Below, in pieces: positions 1-64,000 of a stretch of 64,000 bases of DNA; within the stretch, counting starts at the first letter, position 1; every line of letters starts with the position of its first letter. The notes below the pieces were generated by a model, which saw only the letters and a program-made list of their open reading frames with translations, did not search any database and was not told the DNA's origin. The translations under genes and the position numbers were made by a program. Where the stretch lies: contig NZ_OZ061549.1 of assembly GCF_964065165.1 (NCBI RefSeq), forward strand, positions 1,798,001 to 1,862,000, written 5' to 3'. This DNA is from Levilactobacillus yonginensis (GTDB lineage Bacteria > Bacillota > Bacilli > Lactobacillales > Lactobacillaceae).

Positions 1-1
1 A

Positions 2-3000
2 GCGGATGAAACAGAGAATGCACTGATGCGCGATGAAGTTTGGTCGGACCTACGTGAACAGTTATATGCGGACGATGAAGCCGGACTGTTTGCACGGTTA
101 ACGGAGAACTTTTCTGGAGATCGTAACGATGATGGGCTTGCGGAGCTGGTGCAACAAACCTATACGTTTGCCAATGCGACCCCGCATCCCGATGCTTGGT
201 TGGCTAATTTAGCCACACCATATCAGTTAGATAGTGATCAGCTGACGGGGACGACCTTTTACCGTGAACATTTGCAGCCCCTGTTTATGGAACAGTTGAA
301 GCAGATTCAGGCGGATCTGACGAGTGCTTATCAGCTGGCTAATCAAGCAAGTTTATCTAAGCAAGTGGAGCATTTAACAACTGTTTTAGGCAGCATGCAA
401 GAGGTAGTTGAGTTAGCCAGTGATGGCAGTTGGAACGCGTTGCGAGCAGCCATTCAGAACTTCCCATGGGGGCGTATCCCTAGTATTCGCAAAGCAAATG
501 AAGATTATCCCATTTATAACGAACTTAAGACGACTTACTATGATCCAGCGAAAAAGCAATTAGAGACATTAAAGAGGACGTATTTAATTCAGGATGAAGT
601 GCAAGCTACGTCGACCATTGCGGCTTCAGGAGAATTGGTTGCTGAGCTTGGTAAGGTTGTTACAAAGTTTCGGCAGGTCTATCGTCAAGAGAAACAGCGA
701 CGCCACGTTTTAGATTTTGCGGACATTGAGCATGCGGCCTTGGAAATTTTGACGCAGGATACCGGGCAATCACACCAGGTAGCGCAACAATTACAAGACC
801 AATATGCTGAAATTATGGTCGATGAGTACCAAGATACGAACAGTTTGCAAGAGGCTATTTTAACAGCGATTGCTCAGCCGGCCCCCGCTGGCAACCTCTT
901 TATGGTGGGCGACGTTAAGCAATCAATTTATCGATTCCGGCAAGCAGACCCCACTTTATTTATGGGAAAGACGGATCGGTATCAGGCAGACAGCCAGGCT
1001 GGTGATTTGATTGTCTTGGCTGAAAACTTTCGTTCAATGAAAAACGTGGATGATTTTACCAATTTGATTTTTAAACAACTGATGGATCGCGAGCTGGGAG
1101 AAATTGCCTATACGGGTTCTGCCCAATTGAAATTTGGGGCAACGTATTATCCTGAAAAAGTTGAAAGTACTGCTGAACTGTTGGTCTACCTGACCGAAGG
1201 GAATGATGATTCTCAAAGTAGTGATGGAGAAGCCATGGATGCTACTTTCCAGGTGGATAATAAACATCAGGGTGAAGTACTACTGGTTGGAAAGAAGATT
1301 CAGCAATTAGTTGCGGACAAGACGCCTATCTACGACCGTGATGCCAAGCAAGTACGACCGATGGCGTACAAGGATATTACGTTGCTGACGCCGACGCGGA
1401 CTAATAACTTGATTATTACTGACGAGTTGCGCCGGTTGGGTATTCCGGTAGTGGTTAATGATGCTCAGAACTACTTTAAAACGACGGAAATTCAAATCAT
1501 GATGGCTTTACTACGAGTAATTGATAATCCGTATCAGGATATTCCTTTGGCTGCCGTTTTGAGGTCGCCAATTGTGGGCTTGAATGAAAATGAATTGGCG
1601 TTGCTACGAATTAATCAGCGAACAGGAGATTATTTCCAAGCTGTTCAGTATTTCCAGCAGACCTTTGCAGCGGGGAGTGCCAGTGATTTCCAGGAGACAG
1701 TTTATGATAAGGTCAGTCATTTCTTGGAACAGTTACAAACTTTTCGTGATATTGCTCAGCAAAATGAACTGGTGACATTGATTTGGCGAATCTATCAGGA
1801 GACTGGTTTCTTAGATTATGTTGGTGGGATGCCAGCAGGTGAACAGCGGCAGGCCAACTTGCACGCTTTGTATGAACGAGCACAGAGCTATGAGAAGAGT
1901 AGCTTTAAAGGTCTTTTTCAATTTGTGCGGTTTGTGGAAAAGTTACAAGAACGAGATGCTGATTTGGCTGGCGCGCCTGTACAATCAGCAGAAGATGCCG
2001 TGTCAGTGATGACGATTCATGGGAGTAAAGGGCTTGAATTTCCTGTGGTGTTTATCATGGATGCTTCTCGCCAGTTCAATCGGCAAGATCAGCAGGGAAA
2101 TTATGTGATGAGTGGAAAGTCGGGAATTGGTATCGACTATTTGAATCCAGAGAGTCGAATCAAGGCGCCCAGCCTACAAAAGTTGGTTACAGCGCAAGCT
2201 ATTTCACGGGCCAGTCTAGCTGAGGAAATGCGGAAACTTTACGTGGCGTTGACTCGGGCCGAGTCTCGTATTTACATTGTGGGTTCCCATAAGAGTAAGG
2301 CTGAGGCTATTTCGGCCTGGGAACAAGCGTATCAAAGCCCGAACTTGGTTTTAAACGCTACTTTACGTGAGAAGAACAACTTGGCTAATTATTTAGACTG
2401 GATTGGCATGTGTCTAGTGCGTGATCCACAGTTCGATGAGACTTTACGCCAGGGATCAACGACTTTCAGCGGCTTAGCTGGTGATCCGGCTAAGTTCAAA
2501 GTACACTTTGCCACAGCAGCCGATATTGAGCCGGCACAGCAGGTTAATGAAGTGGCAGTTGATTGGTTGGCAAAGACTGCTAAGACGGCCGAGACCGTTG
2601 CTGATACAGTTGATAGCACACAAATTAAGCAGATTATGGATTTTCAATACCCACATCAAGCAGCCACAGTAACGACAGCATATCAATCGGTGTCCGAAGC
2701 TAAGCGGCTATTTGAAGATCCCGATAATACCTCAATTGGTGAATATCAGCCTGACGAGCATGGCCAAGCGGGGCATCGGTTCGTTACCCACGACTTTGCA
2801 CGACCGAACTTTTTACAGACTGTGCGAGAACCTTTGCCAACTGAGATTGGGACGGCAACTCACCTGGTGTTACAGCAGATATCCGTGACAACGGAACCAA
2901 CTACTGATAGCGTTCAGACAGTTATTGATGGACTGGTTACAGATGGTATTTTGACTAGTGAAATGGCTGATCGGATACAAGTTACCGCAATTTTACAATT

Positions 3001-3382
3001 CTTCCAAAGTGACCTAGGTCAACAAATCTTGACGAACCCAGAAGATTTGCGGCGTGAAGTACCATTTTCATTATTGATGCCGGCTCAGAGCCTCTTCAAG
3101 GATTTTCAGGAAGCTGATTCCCAAGTGTTAGTCCACGGGATTGTGGATGGTTACTTAAAGACATCAGAAGGAATTATTCTGTTTGATTACAAAACGGATC
3201 ACGTTAATTCGCGAAATTTAGCACAGAGTGAGGCCAAATTGATCGACCGGTATGGTGGTCAGGTTAATCTGTACGCTGAGGCGTTACAGCAGATGACACA
3301 ACAGCCAATTATTGCCCAGTATTTATATTTGCTTGCTGCTGGCCAATTGGTTGCGGTACCTAAGCAAGAGCTTCAAAAATAG
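2..3382 (+). CDS. addA: ATP-dependent helicase/nuclease subunit A, 5' end outside window
   Basis: This is the AddA subunit of the AddAB (RexAB) enzyme, which processes double-strand breaks for recombination. The reading frame is open to base 2 with no stop, so the N-terminus, including the Walker A motif, lies left of the window; about 1126 residues are present. UvrD-type helicase motifs appear in order: Walker B DEYQDT near base 821, motif III (VGDVKQSIYRFR) from about 905, motif V (TIHGSKGLEF) from about 2011, and motif VI (LYVALTRAESR) from about 2239. The C-terminal RecB-like nuclease shows VDGYLK (about 3142) and the PD-(D/E)XK core DYKTD (about 3184), followed by the GGQVNLYAEA helix. 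The usual partner addB would lie upstream. The gene ends just before a bidirectional terminator. No frameshift is visible. Confidence 0.96.
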   Translation, partial: ADETENALMRDEVWSDLREQLYADDEAGLFARLTENFSGDRNDDGLAELVQQTYTFANATPHPDAWLANLATPYQLDSDQLTGTTFYREHLQPLFMEQLKQIQADLTSAYQLANQASLSKQVEHLTTVLGSMQEVVELASDGSWNALRAAIQNFPWGRIPSIRKANEDYPIYNELKTTYYDPAKKQLETLKRTYLIQDEVQATSTIAASGELVAELGKVVTKFRQVYRQEKQRRHVLDFADIEHAALEILTQDTGQSHQVAQQLQDQYAEIMVDEYQDTNSLQEAILTAIAQPAPAGNLFMVGDVKQSIYRFRQADPTLFMGKTDRYQADSQAGDLIVLAENFRSMKNVDDFTNLIFKQLMDRELGEIAYTGSAQLKFGATYYPEKVESTAELLVYLTEGNDDSQSSDGEAMDATFQVDNKHQGEVLLVGKKIQQLVADKTPIYDRDAKQVRPMAYKDITLLTPTRTNNLIITDELRRLGIPVVVNDAQNYFKTTEIQIMMALLRVIDNPYQDIPLAAVLRSPIVGLNENELALLRINQRTGDYFQAVQYFQQTFAAGSASDFQETVYDKVSHFLEQLQTFRDIAQQNELVTLIWRIYQETGFLDYVGGMPAGEQRQANLHALYERAQSYEKSSFKGLFQFVRFVEKLQERDADLAGAPVQSAEDAVSVMTIHGSKGLEFPVVFIMDASRQFNRQDQQGNYVMSGKSGIGIDYLNPESRIKAPSLQKLVTAQAISRASLAEEMRKLYVALTRAESRIYIVGSHKSKAEAISAWEQAYQSPNLVLNATLREKNNLANYLDWIGMCLVRDPQFDETLRQGSTTFSGLAGDPAKFKVHFATAADIEPAQQVNEVAVDWLAKTAKTAETVADTVDSTQIKQIMDFQYPHQAATVTTAYQSVSEAKRLFEDPDNTSIGEYQPDEHGQAGHRFVTHDFARPNFLQTVREPLPTEIGTATHLVLQQISVTTEPTTDSVQTVIDGLVTDGILTSEMADRIQVTAILQFFQSDLGQQILTNPEDLRREVPFSLLMPAQSLFKDFQEADSQVLVHGIVDGYLKTSEGIILFDYKTDHVNSRNLAQSEAKLIDRYGGQVNLYAEALQQMTQQPIIAQYLYLLAAGQLVAVPKQELQK

Positions 3383-3391
3383 TGATGATAC

Positions 3392-3436
3392 AAAAATGAG
3401 GTTATACCGTTTAGAACGATACAACCTCATTTTTTA
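3392..3436. terminator. Bidirectional terminator between addA and a convergent small gene
   Basis: An AATGAGGTT / AACCTCATT stem is flanked by A-rich and T-rich runs. It can end addA on the plus strand, and its left A-run serves as a T-run for the convergent 63-residue gene, whose stop codon overlaps the right edge. Confidence 0.85.
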
Positions 3437-3625
3437 TTGATGAATTAATAATAGCGATGTCAGAATGAACAGCTGAACGACTATCACACCGATTAGACCA
3501 GAGAATCCTTGGTAATAGTGATGGTTACGATGCCAGAGAAGCCCCAGGATAACTGCTAACGCCACTAGGCCCACAGCAAATAAAATGATTAGTTTTAGTT
3601 TTACGTCGAAATCACTGGTCAACAT
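3434..3625 (-). CDS. Small two-helix membrane protein, function unknown
   Basis: This encodes 63 residues. After a short polar N-terminus (MLTSDFDVK) come two hydrophobic segments at about residues 10-30 and 42-61, separated by a basic, His/Tyr-rich linker (WHRNHHYYQ). This predicts two membrane helices with a short loop. A good ribosome binding site, AAAGGAG, lies 8 bases before the ATG, which argues that it is real despite its size. It converges on addA and shares its terminator. It sits between addA and the thiolase gene with no obvious functional link. I do not recognise the family. Small two-helix proteins of this kind are common in lactobacilli. Confidence 0.65.
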   Translation of the reverse strand: MLTSDFDVKLKLIILFAVGLVALAVILGLLWHRNHHYYQGFSGLIGVIVVQLFILTSLLLIHQ

Positions 3626-3691
3626 ATTTTTCGCTCCTTTGCGGGTTGTGTACGGTTTTCATTATAGCAGAGATTGGGGATTGGTCAGAGA

Positions 3692-4858
3692 CTAGCGTTC
3701 AATAATGAGGGCAATTCCCATCCCACCGCCAATACACATGCTGGCTAGTCCACGCTTGCTATCACTGTGGAGCAGTTCGTACAGTAAGGTAACGGCAATT
3801 CGCGTTCCTGAAGCACCCAGTGGGTGGCCTAAGGCAATTGAACCGCCATTGACGTTTAGCCGTTTGGCCGGGAGGTGTAGGTCGCGAGCAATAGCGACGG
3901 ATTGTGAGGCAAAGGCCTCGTTGACTTCAAAACGATCAATGTCGTCTAGGGTCAAATTGGTTTGTGTCAGGACCTGCTGAATAGCGGTGACGGGCGCATA
4001 ACCCATGATGGCTGGATCAATACCGACTTCTTGATAACCCGCTAACGTTGCCAAATAGGGGATGCCAGCAGCGTCTGCTGTTGATTTACGCATTAAGACC
4101 ATGGCGGCCGCCCCATCGTTGAGTCCTGCTGAATTGCCGGCGGTCACCGTGCCATTAGGCTTAAATGAAGGCTTGAGAGCAGCTAGTTGTTTTAGGGAAG
4201 TATTGGTGCGTACGGCTTCATCATTGGTAATGAGCTTATCGCCCACGGGAACCGGTGTAATTTCATCCGTAAATCGGCCGTCAAGTTGAGCCTGGGTAGC
4301 TTTTTCCTGAGAGTCTAAGGAGAAGGCGTCTTGTTCAGCGCGACTGACATGATATTTTTCCGCGACATTTTCGGCGGTGATGCCCATTGGGACGTCATTG
4401 AAGGCATCCATCAGGCCATCTTTAGCTAGACTGTCTGTCAGCGTTACATCTCCATATTTACTCCCCCAGCGGGTACGAGGATTCAAGTATGGAGCATGAC
4501 TCATGCTCTCAGTCCCGCCAACTAAGACGGCGTCTGCGTCACCCATCAGAATAGCGCTTTGGCCTAAACGAATGGCTTTAAGACTCGATCCACAGACCTG
4601 ATTAATGGTCATGGCGGTACTGGTGACTGGTAAACCAGCGTTTAATTCTACTTGACGGGCAACGTTTTGTCCTTGACCAGCCTGTAACACTGTTCCAAAA
4701 ATGGTTTGCTGAATCATGGCGGGTGCGAGGCCGCTACGTTCAATGGCGGCTTTCGCAGCGATGGTTCCCAACTGAACGGCGGATATTCCGTGGAAATTCC
4801 GGCCAAATTTGCCAATTGGTGTCCGGGCCGCACTAACAATTACTACTTTATCTGCCAT
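3692..4858 (-). CDS. Acetyl-CoA C-acetyltransferase (thiolase)
   Basis: At 388 residues this has the usual length of a biosynthetic thiolase, which condenses two acetyl-CoA to acetoacetyl-CoA, the first step of the mevalonate route to isoprenoids in lactobacilli. The nucleophile Cys89 sits in NQVCGSSLKA. The catalytic His345 is in the ALGHPLGASG motif, and the second catalytic Cys375 is in CIGGGMG near the C-terminus. An AAAGGAG site lies about 12 bases before the ATG. The gene stands alone: neither HMG-CoA synthase nor HMG-CoA reductase is adjacent. Names used for the family include thlA, atoB and mvaC, and sequence alone does not choose among them. A fatty-acid-degrading role is less likely because no beta-oxidation genes are nearby. 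Confidence 0.93.
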   Translation of the reverse strand: MADKVVIVSAARTPIGKFGRNFHGISAVQLGTIAAKAAIERSGLAPAMIQQTIFGTVLQAGQGQNVARQVELNAGLPVTSTAMTINQVCGSSLKAIRLGQSAILMGDADAVLVGGTESMSHAPYLNPRTRWGSKYGDVTLTDSLAKDGLMDAFNDVPMGITAENVAEKYHVSRAEQDAFSLDSQEKATQAQLDGRFTDEITPVPVGDKLITNDEAVRTNTSLKQLAALKPSFKPNGTVTAGNSAGLNDGAAAMVLMRKSTADAAGIPYLATLAGYQEVGIDPAIMGYAPVTAIQQVLTQTNLTLDDIDRFEVNEAFASQSVAIARDLHLPAKRLNVNGGSIALGHPLGASGTRIAVTLLYELLHSDSKRGLASMCIGGGMGIALIIER

Positions 4859-4954
4859 GCTAATTGGTTACTCCTTTGCGAAATGGTTTCCGAAACTCTA
4901 ATATAACGAACTTTTCCGAATTTGTCTTGATTTTGGTAAGGTGTTCACAGGGGA

Positions 4955-4985
4955 TTTGCTTTTTCTTAATTATTTTTCCTATAAT
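4955..4985 (+). promoter_or_regulatory. Promoter for the 319-residue gene
   Basis: TTGCTT and TATAAT are separated by 18 bases, about 40 bases upstream of the ATG at 5021. The region is AT-rich. Confidence 0.5.
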
Positions 4986-5020
4986 AAGGGGGTGGGTTTC
5001 AAGATAGGGGAATAGAAGTT

Positions 5021-5980
5021 ATGAAACGAACAGATTCAACAGCTAAATCACTGACGCCAGCAGAATTTTTGACGCCAGAACGATTGGCCCAATTATCGGA
5101 TAACCAGCAAAAGTTTGCGGCTAGTATTTTGCAGGATGTTTTGCACGCTCGAGAGACTGTCAATATGGCGGCGGGTACTTGGACAGCGCAACAGGTCGCA
5201 GCAACCTTGGCGGCCTTACCAACGTTGGTTGATCAACCACACCTTTACTTTGTAGCGGTGGTTCCCGTCCTCATGGCTTACTTCAAGGCGCAGCAACTTC
5301 CTAATCTAAAAGAATTAGAAGTGGCCTTGAAAAATGCTCGGCCTGCGTTGGTTGAAAAACACGCCGAGGCAGCTGATGAACAAGCTGCCTATGAAGACGT
5401 GGTTGCTTTGGTTGAACAGTGGGTTCAGGATATGGTGGAACAACCTGATGTTGCCAATTTAAAGGCTGCCGACCTACAACACTTTGTGACGATTGTTCAT
5501 ACGATGGCCGAATTGATGATTACGGGGAAACACTTAGAACCTCAGGACTGGGATGTTAAAACCCTCAGCGAAATCATGTTTGGCCCATTTACGCACTTAT
5601 TAGACGAACAGGACCGGGTGCCAGAGCTATTTAACCTGGTGCCATTTACCTTAACGACCTTATTCAGTTACTTAATGACGCAAGAAAAGTTACCGCAGAG
5701 TCAGTCGTTACTGGATTGGGTCGGTGGCCATCACGATGCGTTGGTCACGATGTATGATCCTAAGCTGGAGAGTTTCTTTGAAGAATTAACTACGGCGATG
5801 CAGCATGAAGGTATCGATGCAAATGATCATACTAAAGTGGACGCATTTACGCAGGATTACTTGCGCCGTCATCCGGCAGCCAGTCAGGAGCTGTTTGCCA
5901 CGGATCGGCATCTCACCCACAAAAAGCATATAAAGCAAATCAAATATAGTCAAAAGCGTCGGCGTAAGCGTCGACGGTAA
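5021..5980 (+). CDS. Uncharacterised acidic/helical protein with an Arg/Lys-rich tail
   Basis: This encodes 319 residues with no signal peptide or membrane segment. The body is predicted largely helical and acidic, with Glu/Asp/Gln-rich stretches at roughly residues 110-180 and 250-285. The last 30 residues switch sharply to a basic tail, with HKKHIK followed by a terminal KRRRKRRR run. Such a tail suggests binding to nucleic acid or acidic phospholipid, but that is inference. I do not recognise a named domain. An AGGGGA site precedes the ATG, a TATAAT promoter lies upstream and a strong terminator follows, so it is a single-gene unit. Neighbours (thiolase, murE) give no functional hint. Confidence 0.8.
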   Translation: MKRTDSTAKSLTPAEFLTPERLAQLSDNQQKFAASILQDVLHARETVNMAAGTWTAQQVAATLAALPTLVDQPHLYFVAVVPVLMAYFKAQQLPNLKELEVALKNARPALVEKHAEAADEQAAYEDVVALVEQWVQDMVEQPDVANLKAADLQHFVTIVHTMAELMITGKHLEPQDWDVKTLSEIMFGPFTHLLDEQDRVPELFNLVPFTLTTLFSYLMTQEKLPQSQSLLDWVGGHHDALVTMYDPKLESFFEELTTAMQHEGIDANDHTKVDAFTQDYLRRHPAASQELFATDRHLTHKKHIKQIKYSQKRRRKRRR

Positions 5981-5982
5981 AC

Positions 5983-6015
5983 AAAAAAGAGTTTGGAATT
6001 TCCAAACTCTTTTTT
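5983..6015. terminator. Bidirectional terminator
   Basis: AAAAAAGAGTTTGGAA pairs with TTCCAAACTCTTTTTT with almost no loop. It lies between the convergent 319-residue gene and murE and can serve both. Confidence 0.92.
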
Positions 6016-6022
6016 GTTAGGT

Positions 6023-7537
6023 TTATTTTTCGTCTGCCAAACTGTCGATAGCTTCGTGGGCAACGACGGGATCGGAGGCGTAAGGGGTGTCGACCCCATT
6101 AATTTTTTGGTAAGCATCCTGTCCCTTACCAGCTAAAACGACTAGGTCGTTATTAGTGGCGGTAGCAATGGCGTGCTGAATGGCTTCTTCACGCTGGGCG
6201 ATGATGGTCACGTTCACTTTGTTGTGATCAATATGGCTATCAATTTCTTTTGCAATGGCAATCGGGTCTTCGTGACCCGGATCATCAGTGGTTAAGAAGG
6301 CAACGTTGGCGTAGTCGTTAAGGGCTTTGGCGAATCCTTCACGCCGATCCTCACCTTTATCACCGGTGCTACCAAGCACAGTGATAATCTGATGGTCAGG
6401 AAACTGCGTGTGTAGGAAACTCAGAAGAGCGTTCATGCTACCCCAGTCATGGGCGTAGTCAATGTAGACCGTCCCATGATGCTGGGTCTTAATGAATTCC
6501 ATCCGACCGGGAATGGTCGTATGGGCCAAGCCGTTCTGCATGTCAGCGACGTGAGCACCAGCTAAGTAACTAGCCAGGATAGCAGCCGTAGCATTACTCT
6601 GGTTAAAGTCACCAGGCACTGAGACGTTGAACGTTGTTGCTAAATCAGTTAGCCGTTCGTCGTTGGCCGTTAACCCGAACTCACTATCCGTCAGCGTAGC
6701 TTCACTACTCGTGATGGACAGACTGGCCTGCTCCTGATTGAAACCATAAGTGAAAATGTGGTCCGGTTCAGTTGAGACCTTCGCTGCAGCATAGACTTCA
6801 TCGAAGTGATCCATATCTGCGTCAATGATGCAGTTACGCGAATTAAGCATGAGCTGCATCTTGCAGAAGAGGTAGTTAGCGAAGTTAGGATGCTCATTGA
6901 CCCCGATGTGATCAGGAGAAATATTGAGGAAAATCCCAACATCAAATTTCAACCCGTACACGCGGTCCAACAAGTAAGCTTGTGACGCGACTTCCATAAC
7001 CAGCACCTTTTGCCCGTTATCAACAGCCTGCCGCATCTCGTGGAAGAGGTCGAAAGATTCGGCCGTCGTAAGGTGAGCGCGGAACTGATCTTCTGGCCGG
7101 GGACCGAGAATGTGGTTGATGGTTGAGAACATGGCTACTTGTTGAGGAAAGGCGTGGTTCAAAATGTTTTTCGTAAAGTAGGTTGAGGTCGTTTTCCCTT
7201 TGGTACCAGTATACCCAATGACGAATAGGTCATTCTGTGGGAAACCGAAGTATAGCTGAGCCGTAAGCGATAAAGCTTTGCGAACGTCACTAACTAGGAT
7301 TACGGGAACGTCAACGTGGTAGTCTTTTTCAGCCAAGTAGGCGCTGGCACCATTTTGAATGGCGGCATGCAGATAATCCACTGAAAAATTGAAGCCCTTG
7401 CAGACGAAGAGGCCGTTGGCGCTGGCCTTGCGAGAATCGTAGGTTAACGATGCAAAGTCGACGTCGTCTGATTTAAGCGTGGTACTGCGGAATAAGTTAT
7501 GTTCCTGCAGTAACGCGATCAGCTGGTTTGCTCTCAT
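6023..7537 (-). CDS. murE: UDP-N-acetylmuramoyl-tripeptide synthetase, probable L-lysine ligase
   Basis: This Mur ligase (504 residues) adds the third amino acid to UDP-MurNAc-L-Ala-D-Glu in the cytoplasm during peptidoglycan precursor synthesis. The ATP-binding loop GTKGKTT is at residues 111-117. Central motifs include HLTTAES and NISPDHIG. The C-terminal domain has DDPGHEDP at about 418-425 and GKGQDAYQ at about 469-476. DAP-specific MurE enzymes carry DNPR where this has DDPG, so lysine is the likelier substrate, consistent with Lys-type wall in lactobacilli (inference). A GAGG site precedes the ATG. It starts 20 bases after lysS on the same strand and is probably co-transcribed with it. 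Confidence 0.9.
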   Translation of the reverse strand: MRANQLIALLQEHNLFRSTTLKSDDVDFASLTYDSRKASANGLFVCKGFNFSVDYLHAAIQNGASAYLAEKDYHVDVPVILVSDVRKALSLTAQLYFGFPQNDLFVIGYTGTKGKTTSTYFTKNILNHAFPQQVAMFSTINHILGPRPEDQFRAHLTTAESFDLFHEMRQAVDNGQKVLVMEVASQAYLLDRVYGLKFDVGIFLNISPDHIGVNEHPNFANYLFCKMQLMLNSRNCIIDADMDHFDEVYAAAKVSTEPDHIFTYGFNQEQASLSITSSEATLTDSEFGLTANDERLTDLATTFNVSVPGDFNQSNATAAILASYLAGAHVADMQNGLAHTTIPGRMEFIKTQHHGTVYIDYAHDWGSMNALLSFLHTQFPDHQIITVLGSTGDKGEDRREGFAKALNDYANVAFLTTDDPGHEDPIAIAKEIDSHIDHNKVNVTIIAQREEAIQHAIATATNNDLVVLAGKGQDAYQKINGVDTPYASDPVVAHEAIDSLADEK

Positions 7538-7557
7538 TCAAATGCCTCTTTTCGTGG

Positions 7558-9069
7558 TTAGTCGTTAGGCCGCATGGTAGGGAACAGCATGACATCGCGG
7601 ATGGAGGTTGAATCAGTTAACAACATCGTCATCCGGTCGATCCCAATGCCCAAACCACCAGTAGGCGGCATACCATATTCCATGGCTTCGACGTAATCGT
7701 TATCGATACCGTGAGCTTCTTCGTTACCGGCTGCCCGTTCTGCGTCTTGGGCTTCAAACCGTTGACGTTGATCGACGGGGTCGTTTAATTCAGTAAAGGC
7801 GTTACCGTATTCACTACCATCGATGTAAAGCTCGAATCGGTCAGTGAACCGTGCATCCTTGGGGTTCTTCTTGGCCAAAGGTGAAATTTCAACGGGGTGC
7901 CCATAAATGAAGGTTGGGTTGACCAGGTTGTCTTGAACCTTTTCTTCGAAGAAGGCGTTGATGATGTGACCAACCTTCCAGTATGGTTCACAATGAATGC
8001 CATTTTCTTCGGCAATCTTGTGGGCGTCTTCATCAGACATTGGTTGCCAAAAGTCGATACCAGTGGCATCTTTAACGGCGTCAACCATGTGAACCCGCTT
8101 GAAATCACTGTCGAGGTCGATATCTTTACCTTGGTAACTGATTTGACCAGAGCCGTTAACTTTGTTAGCCACGAAGCGGAAAATGTTTTCCGTTAAGTCC
8201 ATGACATCGGTGTAATCAGCGTAGGCAGTATAGACTTCAACCATGTTAAATTCAGGGTTGTGACGAACGTCAGTCCCTTCGTTCCGGAAGTCTTTGCCCA
8301 ACTCGTAAACTTTTTCCATACCACCAACGATTAAACGCTTGAGGTAAAGTTCAGTGGCAATCCGTAGGTACAATGGAATGTCGAATGCGTTGGAGTGGGT
8401 CACAAATGGCCGGGCTTCGGCACCACCAGCTTCAGTTTGAAGGACTGGCGTGTCGACTTCTAAGTAGCCTTCGCTGTCCAGGTATTCACGAATAGCGCGC
8501 TTAATTTGAGTGACCTTAACAAACCGATCAAAACTGTCGCGGTTTGAAATCAAGTCAAGGTACCGTTGACGGTAGATAGTTTCAGGATTAGTTAGGCCAT
8601 GGTACTTATCTGGTAATGGCCGTAAAGCCTTGGATAAGAATTCAAAGTCAGTGAAACGAAGCGTGAGGGCACCAGTGTTCGTCTTGATGACGTAACCCTT
8701 GGCACCAATAAAGTCCCCTAAGTCTAGGGTCTTGTAGAGGCTGTACTTGTCTTCACCAAGTTCGTCTTGTCGTGCATAACCTTGGATGACACCAGTTCTG
8801 TCGAGCAAGTCGATGAAACCGGCTTTACCACTACCACGCTTACCGGTAATCCGACCCGCAACAGCAACATAATGTTTGTCTTCCATCAACTCTTCTTTAT
8901 CATACTTGTCGTATTTTTCAACGAGCGACTTACTGTCGTCAGTTCTATCGAAGCGGTGACCGAAAGGCGCGATGCCCTGTTCTTGTAGATTGTTCATTTT
9001 ATCCCGGCGAACCTGCATTTGATCATTTAGATCGGCCGGTGTGGCATTATTATTTTTGCTGTTACCCAT
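7558..9069 (-). CDS. lysS: Lysine--tRNA ligase, class II
   Basis: This charges tRNA-Lys. The N-terminal OB-fold anticodon-binding domain (about 65-170) carries [16 protein letters not shown], and the class II catalytic core follows. Motif 2 is seen in [14 protein letters not shown] and motif 3 in [12 protein letters not shown] near the C-terminus. I place the start at 9069 (MGNSKNNN, 503 residues) rather than at a Met ten codons upstream, because a perfect AGGAGG lies 7 bases before this ATG and none precedes the longer form. The next gene on the strand is murE, 20 bases on. No T-box leader was found in the 230 bases upstream. Confidence 0.96.
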
Positions 9070-9301
9070 GTTGTGTCCTCCTATAAAGTATTGATTCAAA
9101 GTTCTATGAATCCAGACCTCCCTTAAATTTAGTTGATTTTTACTGAATAAGCAAGTCCCAACGGCGTGTTAAGTCTATGAAGGCGTTTTCTTTCTGCGGT
9201 ATTTACTAGCTTTCTGACAGGAAGGTCTTTTGGGGGACGCAGTAAACATGATAGACTGAATTTAAACGAACACATAATATAGAAAGAAGGGGAAAATTAA
9301 C

Positions 9302-10483
9302 GTGGCAAAAGTGATACGAAAAATGTGGCCATTATTGATATTAGGATTCTTGGTGAACACGGCTTATAGCGTAATGTGGCCACTGACAACCATCTATCTA
9401 CATGGAGACTTACACTTGAATCTGGTTCAAAGCGGCCTGATACTAGCGGCGTATTCTGGATGTAACGTGCTGGGGGGATATATAGGTGGCGTCTTAACGG
9501 ATCGATACTCAGCTCGGTTGGTCGGACTAGCCATGCTAGTGGCTTTGCTAGTTGATGCGGGGGTGGGGTTTATTTGGAATGGCATCATTGCCTACCCGAT
9601 TGTTTTAGTCATCTTTGGACTACTGACGGGGGGCATGCTGACGCTGATTACGGCGATTACAGCACAGCTGGGAACGGATGGCCGCTTGTTTAATTTGCTC
9701 TATATCTTCATTAATGTCGGATTAGTGGTTGGTACCGCTAGTATTGGGGTGTTATTTCACCATAGCTTACGGCCAATTTTTGCCCTGCTGATTGGTTGCT
9801 ATGGGTTGGCCCTGATCCTGTGGGCGAAGTGTGCGGGTAACTTTGAACAGCGGTCCTTATCGTTTGATGTAAAGAACGATCAAACGGCTGTCCGTCAGCC
9901 GCGGGTTAAACAGCAATTAACGAAAGCTGGACTAGGGGTCCTCTTATTAACTTTGATATTTATGTGGGTGACCTACGCACAGTGGATGAGTAATGTGTCA
10001 GTGTTTATTCAAAATGAAGGACTTAGTATCAAATTGTATAGTTACCTGTGGGTTTATAATGGCATCTTGTTAATTGTCATTCAAACGTTGATGGCTCGCG
10101 TGAACCATCCGCGGGTGGTTCCCTGGCAAATCTTGGTAGGCTTGGTGGCAATCGGTGGGTCGTTTCTTCTATTAAGTGGTGCTTCTAGTGTAGGTGTTCT
10201 ATTTGGTGCAATGACCTTGCTGACGTTTGGAGAAGCAGTGTATGTTCCGGGCGTTCCGGCGTTAATCAACGCGTATACGGTAGGCAATGAAGGGCTGTAT
10301 CAGGGACTGGTAAATGCTTTTTCTTCTCTTGGGAAAGCGCTAGGGCCAGTTCTTGGTGGTGTTGTAATTAGTTACTCGACGTCCTTTTCGTTGCTGTTTT
10401 TCCTGTGCGCCATGCTTGATGGTGTGATTGCTATTTGCTTTTTGGCAGGAATCTGGCCGATTATCCGGCAACGTGAGAGCTAA
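9302..10483 (+). CDS. MFS transporter, DHA1-like drug/metabolite efflux
   Basis: This 393-residue protein has about 12 hydrophobic segments. The region after helix 2 (GGVLTDRYSARLVG) matches the GxLaDrxGrr-type loop A of the major facilitator superfamily. It begins with GTG at 9302, supported by AAGAAGGGG 9 bases upstream. It is a clear paralogue of the MFS gene at 49968-51128: both share MWPLTT-(I/V)-Y near residue 25, an FNxLYI-(F/G) segment in the middle and a (V/F)PGVPAL/FPGIPAW-type segment near the C-terminus. Substrate is unknown. It forms a single-gene unit divergent from lysS and ends at a terminator before the first rRNA operon. Confidence 0.88.
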   Translation: MAKVIRKMWPLLILGFLVNTAYSVMWPLTTIYLHGDLHLNLVQSGLILAAYSGCNVLGGYIGGVLTDRYSARLVGLAMLVALLVDAGVGFIWNGIIAYPIVLVIFGLLTGGMLTLITAITAQLGTDGRLFNLLYIFINVGLVVGTASIGVLFHHSLRPIFALLIGCYGLALILWAKCAGNFEQRSLSFDVKNDQTAVRQPRVKQQLTKAGLGVLLLTLIFMWVTYAQWMSNVSVFIQNEGLSIKLYSYLWVYNGILLIVIQTLMARVNHPRVVPWQILVGLVAIGGSFLLLSGASSVGVLFGAMTLLTFGEAVYVPGVPALINAYTVGNEGLYQGLVNAFSSLGKALGPVLGGVVISYSTSFSLLFFLCAMLDGVIAICFLAGIWPIIRQRES

Positions 10484-10509
10484 CTAAGAATTGATACGAA
10501 CCATTATTG

Positions 10510-10551
10510 GGAGACGGCACAGGGAACGCCCGGTTTATCCGTCTCCTTTTT
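10510..10551 (+). terminator. Terminator of the first MFS gene
   Basis: GGAGACGG pairs with CCGTCTCC across a 21-base loop, followed by TTTTTATT. It separates the MFS gene from the rRNA promoters. Confidence 0.8.
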
Positions 10552-10610
10552 ATTGCTTTCAGAGATAACATTCGCTTTTGAAAATAATTTTCATTTTCTA
10601 CGTATTTTAG

Positions 10611-10817
10611 TTGACGGTGGGGCTTGTGGTTGGTATAGTTATATACGTTGTCACGGCGATTCATCAGCTAGACCAATTCGAAAGATTGAAATTAGTTGTT
10701 GACAGCTGTGCTGATAAAATGATATATTGTTCTGGCTGTCTCATTGAGACGGTGGTCAACGAGAAACGTTGTTAAATCAAACTTCCTGTTGACATCATAT
10801 TGATTGAATGATATGAT
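10611..10817 (+). promoter_or_regulatory. Three tandem promoters of the first rRNA operon
   Basis: Three near-consensus sigma-A promoters are visible: TTGACG(10611)-17-TATAGT(10634), TTGACA(10699)-18-TATATT(10723), and TTGACA(10789)-17-TATGAT(10812). The last one and everything downstream is shared with the second operon. A CTTTGAAAACTGAACA boxA-like antitermination sequence follows in the leader near 10852. Confidence 0.85.
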
Positions 10818-10997
10818 TATTAAGTTGTCTGCGAGAGCAGATAACTGGTAGACCTTTGAAAACTGAACATTGTTTCGACAAACCAAATATGTGTAGGGCG
10901 GTTTGATACTTGGTATCAAACCCAAACAATATTTGCGAAGTCAATTCGCTTTTAAAAATGTAACAACAATCGATGAGCTATTCAAGCACATCATCTA

Positions 10998-15705
<4,708 letters not shown>

Positions 15706-15775
15706 AGTAGAGTTGGTGTTCTCAAAGGAAATAATTGAATAATATCTAGTTTTGAGAGAAGAAGTTCTTTCATAG

Positions 15776-15893
<118 letters not shown>

Positions 15894-15900
15894 AAGAGTA

Positions 15901-15928
15901 AGGAATCCAGTGATGGATTCCTTTTTTT
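15901..15928 (+). terminator. Terminator of the first rRNA operon
   Basis: AGGAATCCA, loop GTGA, TGGATTCCT, then a run of six Ts. An IS30-family element begins two bases beyond the T-run. Confidence 0.95.
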
Positions 15929-15930
15929 AT

Positions 15931-17050
15931 GACGAATTGTCAAATCAAGTGTAACTTTGTCCCAAAGAAAACTTCAGATGGACTCTTCCAGCCTAAAATC
16001 TTGCGTGGTCGGTTATTTAGCACTTCAACGAACTGATAAATATCTTGGTCAGTGAGCTGATCTAAATCGGTTCCCTTGGGGAAGTACTCACGAATAAGGC
16101 CATTGGTATTCTCATTGGTTCCCCGTTGCTGGGGCGCATGTGGATCTGGGAAATAGACTGGAATACCAAGTTCTTGACTAACTTCGCGGTATCCTGCGAA
16201 TTCAGTTCCACGATCCGGCGTAAGCGTACGAACTCGTTTGGGCGTCACAGTATGCAGTAGGTCAATCATAGCTTGCGTGACGTTCTTGGCGTTTACTTTG
16301 GAAACTCGTTGAGACAATAAGTACCGTGATTTACGGTCCACCAATGTAACCAAAGCTGAACGCCCAGTTTTACCCCGAACGGTGTCGCCTTCCCAATGGC
16401 CGAACCAGCTCCGTTTATTACACGAAACTGGTCGTTCATGAACTGAAAGAACTTCGTTAAACCGACCACGTCGTTCGTTAACCGTTCCTTTGACCTTACG
16501 GGTTTTGCCACGGTGGCGCAACTTTCGGGCAAAACCACGAGCACCGTGACTCTTGCGTTTAATCCCTAAATTATCGAGTTTAATTCCGCGATAAATAGTA
16601 TTGTAACTGATTTGCCATTCGCTATTTTCGTGAACTAAACGGCCTGAGATTTGTTCCGGAGACCATTGGCATTGAACGATGCGGTGAAGGACAAAATCTC
16701 GTAGTTTCAAGTCAGCTAAGATCCTAGGACGTCGGCTTTTCAGTCGCCGTCTCTGATAGTTCTCTTGTGCTTTGACAGCTGAATATGCATCACGGCCACC
16801 GTTGCGCTTAATTTCGCGTGATACGGTGGCTTTTGAGCAGCCAATTTTCTCCGCAATACCTTGATAAGTATCGTTTAAAGTGACTCCTAACAGTATGCAT
16901 TCTCGGTCTTTTAAGGTAAGATGATTGTACGGACTCATAGCCTAAGATCTCCTTTAAGTGATTGTTGTGGTGACTTCATTTTACAGGACTCAGGCTATGA
17001 GTTCTTTTTTATTTTCTTCTTACTTGTTGCACTTCAATTGTAAATTCGTC
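15931..17050 (-). mobile_element. IS30-family insertion sequence, complete
   Basis: This is about 1120 bp, bounded by imperfect inverted repeats of about 26 bp. The left end begins GACGAATTGTCAAATCAAGT; the right end, on the complement, begins GACGAATTTACAATTGAAGT. AT flanks both ends and is the likely 2-bp target duplication. The unoccupied site is visible after the second rRNA operon at 25374-25375, where the T-run and AT are followed by unrelated sequence. One intact transposase gene fills the element, and its stop codon lies inside the left repeat. The intact gene and matched ends suggest a recent insertion. Confidence 0.93.
15940..16938 (-). CDS. IS30-family transposase
   Basis: This is 332 residues, the usual length for the family. 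An N-terminal helix-turn-helix region (about 8-45) includes IAEKIGCSKATVSREIKRN, which binds the element ends. The DDE catalytic triad is visible as D185 in GHWEGDTV, D242 in LTPDRGTEF and E276 in TNENTNG, with the 33-residue D-E spacing typical of IS30. The C-terminal NNRPRKILGWKSPSE motif is also characteristic. No frameshift or internal stop is present. The gene reads toward the rRNA operon, so its own transcript would meet rrn transcription head-on. Confidence 0.96.
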   Translation of the reverse strand: MSPYNHLTLKDRECILLGVTLNDTYQGIAEKIGCSKATVSREIKRNGGRDAYSAVKAQENYQRRRLKSRRPRILADLKLRDFVLHRIVQCQWSPEQISGRLVHENSEWQISYNTIYRGIKLDNLGIKRKSHGARGFARKLRHRGKTRKVKGTVNERRGRFNEVLSVHERPVSCNKRSWFGHWEGDTVRGKTGRSALVTLVDRKSRYLLSQRVSKVNAKNVTQAMIDLLHTVTPKRVRTLTPDRGTEFAGYREVSQELGIPVYFPDPHAPQQRGTNENTNGLIREYFPKGTDLDQLTDQDIYQFVEVLNNRPRKILGWKSPSEVFFGTKLHLI

Positions 17051-17411
17051 ATACAAAAAATTAAAAGAAGGTCGGGCGCATGACCATAACGACAGTGTGC
17101 CCGGCGACTAAGTGGCGTCAAAAACAAAACGGACGTGTAGCTTCAGATGATTTTCTTGAGCTACTGTTACGGTTTCTATCTATGTATCAGGGAAACGTGC
17201 AAACGAATCAAAATCATAATAAGTCATGGACGGTATCTTGCGTTGACGGTACGCTTTCAGATTCTATAATGCTTGGGTTGGGGATGGTCCAATTCAGACA
17301 TTGATGCGTAGGTGAATTGACACTTATTTCAAATTGCCGATAATAATCGCACGCACTACTGTCAAAAGAGAGCACTTGCCAACTAAGCAAGATTAGAAGA
17401 ATAGTCAATTT
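17051..17411. other. Intergenic stretch after the IS30 element; no gene supported
   Basis: This is the original downstream flank of the first rRNA operon, displaced by the IS30 element. Reading frames exist on both strands but none has a credible start with a ribosome binding site. One minus-strand frame has a signal-peptide-like N-terminus but begins at a TTG without a binding site and runs through a terminator. I see nothing functional here. Confidence 0.6.
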
Positions 17412-17456
17412 AAAAAGGTAACGGCACTTCAATGCAGGAAGGTCGTTACCTTTTTT
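17412..17456. terminator. Terminator of the XRE regulator
   Basis: AAAAAGGTAACG pairs with CGTTACCTTTTTT across a loop of about 20 bases. On the minus strand it lies about 40 bases after the regulator's stop. Confidence 0.8.
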
Positions 17457-17494
17457 GTGAGCAGTTACAGTAGTCCTTATAGATGACGATCACT

Positions 17495-18079
17495 CTAGCG
17501 TTGTGTAACCTTAGTTGATCGCGATTGCCAGTACTTTCTGACCAATGCAATGAAAACGACCAGGCCACTGAATTGGCAGGTCGTCATTAGGCCAAAGCCC
17601 ATGTTAAAGGCGTTGATGCTCCCACTAACAAGACTGAGTGTGGCAAATACCGTTAAGCCAATCCAATGTATCCGCTTCGTCCAAGTGTTCGGGTGGCGCC
17701 GGGCAATGCCCAAGTTGAGCATAAGACCGATCAGCAAGAGGATGAGAAAGTCCATCCAGTAAAGAGCAAGGAACGTTGAAAATTGGGTGACGCGTTCCAC
17801 TAGGAGAACGCCGAAGAGGACTACTAATAGGCTGGCGTTTGGGTAGGTAACTGGTTTCGTTATGGGTGCGGTTGCTGTGTCCTGTAAGAGGTTATCTACC
17901 GGGACGGCATATAGAGTAGCTAATTGGGCAATGGTGGCGATGTCCGGTTGGTTCCGGCCAGTCTCCCAGCTGGAAACGGTCTGCCGTGAGACGTGTAGTT
18001 GGTCTGCCAGTGCCGTTTGGGTCAGCTGTTGCGTTTGTCGGAATTTCTTCAAACGTGCGCCTAGTTCTGTCGATGCCAT
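17495..18079 (-). CDS. XRE-family regulator with a C-terminal membrane domain
   Basis: This encodes 194 residues. An N-terminal Cro/CI-type helix-turn-helix at about 8-62 shows LADQLHVSRQTVSSWETGRNQPD. It is followed by four hydrophobic segments between about 84 and 185, so the DNA-binding domain is anchored to the membrane. This architecture is frequent beside ABC exporters and is thought to sense membrane or peptide stress (inference). The gene is divergent from the ABC exporter at 18222-19901. An AATAGCAA motif in the shared 140-bp region, once inside an inverted repeat, is a candidate operator. A paralogue with the same layout is at 30489-31124. Confidence 0.88.
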   Translation of the reverse strand: MASTELGARLKKFRQTQQLTQTALADQLHVSRQTVSSWETGRNQPDIATIAQLATLYAVPVDNLLQDTATAPITKPVTYPNASLLVVLFGVLLVERVTQFSTFLALYWMDFLILLLIGLMLNLGIARRHPNTWTKRIHWIGLTVFATLSLVSGSINAFNMGFGLMTTCQFSGLVVFIALVRKYWQSRSTKVTQR

Positions 18080-18104
18080 GGGGGCACCTCACTTCCTTGA
18101 TAAT

Positions 18105-18152
18105 TGCTATTGACTCTATCATAGAGAATCGTCTGGAAATAGCAAGCTATTC
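18105..18152. promoter_or_regulatory. Candidate operator in the XRE-ABC divergent region
   Basis: AATAGC-AA-GCTATT (18138-18151) is a 6-2-6 inverted repeat. The half-site AATAGCAA recurs on the opposite strand near 18106 (TTGCTATT). The sites lie between the two divergent starts and overlap plausible promoter elements for the regulator (TTGCTA, 18 bases, TGATAG on the minus strand). Confidence 0.4.
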
Positions 18153-18221
18153 TCGCTAGCATCCGTATCATTCGGGGATTTGAACGGGTACGCTGAAAGG
18201 GAGTGGAGGAGATGATGTCCA

Positions 18222-19124
18222 GTGCAAAATGGACAAGCGAAAATGGTTCAGGTAACCGGGCTACGAAAAAGGTTCGGTCGCCATGTGGTCTTGCGTGATG
18301 TGAATTTCGCATTTTCAACTGGTGAAGTTGTCGGCTTAGTTGGGCCCAATGGTGCGGGTAAGACGACTATTATGAAAGCATTATTGGGCCTGCTAGCCAC
18401 GGATGCTGGCAACGTTCGAATTTTGGGACAACCCGTTTCAGTCAATACCCATACTGTTGTGACCCAACAGGTCGGCGCGCTCATCGAACACCCAGCAATT
18501 TATCCATTTCTGACCGGCTGGCAACATTTGCAACTGATGACGACTTCCGTGGAACAAATGACGTGGGTAGTGCAGGCCCTCCAAATGGAAGCCTATATTC
18601 ACCGGCCGGCCAAACGATATTCACTAGGCATGAAGCAAAAACTGGGAATTGCCATGGCGTTGGTGAATCGCCCACGGTTAGTCATATTGGACGAACCGAT
18701 GAATGGATTAGACCCCCAATCGGTTAAGCGACTACGCCATTTGATTGGTCAGTTGGCAGGGGAAGGGACCACATTTTTAATTTCCAGCCATATTTTGAGT
18801 GAGTTGGAAAAGATCATTGATACGGTGATCTTAATTGATCAGGGAGAAGTGTTGCTTCAACGGACGATGACGCAACTTCGGGAATCGGCGCGGCAGGGAT
18901 TAGTGGTGCGGACAACGGAAAATGCTCGAGGGTTGCAGGTGCTTTTACGGGCAGACTATCCAGTAACACAGCGGGGCAGCAACTTAATCGTGACGAAGTC
19001 GGTTGCGTTGACGCCCTTACTGCGTACCCTTCTCGACGCGCATCTTCAAATTTTAAAGGTAAATCAGCACCGGGAAGATTTAGAGACAGTCTTGTTACGC
19101 TTATTGGCAGAGAGGAAGGCATAG
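18222..19124 (+). CDS. ABC transporter ATP-binding protein, BcrA type
   Basis: This is a 300-residue single nucleotide-binding domain. Walker A GPNGAGKTT is at about 41-49, the degenerate signature YSLGMKQKLGIA at about 133-144, and Walker B VILDEP at about 154-159, followed by the D-loop. YSLGMKQ in place of LSGGQ is typical of the bacitracin/lantibiotic-export (BcrA/SpaF-like) branch. The GTG at 18222 is chosen because GGAGG lies 12 bases upstream; an internal ATG at 18243 lacks a site. The permease gene starts 3 bases after its stop. It probably exports or excludes a peptide or other membrane-active agent, with the divergent XRE protein as regulator (inference). Confidence 0.93.
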   Translation: MQNGQAKMVQVTGLRKRFGRHVVLRDVNFAFSTGEVVGLVGPNGAGKTTIMKALLGLLATDAGNVRILGQPVSVNTHTVVTQQVGALIEHPAIYPFLTGWQHLQLMTTSVEQMTWVVQALQMEAYIHRPAKRYSLGMKQKLGIAMALVNRPRLVILDEPMNGLDPQSVKRLRHLIGQLAGEGTTFLISSHILSELEKIIDTVILIDQGEVLLQRTMTQLRESARQGLVVRTTENARGLQVLLRADYPVTQRGSNLIVTKSVALTPLLRTLLDAHLQILKVNQHREDLETVLLRLLAERKA

Positions 19125-19127
19125 ATC

Positions 19128-19901
19128 ATGGGACAATTAATTCAGCAGGAGATTTTTAAATTTAGACACCAACGTATGGCGTGGCTAGCCCCCGTCATCT
19201 TGGTGCTTTTAATGGGCGGACTGGCCATGACGGCCCACGGCGCATCAGTCAGTGATCAGAAATTTTATATTTCATCGGCGTATGGCGGGTTTCAATGGCT
19301 GACGATGCTTATCATTGTGATTGGCGCTAGCTGTGTGACAATGGAATTCGAGTATGGGACGATCAAACAGTTGGCGACGCAGGTGAATCATCGCTGGACG
19401 ATTTTTGTGGGGAAGTATGTACTAGTTCTCGGGTGTAGCGTGTTAGGTCATGGGTTGGCCATCCTCGTGACACTATTGCTCAAGACTAGTGCTGGGCGGG
19501 GCCTACACTGGCAGACCATTTACCTCTATCACCAATCACTATTGGCTAATCTAGTGACTAATGCGGGGCTGGATATGTACGGTGGTGTGATGATTATTGG
19601 ACTGGTTTTCTTGCTGGCAAGCTGTAGTCATAACAATGCGGCGGCAATCGCTATTAGCATGGGTGTCTGTTTCATGGGGGAAGGGGTATCCAGTTTGTTA
19701 TTGCAGTCGTTTAAGTCGTTATTGCCAGTGATGAAATGGAATCCGTTTAACATGTTCTTCTTACAGGAGGAGTATGCTAATCCCAGTTATCAGCAGAATG
19801 TGACCCATTTGACGATCCAGCAGTTGAGTGTCGGCAGTCTTGGGTGGGCGTTATTCTTTGTAGCGGTCGGTGCGGTGATCTTTTCGAGACGGCGGATTTA
19901 G
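19128..19901 (+). CDS. ABC transporter permease, six membrane helices
   Basis: This encodes 257 residues with about six hydrophobic segments. The first (about 18-36) follows a short cytoplasmic N-terminus, QQEIFKFRHQR, the usual start of ABC-2/lantibiotic-immunity permeases. The central EFEYGTIKQLATQ resembles the conserved cytosolic helix of BcrB-type permeases (E-x-x-x-GT-x-K). It begins 3 bases after the ATPase gene, so translation is coupled, and the two form an exporter. No third subunit follows. A two-component system, common with BceAB-type exporters, is absent, and the membrane-linked XRE protein is the only regulator in sight. Confidence 0.87.
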   Translation: MGQLIQQEIFKFRHQRMAWLAPVILVLLMGGLAMTAHGASVSDQKFYISSAYGGFQWLTMLIIVIGASCVTMEFEYGTIKQLATQVNHRWTIFVGKYVLVLGCSVLGHGLAILVTLLLKTSAGRGLHWQTIYLYHQSLLANLVTNAGLDMYGGVMIIGLVFLLASCSHNNAAAIAISMGVCFMGEGVSSLLLQSFKSLLPVMKWNPFNMFFLQEEYANPSYQQNVTHLTIQQLSVGSLGWALFFVAVGAVIFSRRRI

Positions 19902-20059
19902 GTTTGGCCGGAAACATGAGTTGCAAATTAGACATACTGATAAGCGTCACGGCGACATCCTACCAAAAGAGACTTCTGGCCCGTGATATGGGGAGAGTGA
20001 GGGACGGGCCTGGAGCCGCTACCAACGATGGGGTTATCGATATTAATTTGGAATTTTTG
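19902..20059 (+). other. Gap between ABC permease and second rRNA promoters
   Basis: No gene is supported here. A frame extending from the 3' end of the permease has no start site. A clear terminator was not identified after the permease, so read-through into the rRNA operon is possible. Confidence 0.5.
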
Positions 20060-20262
20060 TTGACACTGAAACCATGTGCATGGTATATTATCTAAGTTGT
20101 CTTTTACGACAGCGGCTCGTTAATTTAAAAAGTTAAATTGCTTGTTGACAAGCGGTCTGACAAAATGGTATATTAATTGAGCTGCTTCATTAGGCAGCCT
20201 GCAATTCACAGTTTAATTAACTTAAACTTATTGTTGACATCATATTGATTGAATGATATGAT
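20060..20262 (+). promoter_or_regulatory. Three tandem promoters of the second rRNA operon
   Basis: TTGACA(20060)-18-TATATT(20084), TTGACA(20145)-18-TATATT(20169) and TTGACA(20234)-17-TATGAT(20257). The first two have full consensus -35 boxes and differ in surrounding sequence from operon 1. The third lies in the shared repeat. Confidence 0.87.
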
Positions 20263-20442
20263 TATTAAGTTGTCTGCGAGAGCAGATAACTGGTAGACCT
20301 TTGAAAACTGAACATTGTTTCGACAAACCAAATATGTGTAGGGCGGTTTGATACTTGGTATCAAACCCAAACAATATTTGCGAAGTCAATTCGCTTTTAA
20401 AAATGTAACAACAATCGATGAGCTATTCAAGCACATCATCTA

Positions 20443-25150
<4,708 letters not shown>

Positions 25151-25220
25151 AGTAGAGTTGGTGTTCTCAAAGGAAATAATTGAATAGTATCTAGTTTTGA
25201 GAGAAGAAGTTCTTTCATAG

Positions 25221-25338
<118 letters not shown>

Positions 25339-25345
25339 AAGAGTA

Positions 25346-25373
25346 AGGAATCCAGTGATGGATTCCTTTTTTT
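25346..25373 (+). terminator. Terminator of the second rRNA operon
   Basis: AGGAATCCA, GTGA loop, TGGATTCCT and a T-run, as in operon 1 but without the insertion. Confidence 0.95.
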
Positions 25374-25560
25374 ATACCATAAAATATACAAAAATTGTAA
25401 TAGCGTACATTAATATGTGAATATTAGAAGAATATACGGCTGAGGTGGTTTGCCAAACGGAAGGCTTGTGCTATTATAGTTGTTATTACAAGATTTAGGA
25501 CAACTTGAGTTATTAGTCAACTCGTAAGATCTTACATAAGAGAGAATAGGTGGAATGAGA

Positions 25561-26850
25561 ATGAAAAGATATCGACAGTATCGTCTTAGCCTAGGTTGGC
25601 AGATTTTAATTGGATTAATTCTAGGGGTCATCCTTGGTGTGATTTTTTACCAAAACAAAATGGCTATCACCGCTATGCAAAATATCGGGAACATGTTTAT
25701 TGGGTTGATTCAAATGATCGTTCTACCCATCGTGGTGTCCTGTTTAACCGTCGGAATCGCTAACATGGGTGATATTAAGCAGTTAGGTCGAATCGGCGGT
25801 AAAACGTTGATTTATTTCGAAGTAATGACCACCATCGCGATTGCTTTGGGGTTACTGGTTGGGAATATTTTCCAGCCTGGTTCATTCATTGATATTCACC
25901 AACTGCAAAGTACCGACATCAGTCAGTATGTGTCTTCCGCTAAGTCAGCTAAGGACTCGGGCATTTGGGCAACGTTGATGGGAATTATTCCGACTAACAT
26001 ATTTAAGTCTCTGGCAGAGGGTGACATGATGCCTGTCATCTTCTTCTCCGTTTTCTTTGGGTTAGGGACTGCGGCCATCGGAAAACAGGGTCAGGTCATC
26101 ACACAAGCGTTAGACGCCGTCTCGCAGGTGATGTTCCGGGTGACTAATTGGGTTATGCATACTGCACCAATCGGTGTCTGCGCGTTAATCGGAGTTACTG
26201 TGGCGCAAATGGGTTTATCCGCATTAGCACCATTAGGGTATTTCATCATCTTGGCTTACGCAACCATGGCAGTGTTCGTCTTGGTTGTAATGGGAATTGC
26301 TGCTAGAATCTTTAAATTCAGCCTCAAGGACCTGTTATTTGTGATTAAAGATGAAGCGGTCCTGGCATTCTCAACCGCTAGTTCCGAAGCTACACTACCA
26401 CGGTTGATTGATAAAATGGATAAATTTGGGGTCAGCAAGGGAATTGTCTCCTTCGTTATCCCAACCGGATATACCTTCAACCTGGATGGTTCAGCTATCT
26501 ATCAATCGTTGGCCGCACTCTTCTTAGCACAGGCCTACCATATTCATCTGAGTTTGGGTCAACAGATCACGTTACTGGTGGTGCTGATGATTACTAGTAA
26601 AGGGATGGCCGGTGTGCCAGGCGCTTCATTTGTGGTGTTACTAGCTACGATTTCAACGATTGGGGTTCCAATGAGTGGTTTAACCTTTATCGCTGGGATT
26701 GACCGTCTCGTTGATATGGGTCGGACGGCAGTTAACGTTGTTGGGAACTCGCTGGCAACGGTAATTATTGCCAAGTCCGAACATGAATTTGATGAAGGTA
26801 AGAGTCAGAAATTCCTAGAACATATGAAAAATCGGCGGGCTAAAGCCTAA
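25561..26850 (+). CDS. Dicarboxylate/amino acid:cation symporter (GltP/GltT family)
   Basis: This takes up glutamate, aspartate or C4-dicarboxylates with protons or sodium. The best start is the ATG at 25561 (429 residues, MKRYRQYR), 8 bases after AGGTGG; the ATG two codons earlier is too close to that site. About eight membrane segments are present. The family signatures are visible: STASSEATLP (about 280), the substrate-binding PTGYTFNLDGSA at about 305-316, and GVPGASFVVL near 357. It is monocistronic, placed directly after the second rRNA operon and before a terminator. Substrate preference cannot be told from sequence alone. Confidence 0.93.
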   Translation: MKRYRQYRLSLGWQILIGLILGVILGVIFYQNKMAITAMQNIGNMFIGLIQMIVLPIVVSCLTVGIANMGDIKQLGRIGGKTLIYFEVMTTIAIALGLLVGNIFQPGSFIDIHQLQSTDISQYVSSAKSAKDSGIWATLMGIIPTNIFKSLAEGDMMPVIFFSVFFGLGTAAIGKQGQVITQALDAVSQVMFRVTNWVMHTAPIGVCALIGVTVAQMGLSALAPLGYFIILAYATMAVFVLVVMGIAARIFKFSLKDLLFVIKDEAVLAFSTASSEATLPRLIDKMDKFGVSKGIVSFVIPTGYTFNLDGSAIYQSLAALFLAQAYHIHLSLGQQITLLVVLMITSKGMAGVPGASFVVLLATISTIGVPMSGLTFIAGIDRLVDMGRTAVNVVGNSLATVIIAKSEHEFDEGKSQKFLEHMKNRRAKA

Positions 26851-26872
26851 TAAATAAAAATTGTGTGATATT

Positions 26873-26908
26873 TGGTGTTGATGGAGAAATCCAGCGACAC
26901 CATTTTTT
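26873..26908 (+). terminator. Terminator of the symporter gene
   Basis: TGGTGT and ACACCA arms enclose a loop of about 20 bases, followed by TTTTTT, about 22 bases after the stop codon. Confidence 0.65.
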
Positions 26909-27107
26909 GTAGAATAAAAGGGACACACTGCCCCACATCAACATAGTCGACCAAAACCAATTGAAAATGACAATATATCCCAAGACCAGTTTTAAAAAAA
27001 TCTCCTACAGATTAAAGACCAAGATATTAATCATTTTAAAGTTCGGGATAATTCTCAGGATGCTTTACAGAGCTACGCTGATCTGTCTTGCTCCACTTGC
27101 TAAGGCT
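26909..27107. other. AT-rich intergenic stretch; no gene supported
   Basis: No reading frame has a ribosome binding site. A 76-codon plus-strand frame from 26961 runs through the strong hairpin at 27108-27154 and is rejected. Confidence 0.5.
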
Positions 27108-27154
27108 AAAAAAAGCAGCCGTTCAATTCATCGAGAATTGAACGGCTGCTTTTT
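27108..27154. terminator. Very strong bidirectional terminator
   Basis: GCAGCCGTTCAATTC pairs perfectly with GAATTGAACGGCTGC around a five-base loop. Flanking A and T runs extend it to about 20 bp. It lies downstream (minus strand) of the M-box transcript and is its most likely end point. Confidence 0.88.
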
Positions 27155-27456
27155 GCGTATTGAACGCTTGGGAATACCAGCTCATCAATAACGCAGGACA
27201 ACGCGTGCGGGGTGATTCCCATCAGCCCATGGGCAGTTGACAGTTGTTATTGATAACCAGTGATTGGTTTGGTATTGAGTTATTCGTATCGACCATTAGA
27301 AGTTAAAAACCAACTTATTTGAAACGGCGTCAGTTACTGGTTATTTTCCTCCCCACAGGGTTCCCCCAATGGTGAAGCATCGTCACGAGTGGTAACGCTA
27401 TTCGGACTAGCACGTCAATGCATCATAGTTGAATAGTGCCGAGAAAAAGACGTAAC
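27155..27456 (-). other. Downstream part of the M-box transcript; no convincing gene
   Basis: This lies between the second small ORF and the terminator. Only frames of 16 to 24 codons were found on the minus strand, without ribosome binding sites. It could be a 3' untranslated region or a decayed gene. Confidence 0.4.
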
Positions 27457-27597
27457 TCAAGCTTGTGTTTTCCAGGTAAGAGGCTTGAATCCAACTAGCT
27501 CACGAACGAGTTCAGAGAAGGCCAAACGAGTTACGGTCGGTTGCAACGCCGACAGCGTTTGGGATAAAGTGGCTAGTTGATTCTGTTTAAAGTCCAT
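27457..27597 (-). CDS. Small ORF B (46 codons) downstream of the M-box
   Basis: This encodes 46 residues, beginning MDFKQNQLATLSQTLSALQ and ending PLTWKTQA. A GGAGG lies 8 bases before the ATG. The sequence is predicted as amphipathic helix with regularly spaced Leu and Val; it has no signal peptide and no clear membrane segment. It starts 62 bases after small ORF A on the same strand and would be in the same M-box-controlled transcript. I recognise no family. It could be a small regulatory protein, a peptide toxin-like product, or the remnant of a longer gene. The good ribosome binding site and ordinary codon choice support translation. Confidence 0.5.
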   Translation of the reverse strand: MDFKQNQLATLSQTLSALQPTVTRLAFSELVRELVGFKPLTWKTQA

Positions 27598-27659
27598 TAG
27601 TCGAACCTCCGCATCAAGCTACGGGGTCCGGGAAAGGGAAAGCTAGAGTAATGTTCTTC

Positions 27660-27752
27660 TCAAAGCGTCAACCAAGAGGTGTGAACAGACTGTAACTTTC
27701 CCACCGGCGAGTAATAACACGCTCCGGGATCATCTAAAAGTTGCGTTGTCAT
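27660..27752 (-). CDS. Small ORF A (30 codons), first ORF after the M-box
   Basis: This encodes 30 residues, starting MTTQLLDDPGACYYSPVGKL and ending HTSWLTL. The ribosome binding site AAGGAGGTGAT (27758-27768 on the complement) is an 11-base perfect complement of the 16S 3' end and lies at ideal spacing. It is the strongest such site I noticed in the window. The ORF begins about 50 bases after the M-box terminator hairpin, exactly where the regulated gene should start. The peptide is soluble-looking, has one Cys and resembles nothing I know. It may be a functional small protein, a leader peptide, or the stub of a lost transporter gene. Confidence 0.6.
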   Translation of the reverse strand: MTTQLLDDPGACYYSPVGKLQSVHTSWLTL

Positions 27753-27803
27753 GTTCAATCACCTCCTTAATGTATTGACGACAGTGACAACTGGCGATAA
27801 ATT

Positions 27804-27833
27804 AAAAGCGCTTAGCCATAACTAGCTAAGCGC
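27804..27833 (-). terminator. Expression-platform terminator of the M-box riboswitch
   Basis: On the minus strand GCGCTTAGC pairs with GCTAAGCGC (27825-27833 with 27808-27816) across an 8-base loop and is followed by TTTTAATTT. The 5' arm and loop contain TTAGCTAGT, exactly complementary to ACTAGCTAA at the 3' edge of the aptamer (27862-27870), giving a mutually exclusive antiterminator. Confidence 0.85.
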
Positions 27834-27860
27834 ACACTGAAAGACATTTTGTGAACGGAA

Positions 27861-28026
27861 TTTAGCTAGTCGTTGAGTTTTAGCACTATACGGCGTAGTT
27901 AATTGTTCATAACAGCTACATTAGAGCAGGCCTTAATTTGACCTGACCAGCTGACTCATTGGCGTTTCTCGACGTTTCTGAGCAGTAGCATTTTCCGTAT
28001 AGGAGCCTCACCTAACAGCTTCTAAT
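27861..28026 (-). promoter_or_regulatory. M-box (ykoK leader) magnesium riboswitch aptamer
   Basis: The minus strand carries the conserved M-box core in order: GTTAGGTGAGGCTCCT (28001-28016), then ATGCT and CTGC, ACGCCAATG, GTCA, GTAGCTG, and finally GTATAGTGCTAAAACTC with ACGA. The TTAG...CTAA ends can form the closing P1 stem. The match to the B. subtilis mgtE leader, from memory, extends over nearly every conserved block. M-boxes bind several Mg2+ ions and switch off downstream transcription when Mg2+ is plentiful. Usual targets are Mg2+ transporters (mgtE, corA, P-type ATPases). None is present here; two small ORFs follow instead. Confidence 0.92.
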
Positions 28027-28040
28027 TTATCTATGAATCT

Positions 28041-28069
28041 AGTTTAACGTATTTTTCCACCCAACGCAA
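28041..28069 (-). promoter_or_regulatory. Probable promoter of the M-box transcript
   Basis: On the minus strand TTGCGT (28064-28069) and TAAACT (28041-28046) are 17 bases apart. Transcription would start just upstream of the aptamer. The -10 matches consensus at four of six positions. Confidence 0.5.
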
Positions 28070-28093
28070 GCAAAACCGTTCATACCCATTAAA

Positions 28094-28108
28094 TAATAAT
28101 TATTGTAA
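28094..28108. promoter_or_regulatory. Candidate PerR box between the M-box and ahpC promoters
   Basis: TAATAATTATTGTAA matches the Bacillus PerR consensus TTATAATNATTATAA at 12 of 14 defined positions. It lies between the divergent M-box and ahpC promoters and could affect either. Confidence 0.4.
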
Positions 28109-28157
28109 CTAACTAAGCGTCCAATACACCGAAATATGGGATGTTTTAGCGCCTACA

Positions 28158-28198
28158 TTAGAATGATTATTGATAAAAGAAGCTAAAACAGTTATGCT
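28158..28198 (+). promoter_or_regulatory. ahpC promoter with overlapping second PerR-like site
   Basis: TTGATA (28170-28175) and TATGCT (28193-28198) are 17 bases apart. TTAGAATGATTATTG (28158-28172) matches the PerR consensus at 11 of 14 positions and overlaps the -35 box, a position suited to repression. Confidence 0.5.
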
Positions 28199-28239
28199 GG
28201 GAGTGTGCCAAAACGACATAACTGAAGGGAGTTGTTCAT

Positions 28240-28803
28240 ATGAATTTCATTGGTTCAGCTTTACCAGATTTTTCGGTTCAGGCGTTTCAAAAAGGGGAGG
28301 TTACAACCTTAACGCCAGCCGATTTAAAGGGTCATTGGTCAGTCTTATTCTTCTATCCCGCTGACTTTTCATTTGTTTGTCCAACGGAGCTGGGAGACTT
28401 AGCCGAACATTATGCTGCCTTTCAAGCACAGGATGCAGAAATCTATAGTATTTCAGAGGACACAGAATTTGTTCATCAAGCTTGGCACGAACAGAGTCCA
28501 GAAGTGGGGCAGGTAGCCTATCCCATGATTGCTGATCCAGCCGGTCAATTAGCACGGCACTATGAAGTCTTAGATGAGTCTGCCGGTCAAGCTTACCGAG
28601 GTGTTTTTATCTTAGACCCACAGGGAGAAGTTCGGTCGTACACCATCAATGATATGGGAATTGGCCGCAATGCTGGTGAAATTCTACGGACTTTAACGGC
28701 GGCTCAATTTGTGGCGGAGCACGGTGATCGGGTTTGTCCAGCTAACTGGCACCCTGGCGAAGAAACTTTAAAACCAGGGACGAATCTTGTTGGTAAAATT
28801 TAA
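28240..28803 (+). CDS. ahpC: Alkyl hydroperoxide reductase C, typical 2-Cys peroxiredoxin
   Basis: This cytoplasmic peroxidase (187 residues) reduces H2O2 and organic hydroperoxides. The peroxidatic Cys47 is in FYPADFSFVCPTE and the resolving Cys166 in VCPANW, with the PGEETLKPG tail of the AhpC subgroup. An AAGGGAG site precedes the ATG by 8 bases. No ahpF follows, so it must use another disulfide reductase. The gene is monocistronic, ending at a strong hairpin. Two PerR-like boxes upstream suggest peroxide control, and the promoter region is shared divergently with the M-box transcript. Confidence 0.95.
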   Translation: MNFIGSALPDFSVQAFQKGEVTTLTPADLKGHWSVLFFYPADFSFVCPTELGDLAEHYAAFQAQDAEIYSISEDTEFVHQAWHEQSPEVGQVAYPMIADPAGQLARHYEVLDESAGQAYRGVFILDPQGEVRSYTINDMGIGRNAGEILRTLTAAQFVAEHGDRVCPANWHPGEETLKPGTNLVGKI

Positions 28804-28814
28804 CTGTCGATTAA

Positions 28815-28845
28815 AAAAGGATTGTCCGGTTAGGACAATCCTTTT
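28815..28845. terminator. Bidirectional terminator after ahpC
   Basis: AAAAGGATTGTCC, five-base loop, GGACAATCCTTTT. It serves ahpC and the convergent gene at 28859. Confidence 0.92.
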
Positions 28846-28858
28846 CACATATCTAGCG

Positions 28859-29206
28859 TTACTTTCCTTCTGGAATCCCAACGTATTGCTGCTTGTACCA
28901 ACCGTCCCAAGTGAGGTCCTTAAGGGCACCACTGGCGCTGTACGCTAAGTTGACGGTCTTAAGAATTGTGAGGAATAAATCTGACTTATTTGCCAGTACA
29001 CCAGCAACTAACTCATCGGGCGAGAAATATTTATTAGAATAAAGGTACATATTAATGTCGTTCATGGCATAGTCGACCTTGAACTGAGATAAGATTTCCA
29101 AATCATTGGTCCGGTAGTGCCGAATGTAAAAGTGAGCAAAGTCACTCAGTGCGGTCTGCCGGGCGTTCTCATCTAGGTCGGTAATCGTTAAATCTTCGTT
29201 TTGCAA
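28859..29206 (-). CDS. Uncharacterised 115-residue protein with TTG start
   Basis: The start is the TTG at 29206, because GAGGAGG lies 9 bases upstream; longer frames have no ribosome binding site. The product is a small soluble, probably helical protein rich in aromatic residues (HFYIRHY, YLYSNKYF) and ending DGWYKQQYVGIPEGK. No catalytic motif, metal ligand set or membrane segment is visible, and I do not recognise the family. It converges on ahpC with a shared terminator, and has no operon partner. Confidence 0.75.
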   Translation of the reverse strand: MQNEDLTITDLDENARQTALSDFAHFYIRHYRTNDLEILSQFKVDYAMNDINMYLYSNKYFSPDELVAGVLANKSDLFLTILKTVNLAYSASGALKDLTWDGWYKQQYVGIPEGK

Positions 29207-29404
29207 AATTGGAGACCTCCTCAAAAATTCTAAACTGCGTCGAGTATCGGTCAAAGTCGGTCGGTGCCCTTAAGTCCATTATGGCACATTTTTATGATCC
29301 GTGATAAGTTGTAGCGTAATTTTTTTGTCGTTTAGCGGCTAAGCTAGACAAATTACCTAGTGTATAATGTTTAAGTGATGATTGAGAAGGGAGTTATTAG
29401 ACAA

Positions 29405-30046
29405 ATGCGGGTATTGATTGTTGGTGCCAATGGTCAAGTCGGTCGCTTGCTGGTCACCCAGCTTTTGGCAAAGGGGGATGAACCCATTGCCGGACTGCGG
29501 CCGGATGAGGATGGCGAAGACTGGGAGGATTTAGGTGTTACGGTGCGCCGCTTGGATTTGCTGACGAAGCCGGAGCAGATTGCAAGTGCTTTAATGGGCG
29601 TTGATGCCGTGGTATTCGCAGCGGGGTCCGGCGGTCGAACAAAGGATGATATGACGTTGTTGATTGATTTAGACGGTGCAGTCAAGACGATGCAGGCTGC
29701 CGAGATAGCTGGTGTTCACCGATTTGTCATGATCAGCATGTTATTTGCCGAGGATCGTAACCGGTGGGCCGATCCGTTGAAGTCACTCTACGTTGCTAAA
29801 TTTTATGCCGATAACTGGCTAGTTCATCAAACTAATTTGGCATACACTATTGTACAACCCGGGGCCCTATCCTTTCACCCGGCAACTGGCAAAATTCAGA
29901 GCGATCCGTTGGCAGTTGGGAGTATTCCCCGAGCAGATTTAGCAGCTTTCATGGTGGCTGCGCTTCATGCGCCCCAAACAATTGGTAAAACGATCCCGTT
30001 GCTTAGTGGTACTCAGTCAATCAATCAGGTTATTAATCAACTATGA
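29405..30046 (+). CDS. NAD(P)-binding atypical SDR / NmrA-like protein
   Basis: The start is taken at 29405 (213 residues), where AAGGGAG lies 11 bases upstream. The N-terminus MRVLIVGANGQVGRLL carries the Rossmann GxxGxxG of atypical short-chain dehydrogenases, and VVFAAGSGG lies near residue 75. The family includes NAD(P)H-sensing regulators, flavin-reductase-like and epimerase-like proteins. The YxxxK catalytic pair is only partly seen (SLYVAKFYAD near 127), so oxidoreductase activity is possible but unproven. A TATAAT -10 lies at 29363. The substrate is unknown, and it stands between unrelated genes. Confidence 0.85.
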   Translation: MRVLIVGANGQVGRLLVTQLLAKGDEPIAGLRPDEDGEDWEDLGVTVRRLDLLTKPEQIASALMGVDAVVFAAGSGGRTKDDMTLLIDLDGAVKTMQAAEIAGVHRFVMISMLFAEDRNRWADPLKSLYVAKFYADNWLVHQTNLAYTIVQPGALSFHPATGKIQSDPLAVGSIPRADLAAFMVAALHAPQTIGKTIPLLSGTQSINQVINQL

Positions 30047-30133
30047 GCATAATTGTCGCATCCTATGGACGATTTTGCTAAACTATAAATAGTTAGAAAT
30101 GCCCCTCAGATTTTTGCTAAGGAGGTTACGGTT

Positions 30134-30397
30134 ATGACTGAGAACATGGTATTGGCCCCGCCGGAAGCCCTGGAACTAGCGAAACACCTTGATGAATGGG
30201 CTAAATGGCGTCAGACAGTTGATCGGGCGACAGCAGACTTAGATTGGAATCAATTTATTGAAAAGAGTCGGGAGAAGGCAGAGTGGGAAGCGGGCTTAGC
30301 GACCGAAATTGCCCACTGGGAGAGCCTCCACGCGATTCAACTAGCATTGACGGATAACTTAGCAGGTGTGACTCACGGCGGCCATACGCGGCAATAA
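30134..30397 (+). CDS. Small Trp-rich hypothetical protein, 87 residues
   Basis: AAGGAGG 7 bases before the ATG and a perfect terminator after the stop show it is a real gene. It is acidic and helical, with five Trp residues in its first 75 (WAKW, LDWNQ, AEWEAG, HWESL), and has no signal peptide or membrane segment. It ends with a His/Gly-rich tail (THGGHTRQ). I recognise no family. It follows the NAD(P)-binding gene by 87 bases and may share its transcript. Confidence 0.7.
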   Translation: MTENMVLAPPEALELAKHLDEWAKWRQTVDRATADLDWNQFIEKSREKAEWEAGLATEIAHWESLHAIQLALTDNLAGVTHGGHTRQ

Positions 30398-30422
30398 TTA
30401 TCCAATAACCAGTAAGCTAAAT

Positions 30423-30454
30423 AAAAAATGCTAACCAATTGGTTAGCATTTTTT
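30423..30454. terminator. Bidirectional perfect-palindrome terminator
   Basis: AAAAAATGCTAACCAA and TTGGTTAGCATTTTTT abut as a complete palindrome between convergent genes. Confidence 0.9.
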
Positions 30455-30488
30455 GTTGGATAATCTGGTCTTTTGGGGATGTTTAGAT

Positions 30489-31124
30489 CTATTTTTGTTT
30501 GGTAGCCAGTTTTTCTAGTTCTTTGAGCTGACTGATTCTGTTCATTACCCAAAGGCAGGCCAGGCAGGCCCAGCCAACGATTGCGGTAGAGAATAAGTTA
30601 TAGACAGCGGTCGGCGAACTGGCCCACCAGGGGCTGGCAATCATGGCACCAGTGGTAATAAGGTTACATAGCAGCGTCGGCAACCAACCAGCTTGCCATC
30701 GTTGAATAGCAATTGGTAACGGATTGAGCCGCTCTTCAAACTTTTGCAGATAGAGAAACGCTAATGTGTTCGTGATAAAGACGGCTAGCAGGGCCCAGAG
30801 GCTATAGCCACTGGATAGAAAAAACGTAAAAATGATTAAAAAGAGATAGTTTGATGTCAATAATATCAGGTGAATCGGTCGCAGCCGTTTGAGAATCGCC
30901 GGCTTACGTAAATAATTCATGAGGCCAGGATCGCCCTTGATCAGGATATCTAGTGATTGTTCATATAGATCACTGAGGACGACCAGACTATCGATATCCG
31001 GATAGCTATTACCGGTTTCCCAACTTGAAATTGTTTGTCGCGAAACGTGAACGTGTTCCGCCACAGTTTGTTGGGTGAACTGCTGCGTGGTACGTGCTTG
31101 TTTCAATTTTTCTCCGAGTGTCAT
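30489..31124 (-). CDS. XRE-family regulator with a C-terminal membrane domain (paralogue)
   Basis: This encodes 211 residues. The N-terminal helix-turn-helix (about 5-60) reads VAEHVHVSRQTISSWETGNSYPD, close to that of the regulator at 17495-18079. Four hydrophobic segments follow between about 84 and 195, ending in a basic tail. No transporter lies next to it, so its target is unknown. A GGGGAGG site lies 6 bases before the ATG. Confidence 0.85.
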   Translation of the reverse strand: MTLGEKLKQARTTQQFTQQTVAEHVHVSRQTISSWETGNSYPDIDSLVVLSDLYEQSLDILIKGDPGLMNYLRKPAILKRLRPIHLILLTSNYLFLIIFTFFLSSGYSLWALLAVFITNTLAFLYLQKFEERLNPLPIAIQRWQAGWLPTLLCNLITTGAMIASPWWASSPTAVYNLFSTAIVGWACLACLWVMNRISQLKELEKLATKQK

Positions 31125-31216
31125 GAAAATCCTCCCCTGAATACGCGTTTAATCATATCAAATATGCCAGTAACTGTCGCGGTGAGTTTGCTGGCAGGGT
31201 TGATGGACTGGCCTTT

Positions 31217-31240
31217 TGGATTTGTAAATTGAAGTGCAAT
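31217..31240 (+). other. Possible relic of an IS30-type end
   Basis: AATTGAAGTGCAA (13 bases) matches the inner part of the right inverted repeat of the IS30 element at 15931-17050, with scattered matches to its left. No transposase is nearby. It may be a footprint of a lost element or chance. Confidence 0.25.
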
Positions 31241-31243
31241 TAC

Positions 31244-31277
31244 AAAAAAGCTCACGACCGAAATGGCCGTGAGCTTT
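31244..31277 (-). terminator. Terminator of gnd
   Basis: On the minus strand AAAGCTCACG pairs with CGTGAGCTTT and is followed by six Ts. Confidence 0.88.
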
Positions 31278-31302
31278 GCTACTATTATGTTTTAAATGGC
31301 GT

Positions 31303-32745
31303 CTATTGTTCTTCGTACCAGCTGTAATGGAAGTTTCCATCGCGGTCGTTACGTTCGTAGGTGTGGGCACCGAAGTAATCCCGTTGTGCTTGTAACAAGT
31401 TAGCAGGCAAGACTTCAGCACGGAAGCTATCGTAGTAAGTGATAGCAGCTGACAGACTAGGAACGGGGATGCCGGCTTGGACAGCCATAGCAACCACGTC
31501 ACGAATAGATTGTTGGTACTTAGTAGCAATGTCCTTGAAGTAGCTGTCGAACAATAAGTTGGTCAGCTTAGGATCCTTGTCAAAGGCATCGGTGATGTTT
31601 TGCAGGAATTGGGCACGGATAATGCAACCGCCACGCCAGATTTGAGCTAATTCACCGAACTTCAAGTCCCAATCGTTAGCTTCAGAAGCGAACCGAAGTT
31701 GTTCGAATCCTTGGGCATAACTCATCAACTTACCAAAGAAGAGGGCTTGGCGAACTTCTTCAACGAACTTGTCCTTATCACCAACGTCAACGTTGCTTTG
31801 CTTTTCAGCAGCTGGCAAGTACTTAGAAGCCTTGACACGTTCGTCCTTTAACATAGAGATGTAACGGGCGTAAACGGCTTCGGTGATAACTGATTGTGGA
31901 ACCTGAACGTCTAAGGCGTCTTCGGAACTCCACTTACCAGTTCCTTTGTTGTTCCCACGGTCCTTGATAGCGTCAACAATTGGTAAGTTTTTGTCGTCGC
32001 CCAAGTCATCTTTACGGGAGAGGATATCGGCAGTGATTTCAACTAAGTAGCTGTCCAATTCACCCTTGTTCCATTCCTTAAAGATGTCGGCCATGTCATC
32101 CACGGAGATACCGGCAACGTTACGCATGATGTTGTAGCTTTCATCAATCAGCTCTTCATCACCGTACTCGATACCGTTGTGAACCATCTTAACGTAGTGA
32201 CCAGCACCGTTAGGGCCGATGTAAGTAACACATGGTTTGCCATCTTGAGGGGCCTTAGCTGCAATCTTAGTCAAGATAGGTTCAACTAAGTCGTAAGCTT
32301 CTTTTTGACCACCAGGCATCAGTGAAGGACCTTGCAAGGCACCTAATTCACCACCGGAAACCCCCATACCAATGAAGTTGATCCCGGATTTGTCGAGTTC
32401 TGCGTTCCGCGCCATCGTGTCGTGGAAGTTGGTGTTCCCACCATCGATCAGAACGTCACCTTTGTCTAAAAGTGGAAGTAATTCATGAATAACGGCGTCG
32501 GTTGGCTTACCAGCCTTAACCATCAAGAGAATCCGCCGTGGCGTTTCCAGTGATTTAACGAAGTCCTCAACTGTGTAACTAGGAACTAACTTCTTTTCGC
32601 TGTGATCTGCCATAACTTTTTCCGTCTTGTTAGATGAACGGTTGTAAATGCCAACGGTGTAACCGCGGCTTTCGATGTTCAGGGCTAAGTTCTTGCCCAT
32701 AACCGCCATACCAACAACACCAATATTTGCTTTTTGATCTGCCAT
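31303..32745 (-). CDS. gnd: 6-phosphogluconate dehydrogenase, decarboxylating
   Basis: This converts 6-phosphogluconate to ribulose 5-phosphate and CO2 with NADP+, in the oxidative pentose phosphate pathway that feeds phosphoketolase in heterofermenters. It is 480 residues, the normal length. The N-terminal Rossmann motif is [13 protein letters not shown] (about 9-21). The substrate and catalytic motifs [11 protein letters not shown] (about 100), [11 protein letters not shown] (about 126) and [13 protein letters not shown] (about 184) are intact. A GGAAGG site lies 8 bases before the ATG. It is monocistronic; its pathway partner zwf is 8 kb away on the same strand. Confidence 0.97.
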
Positions 32746-32944
32746 TAGTAACCTTCCTTTGTGTTTAAAATTAGGAACGACTTTCCATCCATTAGTGTAG
32801 CATTGAACAATATAAAAGGAAAATCATTTGACCCCATTCTTGAAAGAATTTTTTCTTTTTCAAAAGCTAATTTAAAAGTGGTAACGGTTACTTAACGGTG
32901 GCACTAGCGCTGAGTTTAATCAGTAAGTTATTGCCAGTGTGGTG

Positions 32945-33376
32945 CTACTTTTGTTCATGCTGGAAGGCACGGATGTTTGTAGCTACTTTACCTAGCAATT
33001 CTTCGAGAAGGGCCTTTTCTCCAGTTGATAAGCCAGCGGTTCCGGCGGTGAGAATGGACTGTTCGTATTTTCTAAGGGCGGGGTACATGGCTTGGCCCTT
33101 AGCGGTAGCCTTGAGTAGACGTAATTTTTTGTTGTGGCTGTCGAGTTGGCGTTCAACAAAGTCATGGTTGGTCAACTTACGAACGGTTCTCAGGCAGGTG
33201 GAAGGGTCAACGTGTAATTGATCAGCTAACTCAGTTTGGGTGATGCCGGGGTTCTCAACGATTCGCATTAAATAGATGAATTGATTGCTTTGCAAGTCGT
33301 CGGGCTTAAAAACGCGATTCCCAATAACGGCGTTGGCCCGAGCAATCAAACCGATACTTCTAAAATAATTTTGCAT
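32945..33376 (-). CDS. MarR-family transcriptional regulator
   Basis: This encodes 143 residues with a winged helix (about 40-105): TQTELADQLHVDPSTCLRTVRKL is the recognition region and DSHNKKLRLLKATAKG the wing. N- and C-terminal helices would form the dimer interface. CGGAGG lies 8 bases before the ATG. It is divergent from a GNAT acetyltransferase; the 81-bp gap holds a TTGCA-TT-TGCAA palindrome that overlaps the acetyltransferase -35. It probably represses that gene and itself (inference). The ligand is unknown. Confidence 0.9.
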   Translation of the reverse strand: MQNYFRSIGLIARANAVIGNRVFKPDDLQSNQFIYLMRIVENPGITQTELADQLHVDPSTCLRTVRKLTNHDFVERQLDSHNKKLRLLKATAKGQAMYPALRKYEQSILTAGTAGLSTGEKALLEELLGKVATNIRAFQHEQK

Positions 33377-33393
33377 AACTTTTCCTCCGATAG

Positions 33394-33422
33394 TTGCATT
33401 TGCAATTAAAAGGTGTCATAAT
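33394..33422 (+). promoter_or_regulatory. MarR operator and promoter of the GNAT gene
   Basis: TTGCATTTGCAA (33394-33405) is an inverted repeat. Its left half, TTGCAT, can act as the -35, with CATAAT 17 bases on (33417-33422), so repressor binding would block the polymerase. Confidence 0.5.
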
Positions 33423-33457
33423 ATAGCTACATTATAACACAAAGGAAGTCGTGTATT

Positions 33458-33901
33458 ATGACTAAATGGTTATCTTACGGATTAGAAGACATGTCTGCAA
33501 TGAATTTATATAAAGTTGCATATGAACGTATTGAAACTTTTGTAGTCGCGCAGAAACGGATTTATCAAGAAATTGATGACGTTGATCCGGTTGCACGCCA
33601 CATTCTAGGTTATCAGGATGGTGAACTGGTGGCTTACGCCCGAGTCTTCATGGACGGAGATCACGTTACCTTTGGCCGGGTTCTGACTGCACCGGCACAC
33701 CGTGGAGAAGGGTTAGGTCGTCAGTTGATCATGCAGATTGAGGCCGAAATCAAGCGGAGCTTCCCGGGGGAGCCAATCAGCATTGAAGCCCAGGTCGACA
33801 AGCAACATTTTTATGAGAAGTTTGGCTATCAGGTTGAAGGGGATATGTTCCTGTTCAATAGTACGCCGCATTTGCAAATGGTTAAGGCGGCTTTAGTTTA
33901 A
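33458..33901 (+). CDS. GNAT-family N-acetyltransferase, ElaA-like
   Basis: This encodes 147 residues. The acetyl-CoA-binding motif A is seen in FGRVLTAPAHRGEGLGRQLI (about 73-92, with the R/QxxGxG/A pattern as RGEGLG), and motif B includes EKFGYQ near 125. The N-terminal KRIYQEIDDVDPVARH resembles ElaA proteins. The substrate is unknown. It is divergent from marR and probably controlled by it. No partner gene follows. Confidence 0.88.
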   Translation: MTKWLSYGLEDMSAMNLYKVAYERIETFVVAQKRIYQEIDDVDPVARHILGYQDGELVAYARVFMDGDHVTFGRVLTAPAHRGEGLGRQLIMQIEAEIKRSFPGEPISIEAQVDKQHFYEKFGYQVEGDMFLFNSTPHLQMVKAALV

Positions 33902-34147
33902 AGGGACAGTTACCCATCGCTGCCTAGAGTTCTGGCCGAGATTGTACCCAGAGCAATGGCGGCCGGTATTGTGGGCAGCGGATGAATAGATTTGTTGAGG
34001 CGTTGGCTGCTGGCTGACGCTTCTTTAGGCTAAAAATTATCGCAAAATTAGATTGCGAGCAATTAAATTTCACATAGCGTAGAATTCACTTCATTTTATG
34101 GACATACGCCCACTTTCCTCACAGTATCAGGTACAATGCGGGGGTCA
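33902..34147. other. Intergenic stretch upstream of the LPXTG gene; no gene seen
   Basis: No frame with a ribosome binding site was found. A promoter for the surface-protein gene should lie in the AT-rich part around 34030-34100, but no clear -35/-10 pair was recognised. Confidence 0.4.
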
Positions 34148-34173
34148 GTGGGGGACTGATTGGCAGTCCCCAC
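34148..34173 (+). promoter_or_regulatory. GC-rich hairpin in the 5' region of the LPXTG gene
   Basis: GTGGGGGACTG pairs with CAGTCCCCAC with one bulged G. It ends 26 bases before the start codon and has no T-run directly after it. It may stabilise the mRNA or affect translation. Confidence 0.4.
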
Positions 34174-34199
34174 GTTAAGGTTTTTAGGGGGAGGTCTCT

Positions 34200-36494
34200 A
34201 TGAATAAGAGAAGTGATATGAAGGTCCATTATAAGATGTTTAAGAGCGGGAAAGCGTGGGTGTTTGCGAGCATCACGGCTGGAGCGTTGGTCGTTAGTTT
34301 TGGGGGTGTGACTGCCCAGGCGAATGAACAGAGTGTTGCAATGGTTACCACGGAGGTCGAAGTTGCTCCAACCACTACCGCTGCTCAAACCAATTTGGAT
34401 GAATCGGAAGCGACCACCGCTGACCATGGGGAAACGTCAGAAGTACCAGTGTCGACAATACCCGTTGACTCCGCAGCTAGTAGTGAGCCAGCGACCGTTT
34501 CCGTGTCTGAGGAGCAACCAACCGTAGCAGCGCCTGCAACATCGGCTACGGATCCCGCAGCGTCAATGGCAGATCAGCAGTCTGATCCGGCAGCCACGAC
34601 GCGACCAGCGCAAGCAATGACGGTCGTTGAATCTGCGGCTCCGGTCAGTGCCACACCAGAACCAACGACTCGTCCAGCAAATGTAACCGCTTCATCCGCG
34701 GCGAATCAAGCGGGGGCCGACCATACGATTGTTGCTGTGCCACTGGTGCAAGCTGAATTAGCTAAGCCTGCAACGATGCAACTTGCTCATAATAAGGATA
34801 CAGCGACGATTGATCTGTGGATGCCTAATAAAACGTTGCAACAAGTTGTTTTATTAACCCTACAAGGGTTGAATGGTGTGGGTAAGACCTGGGATAGTGT
34901 TGCTGACATCACGCAGGAAGATTTGGCGTTGTTGAAATCCTTAAATATTCGGGGATTTGAAGGGTATTCAACCTATATCGATGGTAAGACGGCGTTCTCA
35001 ATTGAAGGCCTCGAGTATGCTGTTAACTTGGAGAGCATTGATATGGGGAATGATTTTAACGCATCGCCAGGTGCTTACTTTGGAGATTTAGTGGATATTA
35101 AACCGTTGGCTAACTTGCAGCACCTGACAACGGTTGCACTACAGGGAAACCGAATTAAGGACGTGACACCATTAGCAAATTTACAAAACGTGTCGGCATT
35201 AACCATTTACTACAACCACATCCGGGATTTTTCAGCGCTGAAAGGGCAGCACTATGATGAGTTCAAAAATTTTAGTCAGTTTATTTTGCTAGATAAGGTG
35301 ATGATCAATCAGGCTACGCAGACCGGGCACCTGCAGATTCAATGTTTAAACGCTGACGGTTCTGTGGCTCCCTTGGCGGTCTACGGTAGCGTGGTTGGTG
35401 AGCCGGTCTTCAATGATCCGGCTGCTGATGAACCGTTCTATCACTTTTATTATGTGGGAGGGAATGCTGTAGCCGATGGTAACGGCGGGCTGAATTATTC
35501 ATTCATTCAGCCACAGAAACCAGGTGTGACGGAATCACCAGTTCCGGGCTTCGGCGTGGCGCCGTTGCCAGATTATTATTATTTGACGGGCGTAAACCGA
35601 CCTGCCGACAGCGCTATTCCCAACTTTGTGGTGATTCAACCCTATGCCCTGTCCGAGGTCGGCGCAAATGTAGTCGTTCATCATCAAGATGCGGCGGGCA
35701 ACCAGCTGGCACCGGATTCAACGTTAGCGGCTGGACTGGTGGGTGAGAACTACAGTACGGCACCAGTAACCATTCCGGGATATACGTTAACGACGACGCC
35801 AGACAACGCGACGGGCCAGTACGGTGAAACGGCTATTGAGGTAACTTATGTGTACGCCCAGAATGATGGGGAAACTCAGGTTAAGCCGCCAGTAGTGACA
35901 CCACCAGTGACGCAAACGACAGTCACCGTTCATCATCAAACGGCAACGGGTCAGACGGTGGCGGCTGATCAAATTTATGCGGGGCAACCGGGGATGACCT
36001 ATACCACCCAGGCGGCCCAGCTGACGGGGTACGTCCTGCTAACAACGCCCGGCAACGCACAAGGGACGTTTGGTGACACGAATATTACGGTGACCTATAT
36101 TTACGCCCCCTTGCAAACGGATGGTGGCGGTGATCAGGTAAATCCAGGAGAAACGCCGGGAACGACTAATCCGGATGATGGCCAGCAACCACAACCGGGC
36201 GACCAAGGTAATCCAGTGGGGCCATCAACTAGCACCACTGAGGCTACTGGTGACCATGAACCAGTAGCTGATGGCGTAGCGATTGGTGGCGGTAGTGCTA
36301 GCGTAACGCCGGGGCAGGTACAACTGGCACACCATCCAGCAGCAACTGTGACTGGCTCCACGGCTAATGCTCTACCAGAGAACCAGACGGCAACGTTACC
36401 GCAAACAGGAAATCGACAGTCGCCGGCAATTTGGGGAGTTGCTTTATTAATCAGTGTACTAGGGCTATTTGGATTGAAACGGCGGATTAAATAA
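34200..36494 (+). CDS. LPXTG-anchored surface protein with leucine-rich repeats and MucBP repeats
   Basis: This encodes 764 residues. A KxYKxGKxW-type signal is seen in HYKMFKSGKAW (10-20), with a hydrophobic core to about 40 and likely cleavage after AQA. Residues 45-180 are a low-complexity Ala/Thr/Ser/Pro/Glu spacer. Internalin-like leucine-rich repeats follow at about 260-355 (LANLQHLTTVALQGNRIKDV). Two MucBP-type repeats are at about 490-553 and 572-635, each starting VVHHQ or VHHQ and ending VTY(V/I)YA. After a Pro/Gly-rich linker come LPQTG (733-737), a membrane helix and a KRRIK tail. Sortase would link it to peptidoglycan, and a mucus or host-glycan adhesin role is likely (inference). 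It is monocistronic. Confidence 0.93.
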   Translation: MNKRSDMKVHYKMFKSGKAWVFASITAGALVVSFGGVTAQANEQSVAMVTTEVEVAPTTTAAQTNLDESEATTADHGETSEVPVSTIPVDSAASSEPATVSVSEEQPTVAAPATSATDPAASMADQQSDPAATTRPAQAMTVVESAAPVSATPEPTTRPANVTASSAANQAGADHTIVAVPLVQAELAKPATMQLAHNKDTATIDLWMPNKTLQQVVLLTLQGLNGVGKTWDSVADITQEDLALLKSLNIRGFEGYSTYIDGKTAFSIEGLEYAVNLESIDMGNDFNASPGAYFGDLVDIKPLANLQHLTTVALQGNRIKDVTPLANLQNVSALTIYYNHIRDFSALKGQHYDEFKNFSQFILLDKVMINQATQTGHLQIQCLNADGSVAPLAVYGSVVGEPVFNDPAADEPFYHFYYVGGNAVADGNGGLNYSFIQPQKPGVTESPVPGFGVAPLPDYYYLTGVNRPADSAIPNFVVIQPYALSEVGANVVVHHQDAAGNQLAPDSTLAAGLVGENYSTAPVTIPGYTLTTTPDNATGQYGETAIEVTYVYAQNDGETQVKPPVVTPPVTQTTVTVHHQTATGQTVAADQIYAGQPGMTYTTQAAQLTGYVLLTTPGNAQGTFGDTNITVTYIYAPLQTDGGGDQVNPGETPGTTNPDDGQQPQPGDQGNPVGPSTSTTEATGDHEPVADGVAIGGGSASVTPGQVQLAHHPAATVTGSTANALPENQTATLPQTGNRQSPAIWGVALLISVLGLFGLKRRIK

Positions 36495-36496
36495 AT

Positions 36497-36540
36497 AAAA
36501 AAATCGTGGCGCTTCAAATTGATGAAGGTCGCGATTTTTT
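36497..36540. terminator. Terminator between LPXTG gene and rpiR-type gene
   Basis: AAAAAAATCG...CTTC pairs with GAAG...CGATTTTTT with small internal mismatches. It serves both convergent genes. Confidence 0.75.
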
Positions 36541-36543
36541 TAT

Positions 36544-37386
36544 TTATTGATGTTTTTTGAGAATGACCTGGCGGATATCTTTTAAAACGTTATCAGCCGC
36601 ATCGCCAAAGTATTGGGCAGTCAGCATGTATAGGCAATCATTTATCGCTAGTTGTGACGTTAACGATAGGAGTGCTTCTGATCGATAACGAGAATCTTCA
36701 GAGATTGAAAAGAAATTTACGTTACCAAAGTCAGCTAAAGGTGAGTTGGGAAAGCTAGTGATGACGATAATGGGGACGTGCTTATGCTTTAGAGCACGGG
36801 CAATATCTAAGGTGTCGGTGTCGTTGCCAGTATGGGAGGTGACAACAGCACAGTCATCTTCGGTTAATCTTGAAGCCTGCATAAGGGCTAGGTGGTATTC
36901 GTCGTCGTGCAAAACCGTTAGCGGTACCCGTAGAAATTTATGATAAGCGTCAAGGGCAACGATGTTAGAGCCACCGAGTCCAAAAAATTCGAGCCGGTTT
37001 GAGTGTACGATGTAGTGAATAGCCCGTTTAAGGTCATCTTCATTCATCAAGTCAAACGTACCATTCAAGGTTTCAATGTTTGCATCCAGCGTTTTTTTGG
37101 CAACCATCATGGGGGTGTCGGTGTCTGAAATTTCCTGAATAATTGGCGTGTCTTCTTCCATCTGATTGGAGAGCGCCCATTTTAATTGAGAATAGTTTGT
37201 GTAGCCGAGTTGCTTGGCAAAACGGGAGATGGTGGCAACAGACACGTGACAATCAGTTGCCATTTCGGTAACGGTTTTCGAAGAAGCGTTGGTCCCGTTG
37301 ATAATGATGTAATCGGCTATCCGTTTACTGCTTCGACCCAGTTCTGGATATATTTTTTTGATACGTTCGATAATGCTAAGTTCCAT
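36544..37386 (-). CDS. RpiR/MurR-family regulator, probable ula operon regulator
   Basis: The start at 37386 (280 residues, MELSIIERIKK) is supported by AAGGGAG about 8 bases upstream; a longer frame lacks a site. The N-terminal domain (1-77) is an RpiR helix-turn-helix, with MATDCHVSVATISRFAKQLGY. The C-terminal SIS domain (about 120-250) includes FGLGGSN and TSHTGNDTDTL and should bind a phosphosugar. It is divergent from ulaC-ulaA-ulaB-ulaG, so it probably responds to ascorbate 6-phosphate or a derivative (inference from context). E. coli UlaR belongs to a different family, DeoR. Confidence 0.88.
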   Translation of the reverse strand: MELSIIERIKKIYPELGRSSKRIADYIIINGTNASSKTVTEMATDCHVSVATISRFAKQLGYTNYSQLKWALSNQMEEDTPIIQEISDTDTPMMVAKKTLDANIETLNGTFDLMNEDDLKRAIHYIVHSNRLEFFGLGGSNIVALDAYHKFLRVPLTVLHDDEYHLALMQASRLTEDDCAVVTSHTGNDTDTLDIARALKHKHVPIIVITSFPNSPLADFGNVNFFSISEDSRYRSEALLSLTSQLAINDCLYMLTAQYFGDAADNVLKDIRQVILKKHQ

Positions 37387-37460
37387 ATTTAATTCTCCCT
37401 TAAGTATTCGCCAGTGAGTTTGTGTCATAACCTTAACATTTGAATTTCTGTTTTTCTACC

Positions 37461-37488
37461 TTGCAATGAAAGCGCTTATGAGTATAAT
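37461..37488 (+). promoter_or_regulatory. ula operon promoter with a cre-like site in the spacer
   Basis: TTGCAA (37461-37466) and TATAAT (37483-37488) are 16 bases apart. TGAAAGCGCTTATG (37467-37480) fills the spacer and matches the CcpA cre consensus except at its right end. Binding there would block the polymerase, giving glucose repression. Confidence 0.6.
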
Positions 37489-37581
37489 CGAAAATGTAAA
37501 AAAGAATCAAATAATTTGTTTTAATAATGACGAATATTTACATAGCGTTTCAGCTTTTATTCATGTAAGGGGGACTTATAG

Positions 37582-38040
37582 ATGGCTAAAAATCCAAATT
37601 TGTCGATTGATCAAGTCCAATTAAAGGTTCATGCCGATGATTGGGAAGACGCGATTAAGGTTGCAGCACAGCCGTTAGTAGACAGTGACAACATCACGGA
37701 TGGTTATGTGAACGCAATGATTCAATCGGTTAAGCAATTGGGGCCGTATATTGTTATTGCACCGGGATTAGCTTTAGGTCATGCTAGACCTTCAGCAGAT
37801 GTTCATCGGACCGGCTTTGCTATTGCAACGTTGCGTGATCCCGTGAAGTTTGGGAACAAAGATAACGATCCCGTAGATTTAGTCGTTATTTTAGCCTCCG
37901 TTAATGATACGGATCATTTGGCTTTGTTGCAAAAAATTGTGGCATTTCTTAATGAACCAAGTAATTTGAGAGTCTTGAGAAATGCAACGACCGCTGTTGA
38001 AGCTCAAAAAATCGTTAATCAGATTAATGGGGGGAACTAG
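37582..38040 (+). CDS. ulaC: PTS ascorbate-type EIIA component
   Basis: This cytoplasmic phosphocarrier (152 residues) passes phosphate from HPr to the EIIB protein. It belongs to the mannitol/fructose EIIA fold. The active His67 is in APGLALGHARPS, and the later VDLVVILASVNDTDHLALL segment is conserved in UlaC. An AAGGGGG site lies 10 bases before the ATG. It is the first gene of ulaC-ulaA-ulaB-ulaG; ulaA starts 2 bases after its stop, so translation is coupled. Confidence 0.92.
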   Translation: MAKNPNLSIDQVQLKVHADDWEDAIKVAAQPLVDSDNITDGYVNAMIQSVKQLGPYIVIAPGLALGHARPSADVHRTGFAIATLRDPVKFGNKDNDPVDLVVILASVNDTDHLALLQKIVAFLNEPSNLRVLRNATTAVEAQKIVNQINGGN

Positions 38041-38042
38041 AC

Positions 38043-39368
38043 ATGCAAGTGATAAACTTTTTGGTTTACCAGGTTCTCAGCAACGAAACGATCTTTCTAG
38101 GTTTAGTTGCTCTGGTAGGCTTGCTATTACAACGAAAAAAATTCCCACAGGTGATTGATGGTACTGTAAAAACGGTCATTGGGTTGACGGTGCTCTCTTC
38201 GGGTGCTGGTATTTTAATTTCGTCGTTGTCGCCAGTGGTTACGAAGCTCAATTCAACACTACATGTCAAAGGCGTTTTACCTACCAACGATGCTGTGTTT
38301 GGGGTCGTCTTACGGTTTAGTACGATTGCAAAGGATACGGTTATTACATTCTTATTGGCGTTCTTCCTACACTTGATCTTAGTAAGGATTACTCCGGGTA
38401 AGGACTTTAAAAACGCTTATTTGACGGCTCACCTAATGCTTTACCATGCAGCTTTTATGAACGTGACGTTGCCGGTGGTCTTACACACAAATGGTTTCTG
38501 GACCGTGGTGGTTGGAACAATTTTAAACGCCATTTACTACACGTACTCACCTGCAATTCCACGAATCATTTCTCGCCCATGGATGCATGATGTCTCAACG
38601 TTAGGATTTATGGATCAAGTAGGGTCGGTTCTGGCCCACTTTATTGGCAAGTGGTTTGGTAGTTCAAAGCCAGAACAAGATGCTGATAACATGAAACTCC
38701 CTAAGTGGGCCTCAATGTTTCGTGACAATACGATTGTCCTGTTTTTCTTGATGCCAATTATCTTTATTGGCATTGGCTTAGCTGTTGGTCAGAGTGGGAT
38801 TCAGTCTTTAGCTGGAACTGGTCCGGATGCGATTAACTGGATTATGTGGCTGATTATTCAAGGATTTACGTTTACTGCTGGAATTGTCATCTTATTGTCT
38901 GGGGTTCGGATGTTCATCGGTTCAATTGTCCCAGCGTTTAAAGGAATTTCTGATAAATTCTTGCCGGGAGCCATTCCAGCTTTGGATGCACCAACGATTT
39001 TTCCTTACTCCCCGATGGGTGGCATGTTTGGTTTCTTGGGTTCCACGGTTGGTTGTATTTTAGTGACGTTTGCCACGATCCTATTCCATTCGCCAGTGAT
39101 TGTTTTCCCAAGTCCTATCATTATGTACTTTGATGGTAATGTCATGGGGGTATTTGGCAACAAGGCTGGCGGCTGGCGTGGTGCAATTATGGCTGGGCTT
39201 ATCACAGGTATTATTTCTTCAGCCGCAGTTATTCTGTTCTACCCACTAACCGGTGCCGTTTATGGTAGTGGCTTAACTTGGTCAAACATTGACTACGCGG
39301 TTGTCTGGATGCCATTGATGTACTTATTGAAGGTGATTCGAACGTTAGTGGTTGGCATGATTCTTTAA
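38043..39368 (+). CDS. ulaA: PTS ascorbate-specific EIIC permease
   Basis: This encodes 441 residues with about 11 membrane segments, the normal size of UlaA/SgaT. It imports L-ascorbate as it is phosphorylated by the EIIB protein. Family-typical stretches include LLLQRKKFPQVIDG near the N-terminus, TIKTxIG-like VKTVIGLTVLSSGAG, and FPYSPMGGMFGFLG and FFDGNVMG-like YFDGNVMGVFGN near residues 320-365. It lacks fused EIIA or EIIB domains, which are encoded by the flanking genes. Confidence 0.93.
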   Translation: MQVINFLVYQVLSNETIFLGLVALVGLLLQRKKFPQVIDGTVKTVIGLTVLSSGAGILISSLSPVVTKLNSTLHVKGVLPTNDAVFGVVLRFSTIAKDTVITFLLAFFLHLILVRITPGKDFKNAYLTAHLMLYHAAFMNVTLPVVLHTNGFWTVVVGTILNAIYYTYSPAIPRIISRPWMHDVSTLGFMDQVGSVLAHFIGKWFGSSKPEQDADNMKLPKWASMFRDNTIVLFFLMPIIFIGIGLAVGQSGIQSLAGTGPDAINWIMWLIIQGFTFTAGIVILLSGVRMFIGSIVPAFKGISDKFLPGAIPALDAPTIFPYSPMGGMFGFLGSTVGCILVTFATILFHSPVIVFPSPIIMYFDGNVMGVFGNKAGGWRGAIMAGLITGIISSAAVILFYPLTGAVYGSGLTWSNIDYAVVWMPLMYLLKVIRTLVVGMIL

Positions 39369-39405
39369 AAAAGATGTCTCAGAATAAGATTTGGAGGGCT
39401 CTATC

Positions 39406-39690
39406 ATGAAAATTATTGCGGTATGTGGTTTAGGTGTTGGTTCCAGTGTTATTGCCAAGATGAATATTGAAAGTATCGTCTCAGATGAAGGGAAAGATGA
39501 TGTCACAGTTGATACGATTGACTTAGGAAGCATTCGCAGTGCACCTGCAGATATTTACGTTACAACGCGTGAACTCTTTGATAACTTTCCAGAAGAGGAT
39601 AAGGCTAAGACGATTGTTCTGACAAATTTTGTAGATAAGAACGATATCAAAGCCCACTTGGACCCTAAGATGGCAGAACTTCAAAAGTAA
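39406..39690 (+). CDS. ulaB: PTS ascorbate-specific EIIB component
   Basis: This is a 94-residue protein starting at the ATG at 39406, 8 bases after GGAGG; an upstream in-frame start has no site. The phosphorylated Cys7 sits in the P-loop-like VCGLGVGSS, typical of the lactose/ascorbate EIIB fold. It receives phosphate from UlaC and passes it to ascorbate bound by UlaA. It lies 37 bases after ulaA and 29 bases before ulaG. Confidence 0.93.
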   Translation: MKIIAVCGLGVGSSVIAKMNIESIVSDEGKDDVTVDTIDLGSIRSAPADIYVTTRELFDNFPEEDKAKTIVLTNFVDKNDIKAHLDPKMAELQK

Positions 39691-39719
39691 CGCTTTTACG
39701 TGAGGAGCATGAATAAACA

Positions 39720-40793
39720 ATGGTAGTAGATAACGTAAATGATGTGACTGAGCAGACTTGGAAAGATGAAGTTTTTCCCGAGTGGGGGACGTGGTTGAAC
39801 GAAGAAATTGATCGAACAAAGGTTGCTCAGGGGAAGTTCGCAATGTGGTGGCTGGTCAACATGGGAATCTGGATTAAGTCCGATCAACAGACTAGTGTGG
39901 CCATCGATTTGTGGTGCGGGACTGGTAAAACGACACATGATAAGCCGGATATGTCTCCGCGCCATCAATGGTCCCGATTGACTGGTGGTCGGAAAATTCA
40001 ACCCAATTTACGGGCGCAACCGATGGTAATTAATCCGTTTGCGATTCACCACTTGGATGCGTATTTAGTTACCCACTTTCACCACGATCACATTGATATG
40101 AATGTCGCAGCGGCAATTCTGCAAAACGTTGAAGAGCCGATTCCTTTTATTGGACCCAAAGATGTGGTTGATCAGTGGCTAGATTGGGGAGTACCAGCGG
40201 ATCGGTGCCAGGTGGTCAAACCGGGTGATATTGTTAAAATAAAAGATGTTGAAATTGACGTGACTGATTCTTTCGATCGTTCTGTCTTGATTACTGATCC
40301 GGATGAAAAGAATTTACCGGATGATAGTCAGGTGCCAGACATGGATGAGCGAGCCGTTAACTACGTCATCAAGACGAGTGCCGGCAATATTTATGATGCT
40401 GCCGACTCTCACTACTCAGCCTATTTTGCAAAACACGGACAGGATTTTGATATCGACGTTGCCGTGGTGGCGTACGGCGAGAACCCAATCGGTGTCCAGG
40501 ATAAGATGACCTCAGTGGATGTTCTACGTGCTGCAGAAGCCTTACAAACGAACGTGGTTATTCCCTTGCACTGGGATGTTTGGTCGAACATGTTGGGTGA
40601 TCCTACAGAAGTAGAACAAGTCTGGAAGCTGCGAAAAGAACGCTTTGATTACAAGTTCCATCCATTCTCATGGTTACCGGGTGGGCATTTCATTTATCCG
40701 GATGATAAAAATAAGCTGGAATACTATCATGAACGTGGTTTTGAAGACCGCTATACGCATGATATCAACCTGCCCTATAAGTCGTTCCTATAA
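39720..40793 (+). CDS. ulaG: L-ascorbate 6-phosphate lactonase
   Basis: This metallo-beta-lactamase-fold enzyme (357 residues) opens the lactone ring of L-ascorbate 6-phosphate to 3-keto-L-gulonate 6-phosphate. The metal-binding motif THFHHDHID is at 118-126. Further ligands are likely in AADSHY (about 223) and PLHWDVW (about 282). The full length and the C-terminal LPGGHFIYP block agree with UlaG. It ends the operon. The next enzymes, UlaD, UlaE and UlaF, are not in the window, so the pathway is incomplete here unless they are encoded elsewhere. Confidence 0.94.
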   Translation: MVVDNVNDVTEQTWKDEVFPEWGTWLNEEIDRTKVAQGKFAMWWLVNMGIWIKSDQQTSVAIDLWCGTGKTTHDKPDMSPRHQWSRLTGGRKIQPNLRAQPMVINPFAIHHLDAYLVTHFHHDHIDMNVAAAILQNVEEPIPFIGPKDVVDQWLDWGVPADRCQVVKPGDIVKIKDVEIDVTDSFDRSVLITDPDEKNLPDDSQVPDMDERAVNYVIKTSAGNIYDAADSHYSAYFAKHGQDFDIDVAVVAYGENPIGVQDKMTSVDVLRAAEALQTNVVIPLHWDVWSNMLGDPTEVEQVWKLRKERFDYKFHPFSWLPGGHFIYPDDKNKLEYYHERGFEDRYTHDINLPYKSFL

Positions 40794-40800
40794 TTAATCA

Positions 40801-40836
40801 AAAAACCGCTCATCGGAATTTCGATGAGCGGTTTTT
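40801..40836. terminator. Bidirectional terminator between ulaG and zwf
   Basis: AAAAACCGCTCATCG pairs with CGATGAGCGGTTTTT around a six-base loop. Confidence 0.93.
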
Positions 40837-40845
40837 GTTTCATGA

Positions 40846-42333
40846 TTAGTTGTTCAAACGGTAGATCCATTCACGGTGGTCGCGTTGAATTAATTCTTCA
40901 GCAGCGGCTGGACCCATTGAATGTGGCGTGTAGTTAGGGAATTGTGGTTCTTGTAAGTCCCAAACACGACGGATTTGGTCAACGAACTTCCATGCGTAGG
41001 AAACTTCTGGCCAGCTGGAGAAGTTGGTTCCATCGCCATTCAAGACATCATGGATCAAACGTTCGTATGGTTCTGGCGTATCCTTGGACTTTTCAGCATC
41101 AACCAAGTAATCCAACTTGATTGGTTCCGTTGAGAAGCCGGTGTCGTTCGTCTTGGCGTTCAATTGCAGTGAGAACCCTGCGTGTGGTTCAACGAAGATT
41201 GTCAAAACGTTGGCAGCCAAAGGTGTGTTTTGTGATTGTGGGAAGGCAAAGATATCAACTAGTGGACGCTTGAAGACAACGTCAACTCGCGTGAACTTGT
41301 CGGCTAACATCTTACCAGTCCGAACGTAGAATGGGGTGCCTGACCAGCGATAGTTATCAAATAATAACTTACCAGCAACGAAAGTTTCAGTCGTTGAATC
41401 AACTGGAACGTTGTCTTCGTGACGGTAGTCTGGTTGATCGTTAACGGCACCGTATTGGCCACGAACGAAGTTAGTTGCGGCGTCAGCAACGTTGTAGACC
41501 CGCAGGCTCCGTAAAGCCTTCACTTTTTCAGCCCGGATATCAGTATCCGTGAAGGCAACTGGTTGTTCCATGGCTAACAAGGAGACAATTTGCATGATGT
41601 GATTTTGGACCATGTCACGCAAAGCACCGCTGTTATCGTAGTAGGAAGCTCGTTCTTCAACCCCTAATTTTTCGGACAACGTTACTTGGATGTTATCAAT
41701 GTAACGGTTGTTCCAAAGGGATTCAACTAGGGTGTTCCCAAAGCGTAAGGCTTCAATATTTTGAATCATTTCCTTACCTAAGTAGTGGTCGATTCGGAAG
41801 ATTTGGTCTTCTTCGAAGGACTTGCTTAAAGCATCGTTTAATTCCTTAGCGGAGTCGTAGTCACGGCCAAATGGCTTTTCGATGACCAGACGGTTGAAGG
41901 CGTCCTTGTTCGTAGACATCAGACCTTGTGTCTTCAAGTCTTGGGCAATGGTACCGAAGAATTGTGGTGCCATGGACAGGTAGAAGATTCGGTTGCCGTC
42001 TAATTTGTATTTCTTATCAAGCTTGTCAGCGGCGTCCTTTAAGACGGAGTAGTGAGCAACGTTCGTAACGTCATGTGCTTGGTAGTAGAAGTGAGAAATG
42101 AAGTCAGTTGCTTCCTTAGAGTCTGAACGGTTACCGCTATCAGCCAGAGACTTCTTGATAGCTGCCCGGAACTTTTCATCGTCAAGCGTTTGACGGGAAG
42201 TCCCGATAACTGCGAAATGAGACCGCAAGTTACCCTTCCGATAGAGGTTGAACAGACTTGGGTAGAGTTTCCGGTAAGCTAAGTCACCAGTACCACCGAA
42301 GAATACGAATAAAGCTTTACGTTCAGTTGCCAC
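40846..42333 (-). CDS. zwf: Glucose-6-phosphate 1-dehydrogenase
   Basis: This encodes 495 residues and oxidises glucose 6-phosphate to 6-phosphogluconolactone, entry to the oxidative pentose phosphate pathway. The coenzyme-binding GGTGDLAYRKL (13-23) has the family GxxGDLA pattern. The active-site RIDHYLGKE is at about 180-188 and EKPFGRD at about 152-158. The C-terminal VPFYVRTGK-like TPFYVRTGK is present. AGGAG lies 10 bases before the ATG. It is monocistronic, and with gnd it covers two of three steps of the pathway; 6-phosphogluconolactonase is not in the window. Confidence 0.97.
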   Translation of the reverse strand: MATERKALFVFFGGTGDLAYRKLYPSLFNLYRKGNLRSHFAVIGTSRQTLDDEKFRAAIKKSLADSGNRSDSKEATDFISHFYYQAHDVTNVAHYSVLKDAADKLDKKYKLDGNRIFYLSMAPQFFGTIAQDLKTQGLMSTNKDAFNRLVIEKPFGRDYDSAKELNDALSKSFEEDQIFRIDHYLGKEMIQNIEALRFGNTLVESLWNNRYIDNIQVTLSEKLGVEERASYYDNSGALRDMVQNHIMQIVSLLAMEQPVAFTDTDIRAEKVKALRSLRVYNVADAATNFVRGQYGAVNDQPDYRHEDNVPVDSTTETFVAGKLLFDNYRWSGTPFYVRTGKMLADKFTRVDVVFKRPLVDIFAFPQSQNTPLAANVLTIFVEPHAGFSLQLNAKTNDTGFSTEPIKLDYLVDAEKSKDTPEPYERLIHDVLNGDGTNFSSWPEVSYAWKFVDQIRRVWDLQEPQFPNYTPHSMGPAAAEELIQRDHREWIYRLNN

Positions 42334-42683
42334 GAGATCGTCACTCCTTAAATTTTAAGTACGTTATATGAGTAGTATCTACAAATAGAGAAAACAATAA
42401 TTAATCGGTTATTCAGTGTGGGAGCAAAACCACACTGAGTCCGCGAGTTATCTAAACGACTGTCTAGACCACTTCAAAAAGGAATTATACACTACTTCGT
42501 CATGAAAAGCTAACTTTTTAAAGCAAGAATTTTAAATTTAGACAACCGGTTGCAATGCTGTACAAACAACGTTTTCAGCCGAAACTCATTTTCATGAAAG
42601 CAAATCAATTTGTATAGATTATAATGGAAACGGCTTTCGTTAATCGGTTAAAATGAAATCGCTAACACTTGTAGTTTAGCAGA
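42334..42683. other. Intergenic region upstream of zwf with a short hairpin
   Basis: No gene is supported. TCAGTGTGG (42413-42421) and CCACACTGA (42430-42438) form a 9-bp hairpin in the probable 5' leader of zwf, without a T-run on either strand. The rest is AT-rich. Confidence 0.45.
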
Positions 42684-42713
42684 AAGCCCCGTCACTGCAA
42701 GCATAACGGGGTC
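42684..42713 (-). terminator. Weak terminator of the second LPXTG gene
   Basis: CCCCGT and ACGGGG arms with a 13-base loop. On the minus strand only CTTTCT follows, so termination may be inefficient. Confidence 0.5.
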
Positions 42714-42724
42714 AAATACTGAAA

Positions 42725-44815
42725 TTAGTTTCGCTTAATGAATACTTTCCCTAACCAGGTGAGGCTAAGTAGGCTAGCTAACCCTAGTAAAACCAAGAAC
42801 GAGGATGATTGGTCGCTCGTTTGGGGTAAAGTGGCTTGGGATTTTGTGGCGTGCTCGTGATTCAAGTTAGTGGTCGATTTCCGAGTAGCAGGTATTTGAA
42901 CAGCCTGTGCGTTAGCTACTAAGGCGGCACTGGCATGCCGAGAAGCTGTCTGGCCTGAGCTGAAGGCTTCTTTAGTATCATCAATTGCATCGCCAGAGCC
43001 ACCATTAACGACGATCGTCGCGATTTCTTGCTGTTGGGGATGACTCACGGGCTGGGTTTGGGCGGCTGGTGCGCTTGTCGCGGTTGCTGCTACGGTTTGC
43101 GTGACCATCTTCTGAATGATGGCTGCAGCCGTAGTGGTGACGTGGTCGGCCGTACTACCAGTATCTGCACCTGGCGGTGTTGGAAGATCACCCGTGATGT
43201 CAAAGCCAACAATTGGTGAGGGGGCCAGCTGTTTCTTGAAAATTAGCGTGATTGCTTGAGGATCAATCGTATAGGTTCCCGCTAATTTACCCATTTGGCC
43301 AGCTGCTAGTTGGTAGTCTTTTAGCTGCGTGAGGGAGATTAAATTGTAGGTATCGCCCAGTTGGGCAGCGGCACCAAGGGTGGCATCAGCCTGCAAAACG
43401 TTTCCAGCTTCATCTGTGAAGGAGACAGTCACAGTTGGTGAGGCCTGCCAGTGGGCTAAGCGGAAGATACGGGTATCGTAATCCAGCTCAGCCCCACCTG
43501 CATACGTAGCTTTAATGTAGGCAATGTTTGGCGAGGTGCTTCCCCGAATGAAGCCGAGTTGACCGTATGTGATGTATTGTGAAAAGCCATCACTGGTAAT
43601 TTGTTGGGGATTATCGAAATAGATTTGGCCATTGTCAAGGTTAGTAATTGGCGTATAGGTTCCCACGTCAGCGGTATTAAAGGAATAGGTTTGGCCGTTC
43701 GCTAGAAGCCGTCCGTCTAAACCATACGATTCGTCGGGGGTAAGCGTCACTGGCTGACCGATGACAACATTCACTTGATGACTGCTGTAGAAGGATTCGC
43801 CAATCGCCAGGATTTGCGTGTCAGCTTTGATACCACCTAGTGAGGAAAAGTCTGACAAGTTGTTTCCAGAGAGGTCGATTTGACTGAGCGGTGAATTACC
43901 TAGCTGGTAGCCATTATTACCAATGATGGTTAACCAGGGGGCTAGCAGAGCCAGTTGGCGATTTTGTAAGGCTTGGTAGTCATTGGAATAGGTATTTCCT
44001 CTGAGAGCAAATCGAGCTATCTTAGTGGGATCAATTCGGGTGAGCTGATTTAGCATATCGTCGCTAAGGTAGCCGGAGTAGTAGTCAGTGATTGAGAGGT
44101 CAGTGAACCGTAGATTGGTTAATGGTGTGAGGTCGAAGTAAGGAGAAGCCGTTCCGTCAGCCCTGACGGGGGAGTATGTCAAGGATAAGTTGATCAGTGC
44201 AGTTGAGGGGAGGTACTGAAGCGCCTCTAGTCCACTTATATCGTTGATAGTAGGCAGGTTCAAGGTTAACGTGGTTCCTTTGAAATGCCGAATGGCACCA
44301 ACGGTTAGATTACCAGTTGTTGTTAGGCCCAAAGCTGACTTAATGGCTGCGGTTAAACTGGTATCCTTAATCGCTACAATGTGGTCGTCACTGGGAGCGG
44401 CCGCGCTTGGTACTACTGATTGGTTAACCTGATGAGTGGCGCGGGCTGGTGTGACAGGTGGGGTGGTCTCTTTGTCACTGTTGGTGATCGTTTTTTCTTC
44501 AGATATATTAGCAGTTGGTCCAGTCTGGGGCTTACTAGGTGAATCGTTAGTTTGGTTATCTGAATCGGTATTTTCTGAAGTGCCAGTTGCGTTGTTAGAA
44601 GCTGATGGGGTTAGCACTGTCGATTTAGGTGGAGCTGAACTAGTGTCTTCTTTAGGAAAATTAGTCTCACCGTCTTGATTAACTGGTGTTGAATCAGCGT
44701 GGCCGACGGTAACAGTTCCACCTCCTAGTAGGAGTCCGCCAACTATTGTGGCAAGTGCCCAATGCGTTTTTAGAGATAAAGGTTTAATGTGTCTATGATT
44801 ACTGTCCACTTTCAT
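42725..44815 (-). CDS. LPXTG-anchored surface protein with leucine-rich-repeat region
   Basis: This encodes 696 residues. After a long basic N-terminus there is a hydrophobic core (about 19-38, IVGGLLLGGGTVTVG), with likely cleavage after GHA. Residues 42-140 are a Ser/Thr/Pro/Asp-rich spacer. A degenerate leucine-rich-repeat region runs about 155-330 (LEALQYLPSTALINLSL, LTPLTNLRFTDLSI). One MucBP-like domain at about 465-535 begins TVSFTDEAGNVL. The C-terminus has LPQTS (663-667), a membrane helix and a KRN tail. LPQTS differs from the usual LPXTG at the Gly. It looks like a divergent relative of the protein at 34200, without the KxYKxGKxW motif. Confidence 0.88.
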   Translation of the reverse strand: MKVDSNHRHIKPLSLKTHWALATIVGGLLLGGGTVTVGHADSTPVNQDGETNFPKEDTSSAPPKSTVLTPSASNNATGTSENTDSDNQTNDSPSKPQTGPTANISEEKTITNSDKETTPPVTPARATHQVNQSVVPSAAAPSDDHIVAIKDTSLTAAIKSALGLTTTGNLTVGAIRHFKGTTLTLNLPTINDISGLEALQYLPSTALINLSLTYSPVRADGTASPYFDLTPLTNLRFTDLSITDYYSGYLSDDMLNQLTRIDPTKIARFALRGNTYSNDYQALQNRQLALLAPWLTIIGNNGYQLGNSPLSQIDLSGNNLSDFSSLGGIKADTQILAIGESFYSSHQVNVVIGQPVTLTPDESYGLDGRLLANGQTYSFNTADVGTYTPITNLDNGQIYFDNPQQITSDGFSQYITYGQLGFIRGSTSPNIAYIKATYAGGAELDYDTRIFRLAHWQASPTVTVSFTDEAGNVLQADATLGAAAQLGDTYNLISLTQLKDYQLAAGQMGKLAGTYTIDPQAITLIFKKQLAPSPIVGFDITGDLPTPPGADTGSTADHVTTTAAAIIQKMVTQTVAATATSAPAAQTQPVSHPQQQEIATIVVNGGSGDAIDDTKEAFSSGQTASRHASAALVANAQAVQIPATRKSTTNLNHEHATKSQATLPQTSDQSSSFLVLLGLASLLSLTWLGKVFIKRN

Positions 44816-45458
44816 GCTAACCCCTCCAATAAGTTATTTACATGGTCAGCGTACGCTGGTAATAGAGTGGTTACTACACCAGAATGTGTATTATATAACC
44901 ATATTAAATTACTACAGAATTAACGGAGTGAATAATTATAATATTTAAATAAGCAATCGTGCTAAAGTGAGCTTGGTTTAGAAAAGCGAAAGGCAACGTT
45001 GTCACGGCCGATTTTTGAAGAACGGGCGCCAATTCAGGTGGGCGGTCGAAAGCAGTGGGGTCCTTTAAAATGGAGGAGTTAGCGCCCTATGATGATTTCA
45101 ATGAAATGGGTGCGCGGTTCTTGGCAGCTAAGCCAGGTAGTGTGTGGTAGGCAGTCATCGGACGGCACTGGTCTTTTCAATGCGCGACCTAGTGTGAATA
45201 CTACCGGCAACGGGACTTAACTGAGGGCTTGAATTAGACGCAGTTCCTTGCTAAATTATGGACAGCCAACGGCTACTAATTCGATGGTAATTTATTACGA
45301 CATCTAATTGTTTTCTTCATTAAAAGAGGTTGGATTTTACCGGGTGTTTTTTAACGAATGTTTGGCCCATTAGCCATGTCTATTAAAGATAGTGTTAAGC
45401 CTTATTAAAAAACCGTAAACTCCTGTTCGGTACTGGCACTAATTTGTACAAAATCTGT
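44816..45458. other. 643-bp gap with possible decayed coding sequence
   Basis: No intact gene is supported. A plus-strand stretch at about 44990-45150 reads like protein in two shifted frames, ending in a 26-codon run (MEELAPYDDFNEMGARF) at 45070-45150. An alternative 43-codon frame at 45089-45220 follows a GGAGG but looks unlike protein. I take the region as a likely gene relic plus promoter sequence. Confidence 0.35.
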
Positions 45459-45464
45459 TATACT
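45456..45464 (+). promoter_or_regulatory. Extended -10 promoter of the secreted-protein gene
   Basis: TGTTATACT carries an extended -10 (TG-n-TATACT), about 65 bases before the start codon. The -35 is poorly matched. Confidence 0.45.
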
Positions 45465-45527
45465 ACTAGTCGGTTATAAAAATAAATACCGGCTAGAAAT
45501 CGCCGGTAGATTAAGGGGTCAGGAATA

Positions 45528-46373
45528 ATGAAGAAATTTATGGTTGCATTGACCGGGTTGGTCACATTAGCCACGGTAGGCGCTACGGTCCCAGCTACGG
45601 CGATCACTCCAGCATCAACAACTACCGCACACGCTGCGACGAAACACATCGGTCCCAGCCTGAGTGTTAATGCTATTTCCAAGTCTTCCAGCAAGGTTTC
45701 GGGGACGGCTACTAAGGGTTCTAAGGTGACGGTTAAGGCAACTAAGAATGCTAAGAAGAACCTTGCTAGTGGAACTGCTTCTAAGACGACTGGGAAATTC
45801 TCCATTAAGTTATCTAAGAAGTTGAAGAAGGATGCGAACGTCTACGTTTACGCAACGAACCCAAAGACGAAGGCTTACTTCTACCGGATCATTCGGGTTC
45901 AAGCCGCTTCAGCTAAGGCTGCTACGACCAAGAAAGTAACCACTAAGAAGACTACGTCTAAAAAAGCAACAACCAAGAAGGCAACCACTAAGAAGACGGC
46001 CACCAAAAAAGCTTCAACGAAGAAGAGCACGACTAGTTTCTCCGTGAAGACACCTACTGGTACTTGGAAGTCCAACACGGCTAACAAGTACTCACAAAAG
46101 ATGGTTTTCAGTCAAAAGTCTGGTTTTAACCAATACCTTTATAAGAATGGTAAGAAAGTTAAGACATTAGTTTCTTATGCTAAATACAGTGTAGATGCTA
46201 AGACGCCGACGTTCTGGAAGATTTCATACACCCCTAAGGGTTCTAAGTCCTCCAAGACACTTTACCTGCGCTTCACTTCCGCTAAGAAGTTCAAGATTGT
46301 TAACAGCAAGAACAAGGTCGTTGCCGTTAAGGCCGGTGTTGCCCCAGCTGCTAAGTGGACTTTCACGAAGTAA
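45528..46373 (+). CDS. Secreted Ig-like protein with a Lys/Thr-rich repeat segment
   Basis: This encodes 281 residues, strongly basic. A signal peptide (1-37) has core VALTGLVTLATVGA and likely cleavage after AHA. Residues 44-127 resemble a bacterial Ig-like domain (SKVSGTATKGSKVTVKA, GKFSIKLSKKL). A low-complexity segment at about 131-166 consists of KKATT/KKTT-type units. The C-terminal domain (about 168-281) contains GTWKSN, YLYKNGKKVK and LYLRFTSAKKF. It has no LPXTG, so binding to the negatively charged wall through the basic segment is likely (inference). The repeat could vary in length between strains. It ends before a hairpin terminator. Confidence 0.85.
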   Translation: MKKFMVALTGLVTLATVGATVPATAITPASTTTAHAATKHIGPSLSVNAISKSSSKVSGTATKGSKVTVKATKNAKKNLASGTASKTTGKFSIKLSKKLKKDANVYVYATNPKTKAYFYRIIRVQAASAKAATTKKVTTKKTTSKKATTKKATTKKTATKKASTKKSTTSFSVKTPTGTWKSNTANKYSQKMVFSQKSGFNQYLYKNGKKVKTLVSYAKYSVDAKTPTFWKISYTPKGSKSSKTLYLRFTSAKKFKIVNSKNKVVAVKAGVAPAAKWTFTK

Positions 46374-46402
46374 GCTTTAAAATTCAAAATTAACTTGTGA
46401 GG

Positions 46403-46432
46403 GGTTTGGGACAAAAGTCTCAAACCTTTTTT
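46403..46432 (+). terminator. Terminator of the secreted-protein gene, part of a dispersed repeat
   Basis: GGTTTGGGAC, AAAA loop, GTCTCAAACC, then TTTTTT. Nearly the same hairpin occurs at 58250-58271. Confidence 0.88.
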
Positions 46433-46474
46433 GGCGTTCCGAACGTCTATCGGGGCTAATGCTCATTGACTAAA
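46403..46474. repeat. Dispersed intergenic repeat, copy 1
   Basis: The GTTTGGGACAAAAGTCTCAAAC hairpin is followed at 46445 by GTCTATCG and, at 46457, by TAATGCTCATTGACTAA. Both blocks recur with small changes in the same order at 58250-58400, where a longer insert separates them. Confidence 0.6.
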
Positions 46475-46569
46475 TGTGGCTCACGCGCCTTTTTTGAGAA
46501 TAGAGGATACAAATAGCGGCCACTCTCCAAGAAGGGTGGCCGCTATTCGTGAGTTGTCAGAGGTAAGCG

Positions 46570-48471
46570 TTAGTTCGTTGCGAGTTGCTGTGCCACTGGC
46601 TTAGCATCCTTGGTACCACGAGGATGGTAACCAATCAGCCGCATGGCGTTGAAGATGACGACTAGGATCGAAGCTTCGTGGACGAACATTCCACTGGCCA
46701 TGTAGATGTAGCCGTAGACCAAGCCAATCAGCAGGAAGGCAACTGTTAAGATGGCAATCGTAATGTTTTCTTTGGTGTTGGCAGAAGTCTTTTTAGCTAA
46801 GCCAACAGCGTGGTTCAAAGCAGTGAAGCTTGATTGCATCAAGACGACGTCGGCCGTTTCGATAGCCACGTCAGTCCCACCGCCCATCGCGATACCCACA
46901 CTAGCAGTGGCAAGGGAAGGACTATCGTTGATGCCATCACCAACGAAGGCAACGTTACGTCCCATATCTTGGAACTTCTTGACGAAGGTGACCTTGTCAG
47001 CTGGGAGTAAATCAGCGTGAACTTCGTCGATACTCAGAGATTCAGCAACGGCTTGAGCGGTGGCCTGGTTGTCACCAGTTAGCATTACCAGGTGCTTGAT
47101 TCCTTGACGCTTGAGAGCAGCTAAGGCACCAGGAACTTCAGGACGAACGGTGTCAGCGACGCCTAAGATAAAGGCTAATTTTCCTTGGTAGCCAACCAGA
47201 ACAGTGGATTGGCCATCATCTTGCATGTTGTGAAGATCGTTCAGTTGGTCTGCTGTCAAATCGATACCGTTATCGGTTAACAGGGCAGCGTTACCAACGA
47301 ACAGCTGGTTGTCATGCCAGTTACCGACCATACCACGTCCCTTGATGGTTTCAGTTTCTAAGGTAGCAGCGTCGTCTTGTAAGTGAGCAGATAAGTGGGC
47401 CACAATTGCTTGAGCCAAGGGGTGGTCAGAGGTCTTTTCAATTTGAGCGACACCGGCTAAGACGGTTTTGTCATCGGTGTAGGTTTTCGTATCAGCCACC
47501 GTCATTTTACCAGTGGTTAAGGTTCCGGTCTTATCGAAGACGATAGTGTCAACTTTGGCTAAGCTCTCAACTACGTCCCCACCTTTGATGAGAATGCCAT
47601 TCTTGGCACCGTTACCGATACCAGCCACATTGGAGACTGGTGCACCGATAACTAAGGCCCCAGGGCAGCCAAGTACCAGGACGGTGATGGCCAAACGAAG
47701 GTCACGGGAGAAGACGAAGACCAGGATAGCGATGATTAAAACAGCTGGTGTGTAGTATTGGGCGAATTTATCAATAAACTTTTCAGCGGGAGACTTGGTA
47801 TCTTGTGCCTCTTCAACCAGTTCAATGATTTTAGAGAAGGTCGTTTCGTCACCGACCTGGGTGGCTTCGATCGTTAAGGTCCCACTCTCGACCATGGCGC
47901 CAGAGAAAACACCGTCGCCATCAGCCTTGTTGATCGGCCGAGATTCACCAGTGATGGAGGCTTCGTTAACGTAACCGGAGCCACTGACTACTTTACCGTC
48001 GACGGGAACCTGTCCACCGGCTTTGACGAGAACAACGTTACCTTCTTCTAGGTCATCGACGTCGACTTCTTCCAGGGAGCCGTCGTCTTGAACCAGTTCG
48101 GCAGTGGTGGGTGCCATTTCCGTCAGGGATTGAATGGCTCCACGGGTCTTTGCCAGCGTCTTCTGTTCTAGGTAGGAACCAAAGAGGAACAGGAAGGTGA
48201 CAATGGCAGATTCTTCAAATTCACCAATCGCGAATGCCCCAATAACGGCGATTCCGACTAGCAGTTCGATACTGAAAACCTTGGCTTTCAGAGCGCTGAT
48301 TGCTCGTAAGACAATTGGTGCTGCGGCAATCACGGAAGCAATGATCCAGGCAACATCAGTAATGTAGGGAACATGAGTGAACCAAGTGTTCAGAAAGCCG
48401 AGAATAATCAAGCCGGCTGACCAGAAGGTAATGGGATTAGTATGTGCGTAGATAAACCGTTGAAATTTCAT
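46570..48471 (-). CDS. P1B-type heavy-metal-transporting ATPase with CPG motif
   Basis: This encodes 633 residues with no N-terminal HMA domain. It shows TGES (174-177, actuator), DKTGTLTTGK (phosphorylation Asp313), SDHPLA (the HP motif of P1B ATPases) and GDGINDSP (hinge). The metal-site motif in helix 6 is CPG (269-271) instead of the usual CPC, CPH or SPC. Helix 8 carries HEASILVVIFNAMRL (His598), which resembles the HEG-type P1B-4 site more than the Asp of zinc/cadmium pumps. This suggests efflux of Fe(II), Co(II) or a similar ion (inference). AAAGGA precedes the ATG. It lies on the same strand as dps and copZ but after a terminator, so it is a separate transcript. Confidence 0.92.
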   Translation of the reverse strand: MKFQRFIYAHTNPITFWSAGLIILGFLNTWFTHVPYITDVAWIIASVIAAAPIVLRAISALKAKVFSIELLVGIAVIGAFAIGEFEESAIVTFLFLFGSYLEQKTLAKTRGAIQSLTEMAPTTAELVQDDGSLEEVDVDDLEEGNVVLVKAGGQVPVDGKVVSGSGYVNEASITGESRPINKADGDGVFSGAMVESGTLTIEATQVGDETTFSKIIELVEEAQDTKSPAEKFIDKFAQYYTPAVLIIAILVFVFSRDLRLAITVLVLGCPGALVIGAPVSNVAGIGNGAKNGILIKGGDVVESLAKVDTIVFDKTGTLTTGKMTVADTKTYTDDKTVLAGVAQIEKTSDHPLAQAIVAHLSAHLQDDAATLETETIKGRGMVGNWHDNQLFVGNAALLTDNGIDLTADQLNDLHNMQDDGQSTVLVGYQGKLAFILGVADTVRPEVPGALAALKRQGIKHLVMLTGDNQATAQAVAESLSIDEVHADLLPADKVTFVKKFQDMGRNVAFVGDGINDSPSLATASVGIAMGGGTDVAIETADVVLMQSSFTALNHAVGLAKKTSANTKENITIAILTVAFLLIGLVYGYIYMASGMFVHEASILVVIFNAMRLIGYHPRGTKDAKPVAQQLATN

Positions 48472-48890
48472 GGGGAAGCATCCTTTCTTGGTGTCTGTTT
48501 AAGTTGTTCTATCCTTGTTGATGTCTTTATTATGCCGCGGAACCGGTGACATTAACTTGATGTGAATCAAGTTGGCGGAATTCTTTTAGTAAACGTGCGG
48601 ATATACCAACTAGATTTGAATCATTGATTTAAATTATGCGTACTTCGGCGGCCGGAAAGGAGCTGGCTGCTCGATTCGAAGGATATCTTCAAAGTTACCC
48701 ATGGCCGGTCTCACCAAGACTATCTGGTTATTTCAGCTAATAGTGATGAAGTGTAAATTGAATTCGTGGCTGCGTTATAAGTGTTGTAAGGTAGTAGCCT
48801 TTTTAACGTTTTCTTCAATAAATAGGTGGTTACTTTGATTTAAGAACGATTAAAAAAGGGCAACCAATCTGGCTGGTTCAGGCCGACGAC
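48472..48890. other. Gap between dps and the P1B ATPase, with a coding-like relic
   Basis: The promoter of the ATPase gene should lie here. A plus-strand open stretch of about 42 codons ends at 48756 (DIFKVTHGRSHQDYLVI) but has no start or binding site; it reads like the tail of a lost gene. Nothing else was seen. Confidence 0.35.
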
Positions 48891-48934
48891 AAAAAAATAG
48901 TGTTAGCACCTCGCAGTGTGCTAACATTATTTTT
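48891..48934 (-). terminator. Terminator of the copZ-dps operon
   Basis: On the minus strand TTAGCAC/GTGCTAA arms form a hairpin with flanking A and T runs, shortly after the dps stop codon. Confidence 0.85.
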
Positions 48935-48942
48935 AAAGCGGA

Positions 48943-49497
48943 TTAATCATCGTCGTCATCATCGTCTTCTTCATCCAGACCATCACGAGCATCGTTACCT
49001 AGCAAAGCTTGGAGTTCGCGAATAATGTGGTTGTTTGTCCCACGTAAGTCAGTTAAGAAGCTGGCCAAAGCGGGACGTTCTTCCTTCTCGGCCAACTTGA
49101 TGGCCCGGTCAATGAATAAGTTATGGGTGTCGGCATCGTGGACTAACTCACCAATTTGTTCTTCAGCGGGCAAATACTTCTTGTCGCCGCCTTCTTGCAG
49201 CATGTTATAGTCATGAAATTCCTTAGTCGTGGTTGAGACGATTTCGCCTTCGTCTAAAAGCAATTCACCCAGTGCGTCGAACTGTTGACGGTAGGTGGCG
49301 ATGTAGCCATTAAGGAGTTGGCGGACACTCACGGCCAGCGGCCCCTTAACAGACCAACGAACCTGATGGAACTTTACGATGGAAATATGCAGGTTGGCGA
49401 GAATGTGGTTGGTCATGGCACCAGCGGTGGGAACGTGGTGGTCGTGTTCAGTTTGGGCTTGTTCGGCAGCGTAACGGTCTTCAATAGTAGTAGTCAT
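48943..49497 (-). CDS. Dps-family ferritin-like protein with acidic tail
   Basis: This encodes 184 residues. Dps proteins form 12-mers that oxidise and store iron and protect DNA. The fold-typical FHQVRWSVKG (43-52) and FDALGELLLDEGE (73-85) segments are seen. Against the usual Dps pattern from memory, two ferroxidase His ligands appear replaced (R47 in the HW position, R59 in the LH position), while D74 and E78 remain. The C-terminus ends in a run of eight Asp after DEE. An AAAGGAAG site precedes the ATG. It lies 30 bases after the copZ-like gene and is in its operon. The altered site may mean weaker ferroxidase activity or a different metal. Confidence 0.85.
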   Translation of the reverse strand: MTTTIEDRYAAEQAQTEHDHHVPTAGAMTNHILANLHISIVKFHQVRWSVKGPLAVSVRQLLNGYIATYRQQFDALGELLLDEGEIVSTTTKEFHDYNMLQEGGDKKYLPAEEQIGELVHDADTHNLFIDRAIKLAEKEERPALASFLTDLRGTNNHIIRELQALLGNDARDGLDEEDDDDDDD

Positions 49498-49527
49498 TGG
49501 GTGAACTTCCTTTCGGTGAGTGAGGGA

Positions 49528-49755
49528 TTAGAGAGCTTTAACTTTGGAACTTTGAACAGCGTAGCCTAGGTCGGTGACGGTGTTTTCGAGGTCATCGGCA
49601 GATACGGCTGCGTCATCGAACTCGGCTTTAACCTTGCTAGCGTTGAACAGGACCTTGACGTTCTTCACGCCATCCTTTTTACTCAAAGCGCCTTCAATCT
49701 TAGTCATGCAAGATGGGCAGGTCAGCGCGTCTAATTTCATGGTTACTTTACTCAT
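49528..49755 (-). CDS. Heavy-metal-associated (CopZ-like) metallochaperone
   Basis: This is a 75-residue single HMA domain with the metal-binding CPSC at 13-16 (LTCPSC) and a DLGYAV motif near residue 62. A perfect AGGAGG lies 8 bases before the ATG. CopZ-type proteins carry Cu(I), but the GMTC motif of true CopZ is LTCP here, so the metal is uncertain. It starts the copZ-dps unit; the P1B ATPase downstream lacks its own HMA domain, and this protein may supply it (inference). Confidence 0.88.
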   Translation of the reverse strand: MSKVTMKLDALTCPSCMTKIEGALSKKDGVKNVKVLFNASKVKAEFDDAAVSADDLENTVTDLGYAVQSSKVKAL

Positions 49756-49967
49756 AATGAATACCTCCTAGGTTTTCGTTTGTCTTGATTACGTAAGTTA
49801 GTATACGGTCATCGGCGATAAAAGAACTTGACTCAAATCAAGTTCACCAATTTATTTGAGAAAATCGAAAATTGACGGCGACATCGGCAGCTAAGTCTTT
49901 GTGTTTCGCAATAAAGCTAAGTATGCGACAATGGGTGCAGAGTGAAAATTAAGTGAGGGACTTATAA

Positions 49968-51128
49968 ATGGGAAAAACAAAAAAAGAAGTGAGTATGGCC
50001 GGTATCGTGTCGGCAACCCTTCTATTAAATGCTGCGGCGGCGTGTATGTGGCCGTTAACGACGGTCTATATGCATAATCAACTCCATCAAAGTCTGACGC
50101 TGGCGGGGATTGCTTTGCTGGGGATGTCGTTGTGCATGATTCTTGGTAATTGGCTGGGGGGGCGGATGTTTGATCGCTGGTCGCCATTTTGGTCGGCCAT
50201 TGTGGGAACCCTCTGTTCCTTCGTACCAATGGTGACGTTGATCTTTGCCCATGGCTGGCCGGTCTTCGGAATCATGTTACTTTTTATTGGGTTGGGTGAC
50301 GGTATTGTGATGACCGTGGTCAACTCATTTGCGGCGACTGTGAAGTCAGTTGAAAGTCGGAAGGTTTTCAATTACCTCTACATTGGAATGAACTTAGGGG
50401 TCGTTGTTGGTACCCTGATGGTAGGGGTCCTGATGGCCCATGGGGTCACGCTAGTCTTTATCGTGGCGGGGCTGAGTTATCTGGCGCTCTTGCTAATCTT
50501 CTTATTTGATTTCCGGGCGGACATTGAGCAGAGGAGCTTCGAACATAGCCGCGGTCCAGCTAAGCCAGCACAACTGAATTTAATTTGGCTAATTGCCTTT
50601 CTAGTCTTCTGTCTCTATATGAGCTACTCCTTGTGGGAAAGCGTGATTTCAGTTCATATGACGGGGCTAGGAATTTCATTTGAAAAGTACAGTCTCCTCT
50701 GGACGTTGAACGGGCTAATGATCGTCTTTGGTCAACCCATCGTCAATCGGTTGGCGGCGCGCTTCCAGTTGAGCTCGCAGATTTGGGTAGGGACGTTGAT
50801 TTTTATTTTGTCTTTCCTACTATTGGTGTTTGCTAAGAGTTATGCCATGTTTGTCTTGACCATGGTGATCCTAACGTTCGGTGAGATGACCGGGTTCCCA
50901 GGAATTCCTGCGTGGATCGATGGCCTAGCTGGCGATAACGATAAGGGTAAATTTCAGGGTATCTACAACATGGCCATTTCGTTTGGTCGGGCAGTGGGTC
51001 CTTTGTACGGTGGTTTGATTATTGAATATGGTAGCTATCAATCTCTGTTCTGGTCAGTAACGGGTTTGATGTTGCTAGCATTGGCTGGCGTGATGGGCCG
51101 CAACCGACTGAATCGTAGGAGAGGGTAA
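49968..51128 (+). CDS. MFS transporter, DHA1-like (paralogue)
   Basis: This encodes 386 residues with about 12 membrane segments. GGRMFDRWSP after helix 2 is the MFS loop motif. It shares MWPLTTVY, the FNYLYIG stretch and the FPGIPAW segment with the MFS protein at 9302-10483, so the two are paralogues. A GTGAGGG site precedes the ATG. It is divergent from the copZ-dps operon across about 210 bp. The substrate is unknown. Confidence 0.88.
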   Translation: MGKTKKEVSMAGIVSATLLLNAAAACMWPLTTVYMHNQLHQSLTLAGIALLGMSLCMILGNWLGGRMFDRWSPFWSAIVGTLCSFVPMVTLIFAHGWPVFGIMLLFIGLGDGIVMTVVNSFAATVKSVESRKVFNYLYIGMNLGVVVGTLMVGVLMAHGVTLVFIVAGLSYLALLLIFLFDFRADIEQRSFEHSRGPAKPAQLNLIWLIAFLVFCLYMSYSLWESVISVHMTGLGISFEKYSLLWTLNGLMIVFGQPIVNRLAARFQLSSQIWVGTLIFILSFLLLVFAKSYAMFVLTMVILTFGEMTGFPGIPAWIDGLAGDNDKGKFQGIYNMAISFGRAVGPLYGGLIIEYGSYQSLFWSVTGLMLLALAGVMGRNRLNRRRG

Positions 51129-51151
51129 CACCTTTAAATAGCAGTGTGATT

Positions 51152-51193
51152 GGCTTTTGCTGAACCTTTAGGGGGACAGTAAAAGCCTTTTTT
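51152..51193 (+). terminator. Terminator of the second MFS gene
   Basis: GGCTTTTGCTG pairs with CAGTAAAAGCC around a 14-base loop and is followed by TTTTTT. Confidence 0.85.
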
Positions 51194-51659
51194 GGTGGTG
51201 TAAGCTCGGCATAAACCGTTGTGGGCCGGGAAGTGCGGACTTAAAACAATTTTCTTTGGCATCCAGAAGAATAATTTGGCTAGTGAGAAGGTCGACTTTG
51301 TGAATTGGTATACCTATAACGGGGAACACGGGTATACCACTTTCTCGAAATGAAAACGGGGCCTTCATAATTGCGTGATAATGAGAAAACTCTAATGATA
51401 TTCCGCCCGGTTACAGTTTAAATGGGTAAATTCAACCGTGTACAATTGAACGACATCCCTTAATATTTTATTTGGTTACTTTACAAACGAGCTAATGGCC
51501 CTTCACAAAGGGGTTTGGCAGGCCTAGTCTTATGCGAAAACCCATAATGAAGTTTGTGTATTATGTAATTAATACGAGCGGTTCATTAAAAAATCTTTTG
51601 TAAAAATGTTCGCATGCAACGTTTTCAGGAAAAACGACCAAATCCAGTGTCACTAAAGG
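51194..51659. other. Gap upstream of ald, with a coding-like relic
   Basis: A plus-strand open stretch at 51204-51353 (49 codons, no start) reads like a protein C-terminus (KVDFVNWYTYNGEHGYTTF). It has no ribosome binding site and I take it as a relic. The region after 51400 is AT-rich and holds the upstream part of the ald promoter. Confidence 0.35.
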
Positions 51660-51673
51660 GGAAAGCGCTTCCA
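51660..51673. promoter_or_regulatory. cre-like CcpA site upstream of ald
   Basis: GGAAAGCGCTTCCA matches the cre core TGAAAGCGCTTTCA at 12 of 14 positions and is nearly palindromic. It lies about 130 bases before the ald start codon, so the operon is probably under carbon catabolite control. Confidence 0.6.
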
Positions 51674-51800
51674 ATCACGTGATAATTGACTTCCTTTTTT
51701 GAAAAAAATTCGACGAAATTCCATGAAAGCCTTGCCAATTTCATGTGAAAGGTATAGCATAATAGTCGTAGTTAAATAACTTACAAGGAAGTGTTTTTAC

Positions 51801-52913
51801 ATGCAAATTGCCGTTATTAAAGAGCAAAAGGAAGGCGAAGGCCGTGTGGCCGCAACACCTGAAAATGTTCGCAAGATGGTAGAAGCAGGTAATGAAGTAC
51901 TGGTTGAAAAAGACGCTGGTATCGGTGCTGGTTTCAGTAACGATGAATTCGTCGAAGCCGGTGGGAAACTCGTTAGCCATGCTGAGGGTTGGAAAGCTGA
52001 CCTGATCATCAAGGTTAAGGAACCAGATCCAGAAGAATACCAATACTTCTCCAAGGGCAAGATTGTTTGGGGCTTTCAACATTTAGCTTCATCTAAGCCT
52101 ACTGTAGAAGCAATGATGAAGGCTGGTACGACCGCAATTGGTGGCGAAACTATCGTTGAAGATGGCAAGCTGGCATTGCTTTCCCCTATGAGTCAAATCG
52201 CAGGGCGTCGTTCAGTTATCATGGGTGCTTACTACTTGGAAGCACAACACCAAGGTGAAGGTATCTTACTTCCAGGTATCCCTGTTCCTGGTATCCATGC
52301 TGGTAACGTTGTAATCTTTGGTGGTGGTAACGCTGCTATTGGTGCCGCAGATATGGCTTTAGGTTTGGGTTGCTCCGTTGTTATCATTGAATTGAATGAT
52401 GACCGGATCAAGGAACTCGAAACGAAGTTTGCTGGCAAGAACGTGCGTGTTGTTAAGTCCAACGAAGAAAACTTGGCTAAGGAAATCAAGGATGCTGATA
52501 TCTTTGTATCAACTATTCTTATTCCTGGTTCTCGTCCACCGAAGTTGGTCAAGGAATACATGGTTAAGTCAATGAAGAAGGGCTCCGTTATCGCCGATGT
52601 TGCCATCGACCAAGGTGGGACCGTTGAAACGATTGACAAGCCTACGACTATTGACGACCCTGTATTCATCAAAGACGGCGTTATTCACTATGCTGTTCCT
52701 AACCAACCAGGTGCTGTTCCACGTACCGCTACGATGGCACTTGCTGCAGGGAACTTGAAGTACTTATTGGAAATCGCTGACAAGGGCATCGATGATGCTA
52801 TCAAGTCCGATCCAGCCTTAGCTTCAGGGGTTAACCTGTACGAAGGTAAAGTTACTAATGAAGGTTTGGCTAAGTCACTCGACTTACCATACACTGAATT
52901 ACAAAACGCTTAA
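51801..52913 (+). CDS. ald: Alanine dehydrogenase
   Basis: This encodes 370 residues, the normal length. It converts L-alanine to pyruvate and ammonia with NAD+, reversibly. The substrate-binding segment KVKEPDPEEY (Lys71/73 region) and the catalytic His94 in WGFQHLA are present. The NAD-binding motif is IFGGGNAAIGAADMA (about 171-185). The conserved RSVIMGAYYLE and NQPGAVPRTAT blocks are intact. An AAGGAAG site precedes the ATG. It is the first gene of a unit with a dehydratase and two amino acid permeases, which points to alanine/serine/threonine catabolism to pyruvate. Codon use is strongly biased, as in highly expressed genes. Confidence 0.96.
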   Translation: MQIAVIKEQKEGEGRVAATPENVRKMVEAGNEVLVEKDAGIGAGFSNDEFVEAGGKLVSHAEGWKADLIIKVKEPDPEEYQYFSKGKIVWGFQHLASSKPTVEAMMKAGTTAIGGETIVEDGKLALLSPMSQIAGRRSVIMGAYYLEAQHQGEGILLPGIPVPGIHAGNVVIFGGGNAAIGAADMALGLGCSVVIIELNDDRIKELETKFAGKNVRVVKSNEENLAKEIKDADIFVSTILIPGSRPPKLVKEYMVKSMKKGSVIADVAIDQGGTVETIDKPTTIDDPVFIKDGVIHYAVPNQPGAVPRTATMALAAGNLKYLLEIADKGIDDAIKSDPALASGVNLYEGKVTNEGLAKSLDLPYTELQNA

Positions 52914-52984
52914 TAATCGCTTATCTTACTTAGGTTTCAAAACTTAAAAGTTTGAGTTTCAAACACAATTGAGGAGTGAAAATA

Positions 52985-54022
52985 ATGGCTGCAAATGATG
53001 TAGTATTAAAGACGAACGATCTGCTCAACATTCAAGATATTGAAGAAGCAAGAAGTATTGTTTCGAAGTATGCTCGGAGAACCCCATTGGTTAAGTCCAT
53101 GTTCCTGAGTAACAACGTTGTTGGTGGGGATGTTTACCTCAAATTGGAAAACATGCAATTAACCGGTTCTTTCAAGTTCCGTGGTGCTAACAACAAGATC
53201 AACCACTTGACCGACGCTGAAAAGGCTCGTGGTGTTATCACTGCTTCTGCTGGTAACCATGCTCAAGGTGTTGCCTTGACCAGTAAGTTACTTGGCATTG
53301 ACGCAACTGTTGTTATGCCTGACGAAGCTCCACAAATGAAGCGTGACGCAACTGCCGGCTACGGTGCCGAAGTTGATATTCACGGTGCATTGTTCGACGA
53401 TGCTCACAAGTGGATGGCAGAACGTGGTAAAAAAGAAGGCAAGACCATTGTCGACCCATTCAACGACAAGTACGTTATGGCTGGACAAGGGACTATCGGC
53501 CTTGAAATCCTTGATGACCTATGGGATGTTGACACTGTCATCGTACCATGTGGTGGTGGGGGCTTAATCGGTGGTGTTGCTACCGCTTTGAAGTCATTCA
53601 ACCCATCAATCCACGTTGTCGGTGTACAATCCGAAAACGTTCATGGTATGAAGGCATCTATTGACGCTGGTAAGATCGTTACCCACCATAAAGACTTAAC
53701 TCTTGCTGATGGTACCGATGTTTCCACCCCTGGTGACATTACGTTCCCAGTTGTTTCAAACTTGGTTGACGAAATTGTCTTAGTTTCTGAAGAAGACATT
53801 GCTAAGGCTATGAAGGACTTACTGCAACGGACCAAAGTTGTTGCTGAAGGTGCTGGTGCCTTACCAACTGCTGCCCTCGAAGCTCACAAGATCGACGACA
53901 AGTGGTTAAAGGACAAGAAGGTTGTTGCCATGGTATCTGGTGGTAACGTTGACCTTGAACGTGTATCAAACATCATCGACCACTTCTTCTCACCAGTTAA
54001 AACTGAAGGCGGAATTGGCTAA
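52985..54022 (+). CDS. Threonine/serine dehydratase, catabolic type
   Basis: This PLP enzyme (345 residues from the ATG at 52985, 8 bases after GAGGAG) deaminates threonine to 2-oxobutyrate and usually serine to pyruvate. The PLP lysine, K64, is in GSFKFRGA, and the phosphate-binding glycine loop is PCGGGGLIGG. It lacks the C-terminal ACT-like regulatory domain of biosynthetic IlvA, so it resembles catabolic TdcB. It lies 71 bases after ald. A hairpin follows before the permease genes. Confidence 0.93.
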   Translation: MAANDVVLKTNDLLNIQDIEEARSIVSKYARRTPLVKSMFLSNNVVGGDVYLKLENMQLTGSFKFRGANNKINHLTDAEKARGVITASAGNHAQGVALTSKLLGIDATVVMPDEAPQMKRDATAGYGAEVDIHGALFDDAHKWMAERGKKEGKTIVDPFNDKYVMAGQGTIGLEILDDLWDVDTVIVPCGGGGLIGGVATALKSFNPSIHVVGVQSENVHGMKASIDAGKIVTHHKDLTLADGTDVSTPGDITFPVVSNLVDEIVLVSEEDIAKAMKDLLQRTKVVAEGAGALPTAALEAHKIDDKWLKDKKVVAMVSGGNVDLERVSNIIDHFFSPVKTEGGIG

Positions 54023-54065
54023 AGATTAAATAAATAAGCATTAATGTAACGTATGTTGAACATCA

Positions 54066-54114
54066 GGGATGTTACAGTTGACTATGTAACAGTTGACTAT
54101 GTAACATCCCTTTT
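54066..54114 (+). terminator. Intercistronic hairpin with an internal 15-bp tandem duplication
   Basis: GGGATGTTAC (54066-54075) pairs with GTAACATCCC (54101-54110), followed by TTTTG. The loop holds AGTTGACTATGTAAC twice in tandem (54076-54090, 54091-54105), so alternative shorter hairpins are possible. It may partly terminate transcription between the enzyme and permease genes. Confidence 0.7.
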
Positions 54115-54138
54115 GTTCCGAAGAGGATTGAGTTAAGT

Positions 54139-55494
54139 ATGAATGATGATCAACAATTATCGCGATCGCTAAAGAATAGACATATTCAATTAATCGCCAT
54201 TGGAGGAGCAATTGGGACCGGACTGTTCTTAGGCTCAGGGACTGCAATCCATGAAGCCGGACCGTCCATTATCCTGTCATATCTGATTACTGGTATCATT
54301 TGCTTCTTTTTGATGCGCAGTGTCGGGGAATTGTTGCTTTCGGATACGCGTCTCCACTCGTTTATCGACTTCGTGGGACGTTACTTAGGAAACAGGTTTG
54401 AGTTTGTCTTAGGTTGGACGTATTGGTTCTGTTGGATCAGTATCGCCATGGCTGACTTAACGGCGTCTGGAATTTATATCCGGTTTTGGTTCCCACACTT
54501 TCCACAGTGGGCGACCCCCTTACTTATCATCGTGTTGTTATTATTGGTCAACTTGGCCAACGTCGATTTGTTTGGGGAAATGGAATCTTGGTTCTCAATG
54601 ATCAAGGTTGTTGCCATACTATTGTTAATTGTGATTGGGCTTTACCTTATCGGTACGAATTTTACAACGCCGAACACAGTTGCTAGTTTTAGTAACTTGT
54701 ACAGTCACGGTGGGGTCTTCCCAACTGGTATTAAAGGATTCATGGCCTCATTCCAGATGATTGTGTTTGCCTTCGTCGGGATTGAAATGGTCGGAATTAC
54801 TGCCGGTGAAACGGAAAGTCCCGAGAAGAACTTGCCTAAAGCGGTGAACAGTTTGCCGCTACGGATTGGGTTGTTCTACATTGGTTCAATGATCATTATC
54901 ATGTCCGTTTATCCTTGGAACAAATTAGCTCAAACGCAAAGTCCATTTGTCCAAATGTTTGCTGATATTGGTATCAATGCAGCCGCTGGCGTCGTTAACT
55001 TTGTTGTGTTGACTGCGGCCTTGTCTGCCTGCAACTCTGCCATTTTCACCACTAGTCGTACGCTATGGTCATTAGCAAAGGGTCACAACGCTTCACAACG
55101 GTTCAAGCACGTGAATAAAAATCACGTCCCACAAAACGCGCTACTACTGTCCTCAGCAGCCTTGCTGATTGTGGTTGTGCTGAACTATGTGATGCCGAAG
55201 GATGTCTTTAGTTTAATTTCCGGTGTGGCCACGGTTAGTTTCCTATTCGTTTGGTCCGTCTTGATCATCACCCACTTAGTTTATAGGAGTAAGAATAAAG
55301 AGAGTGCTGAACATAATATTTTCCCAGCACCGTTCTATCCTTACGCCGACTACATTGCGCTTGCATTTTATGCGATTATCTTTGTCATCCTGTTTTTCAG
55401 CTCTAGCATGCGTCTTTCACTGTACGTTTCTGTATTGTGGATCATATGCCTGTTCCTTATTTATGAGGTTGTTAAAAAAGTTAGGAGGACTTGA
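54139..55494 (+). CDS. Amino acid permease, CycA-like (D-Ala/D-Ser/Gly)
   Basis: This APC-family transporter has 451 residues and about 12 helices. The N-terminus, LKNRHIQLIAIGGAIGTGLF, and the stretch WTYWFCWISIAMADL closely resemble E. coli CycA from memory, supporting D-alanine/D-serine/glycine uptake (inference). MFGEMEFW-like LFGEMESWFSMIK is also present. A GAGG site precedes the ATG. The next permease gene starts 2 bases after its stop, giving translational coupling. In the operon it would supply substrates for ald and the dehydratase. Confidence 0.9.
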   Translation: MNDDQQLSRSLKNRHIQLIAIGGAIGTGLFLGSGTAIHEAGPSIILSYLITGIICFFLMRSVGELLLSDTRLHSFIDFVGRYLGNRFEFVLGWTYWFCWISIAMADLTASGIYIRFWFPHFPQWATPLLIIVLLLLVNLANVDLFGEMESWFSMIKVVAILLLIVIGLYLIGTNFTTPNTVASFSNLYSHGGVFPTGIKGFMASFQMIVFAFVGIEMVGITAGETESPEKNLPKAVNSLPLRIGLFYIGSMIIIMSVYPWNKLAQTQSPFVQMFADIGINAAAGVVNFVVLTAALSACNSAIFTTSRTLWSLAKGHNASQRFKHVNKNHVPQNALLLSSAALLIVVVLNYVMPKDVFSLISGVATVSFLFVWSVLIITHLVYRSKNKESAEHNIFPAPFYPYADYIALAFYAIIFVILFFSSSMRLSLYVSVLWIICLFLIYEVVKKVRRT

Positions 55495-55496
55495 TC

Positions 55497-56852
55497 ATGG
55501 CTGATAAAGCAAATTCTGGGGGAATGAAGAAGTCAATTGGTTTCTTCGCCGCCTTATCAACTGTTATGGGTACGGTTATTGGTACCGGGGTGTTCTTTAA
55601 AGCCGCCGCTGTTACCGACTCAACTGGAACCATCAGTTTAGCATTACTTGTTTGGTTCTTAGGTGGGGTTATTACCATCTGTGCCGGGTTAACGGGGGCC
55701 GAACTGGCTGCCGCTTGGCCTGAAACCGGTGGGTTAACCAAGTACATCGAACACTCATACGGTGGTTTCTGGGGTTTCTTAGCCGGCTGGGCACAAGCAA
55801 TTATTTATTTCCCGGCTAACGTTGCCGCCATTGCCATCGCCTTCGGGACGCAATTTGCGAACCTGTTTGGCTTAGCACAAAGCTGGATTGTTCCAGTTGG
55901 GTTAATCACTGCCTTCTCCTTAGTTCTGATCAACTGGATCAGTGCTAAGGCCGGTGGTTGGGTAACTTCTGTTGCCTTGGTTGTTAAGTTGATTCCATTG
56001 GCAGTTATCGTGCTACTTGGTTTCTTCCACTCAACCAGCGTTGATTTCTCTCTGTTCCCAGTTGTTGCCGGACCACACCGTGAATTCTGGTCTGCTTTAG
56101 GTAACGGGCTGCTTGCCACTATGTTCGCATACGATGGTTGGCTGCACGTTGGGAACATTGCCGGTGAAATGAAGAATCCTAAGAAGGACTTACCAAAGGC
56201 TATTGCTTTAGGTATCGCCCTCATCATGGTTGTTTACTTACTGGTCAACGCTGTGTTCCTGTACATAGAACCAGTTGACCACGTTGCTGGTAACTTGAAC
56301 GTTGCCTCTGATGTTGCCAAGGTATTGTTCGGTGGTGTTGGTGGTAAGTTCATTACGATTGGTATCTTGATTTCCGTATTCGGTGGGTTGAACGGTTATA
56401 CCATGACTGGTATGCGGATTCCTTATGCGATGGGTAAAGAACACAAATTGCCATTTGGTGATGTCTTTGCTAAGTTGAACAAAGCTGGTGTCCCTTGGGC
56501 TGCTGGTTTGATTCAATACATCATTGCCTTCATCATGATCTTATCTGGTCAATTCGATGCGATTACCAACATGTTAATCTTCGTTATCTGGGTATTCTAC
56601 TGCATGGCCTTCGCTGCTGTTATCTTCTTGCGGAAGACGCAGCCTAACTTGAACCGTCCATACAAGGTTCCACTATTCCCAGTTATTCCATTGATTGCTT
56701 TAGTCGGTGGGGTCTTTATCCTGATTTCCACGATTATTCAACAATTTGTGACGACGATGATTGGTGTTGTTGCTACGGCAATTGGTATTCCAATCTACCT
56801 GTACTTGAAGAAGAAGTGGAAGTACGACGAACCTAAAACCAAGGAAGACTAA
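55497..56852 (+). CDS. APC-family amino acid permease, SteT-like
   Basis: This is a 451-residue protein starting at the ATG at 55497, 8 bases after AGGAGG. About 12 helices are predicted. MGTVIGTGVFFKAAAV (about 24-39) is the APC helix-1 substrate motif, and FAYDGWLHVGNIAGEMKNPKKDLPKA (in two parts, about 203-228) is typical of the L-type exchanger branch that includes B. subtilis SteT (Ser/Thr exchange). With a dehydratase in the same operon, serine or threonine is a sensible substrate (inference). It ends at a strong terminator. Confidence 0.9.
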   Translation: MADKANSGGMKKSIGFFAALSTVMGTVIGTGVFFKAAAVTDSTGTISLALLVWFLGGVITICAGLTGAELAAAWPETGGLTKYIEHSYGGFWGFLAGWAQAIIYFPANVAAIAIAFGTQFANLFGLAQSWIVPVGLITAFSLVLINWISAKAGGWVTSVALVVKLIPLAVIVLLGFFHSTSVDFSLFPVVAGPHREFWSALGNGLLATMFAYDGWLHVGNIAGEMKNPKKDLPKAIALGIALIMVVYLLVNAVFLYIEPVDHVAGNLNVASDVAKVLFGGVGGKFITIGILISVFGGLNGYTMTGMRIPYAMGKEHKLPFGDVFAKLNKAGVPWAAGLIQYIIAFIMILSGQFDAITNMLIFVIWVFYCMAFAAVIFLRKTQPNLNRPYKVPLFPVIPLIALVGGVFILISTIIQQFVTTMIGVVATAIGIPIYLYLKKKWKYDEPKTKED

Positions 56853-56880
56853 GTATTAGGTCCGTTAAAGTCTTAAAAAT

Positions 56881-56929
56881 AAAGAGTTACGTGTCAATTC
56901 GATTGTGAATTGATGCGCAACTCTTTTTT
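56881..56929 (+). terminator. Terminator of the ald operon
   Basis: AAGAGTT...TCAATTC pairs with GAATTGA...AACTCTT, then TTTTTT. Confidence 0.88.
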
Positions 56930-57075
56930 GTTTTGATTAATTTAATTATGAAATCGTTCGCTGTCAAATTTGGAAGGGATATTAATATTATAATAGGGGA
57001 TTTCGTCATTTGCAGGGTCGATGATTGTATCTAAGTTGGAGAAGCGTAAGATGCAAAGAAAAGGGAGGTTACACC

Positions 57076-58239
57076 ATGTTAATTGATTTTACGCTGACGA
57101 ATTTTCGTTCGTTTAAGGATCCAGTGACTTTGTCATTGGTGGCCACTAATGCTGGCGGAGCGGAACGCTCGTTGCCGTTAACCGGTACAAAGCGCGGACT
57201 GAAGTGTGCAGCCTTGTGTGGTACGAATGGTGTTGGTAAGAGTAACGTTTTAGCAGGCCTATTGCGAATGCAACAGATGGTCGTAACCCCAACTGAAGAA
57301 ATTACGGACGATTTACCCTTTGAGCCGTTTCAACTGGATGCTGGTTCCAGCCAACGGACCACTACTTTTGCGGTGACGTTCAAACGGGCGGGAATCGCCT
57401 ACCGATACGCATTTAGTTACAATGCAACTCGGGTGTTGGATGAATCGCTTCAAGCGACAATTCCTGGTGGGAATTCCGAGGTCCTATTCTCACGGGAAGG
57501 TGGCCAGATCGTTCAAGTACCGGTTGGCCAGCATGTGGCGATCGATAATACACGGCCGAATGCATTGCTGTTGTTCGCGCTACAGAACTGGAATTATGCA
57601 CCTGCGATTGAGGTATTTCGCTGGTTTAGTGATGATCTGGTTAGTTTGGATGGTCAACCACGGGTTGTTGGTCAGTTGAATGAAGACGTTGTGGCTCAGT
57701 TGACCCAATTCTTACATGCTGTGGGGTGTGAGGTGGCTGGTGTTACGCAGCATCAAGTAGCCGTTCAATTTTTAGATGGTTCACGTTACGATCGACCGGA
57801 TCTCTACTTGCGTTATGAAAAATATGATGCTGCTGGTGAGGTTGTAGACGTTGTTGAGCTGCCTCTGTCGCGTGTTTCAGTTGGGACCCAGCAATTGGTT
57901 GCGGTTGGTCTCGCCTTGATTCAGGCACAATCCGCGGCGCACTCACAAACGTTACTAGCGGACGAGTTTGCTAGTGCCTTACACCCAGAGGTGGTCCTAG
58001 CTTTACTTGCCTTAGTGAATTCAACGGCCATGCACAGTCAGTTTATACTTGTGACGCCGCAGTTTGGTCTATTAGGCGGTCAGCTGCGTCCCGATCAGTT
58101 GTACCTGGTCACTAAGAACTATCGTGGGGAGAGTCACCTGACTCAGCAATTGGCTCCTGAGATGGCCGCGCGACAGGTGGCGATGCAAGCACAACCCAAC
58201 GTGGATATGAGTATCTTGCGGGCGACCTTTACCAGATGA
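57076..58239 (+). CDS. AAA15/AAA21-type ATP-binding protein, function unknown
   Basis: The start at 57076 (387 residues, MLIDFTLTNFRSF) has GGGAGG 7 bases upstream. The N-terminal beta-strand LTNFRSFKDP is typical of SMC/RecF-like AAA proteins. Walker A is GTNGVGKS (49-56). Walker B and downstream are LLADEFASALHPE (about 292-304), followed by ILVTPQFGLLGG, where TPQ stands in place of the usual THN switch. An SRVSVGTQQL signature-like segment lies near 268-277. Relatives include abortive-infection and RloA/OLD-type proteins, but no partner nuclease is next to it. It is a single-gene unit, and function cannot be assigned. Confidence 0.85.
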   Translation: MLIDFTLTNFRSFKDPVTLSLVATNAGGAERSLPLTGTKRGLKCAALCGTNGVGKSNVLAGLLRMQQMVVTPTEEITDDLPFEPFQLDAGSSQRTTTFAVTFKRAGIAYRYAFSYNATRVLDESLQATIPGGNSEVLFSREGGQIVQVPVGQHVAIDNTRPNALLLFALQNWNYAPAIEVFRWFSDDLVSLDGQPRVVGQLNEDVVAQLTQFLHAVGCEVAGVTQHQVAVQFLDGSRYDRPDLYLRYEKYDAAGEVVDVVELPLSRVSVGTQQLVAVGLALIQAQSAAHSQTLLADEFASALHPEVVLALLALVNSTAMHSQFILVTPQFGLLGGQLRPDQLYLVTKNYRGESHLTQQLAPEMAARQVAMQAQPNVDMSILRATFTR

Positions 58240-58249
58240 CACAAAAAGA

Positions 58250-58415
58250 GTTTGAGACAAAAGTCTCAAACCCTGGTTGTGCTTCCGGGCGTAAATAGTC
58301 GAAACGTGCGACAACAGGCAGTCAACTCCGCTTAACCTTGATAGACAAACAATCCAAGACCAAGATTAGTTGTCTATCGACGTTAATGCTTTTGACTAAC
58401 CGTCTGTTGTCCCAC
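58250..58415. repeat. Dispersed intergenic repeat, copy 2, with long imperfect hairpin
   Basis: It begins with GTTTGAGAC-AAAA-GTCTCAAAC (58250-58271), without a T-run. A longer imperfect inverted repeat follows: GACAACAG (58310) with CTGTTGTC (58404), then GATAGACAAACAATC (58340) with GATTAGTTGTCTATC. GTCTATCG (58372) and TAATGCTTTTGACTAA (58384) match copy 1 at 46445-46473. It could be a MITE- or REP-like element or a structured RNA. Confidence 0.6.
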
Positions 58416-58433
58416 TTGCTACAGGTAATCCAA

Positions 58434-59180
58434 TTAATGTAACCAGCCCTGTTGATGAATACCGATTAAGATGCCGGCACGTTGTTGCGGATCTCGGGAT
58501 AGTTCAGTGGCAATGTGGTGCGTAAAGGTTTCATCGCGTTGGTGAGTTTCACGCTGATGGTAATAATCAGCGACAAGTTGGTCATAGGCTTGTAAAGCTC
58601 TATCAGTTGATGACAGAGTGTGGTAACCGTTAGTGAAGTGCATTAGCTGTTGAGGCAGACGAGGTTTCTGTTCCGGTTGTTCAGCTGGATGGCCAATGGC
58701 GATTCCGAGGACCGGTAAGGTTAGTTTCGGTAAATCTAGGAGATTAATTAAACGCGGGACATCGTTTAAAATACTACCCATGATGGTACTCCCTAGGCCC
58801 AGACTTTCGCCAGCAGTCACAATGGCTTCAGTGGCAATGCTGGCGTCAAAGATACCAGCGAGTAGCTTATCCAGACTGTGTAGATTAGCCTGGGTGGTGT
58901 CATCGTTAAGTGATAGGCACTGATTTCGATACTGATCGGCAACCATTACAAAGTAGTGCCCCGCTTTTTCTAACCAGTGGTGGCCGGTTATTTCGGCTAA
59001 CGCGGCCAACTTGGCGGGGTCAGTGACACTGATGATACTATATTGCTGCGAAAATGTACTGGTTGCTGCATGTTGTGCGGCGTCAATTAGAGTTGTAACT
59101 TCGGCTTCTGAGAGTGGCTCAGACGTAAATTTACGAATGCTCCGGTGGCTTTGTAAGGTTGTTAGGGTTGGGTTAGCCAT
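58434..59180 (-). CDS. NfsA/FRP-type nitroreductase (NADPH flavin oxidoreductase)
   Basis: This encodes 248 residues. The N-terminal HRSIRKFTSEPLS is the FMN-phosphate motif of the nitroreductase fold, and GESLGLGSTIMGSILND (about 122-138) is the second FMN contact. The C-terminal IGHPAEQPEQKPRLP block is typical of NfsA/FRP-like enzymes, which reduce nitroaromatics, quinones or free flavin. Its start overlaps the end of nrdI by 8 bases, with GGGAGG inside the nrdI end, so they are co-translated. A flavin-reductase role for reducing NrdI is a reasonable guess. Confidence 0.9.
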   Translation of the reverse strand: MANPTLTTLQSHRSIRKFTSEPLSEAEVTTLIDAAQHAATSTFSQQYSIISVTDPAKLAALAEITGHHWLEKAGHYFVMVADQYRNQCLSLNDDTTQANLHSLDKLLAGIFDASIATEAIVTAGESLGLGSTIMGSILNDVPRLINLLDLPKLTLPVLGIAIGHPAEQPEQKPRLPQQLMHFTNGYHTLSSTDRALQAYDQLVADYYHQRETHQRDETFTHHIATELSRDPQQRAGILIGIHQQGWLH

Positions 59181-59646
59181 GAGCGGTCACCTCCCGTGAG
59201 CGGGCTACGAGAGCATCGTAGACACGGACCTCATCCCGGGGAACGCCACGTAATTCATAGTTGGCGACAAATGGGACGGCATACTTTTGAGCGTAACGTT
59301 TAGCAGTTAGGCAGTATTGTTCATTGAAATTGCGGTTCCCACTACCAACGACACCTAGTAGCATTTTAGCGTTATCCTGGTAATCAATGTATTCACCCAA
59401 AACATTGGTCATGAGCTCTTTGACACCATTATCAATGCCGTTACCGCCATCCAGATAGGTGGGAACGAAGCAGAAGTAAGGGGTCGCTTCGGATTTGAAA
59501 TCGGTCATTTCATCCACTTCAGTTGAGTCAATTTCTGGGCACTCGGGGTCTGCTGCATGTCGTTTAGCAGCATACGCCGTGAGATTCTTAACGAAATTAC
59601 GGGTGTTACCTTCGATAGAAATAAATAAAATACGTAAAGGTTGCAT
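59173..59646 (-). CDS. nrdI: NrdI-family flavodoxin-like protein
   Basis: NrdI is a flavodoxin-like FMN protein that activates the manganese cofactor of class Ib ribonucleotide reductase. The 157 residues show the FMN phosphate loop SIEGNTRNFV (10-19) and the NrdI-specific VVGSGNRNFNEQYCLTAK (about 100-117). No nrdE, nrdF or nrdH is beside it; the partner is a nitroreductase. A CGGAGGG site precedes the ATG. It may act with RNR genes elsewhere or be a paralogue with another electron-transfer role. Confidence 0.9.
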   Translation of the reverse strand: MQPLRILFISIEGNTRNFVKNLTAYAAKRHAADPECPEIDSTEVDEMTDFKSEATPYFCFVPTYLDGGNGIDNGVKELMTNVLGEYIDYQDNAKMLLGVVGSGNRNFNEQYCLTAKRYAQKYAVPFVANYELRGVPRDEVRVYDALVARSREVTAHG

Positions 59647-59727
59647 GGTTTTCCCTCCGGGTTTTCTGAGTTACTGTTAGTCTTAGTGTACACGGTTTTG
59701 GACTGAAATGCTGTTGATAAGGGGGAC

Positions 59728-59756
59728 TTGTCAAACGAAAATCAATATGCTATCCT
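59728..59756 (+). promoter_or_regulatory. Promoter of the ABC-F leader
   Basis: TTGTCA (59728-59733) and TATCCT (59751-59756) are 17 bases apart. Transcription would start near 59763, giving a leader of about 215 bases before the ABC-F start codon. Confidence 0.5.
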
Positions 59757-59791
59757 TTTGGTAATCTAAGAGAGAACGAGGTATTCAGCCG

Positions 59792-59803
59792 ATGCGTAAC
59801 TAA
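59792..59803 (+). CDS. Candidate three-codon leader peptide (Met-Arg-Asn)
   Basis: ATG CGT AAC TAA lies about 30 bases from the predicted transcription start, with GAGG 12 bases upstream. Ribosome stalling at such short leaders is a known way to control antibiotic-resistance ABC-F genes. Its role here is inferred from position and from the hairpin downstream. Confidence 0.35.
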   Translation: MRN

Positions 59804-59902
59804 TCAATCCACAAATGTCAGTCAACTTTCGCCATTCGACGGGTGGAGTGGGCTTGTAATTTGGGGTTGATGGTTACGCCGACTGAGTGGCTAAAGGCAT
59901 TC

Positions 59903-59941
59903 AGTGGGCGCCATTTCCAAACGGGAAGCGGCCACTTTTTT
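59903..59941 (+). terminator. Attenuator-like hairpin in the ABC-F leader
   Basis: AGTGG-CGC-TTTCC pairs with GGAA-G-G-CCACT and is followed by TTTTTT. It lies between the promoter and the start codon. ACTGA (59882) can pair with TCAGT (59901), which overlaps the terminator 5' arm and offers a competing structure. Confidence 0.6.
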
Positions 59942-59979
59942 AGTACCATCAATCCCTGCTATTAAAGGGGGACGAATTT

Positions 59980-61494
59980 TTGACACAAATAAATTTAACG
60001 AATATTGAAAAAACAATTGCTGGTACAAAGCTGTTTACAGTCCAAAGATTGTCAGCTACAGATGGCGCTCGAGTTGGAATTATCGGGGCAAATGGTACCG
60101 GGAAGACGACCCTAGCTAAGATTATTGCCGGAGTCGATACGCAATTTAACGGTGAGCGGCACGTTACGGCGCCGGTGACATTGGTCCCACAGATTGCACC
60201 GACGGTGGGGCAATCGGGTGGCCAAAGTATGTTGGCACGAGTTCGGGTAGCGTTGGCTCAGCGACCAGCGATTTTGATTTTAGACGAACCTTCCGCCAAC
60301 TTGGATGATGAGCATCAGCATTGGTTACAGGAGCAGTTATTACGGTTTAAAGGGATTCTAATTGTTATTTCGCATGACCGGTCGCTCCTGACGGCAATCA
60401 CCACGCAAATCTGGTCGTTAGAAGAACAGGTGTACACACCATACAATGGTAATTTTGCAAAATTCACCACGTACCGTAAACAACGACGGGAGAATGCTTT
60501 GACGCGATATCGCCATGAACAACGTGAACAGCGTGACTTGCGTGAAGCTGTTCAAGCGCGGCATGAGAAGGCTGCGCGCATCCGCAAGGGCAGTCGGCGC
60601 ATGAGTGCTGCCGAACGTTCAAATTCGCAGTCGGTTCGGGAACAGAATGCCGGCAAGATGGAACGTGGTGCCCGGGCATTAAAGGAACGGGCCAATCGGC
60701 AGACAGTGACGGTTAAGCCACACGAGGCGGCGTCCTTGAAGTTAGTTGCCACTGACTTACCGCCAGTTCATGGTAAGTTCTTAGTGACCGTCAATGAGCT
60801 TAATTTGGAGCGCGACGGGCGGACACTCTTACATCGGGCGAGTTTGCGGGTGGCACCTGGTGAGCGGGTTGCTTTGGCTGGACCAAACGGCAGTGGTAAG
60901 TCAACGTTGATTGAAACAATTTTAGCGCACCGGGCGAAGACCCGATTAGCTCCTAGTGCCCGGGTTGGTTATTTCCATCAAGATATGACCGTGTTGCCAC
61001 AAGATCAAACGGTCTGGCAGTTTATGAGTCAGGCCACGGCACTTGATGGAAATCGTACTCGGCAGGTTATGGGGGCGTTTGGGTTAACGGCTATCTTCTA
61101 CGATCGGCTCATTGGTGAGTTGAGTGGTGGGGAACAGGTTAAGCTTCAGCTGCTGGCAATTTTGGTCAGTGCTAGCAATTTGTTGATTTTGGATGAACCG
61201 ACCAATTATTTGGACTTACCTGCGTTGCAAGCGTTGGCGGAATATCTAGTTAATTATCCAGGCACTATTATCTTTGTGGCACATGATCAGGATTTTCGGC
61301 GGCAGGTCGCCACTCGGACCATGGTCTTCAAGAATCAAAAGCTACTTGATCCCACCAAGACGGCCCAGGGAACACCGGCTTCAGATTTGCCACGGTTACA
61401 GTTTGAATATGACCAACTGATGATGGCGCCTGAGCTTGATACCCAACGTTTGCGAGAATTACGTGAGCAAATCGCAGCGTTAACAGCCAAGTAA
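59980..61494 (+). CDS. ABC-F protein, ribosome-protection (antibiotic-resistance) type
   Basis: This encodes 504 residues, starting at TTG with AAAGGGGG 8 bases upstream. There are two ABC domains and no membrane segment. Domain 1 has Walker A GANGTGKTT (36-44), signature SGGQS and Walker B LILDEPSANLD. Domain 2 has Walker A GPNGSGKST (about 303), signature LSGGEQ (about 381) and LILDEPTNYLD. The long inter-domain linker (about 160-250) is rich in Arg/Lys/Glu coiled coil. The short first domain resembles the Lsa/Vga/Msr/VmlR branch, which dislodges lincosamides, streptogramins or pleuromutilins from the ribosome (inference). The attenuator-like leader fits inducible expression. A DHA2 MFS pump follows 130 bases on. 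Confidence 0.9.
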   Translation: MTQINLTNIEKTIAGTKLFTVQRLSATDGARVGIIGANGTGKTTLAKIIAGVDTQFNGERHVTAPVTLVPQIAPTVGQSGGQSMLARVRVALAQRPAILILDEPSANLDDEHQHWLQEQLLRFKGILIVISHDRSLLTAITTQIWSLEEQVYTPYNGNFAKFTTYRKQRRENALTRYRHEQREQRDLREAVQARHEKAARIRKGSRRMSAAERSNSQSVREQNAGKMERGARALKERANRQTVTVKPHEAASLKLVATDLPPVHGKFLVTVNELNLERDGRTLLHRASLRVAPGERVALAGPNGSGKSTLIETILAHRAKTRLAPSARVGYFHQDMTVLPQDQTVWQFMSQATALDGNRTRQVMGAFGLTAIFYDRLIGELSGGEQVKLQLLAILVSASNLLILDEPTNYLDLPALQALAEYLVNYPGTIIFVAHDQDFRRQVATRTMVFKNQKLLDPTKTAQGTPASDLPRLQFEYDQLMMAPELDTQRLRELREQIAALTAK

Positions 61495-61626
61495 ACTAAG
61501 AGTTCGATAAGAAAATGCTACTGGAACCGCTTTCTACTAATTTTTTCTAAAATAATGCTTACGAAAACGTGCTTTTTCTGCTAGAGTAATCCATTGTGTT
61601 CGAAATGAAAGTGAGTGTGAAAACAA

Positions 61627-63066
61627 ATGGATTCTGTACAAAGTAGCCATCCAGAAATGGCGAAAAAAGCACGTGTACAAGTTGCTCACCCGATGCTTGC
61701 CATGATGGGGATGCTAATCGGGGGCTTTGTCGGGATGTTTTCAGAAACGTCCTTAAACATTGCGTTGCCACAACTAATGGCGCAGTTGGGCGTCACAACT
61801 GCCACGATTCAGTGGCTAGTTACGGGTTATATGTTAATGGTTGGGGTTGTTTTACCTCTATCAAGTATTATTACAAAATGGTTTACTACGCGACAAGTTA
61901 TTCTGTTCGCGCTGATTGATTTCGCAGTTGGTGCCGTGATTTCGGCATCTGCACCAGGATTTGGCGTTCTCTTGTTTGGCCGGATGATTCAGGGGATTGC
62001 AACTGGTTTGATTTTACCGCTGATGTTTACGGTGGCTATGCAAATCTTTCCACCCTACAAGTTAGGCGCTGCAATGGGAATGGTTGGTTTAGTGATTATG
62101 TTTGCGCCGGCCGTTGGTCCAACCTTAGCGGGAATTGTCTTGGGAGTTGCCTCTTGGCGATGGATTTTCTGGTTATTTGTGCCTTTCTTGGTGATTGCCT
62201 TTATCTTCGCGGTAATGTCTTTGACTAACATCGCCGAAGTTACTCGGCCTAAAGTGGACTTTTTATCAATTATCTTATCAACGGTTGGTTTTGGAAGCTT
62301 GGTCCTGGGAGTTAGCCTGGCTAGTGACCGTGGTTGGGGTTCAGGTGTCGTCATTGGTGCCCTGATTCTAGGACTCGTTGTCTTGGCTTGGTATACGCAC
62401 CGTCAGTTAAATACGGACAAGCCAGTTTTGAATTTGCGGGCCTTTGCCATTCCTGGTTTCAGGATGGGAGCCATCTTGGTCATGATTAATTTTGGAATTA
62501 TTTTATCTGCCATGTACCTGTTACCAATGGTTATCCAGAAAGGGTTATTGATTCCAGTAGCATTGACGGGGGTCATTATGTTCCCCGGTGGTATTATGAA
62601 TGCTCTGGTGTCAGCCGGTGCTGGTCGCTTGTATGACCGAGTTGGTGCTCGGATGCCAGCGCGATTAGGCTTTGTTATTTCGATGGTGGGGGCATTAATG
62701 TTGGTCTTCACATCGACATCATCCGCGATTTGGTATATTATTTTGGCCCACGTGATTCTAATGATTGGTGCACCACTAGCAATGTCACCATCGCAGACTC
62801 ATGGACTAAATGCCCTAACGGGTCCAATTGCTGCCGACGGGAGTGCTATCATGAATACGTTCCAGCAAATCGTTGGGGCCATCTCAACGGCAATTGCTAC
62901 TAGTCTGTTAGGAATTGGTCAAGCGGCATACATCGCTACGAGTGGTGTGAACCACAACGCCGGTGCTTTCGTAAATGGGGCCCACTATGGCTTCTACTTT
63001 ACATTTATTTTAGCGTTAGTTGGTTTCTTGTTGGCCTTACGTTTATCTAAAACTGAAAGTAAGTAG
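61627..63066 (+). CDS. MFS transporter, DHA2 family (EmrB/QacA type), 14 helices
   Basis: This encodes 479 residues. NIALPQL (about 39-45) and WLVTGYMLMVGVVLPL (about 59-74) are hallmark DHA2 motifs. GRMIQGIATGLILPL (about 119-133) carries motif B, and the GPTLAGIVLGVASWRWIF (about 166-183) segment carries motif C of drug:H+ antiporters. About 14 hydrophobic segments are present. It likely exports drugs or other lipophilic compounds. It lies 132 bases after the ABC-F gene and may share its transcript, as no clear terminator separates them. Confidence 0.92.
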   Translation: MDSVQSSHPEMAKKARVQVAHPMLAMMGMLIGGFVGMFSETSLNIALPQLMAQLGVTTATIQWLVTGYMLMVGVVLPLSSIITKWFTTRQVILFALIDFAVGAVISASAPGFGVLLFGRMIQGIATGLILPLMFTVAMQIFPPYKLGAAMGMVGLVIMFAPAVGPTLAGIVLGVASWRWIFWLFVPFLVIAFIFAVMSLTNIAEVTRPKVDFLSIILSTVGFGSLVLGVSLASDRGWGSGVVIGALILGLVVLAWYTHRQLNTDKPVLNLRAFAIPGFRMGAILVMINFGIILSAMYLLPMVIQKGLLIPVALTGVIMFPGGIMNALVSAGAGRLYDRVGARMPARLGFVISMVGALMLVFTSTSSAIWYIILAHVILMIGAPLAMSPSQTHGLNALTGPIAADGSAIMNTFQQIVGAISTAIATSLLGIGQAAYIATSGVNHNAGAFVNGAHYGFYFTFILALVGFLLALRLSKTESK

Positions 63067-63067
63067 T

Positions 63068-63101
63068 AAAAAGACCGAGCAACTGCGCTCGGTCTTTTTT
63101 T
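63068..63101. terminator. Bidirectional terminator between DHA2 and AEC genes
   Basis: AAAAAGACCGAGC pairs with GCTCGGTCTTTTT around a short loop, followed by further Ts. Confidence 0.92.
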
Positions 63102-63116
63102 ATGGCATCAGGATGA

Positions 63117-64000
63117 TTACAGCCAATTGCTTAAGGTGAAGACTAACGGAATGGTGGCAACGCAGAGAATGGTCGACAGACTCATCAGTGTAACGGCGGG
63201 CGTGGTATCTCCGTGATCCTTAAGGGTGAAGAGCACGACGTTACCTGCAACGGGGCAAGCCGCCATGAGAACAGTCGTATACAGGGGGATACCAGTAACG
63301 CCGAATATGGTCAGGATTAGTAGACAGACGACTGGGAAAATTAAATTCCGTAGTAGTAATGGCACCCACAGTCGGGTGTCTAGCGTATGTCGGTTGAGTG
63401 TAACGGCGGCTAAGCTATTGCCGATGACAATCATGGATAATGGTGTGTTAATCGAGCTGATGTAAGTAATGGTCTGGTTTAAGAGGCTTGGTAGCTGAGT
63501 AGCACTCATAAAGATTAGAAGCCCAATAATAATGGCGATGATGTTGGGATTGAGAATAATTTGGCGCCAATTGATGTGAGCGTTTTGATCGTTGTGGGGA
63601 GTAAAAAGCGCAATGCCGTGGGTCCAACAAAAGACGTTAAAACCGGCTAGGGAAGCAACGGCGAAGAAAACGCCAGTACTGCCAAATAAGGCGCTAGCAA
63701 GGGGGACTCCCATGAAACCGGCATTTGAATAAACCGCGCCAAACTGCATGATACGTTTTAGATTAGGATCTGCAATGCGCTTAAAGACGAGGTTCGTGAC
63801 CAGGACCATAATGAAGTAAGTGAGGATGATGCCTAACATGACGATGCCCAGTGCACGTAGCCGACTGGTGGAGAAGTGTTGCTCAAATGCATTAATAATT
63901 AAGCACGGCGAAACGATGTATAAAAGGATGTTGGTTAAGTCGGTAGCGGTCTGGCCGTGCATAAATCCTAATTTATTGGTAAGTAGGCCAATGGCCATTA
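63117..64000 (-). CDS. AEC-family transporter (auxin efflux carrier/malate permease type), partial
   Basis: At least 293 residues are visible with about nine hydrophobic segments. NILLYIVSPCLIINAF near the N-terminus and YSNAGFMGVPLASALFG (about 89-105) are characteristic AEC motifs, and the C-terminal half has GNSLAAVTL and AACPVAGNVVLF. Family members are about 310-320 residues and normally begin some 15-25 residues earlier. The frame is open to the window edge, so the ATG at 63998 is probably internal and the gene is cut off. Substrates in the family include malate and other organic acids. It converges with the DHA2 gene. Confidence 0.88.
   Translation of the reverse strand, partial: MAIGLLTNKLGFMHGQTATDLTNILLYIVSPCLIINAFEQHFSTSRLRALGIVMLGIILTYFIMVLVTNLVFKRIADPNLKRIMQFGAVYSNAGFMGVPLASALFGSTGVFFAVASLAGFNVFCWTHGIALFTPHNDQNAHINWRQIILNPNIIAIIIGLLIFMSATQLPSLLNQTITYISSINTPLSMIVIGNSLAAVTLNRHTLDTRLWVPLLLRNLIFPVVCLLILTIFGVTGIPLYTTVLMAACPVAGNVVLFTLKDHGDTTPAVTLMSLSTILCVATIPLVFTLSNWL

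What the first reader, a model, noticed from the sequence alone, without database searches (positions are those of the whole stretch)
27457..28070. M-box magnesium riboswitch controlling tiny ORFs instead of a transporter
The minus strand has the full conserved M-box core, a promoter upstream, a terminator after it and then a 30-codon ORF with a perfect Shine-Dalgarno, followed by a 46-codon ORF. Known M-box targets are Mg2+ transporters (and PE/PPE genes in mycobacteria). No such gene lies between here and the strong terminator at 27108-27154. A Mg2+-regulated small-peptide operon would be new to me.
Basis: partly seen in the sequence, partly recalled or inferred. Interest (0 to 1): 0.82.

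Follow-up and report, generated by a model that had tools for sequence, protein, structure and literature searches.

The report
Magnesium-switched RNA gated by tiny gene
In Levilactobacillus and some related lactic acid bacteria a magnesium-sensing switch stands in front of no transporter but of an uncatalogued structured RNA that begins with a conserved mini-gene of about 30 codons, which probably decides how the RNA folds.

Summary
The M-box is real (RF00380, 134.3 bits, 28026-27858, minus). The 30-codon ORF behind it is intact, with SD and DPG motif, in 71 of 71 orphan M-box loci of three genera. The 46-codon ORF is not: its ATG is in 2 of 33 Levilactobacillus loci. No transporter follows. 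What follows is about 550 nt of structured RNA up to the 27151-27108 terminator, with covariation (in genus g14, 14 of 26 pairs change on both sides) and no Rfam match. A covariance model finds it in 60 of 301 family genomes, 7 of 40 genera; four of these genera show no M-box yet keep ORF and RNA. A segment inside the ORF and one further downstream both complement a middle segment, as in an attenuator, but there is no gene to attenuate; this is clear in other genera, weak in Levilactobacillus. M-box leaders before P-ATPase genes also carry acidic short ORFs (37 of 57; shuffle mean 3.2), resembling MgtL. Best reading: a Mg2+-regulated noncoding RNA whose fold is gated by translation of a leader peptide. 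Transcription, translation and targets are untested.

The parts
28041..28069 (-). promoter-like TTGCGT-N17-TAAACT
   Evidence: read directly; TTGC and TAnA in the consensus of 29 loci; not experimentally tested
27858..28026 (-). M-box (Mg2+) riboswitch aptamer
   Evidence: RF00380, 134.3 bits, full length
27804..27833 (-). M-box intrinsic terminator; 27829-27822 is complementary to aptamer 3' strand 27869-27862 (possible antiterminator)
   Evidence: hairpin present in the rows printed
27759..27768 (-). Shine-Dalgarno AAGGAGGTGA
   Evidence: an SD lies in the 18 nt before the ATG in 71 of 71 loci
27660..27752 (-). 30-codon leader ORF MTTQLLDDPGACYYSPVGKLQSVHTSWLTL with DDPG at codons 7-10
   Evidence: ORF of 26-33 codons with DPG intact in 71 of 71 orphan M-box loci; synonymous excess g14 p=2e-8, g20 p=0.003, g1 p=0.10
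27693..27705 (-). segment 1 (inside ORF), pairs with segment 2
   Evidence: 1:2 z<-2 in 32 of 33 g1, 23 of 23 g14, 14 of 15 g20 (mononucleotide shuffles); this locus -12.8 kcal/mol
27636..27648 (-). segment 2 CTCTAGCTTTCCC
27452..27464 (-). segment 3, alternative partner of segment 2; its AGTTAC also pairs with segment 4
   Evidence: 2:3 z<-2 in 22 of 23 g14, 9 of 15 g20, only 11 of 33 g1; this locus only -7.9 kcal/mol
27345..27449 (-). conserved RNA core domain found by covariance models R1 and R2
   Evidence: R1 39.8 bits, E 6.8e-9; R2, whose training set includes this locus, 76.6 bits
27349..27377 (-). core hairpin CUUC-A-CCNNNNNN-GGAA-NNNNNNGG-GGAG with GNRA-type loop
   Evidence: located by a fuzzy pattern in 71 of 71 loci; in 43 distinct forms paired 0.878 against shuffle mean 0.776, max 0.804; pairs with double-sided change 8, shuffle mean 4.7, max 8
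27326..27337 (-). segment 4 GTAACTGACGCC, pairs with AGTTAC of segment 3
   Evidence: 29 of 33 g1 identical; AAUUAC:GUAAUU and AGUAAC:GUUGCU once each; 2 with one mismatch
27207..27233 (-). 27-nt Levilactobacillus signature CCCATGGGCTGATGGGAATCACCCCGC (TGAT-GGGA-ATCA hairpin)
   Evidence: exact in 28 contigs, 27 titled Levilactobacillus and one MAG
27108..27151 (-). 3' intrinsic terminator of the RNA
   Evidence: a hairpin plus T-run ends the module in the rows printed

Best explanation
The locus makes a Mg2+-regulated, mostly noncoding RNA of about 930 nt from the predicted promoter to the 3' terminator. At high Mg2+ the M-box folds and transcription ends at the 27833-27804 terminator. At low Mg2+ the aptamer's 3' strand forms the antiterminator and the whole RNA is made (standard M-box logic; anatomy shown, switching inferred). 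The RNA opens with a small ORF that is translated (supported by conservation, not measured). The ORF acts mainly as a gate. Its second half (segment 1) pairs with segment 2 when no ribosome covers it, leaving segment 3 to pair with segment 4 and close the core domain. When ribosomes cover segment 1, segment 2 takes segment 3 and the core is opened. The conserved acidic-Pro-Gly motif ([DE]PG) early in the peptide is proposed to pause or drop ribosomes when Mg2+ is low, as in MgtL (inferred, about 0.35). The output is the RNA itself, probably regulatory; its target is unknown.
For: M-box. 71 of 71 loci with SD and intact DPG ORF. Synonymous excess in two of three genera; ORF lengths differ by whole codons. 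Core domain in g14: 96.8% of cells paired against 87.6% shuffled, 14 of 26 pairs with double-sided change, 0 of 500 shuffles reach either; slid controls 33-49% paired. A model built only from g14 was given 24 g1 and g20 loci: 22 match at E<=0.005, L067 at E 0.19, L068 not; 0 of 24 M-box loci of other genera match up to E 10. The same module in all 18 genomic hits from four genera without an M-box. Alternative 1:2 and 2:3 pairing in g14, g20 and M-box-less loci, including L262 where the letters are almost wholly different yet both helices remain: -15.9 (200 shuffles mean -3.9, min -12.0) and -23.8 (mean -6.2, min -13.2). 3:4 pairing with two compensated variants. Acidic leader ORFs in M-box leaders before P-ATPase-like genes: 37 of 57 against shuffle mean 3.2, max 9 of 57 in 200 shuffles.
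Against: No transcript, ribosome or Mg2+ data. My phylogeny-aware covariation script found only 1 significant pair in g14 (in the terminator) and none in g1 or g20, so the covariation rests on shuffle and slide controls that do not fully model relatedness. 2:3 is weak in Levilactobacillus: 11 of 33 and 10 of 33; in the 17 g1 rows printed the best partner was the proposed segment 3 in 9; in this window it is -7.9 kcal/mol. The pairing controls are mononucleotide shuffles, and the observed scan tried twice as many windows as the shuffled ones, which favours the observed. L262's segments were picked by eye before scoring. 3:4 in M-box-less loci has no shuffle control. The g1 coding signal alone is not significant (p=0.10). 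The DPG-as-Mg2+-sensor step is by analogy only; one DDP is a weaker motif than MgtL's EPDP. Four genera keep the module without an M-box, so Mg2+ may not be its main signal.
Confidence: 0.6

Rival explanations
1. The product is the small protein: a Mg2+-stress peptide (as MgtS is in enterobacteria, recalled), and the downstream structure only stabilises or regulates its mRNA.
For: ORF and SD intact in 71 of 71 loci plus 18 M-box-less loci; synonymous excess in g14 and g20.
Against: Outside [DE]PG and a later G(K) the peptide varies much between genera, the C-terminal part above all in g14 and g20; segment 1 lies in the ORF and pairs with segment 2; the conserved RNA extends about 550 nt past the stop.
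Confidence: 0.2
2. Relic: an MgtA leader (M-box plus leader ORF) whose gene was lost, decaying without function.
For: Related genera have M-box, leader ORF, then full or truncated P-ATPase-like genes; 0 of 35 Levilactobacillus have a protein over the TIGR01524 cut-off.
Against: ORF never broken in 71 loci; double-sided changes in 14 of 26 core pairs; exact 27-mer in 28 contigs; module kept in four genera without an M-box.
Confidence: 0.05
3. Cis device on the convergent dicarboxylate-symporter gene: the RNA shares a two-way terminator with it, and read-through or 3' overlap regulates that gene.
For: The gene at 25555-26850 (Pfam SDF, 415 bits) is convergent with the RNA; by eye the same gene lies next in L038, L044, L255, L256, L258, L260 and L262.
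Against: By eye it is not the next gene in L037, L041, L047 and L059; I saw no conserved element past the terminator.
Confidence: 0.1

Closest known systems
M-box / ykoK leader (RF00380)
   Same: Aptamer, and terminator with a possible antiterminator
   Different: No Mg2+ transporter, PE/PPE or other protein gene before the 3' terminator; a structured RNA with a small ORF instead
Mycobacterium tuberculosis pe20 M-box with uORF rv1805A (PMC12810186; outline and passages seen)
   Same: M-box controls a conserved small ORF, most homologues with a proline at position 7
   Different: There an operon (pe20 and others) follows and the platform is translational plus Rho; here an intrinsic-terminator platform and no downstream gene
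MgtL leader peptide of mgtA and intrinsic ribosome destabilisation (PMC11282234, passages seen)
   Same: Short ORF with early acidic and proline residues in a Mg2+-related leader; alternative leader structures (the latter recalled)
   Different: Enterobacterial, no M-box, controls mgtA; destabilisation not tested here
Riboswitch-controlled small RNAs such as Rli55/EutX (search listing only; mechanism recalled)
   Same: Riboswitch in front of an RNA rather than a protein gene
   Different: Cobalamin riboswitch and an ANTAR-protein target (recalled); not looked for here; no leader ORF known to me
Ribosome-mediated attenuators (trp, erm; recalled)
   Same: 1:2, 2:3 and 3:4 pairing with segment 1 in the leader ORF
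   Different: No gene after the attenuator; 3:4 closes a conserved domain, not a terminator

Membership tests
M-box riboswitch RF00380 | covariance score above gathering threshold, full length | tested here: met
   134.3 against 44 bits, positions 1-169
M-box riboswitch RF00380 | expression platform (terminator and antiterminator) | tested here: met
   hairpin plus TTTT and 8-nt complement, by sequence only
M-box riboswitch RF00380 | Mg2+-dependent switching | not testable with these tools
   needs in-line probing or a reporter
M-box riboswitch RF00380 | Mg2+-related protein gene downstream | tested here: not met
   no ORF over 46 codons up to the terminator; a usual target, not a definition of the aptamer
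MgtL-type Mg2+-sensing leader peptide | short ORF with SD in a Mg2+-responsive leader | tested here: met
   71 of 71 loci; responsiveness itself inferred from the M-box
MgtL-type Mg2+-sensing leader peptide | early acidic/proline residues | tested here: met
   DPG in 71 of 71, DPG in 17 and EEPG in 1 of 18 M-box-less loci
MgtL-type Mg2+-sensing leader peptide | ribosome destabilisation at low Mg2+ | not testable with these tools
   needs in vitro translation
MgtL-type Mg2+-sensing leader peptide | controls a downstream mgtA gene | tested here: not met
   none downstream at this locus; P-ATPase-like genes follow in other genera
Ribosome-mediated attenuator | mutually exclusive helices, one strand inside the ORF | tested here: inconclusive
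   supported in g14, g20 and M-box-less genera, weak in g1, to which the window belongs
Ribosome-mediated attenuator | regulated gene downstream | tested here: not met
   none before the terminator in this window
Any Rfam 15 family (for the downstream RNA) | score above a family's gathering threshold | tested here: not met
   window and L255, L256, L258, L260

The most novel reading that the evidence does not exclude
A new class of bacterial noncoding RNA whose active fold is switched by ribosomes translating a leader peptide inside it, so that translation itself, and through it Mg2+ or ribosome fitness, is the signal and the RNA is the output; in three genera an M-box stands in front, giving two Mg2+-responsive gates on one noncoding RNA. 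It may descend from a general M-box plus acidic leader peptide control of MgtA throughout Lactobacillales.
Probability: 0.45. Interest if true: 0.9.

Novelty: new variant of a known kind. Interest (0 to 1): 0.78.

Why it matters
It would be an M-box whose output is a noncoding RNA, and an attenuator without a gene: translation of a leader peptide used to set the fold of a regulatory RNA. It also suggests that M-box leaders of P-ATPase genes in Lactobacillales often carry MgtL-like acidic leader peptides, which makes ribosome-based Mg2+ sensing outside enterobacteria directly testable in food bacteria.

Tried and rejected
Transporter remnant: the ORF is not a piece of one; P-ATPase-like genes lie behind leader ORFs in other genera as separate genes. 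Second peptide: rejected. Known RNA family (OLE, GOLLD, ROOL, 6S were considered from recall): no Rfam match at gathering, and at E<=10 only models such as microRNAs, snoRNAs, short sRNAs and one cis element, mostly on the terminator hairpin. RNA outside the family: 8 of 295 order genomes match, all in the window's own family. Phylogeny-null covariation: one significant pair in all. The two Levilactobacillus genomes without an M-box: G027 has no signature hit; G008 (72% complete) has three 1-mismatch 15-mers, not followed up. Literature: ten searches in all; those aimed at this RNA or at M-box leader peptides in these bacteria were judged from their listings; none looked like a report of it. 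Searches looked for MgtL and Rli55. The library lacks most subscription papers.

Limits of the counts. The 57 leaders were chosen with a loose P-ATPase pattern (it also lets in L050, an ABC gene, and a few doubtful ones such as L169 and L211); six loci without a recognisable core were dropped (L093, L094, L095, L226, L228, L230). Leaders with an SD, length or start outside my criteria (for example L051, L052, L054, L055, L219, L220) count as misses. L004 (second M-box of G004) was left out of the orphan set. L145 was first read on the wrong strand and corrected. In L060 and L133 cut the region from an ATG inside the ORF; one search uses the true start. Six of 71 core hairpins did not fit the ungapped model and are outside its 43 distinct rows. 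Searches used 28 of 33 g1 sequences; g20 was not folded with the tool. The searches over 300 genomes used stricter filters that lose weak matches, so 'no M-box' in g23, g26, g32 and g36 means none found and, for 17 of their 18 loci, no core motif in the 396-600 nt upstream. Mechanical ORFs of 60 or more codons start within 540 nt after the leader stop in 21 of 71 loci (4 g1, 10 g14, 7 g20; longest 134); of the top six shown per genus none is shared between genera as far as I can see, and several run past the terminator or read the convergent gene backwards.

Full report
Observation. The M-box at window 28026-27858 (minus) scores 134.3 bits with RF00380, full length, and is the only match in this genome. 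A promoter-like pair TTGCGT / TAAACT with 17-nt spacing precedes it; a terminator hairpin follows at 27833-27804, whose 5' strand holds an exact 8-nt complement of the aptamer's 3' end. Then come an SD, a 30-codon ORF (27752-27660) and, after about 500 nt more, a strong terminator at 27151-27108. The 46-codon ORF exists here but means little: its ATG is in 2 of 33 Levilactobacillus loci, four more have a frame of 46-52 codons there from TTG or GTG, and the rest do not.

Who has it. The genus is Levilactobacillus: the exact 27-mer CCCATGGGCTGATGGGAATCACCCCGC lies in 28 contigs, 27 titled Levilactobacillus and one MAG. M-boxes are found in 33 of 35 genomes of the genus, 23 of 24 of genus g14 and 15 of 15 of genus g20; g14 and g20 are unnamed in the tool. 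Leaving out one second M-box in G004 (L004, before a permease-like ORF), all 71 loci keep a small ORF of 26-33 codons with SD and DPG. The window has no further ORF over 46 codons before the terminator. In 21 of 71 loci some mechanical ORF of 60 or more codons starts within 540 nt after the stop, but of those shown I see none shared between genera. No Levilactobacillus protein passes the TIGR01524 (MgtA) cut-off, 0 of 35 genomes; all 35 have weaker matches to P-ATPases, best 448.6 against 610.75 bits.

The ORF. Synonymous against nonsynonymous single-base codon changes along a minimum spanning tree: g14 62 to 68 (expected synonymous share 0.251, p=2e-8), g20 30 to 44 (p=0.003), g1 28 to 57 (p=0.10). 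ORF lengths differ by whole codons. The g1 value is not significant by itself; its third positions lie under RNA helices (inference).

The RNA. Downstream of the ORF the three genera share RNA elements with little sequence identity between genera. In g14 (23 of 23 sequences), for 110 columns around the core, 26 pairs are predicted, 14 with changes on both sides; 96.8% of cells pair against 87.6% in shuffles and 33-49% in slid controls, 0 of 500 shuffles reaching it. In Levilactobacillus (28 of 33 sequences) 6 of 17 predicted pairs have double changes. The core hairpin (CUUC, bulged A, CC, variable stem, GGAA loop, GG, GGAG) was located in 71 of 71 loci by a fuzzy pattern; 65 fit an ungapped model, 43 of them distinct, paired 0.878 against a shuffle mean of 0.776 and maximum of 0.804; pairs with double-sided change 8 against mean 4.7 and maximum 8. 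A stricter phylogeny-aware test of my own gave one significant pair in g14, none in g1 or g20.

Independent recognition. A covariance model from g14 alone finds the window copy (27449-27345, 39.8 bits, E 6.8e-9). Of 24 g1 and g20 loci given, 22 match at E<=0.005, L067 only at E 0.19 and L068 not at all; none of 24 M-box loci of other genera given with them matches up to E 10. Over genomes it hits 47 of 301. A second model, built from 60 aligned hits in all seven genera, hits 60 of 301 in the same 7 of 40 genera, once per genome, and 8 of 295 in the order, all in the window's own family. Four of the seven genera (g23, g26, g32, g36) have no M-box match. All 18 of their hits were read: 17 have an SD and a DPG ORF by script, and L262 has SD and EEPG. 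No M-box core was seen in the 396-600 nt upstream of the 17; a terminator was read in the five printed in full (L255, L256, L258, L260, L262), and a TTGACA-N17-TATATT promoter by eye in L255 and L256. So the M-box is an optional front end and the ORF plus RNA is the unit. It matches no Rfam family in the window or in four M-box-less loci.

The switch. A segment in the second half of the ORF (1) complements a segment just after the stop (2): z below -2 in 32 of 33 g1, 23 of 23 g14, 14 of 15 g20. Segment 2 also complements a segment further on (3), about 115-150 nt away in most g14 and g20 rows: 22 of 23 g14, 9 of 15 g20, but 11 of 33 g1, where the best partner was the proposed segment in 9 of the 17 rows printed. 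A second scoring that does not fix the segments puts the weaker helix below all six own shuffles in 19 of 23 g14, 12 of 15 g20, 17 of 18 M-box-less and 10 of 33 g1 loci; it tried twice as many windows on the real sequence as on the shuffles, and its best windows are not always the segments named here. L262 is the strongest single case: the letters are almost wholly different and both helices remain (-15.9 and -23.8 kcal/mol, beyond 200 shuffles each; segments picked by eye); it fails, its segment 3 lying closer than the 40 nt demanded there. Segment 3 overlaps a strand that pairs with segment 4 after the core hairpin: AGUUAC:GUAACU in 29 of 33 g1, AAUUAC:GUAAUU and AGUAAC:GUUGCU once each as compensated forms, and 2 with one mismatch; a 3:4 duplex is predicted in all 18 M-box-less loci, -8.4 to -19.6 kcal/mol, without a shuffle control. 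This is attenuator logic with no gene behind it. In Levilactobacillus the 2:3 half is weakly supported.

Wider leaders. Of 57 M-box loci with a P-ATPase-like ORF 150-760 nt downstream (loose pattern), 42 have an ATG ORF of 12-60 aa with SD (dinucleotide-shuffle mean 11.8, max 20) and 37 have at least two acidic residues in positions 2-13 (mean 3.2, max 9); the reverse strand gives 4 and 0. Typical starts are MDDSS..., MEDSE..., MDESP... and, in genus g21, MKHEPLPGPADPDDRPRRVSF. In g12 five of six leaders read have DPG (L091 has DPR) and in g13 three of three have SKPGA, before 259-298-aa proteins; three of these proteins gave weak P-ATPase pieces in Pfam, only L057's Cation_ATPase_N over its cut-off. 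MgtL of enterobacteria (EPDP; passages of PMC11282234) is the nearest functional precedent. The small ORF is thus most likely a leader peptide by descent (inference).

Mechanism. Shown by sequence: aptamer, terminator, possible antiterminator, conserved ORF, covarying RNA, alternative pairings. Inferred: Mg2+ switching, translation, ribosome drop at [DE]PG, folding control by ribosomes, and RNA as output. Confidence about 0.6 for the whole, lower (0.35) for the Mg2+-sensing role of the peptide.

Prior art. A conserved M-box-controlled uORF is published for M. tuberculosis (PMC12810186, outline and passages), so that part is not new. PMC3766115 lists 48 M-boxes; the passages seen say nothing of orphans. 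The main text of PMC8632094 does not contain 'Lactobacillus' (find). The searches named under Tried and rejected gave nothing on this RNA; absence there is weak evidence.

Noticed in passing
L043, L057, L058 (g13); L070-L072, L089-L091 (g12); L051 (g11); L052, L054, L055 (g25): M-box leaders there precede short P-ATPase-like proteins of 225-312 aa. Six were read in full and lack DKTGT; three were checked in Pfam with weak hits. Possibly regulatory stubs or decaying mgtA.
   Followed up: partly
L174, L177, L178, L180, L182, L185, L192, L193, L209, L231, L232, L234 and others: Lactobacillales M-box leaders before P-ATPase-like genes carry short ORFs starting MDDS/MEDS/MDES with SD, a likely MgtL-like leader peptide family.
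   Followed up: partly
L004 (G004:C5:301289-301452): A second M-box in one Levilactobacillus genome precedes a permease-like ORF of about 467 aa that runs to the end of the stretch read.
   Followed up: no
L050: M-box, a leader ORF (MTDTSNPSSSSNDIPNQRKTTHF...), a 480-nt leader, then an ABC transporter ATPase-like ORF.
   Followed up: no
window 26903-27087: Stretches of 92-148 nt just past the terminator resemble ISL3-family transposase DNA of lactobacillus plasmids (70-79% identity in the rows shown), a probable insertion-sequence remnant.
   Followed up: no
window 10998-15892 and 20443-25337: Two complete 16S-23S-5S operons about 9.4 kb apart on the plus strand, the second about 2.5 kb from the M-box; no tRNA gene in 15700-28300.
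   Followed up: no
L045: An M-box leader before a P-ATPase gene is about 700 nt long and contains three tandem copies of a roughly 120-nt unit (read by eye).
   Followed up: no
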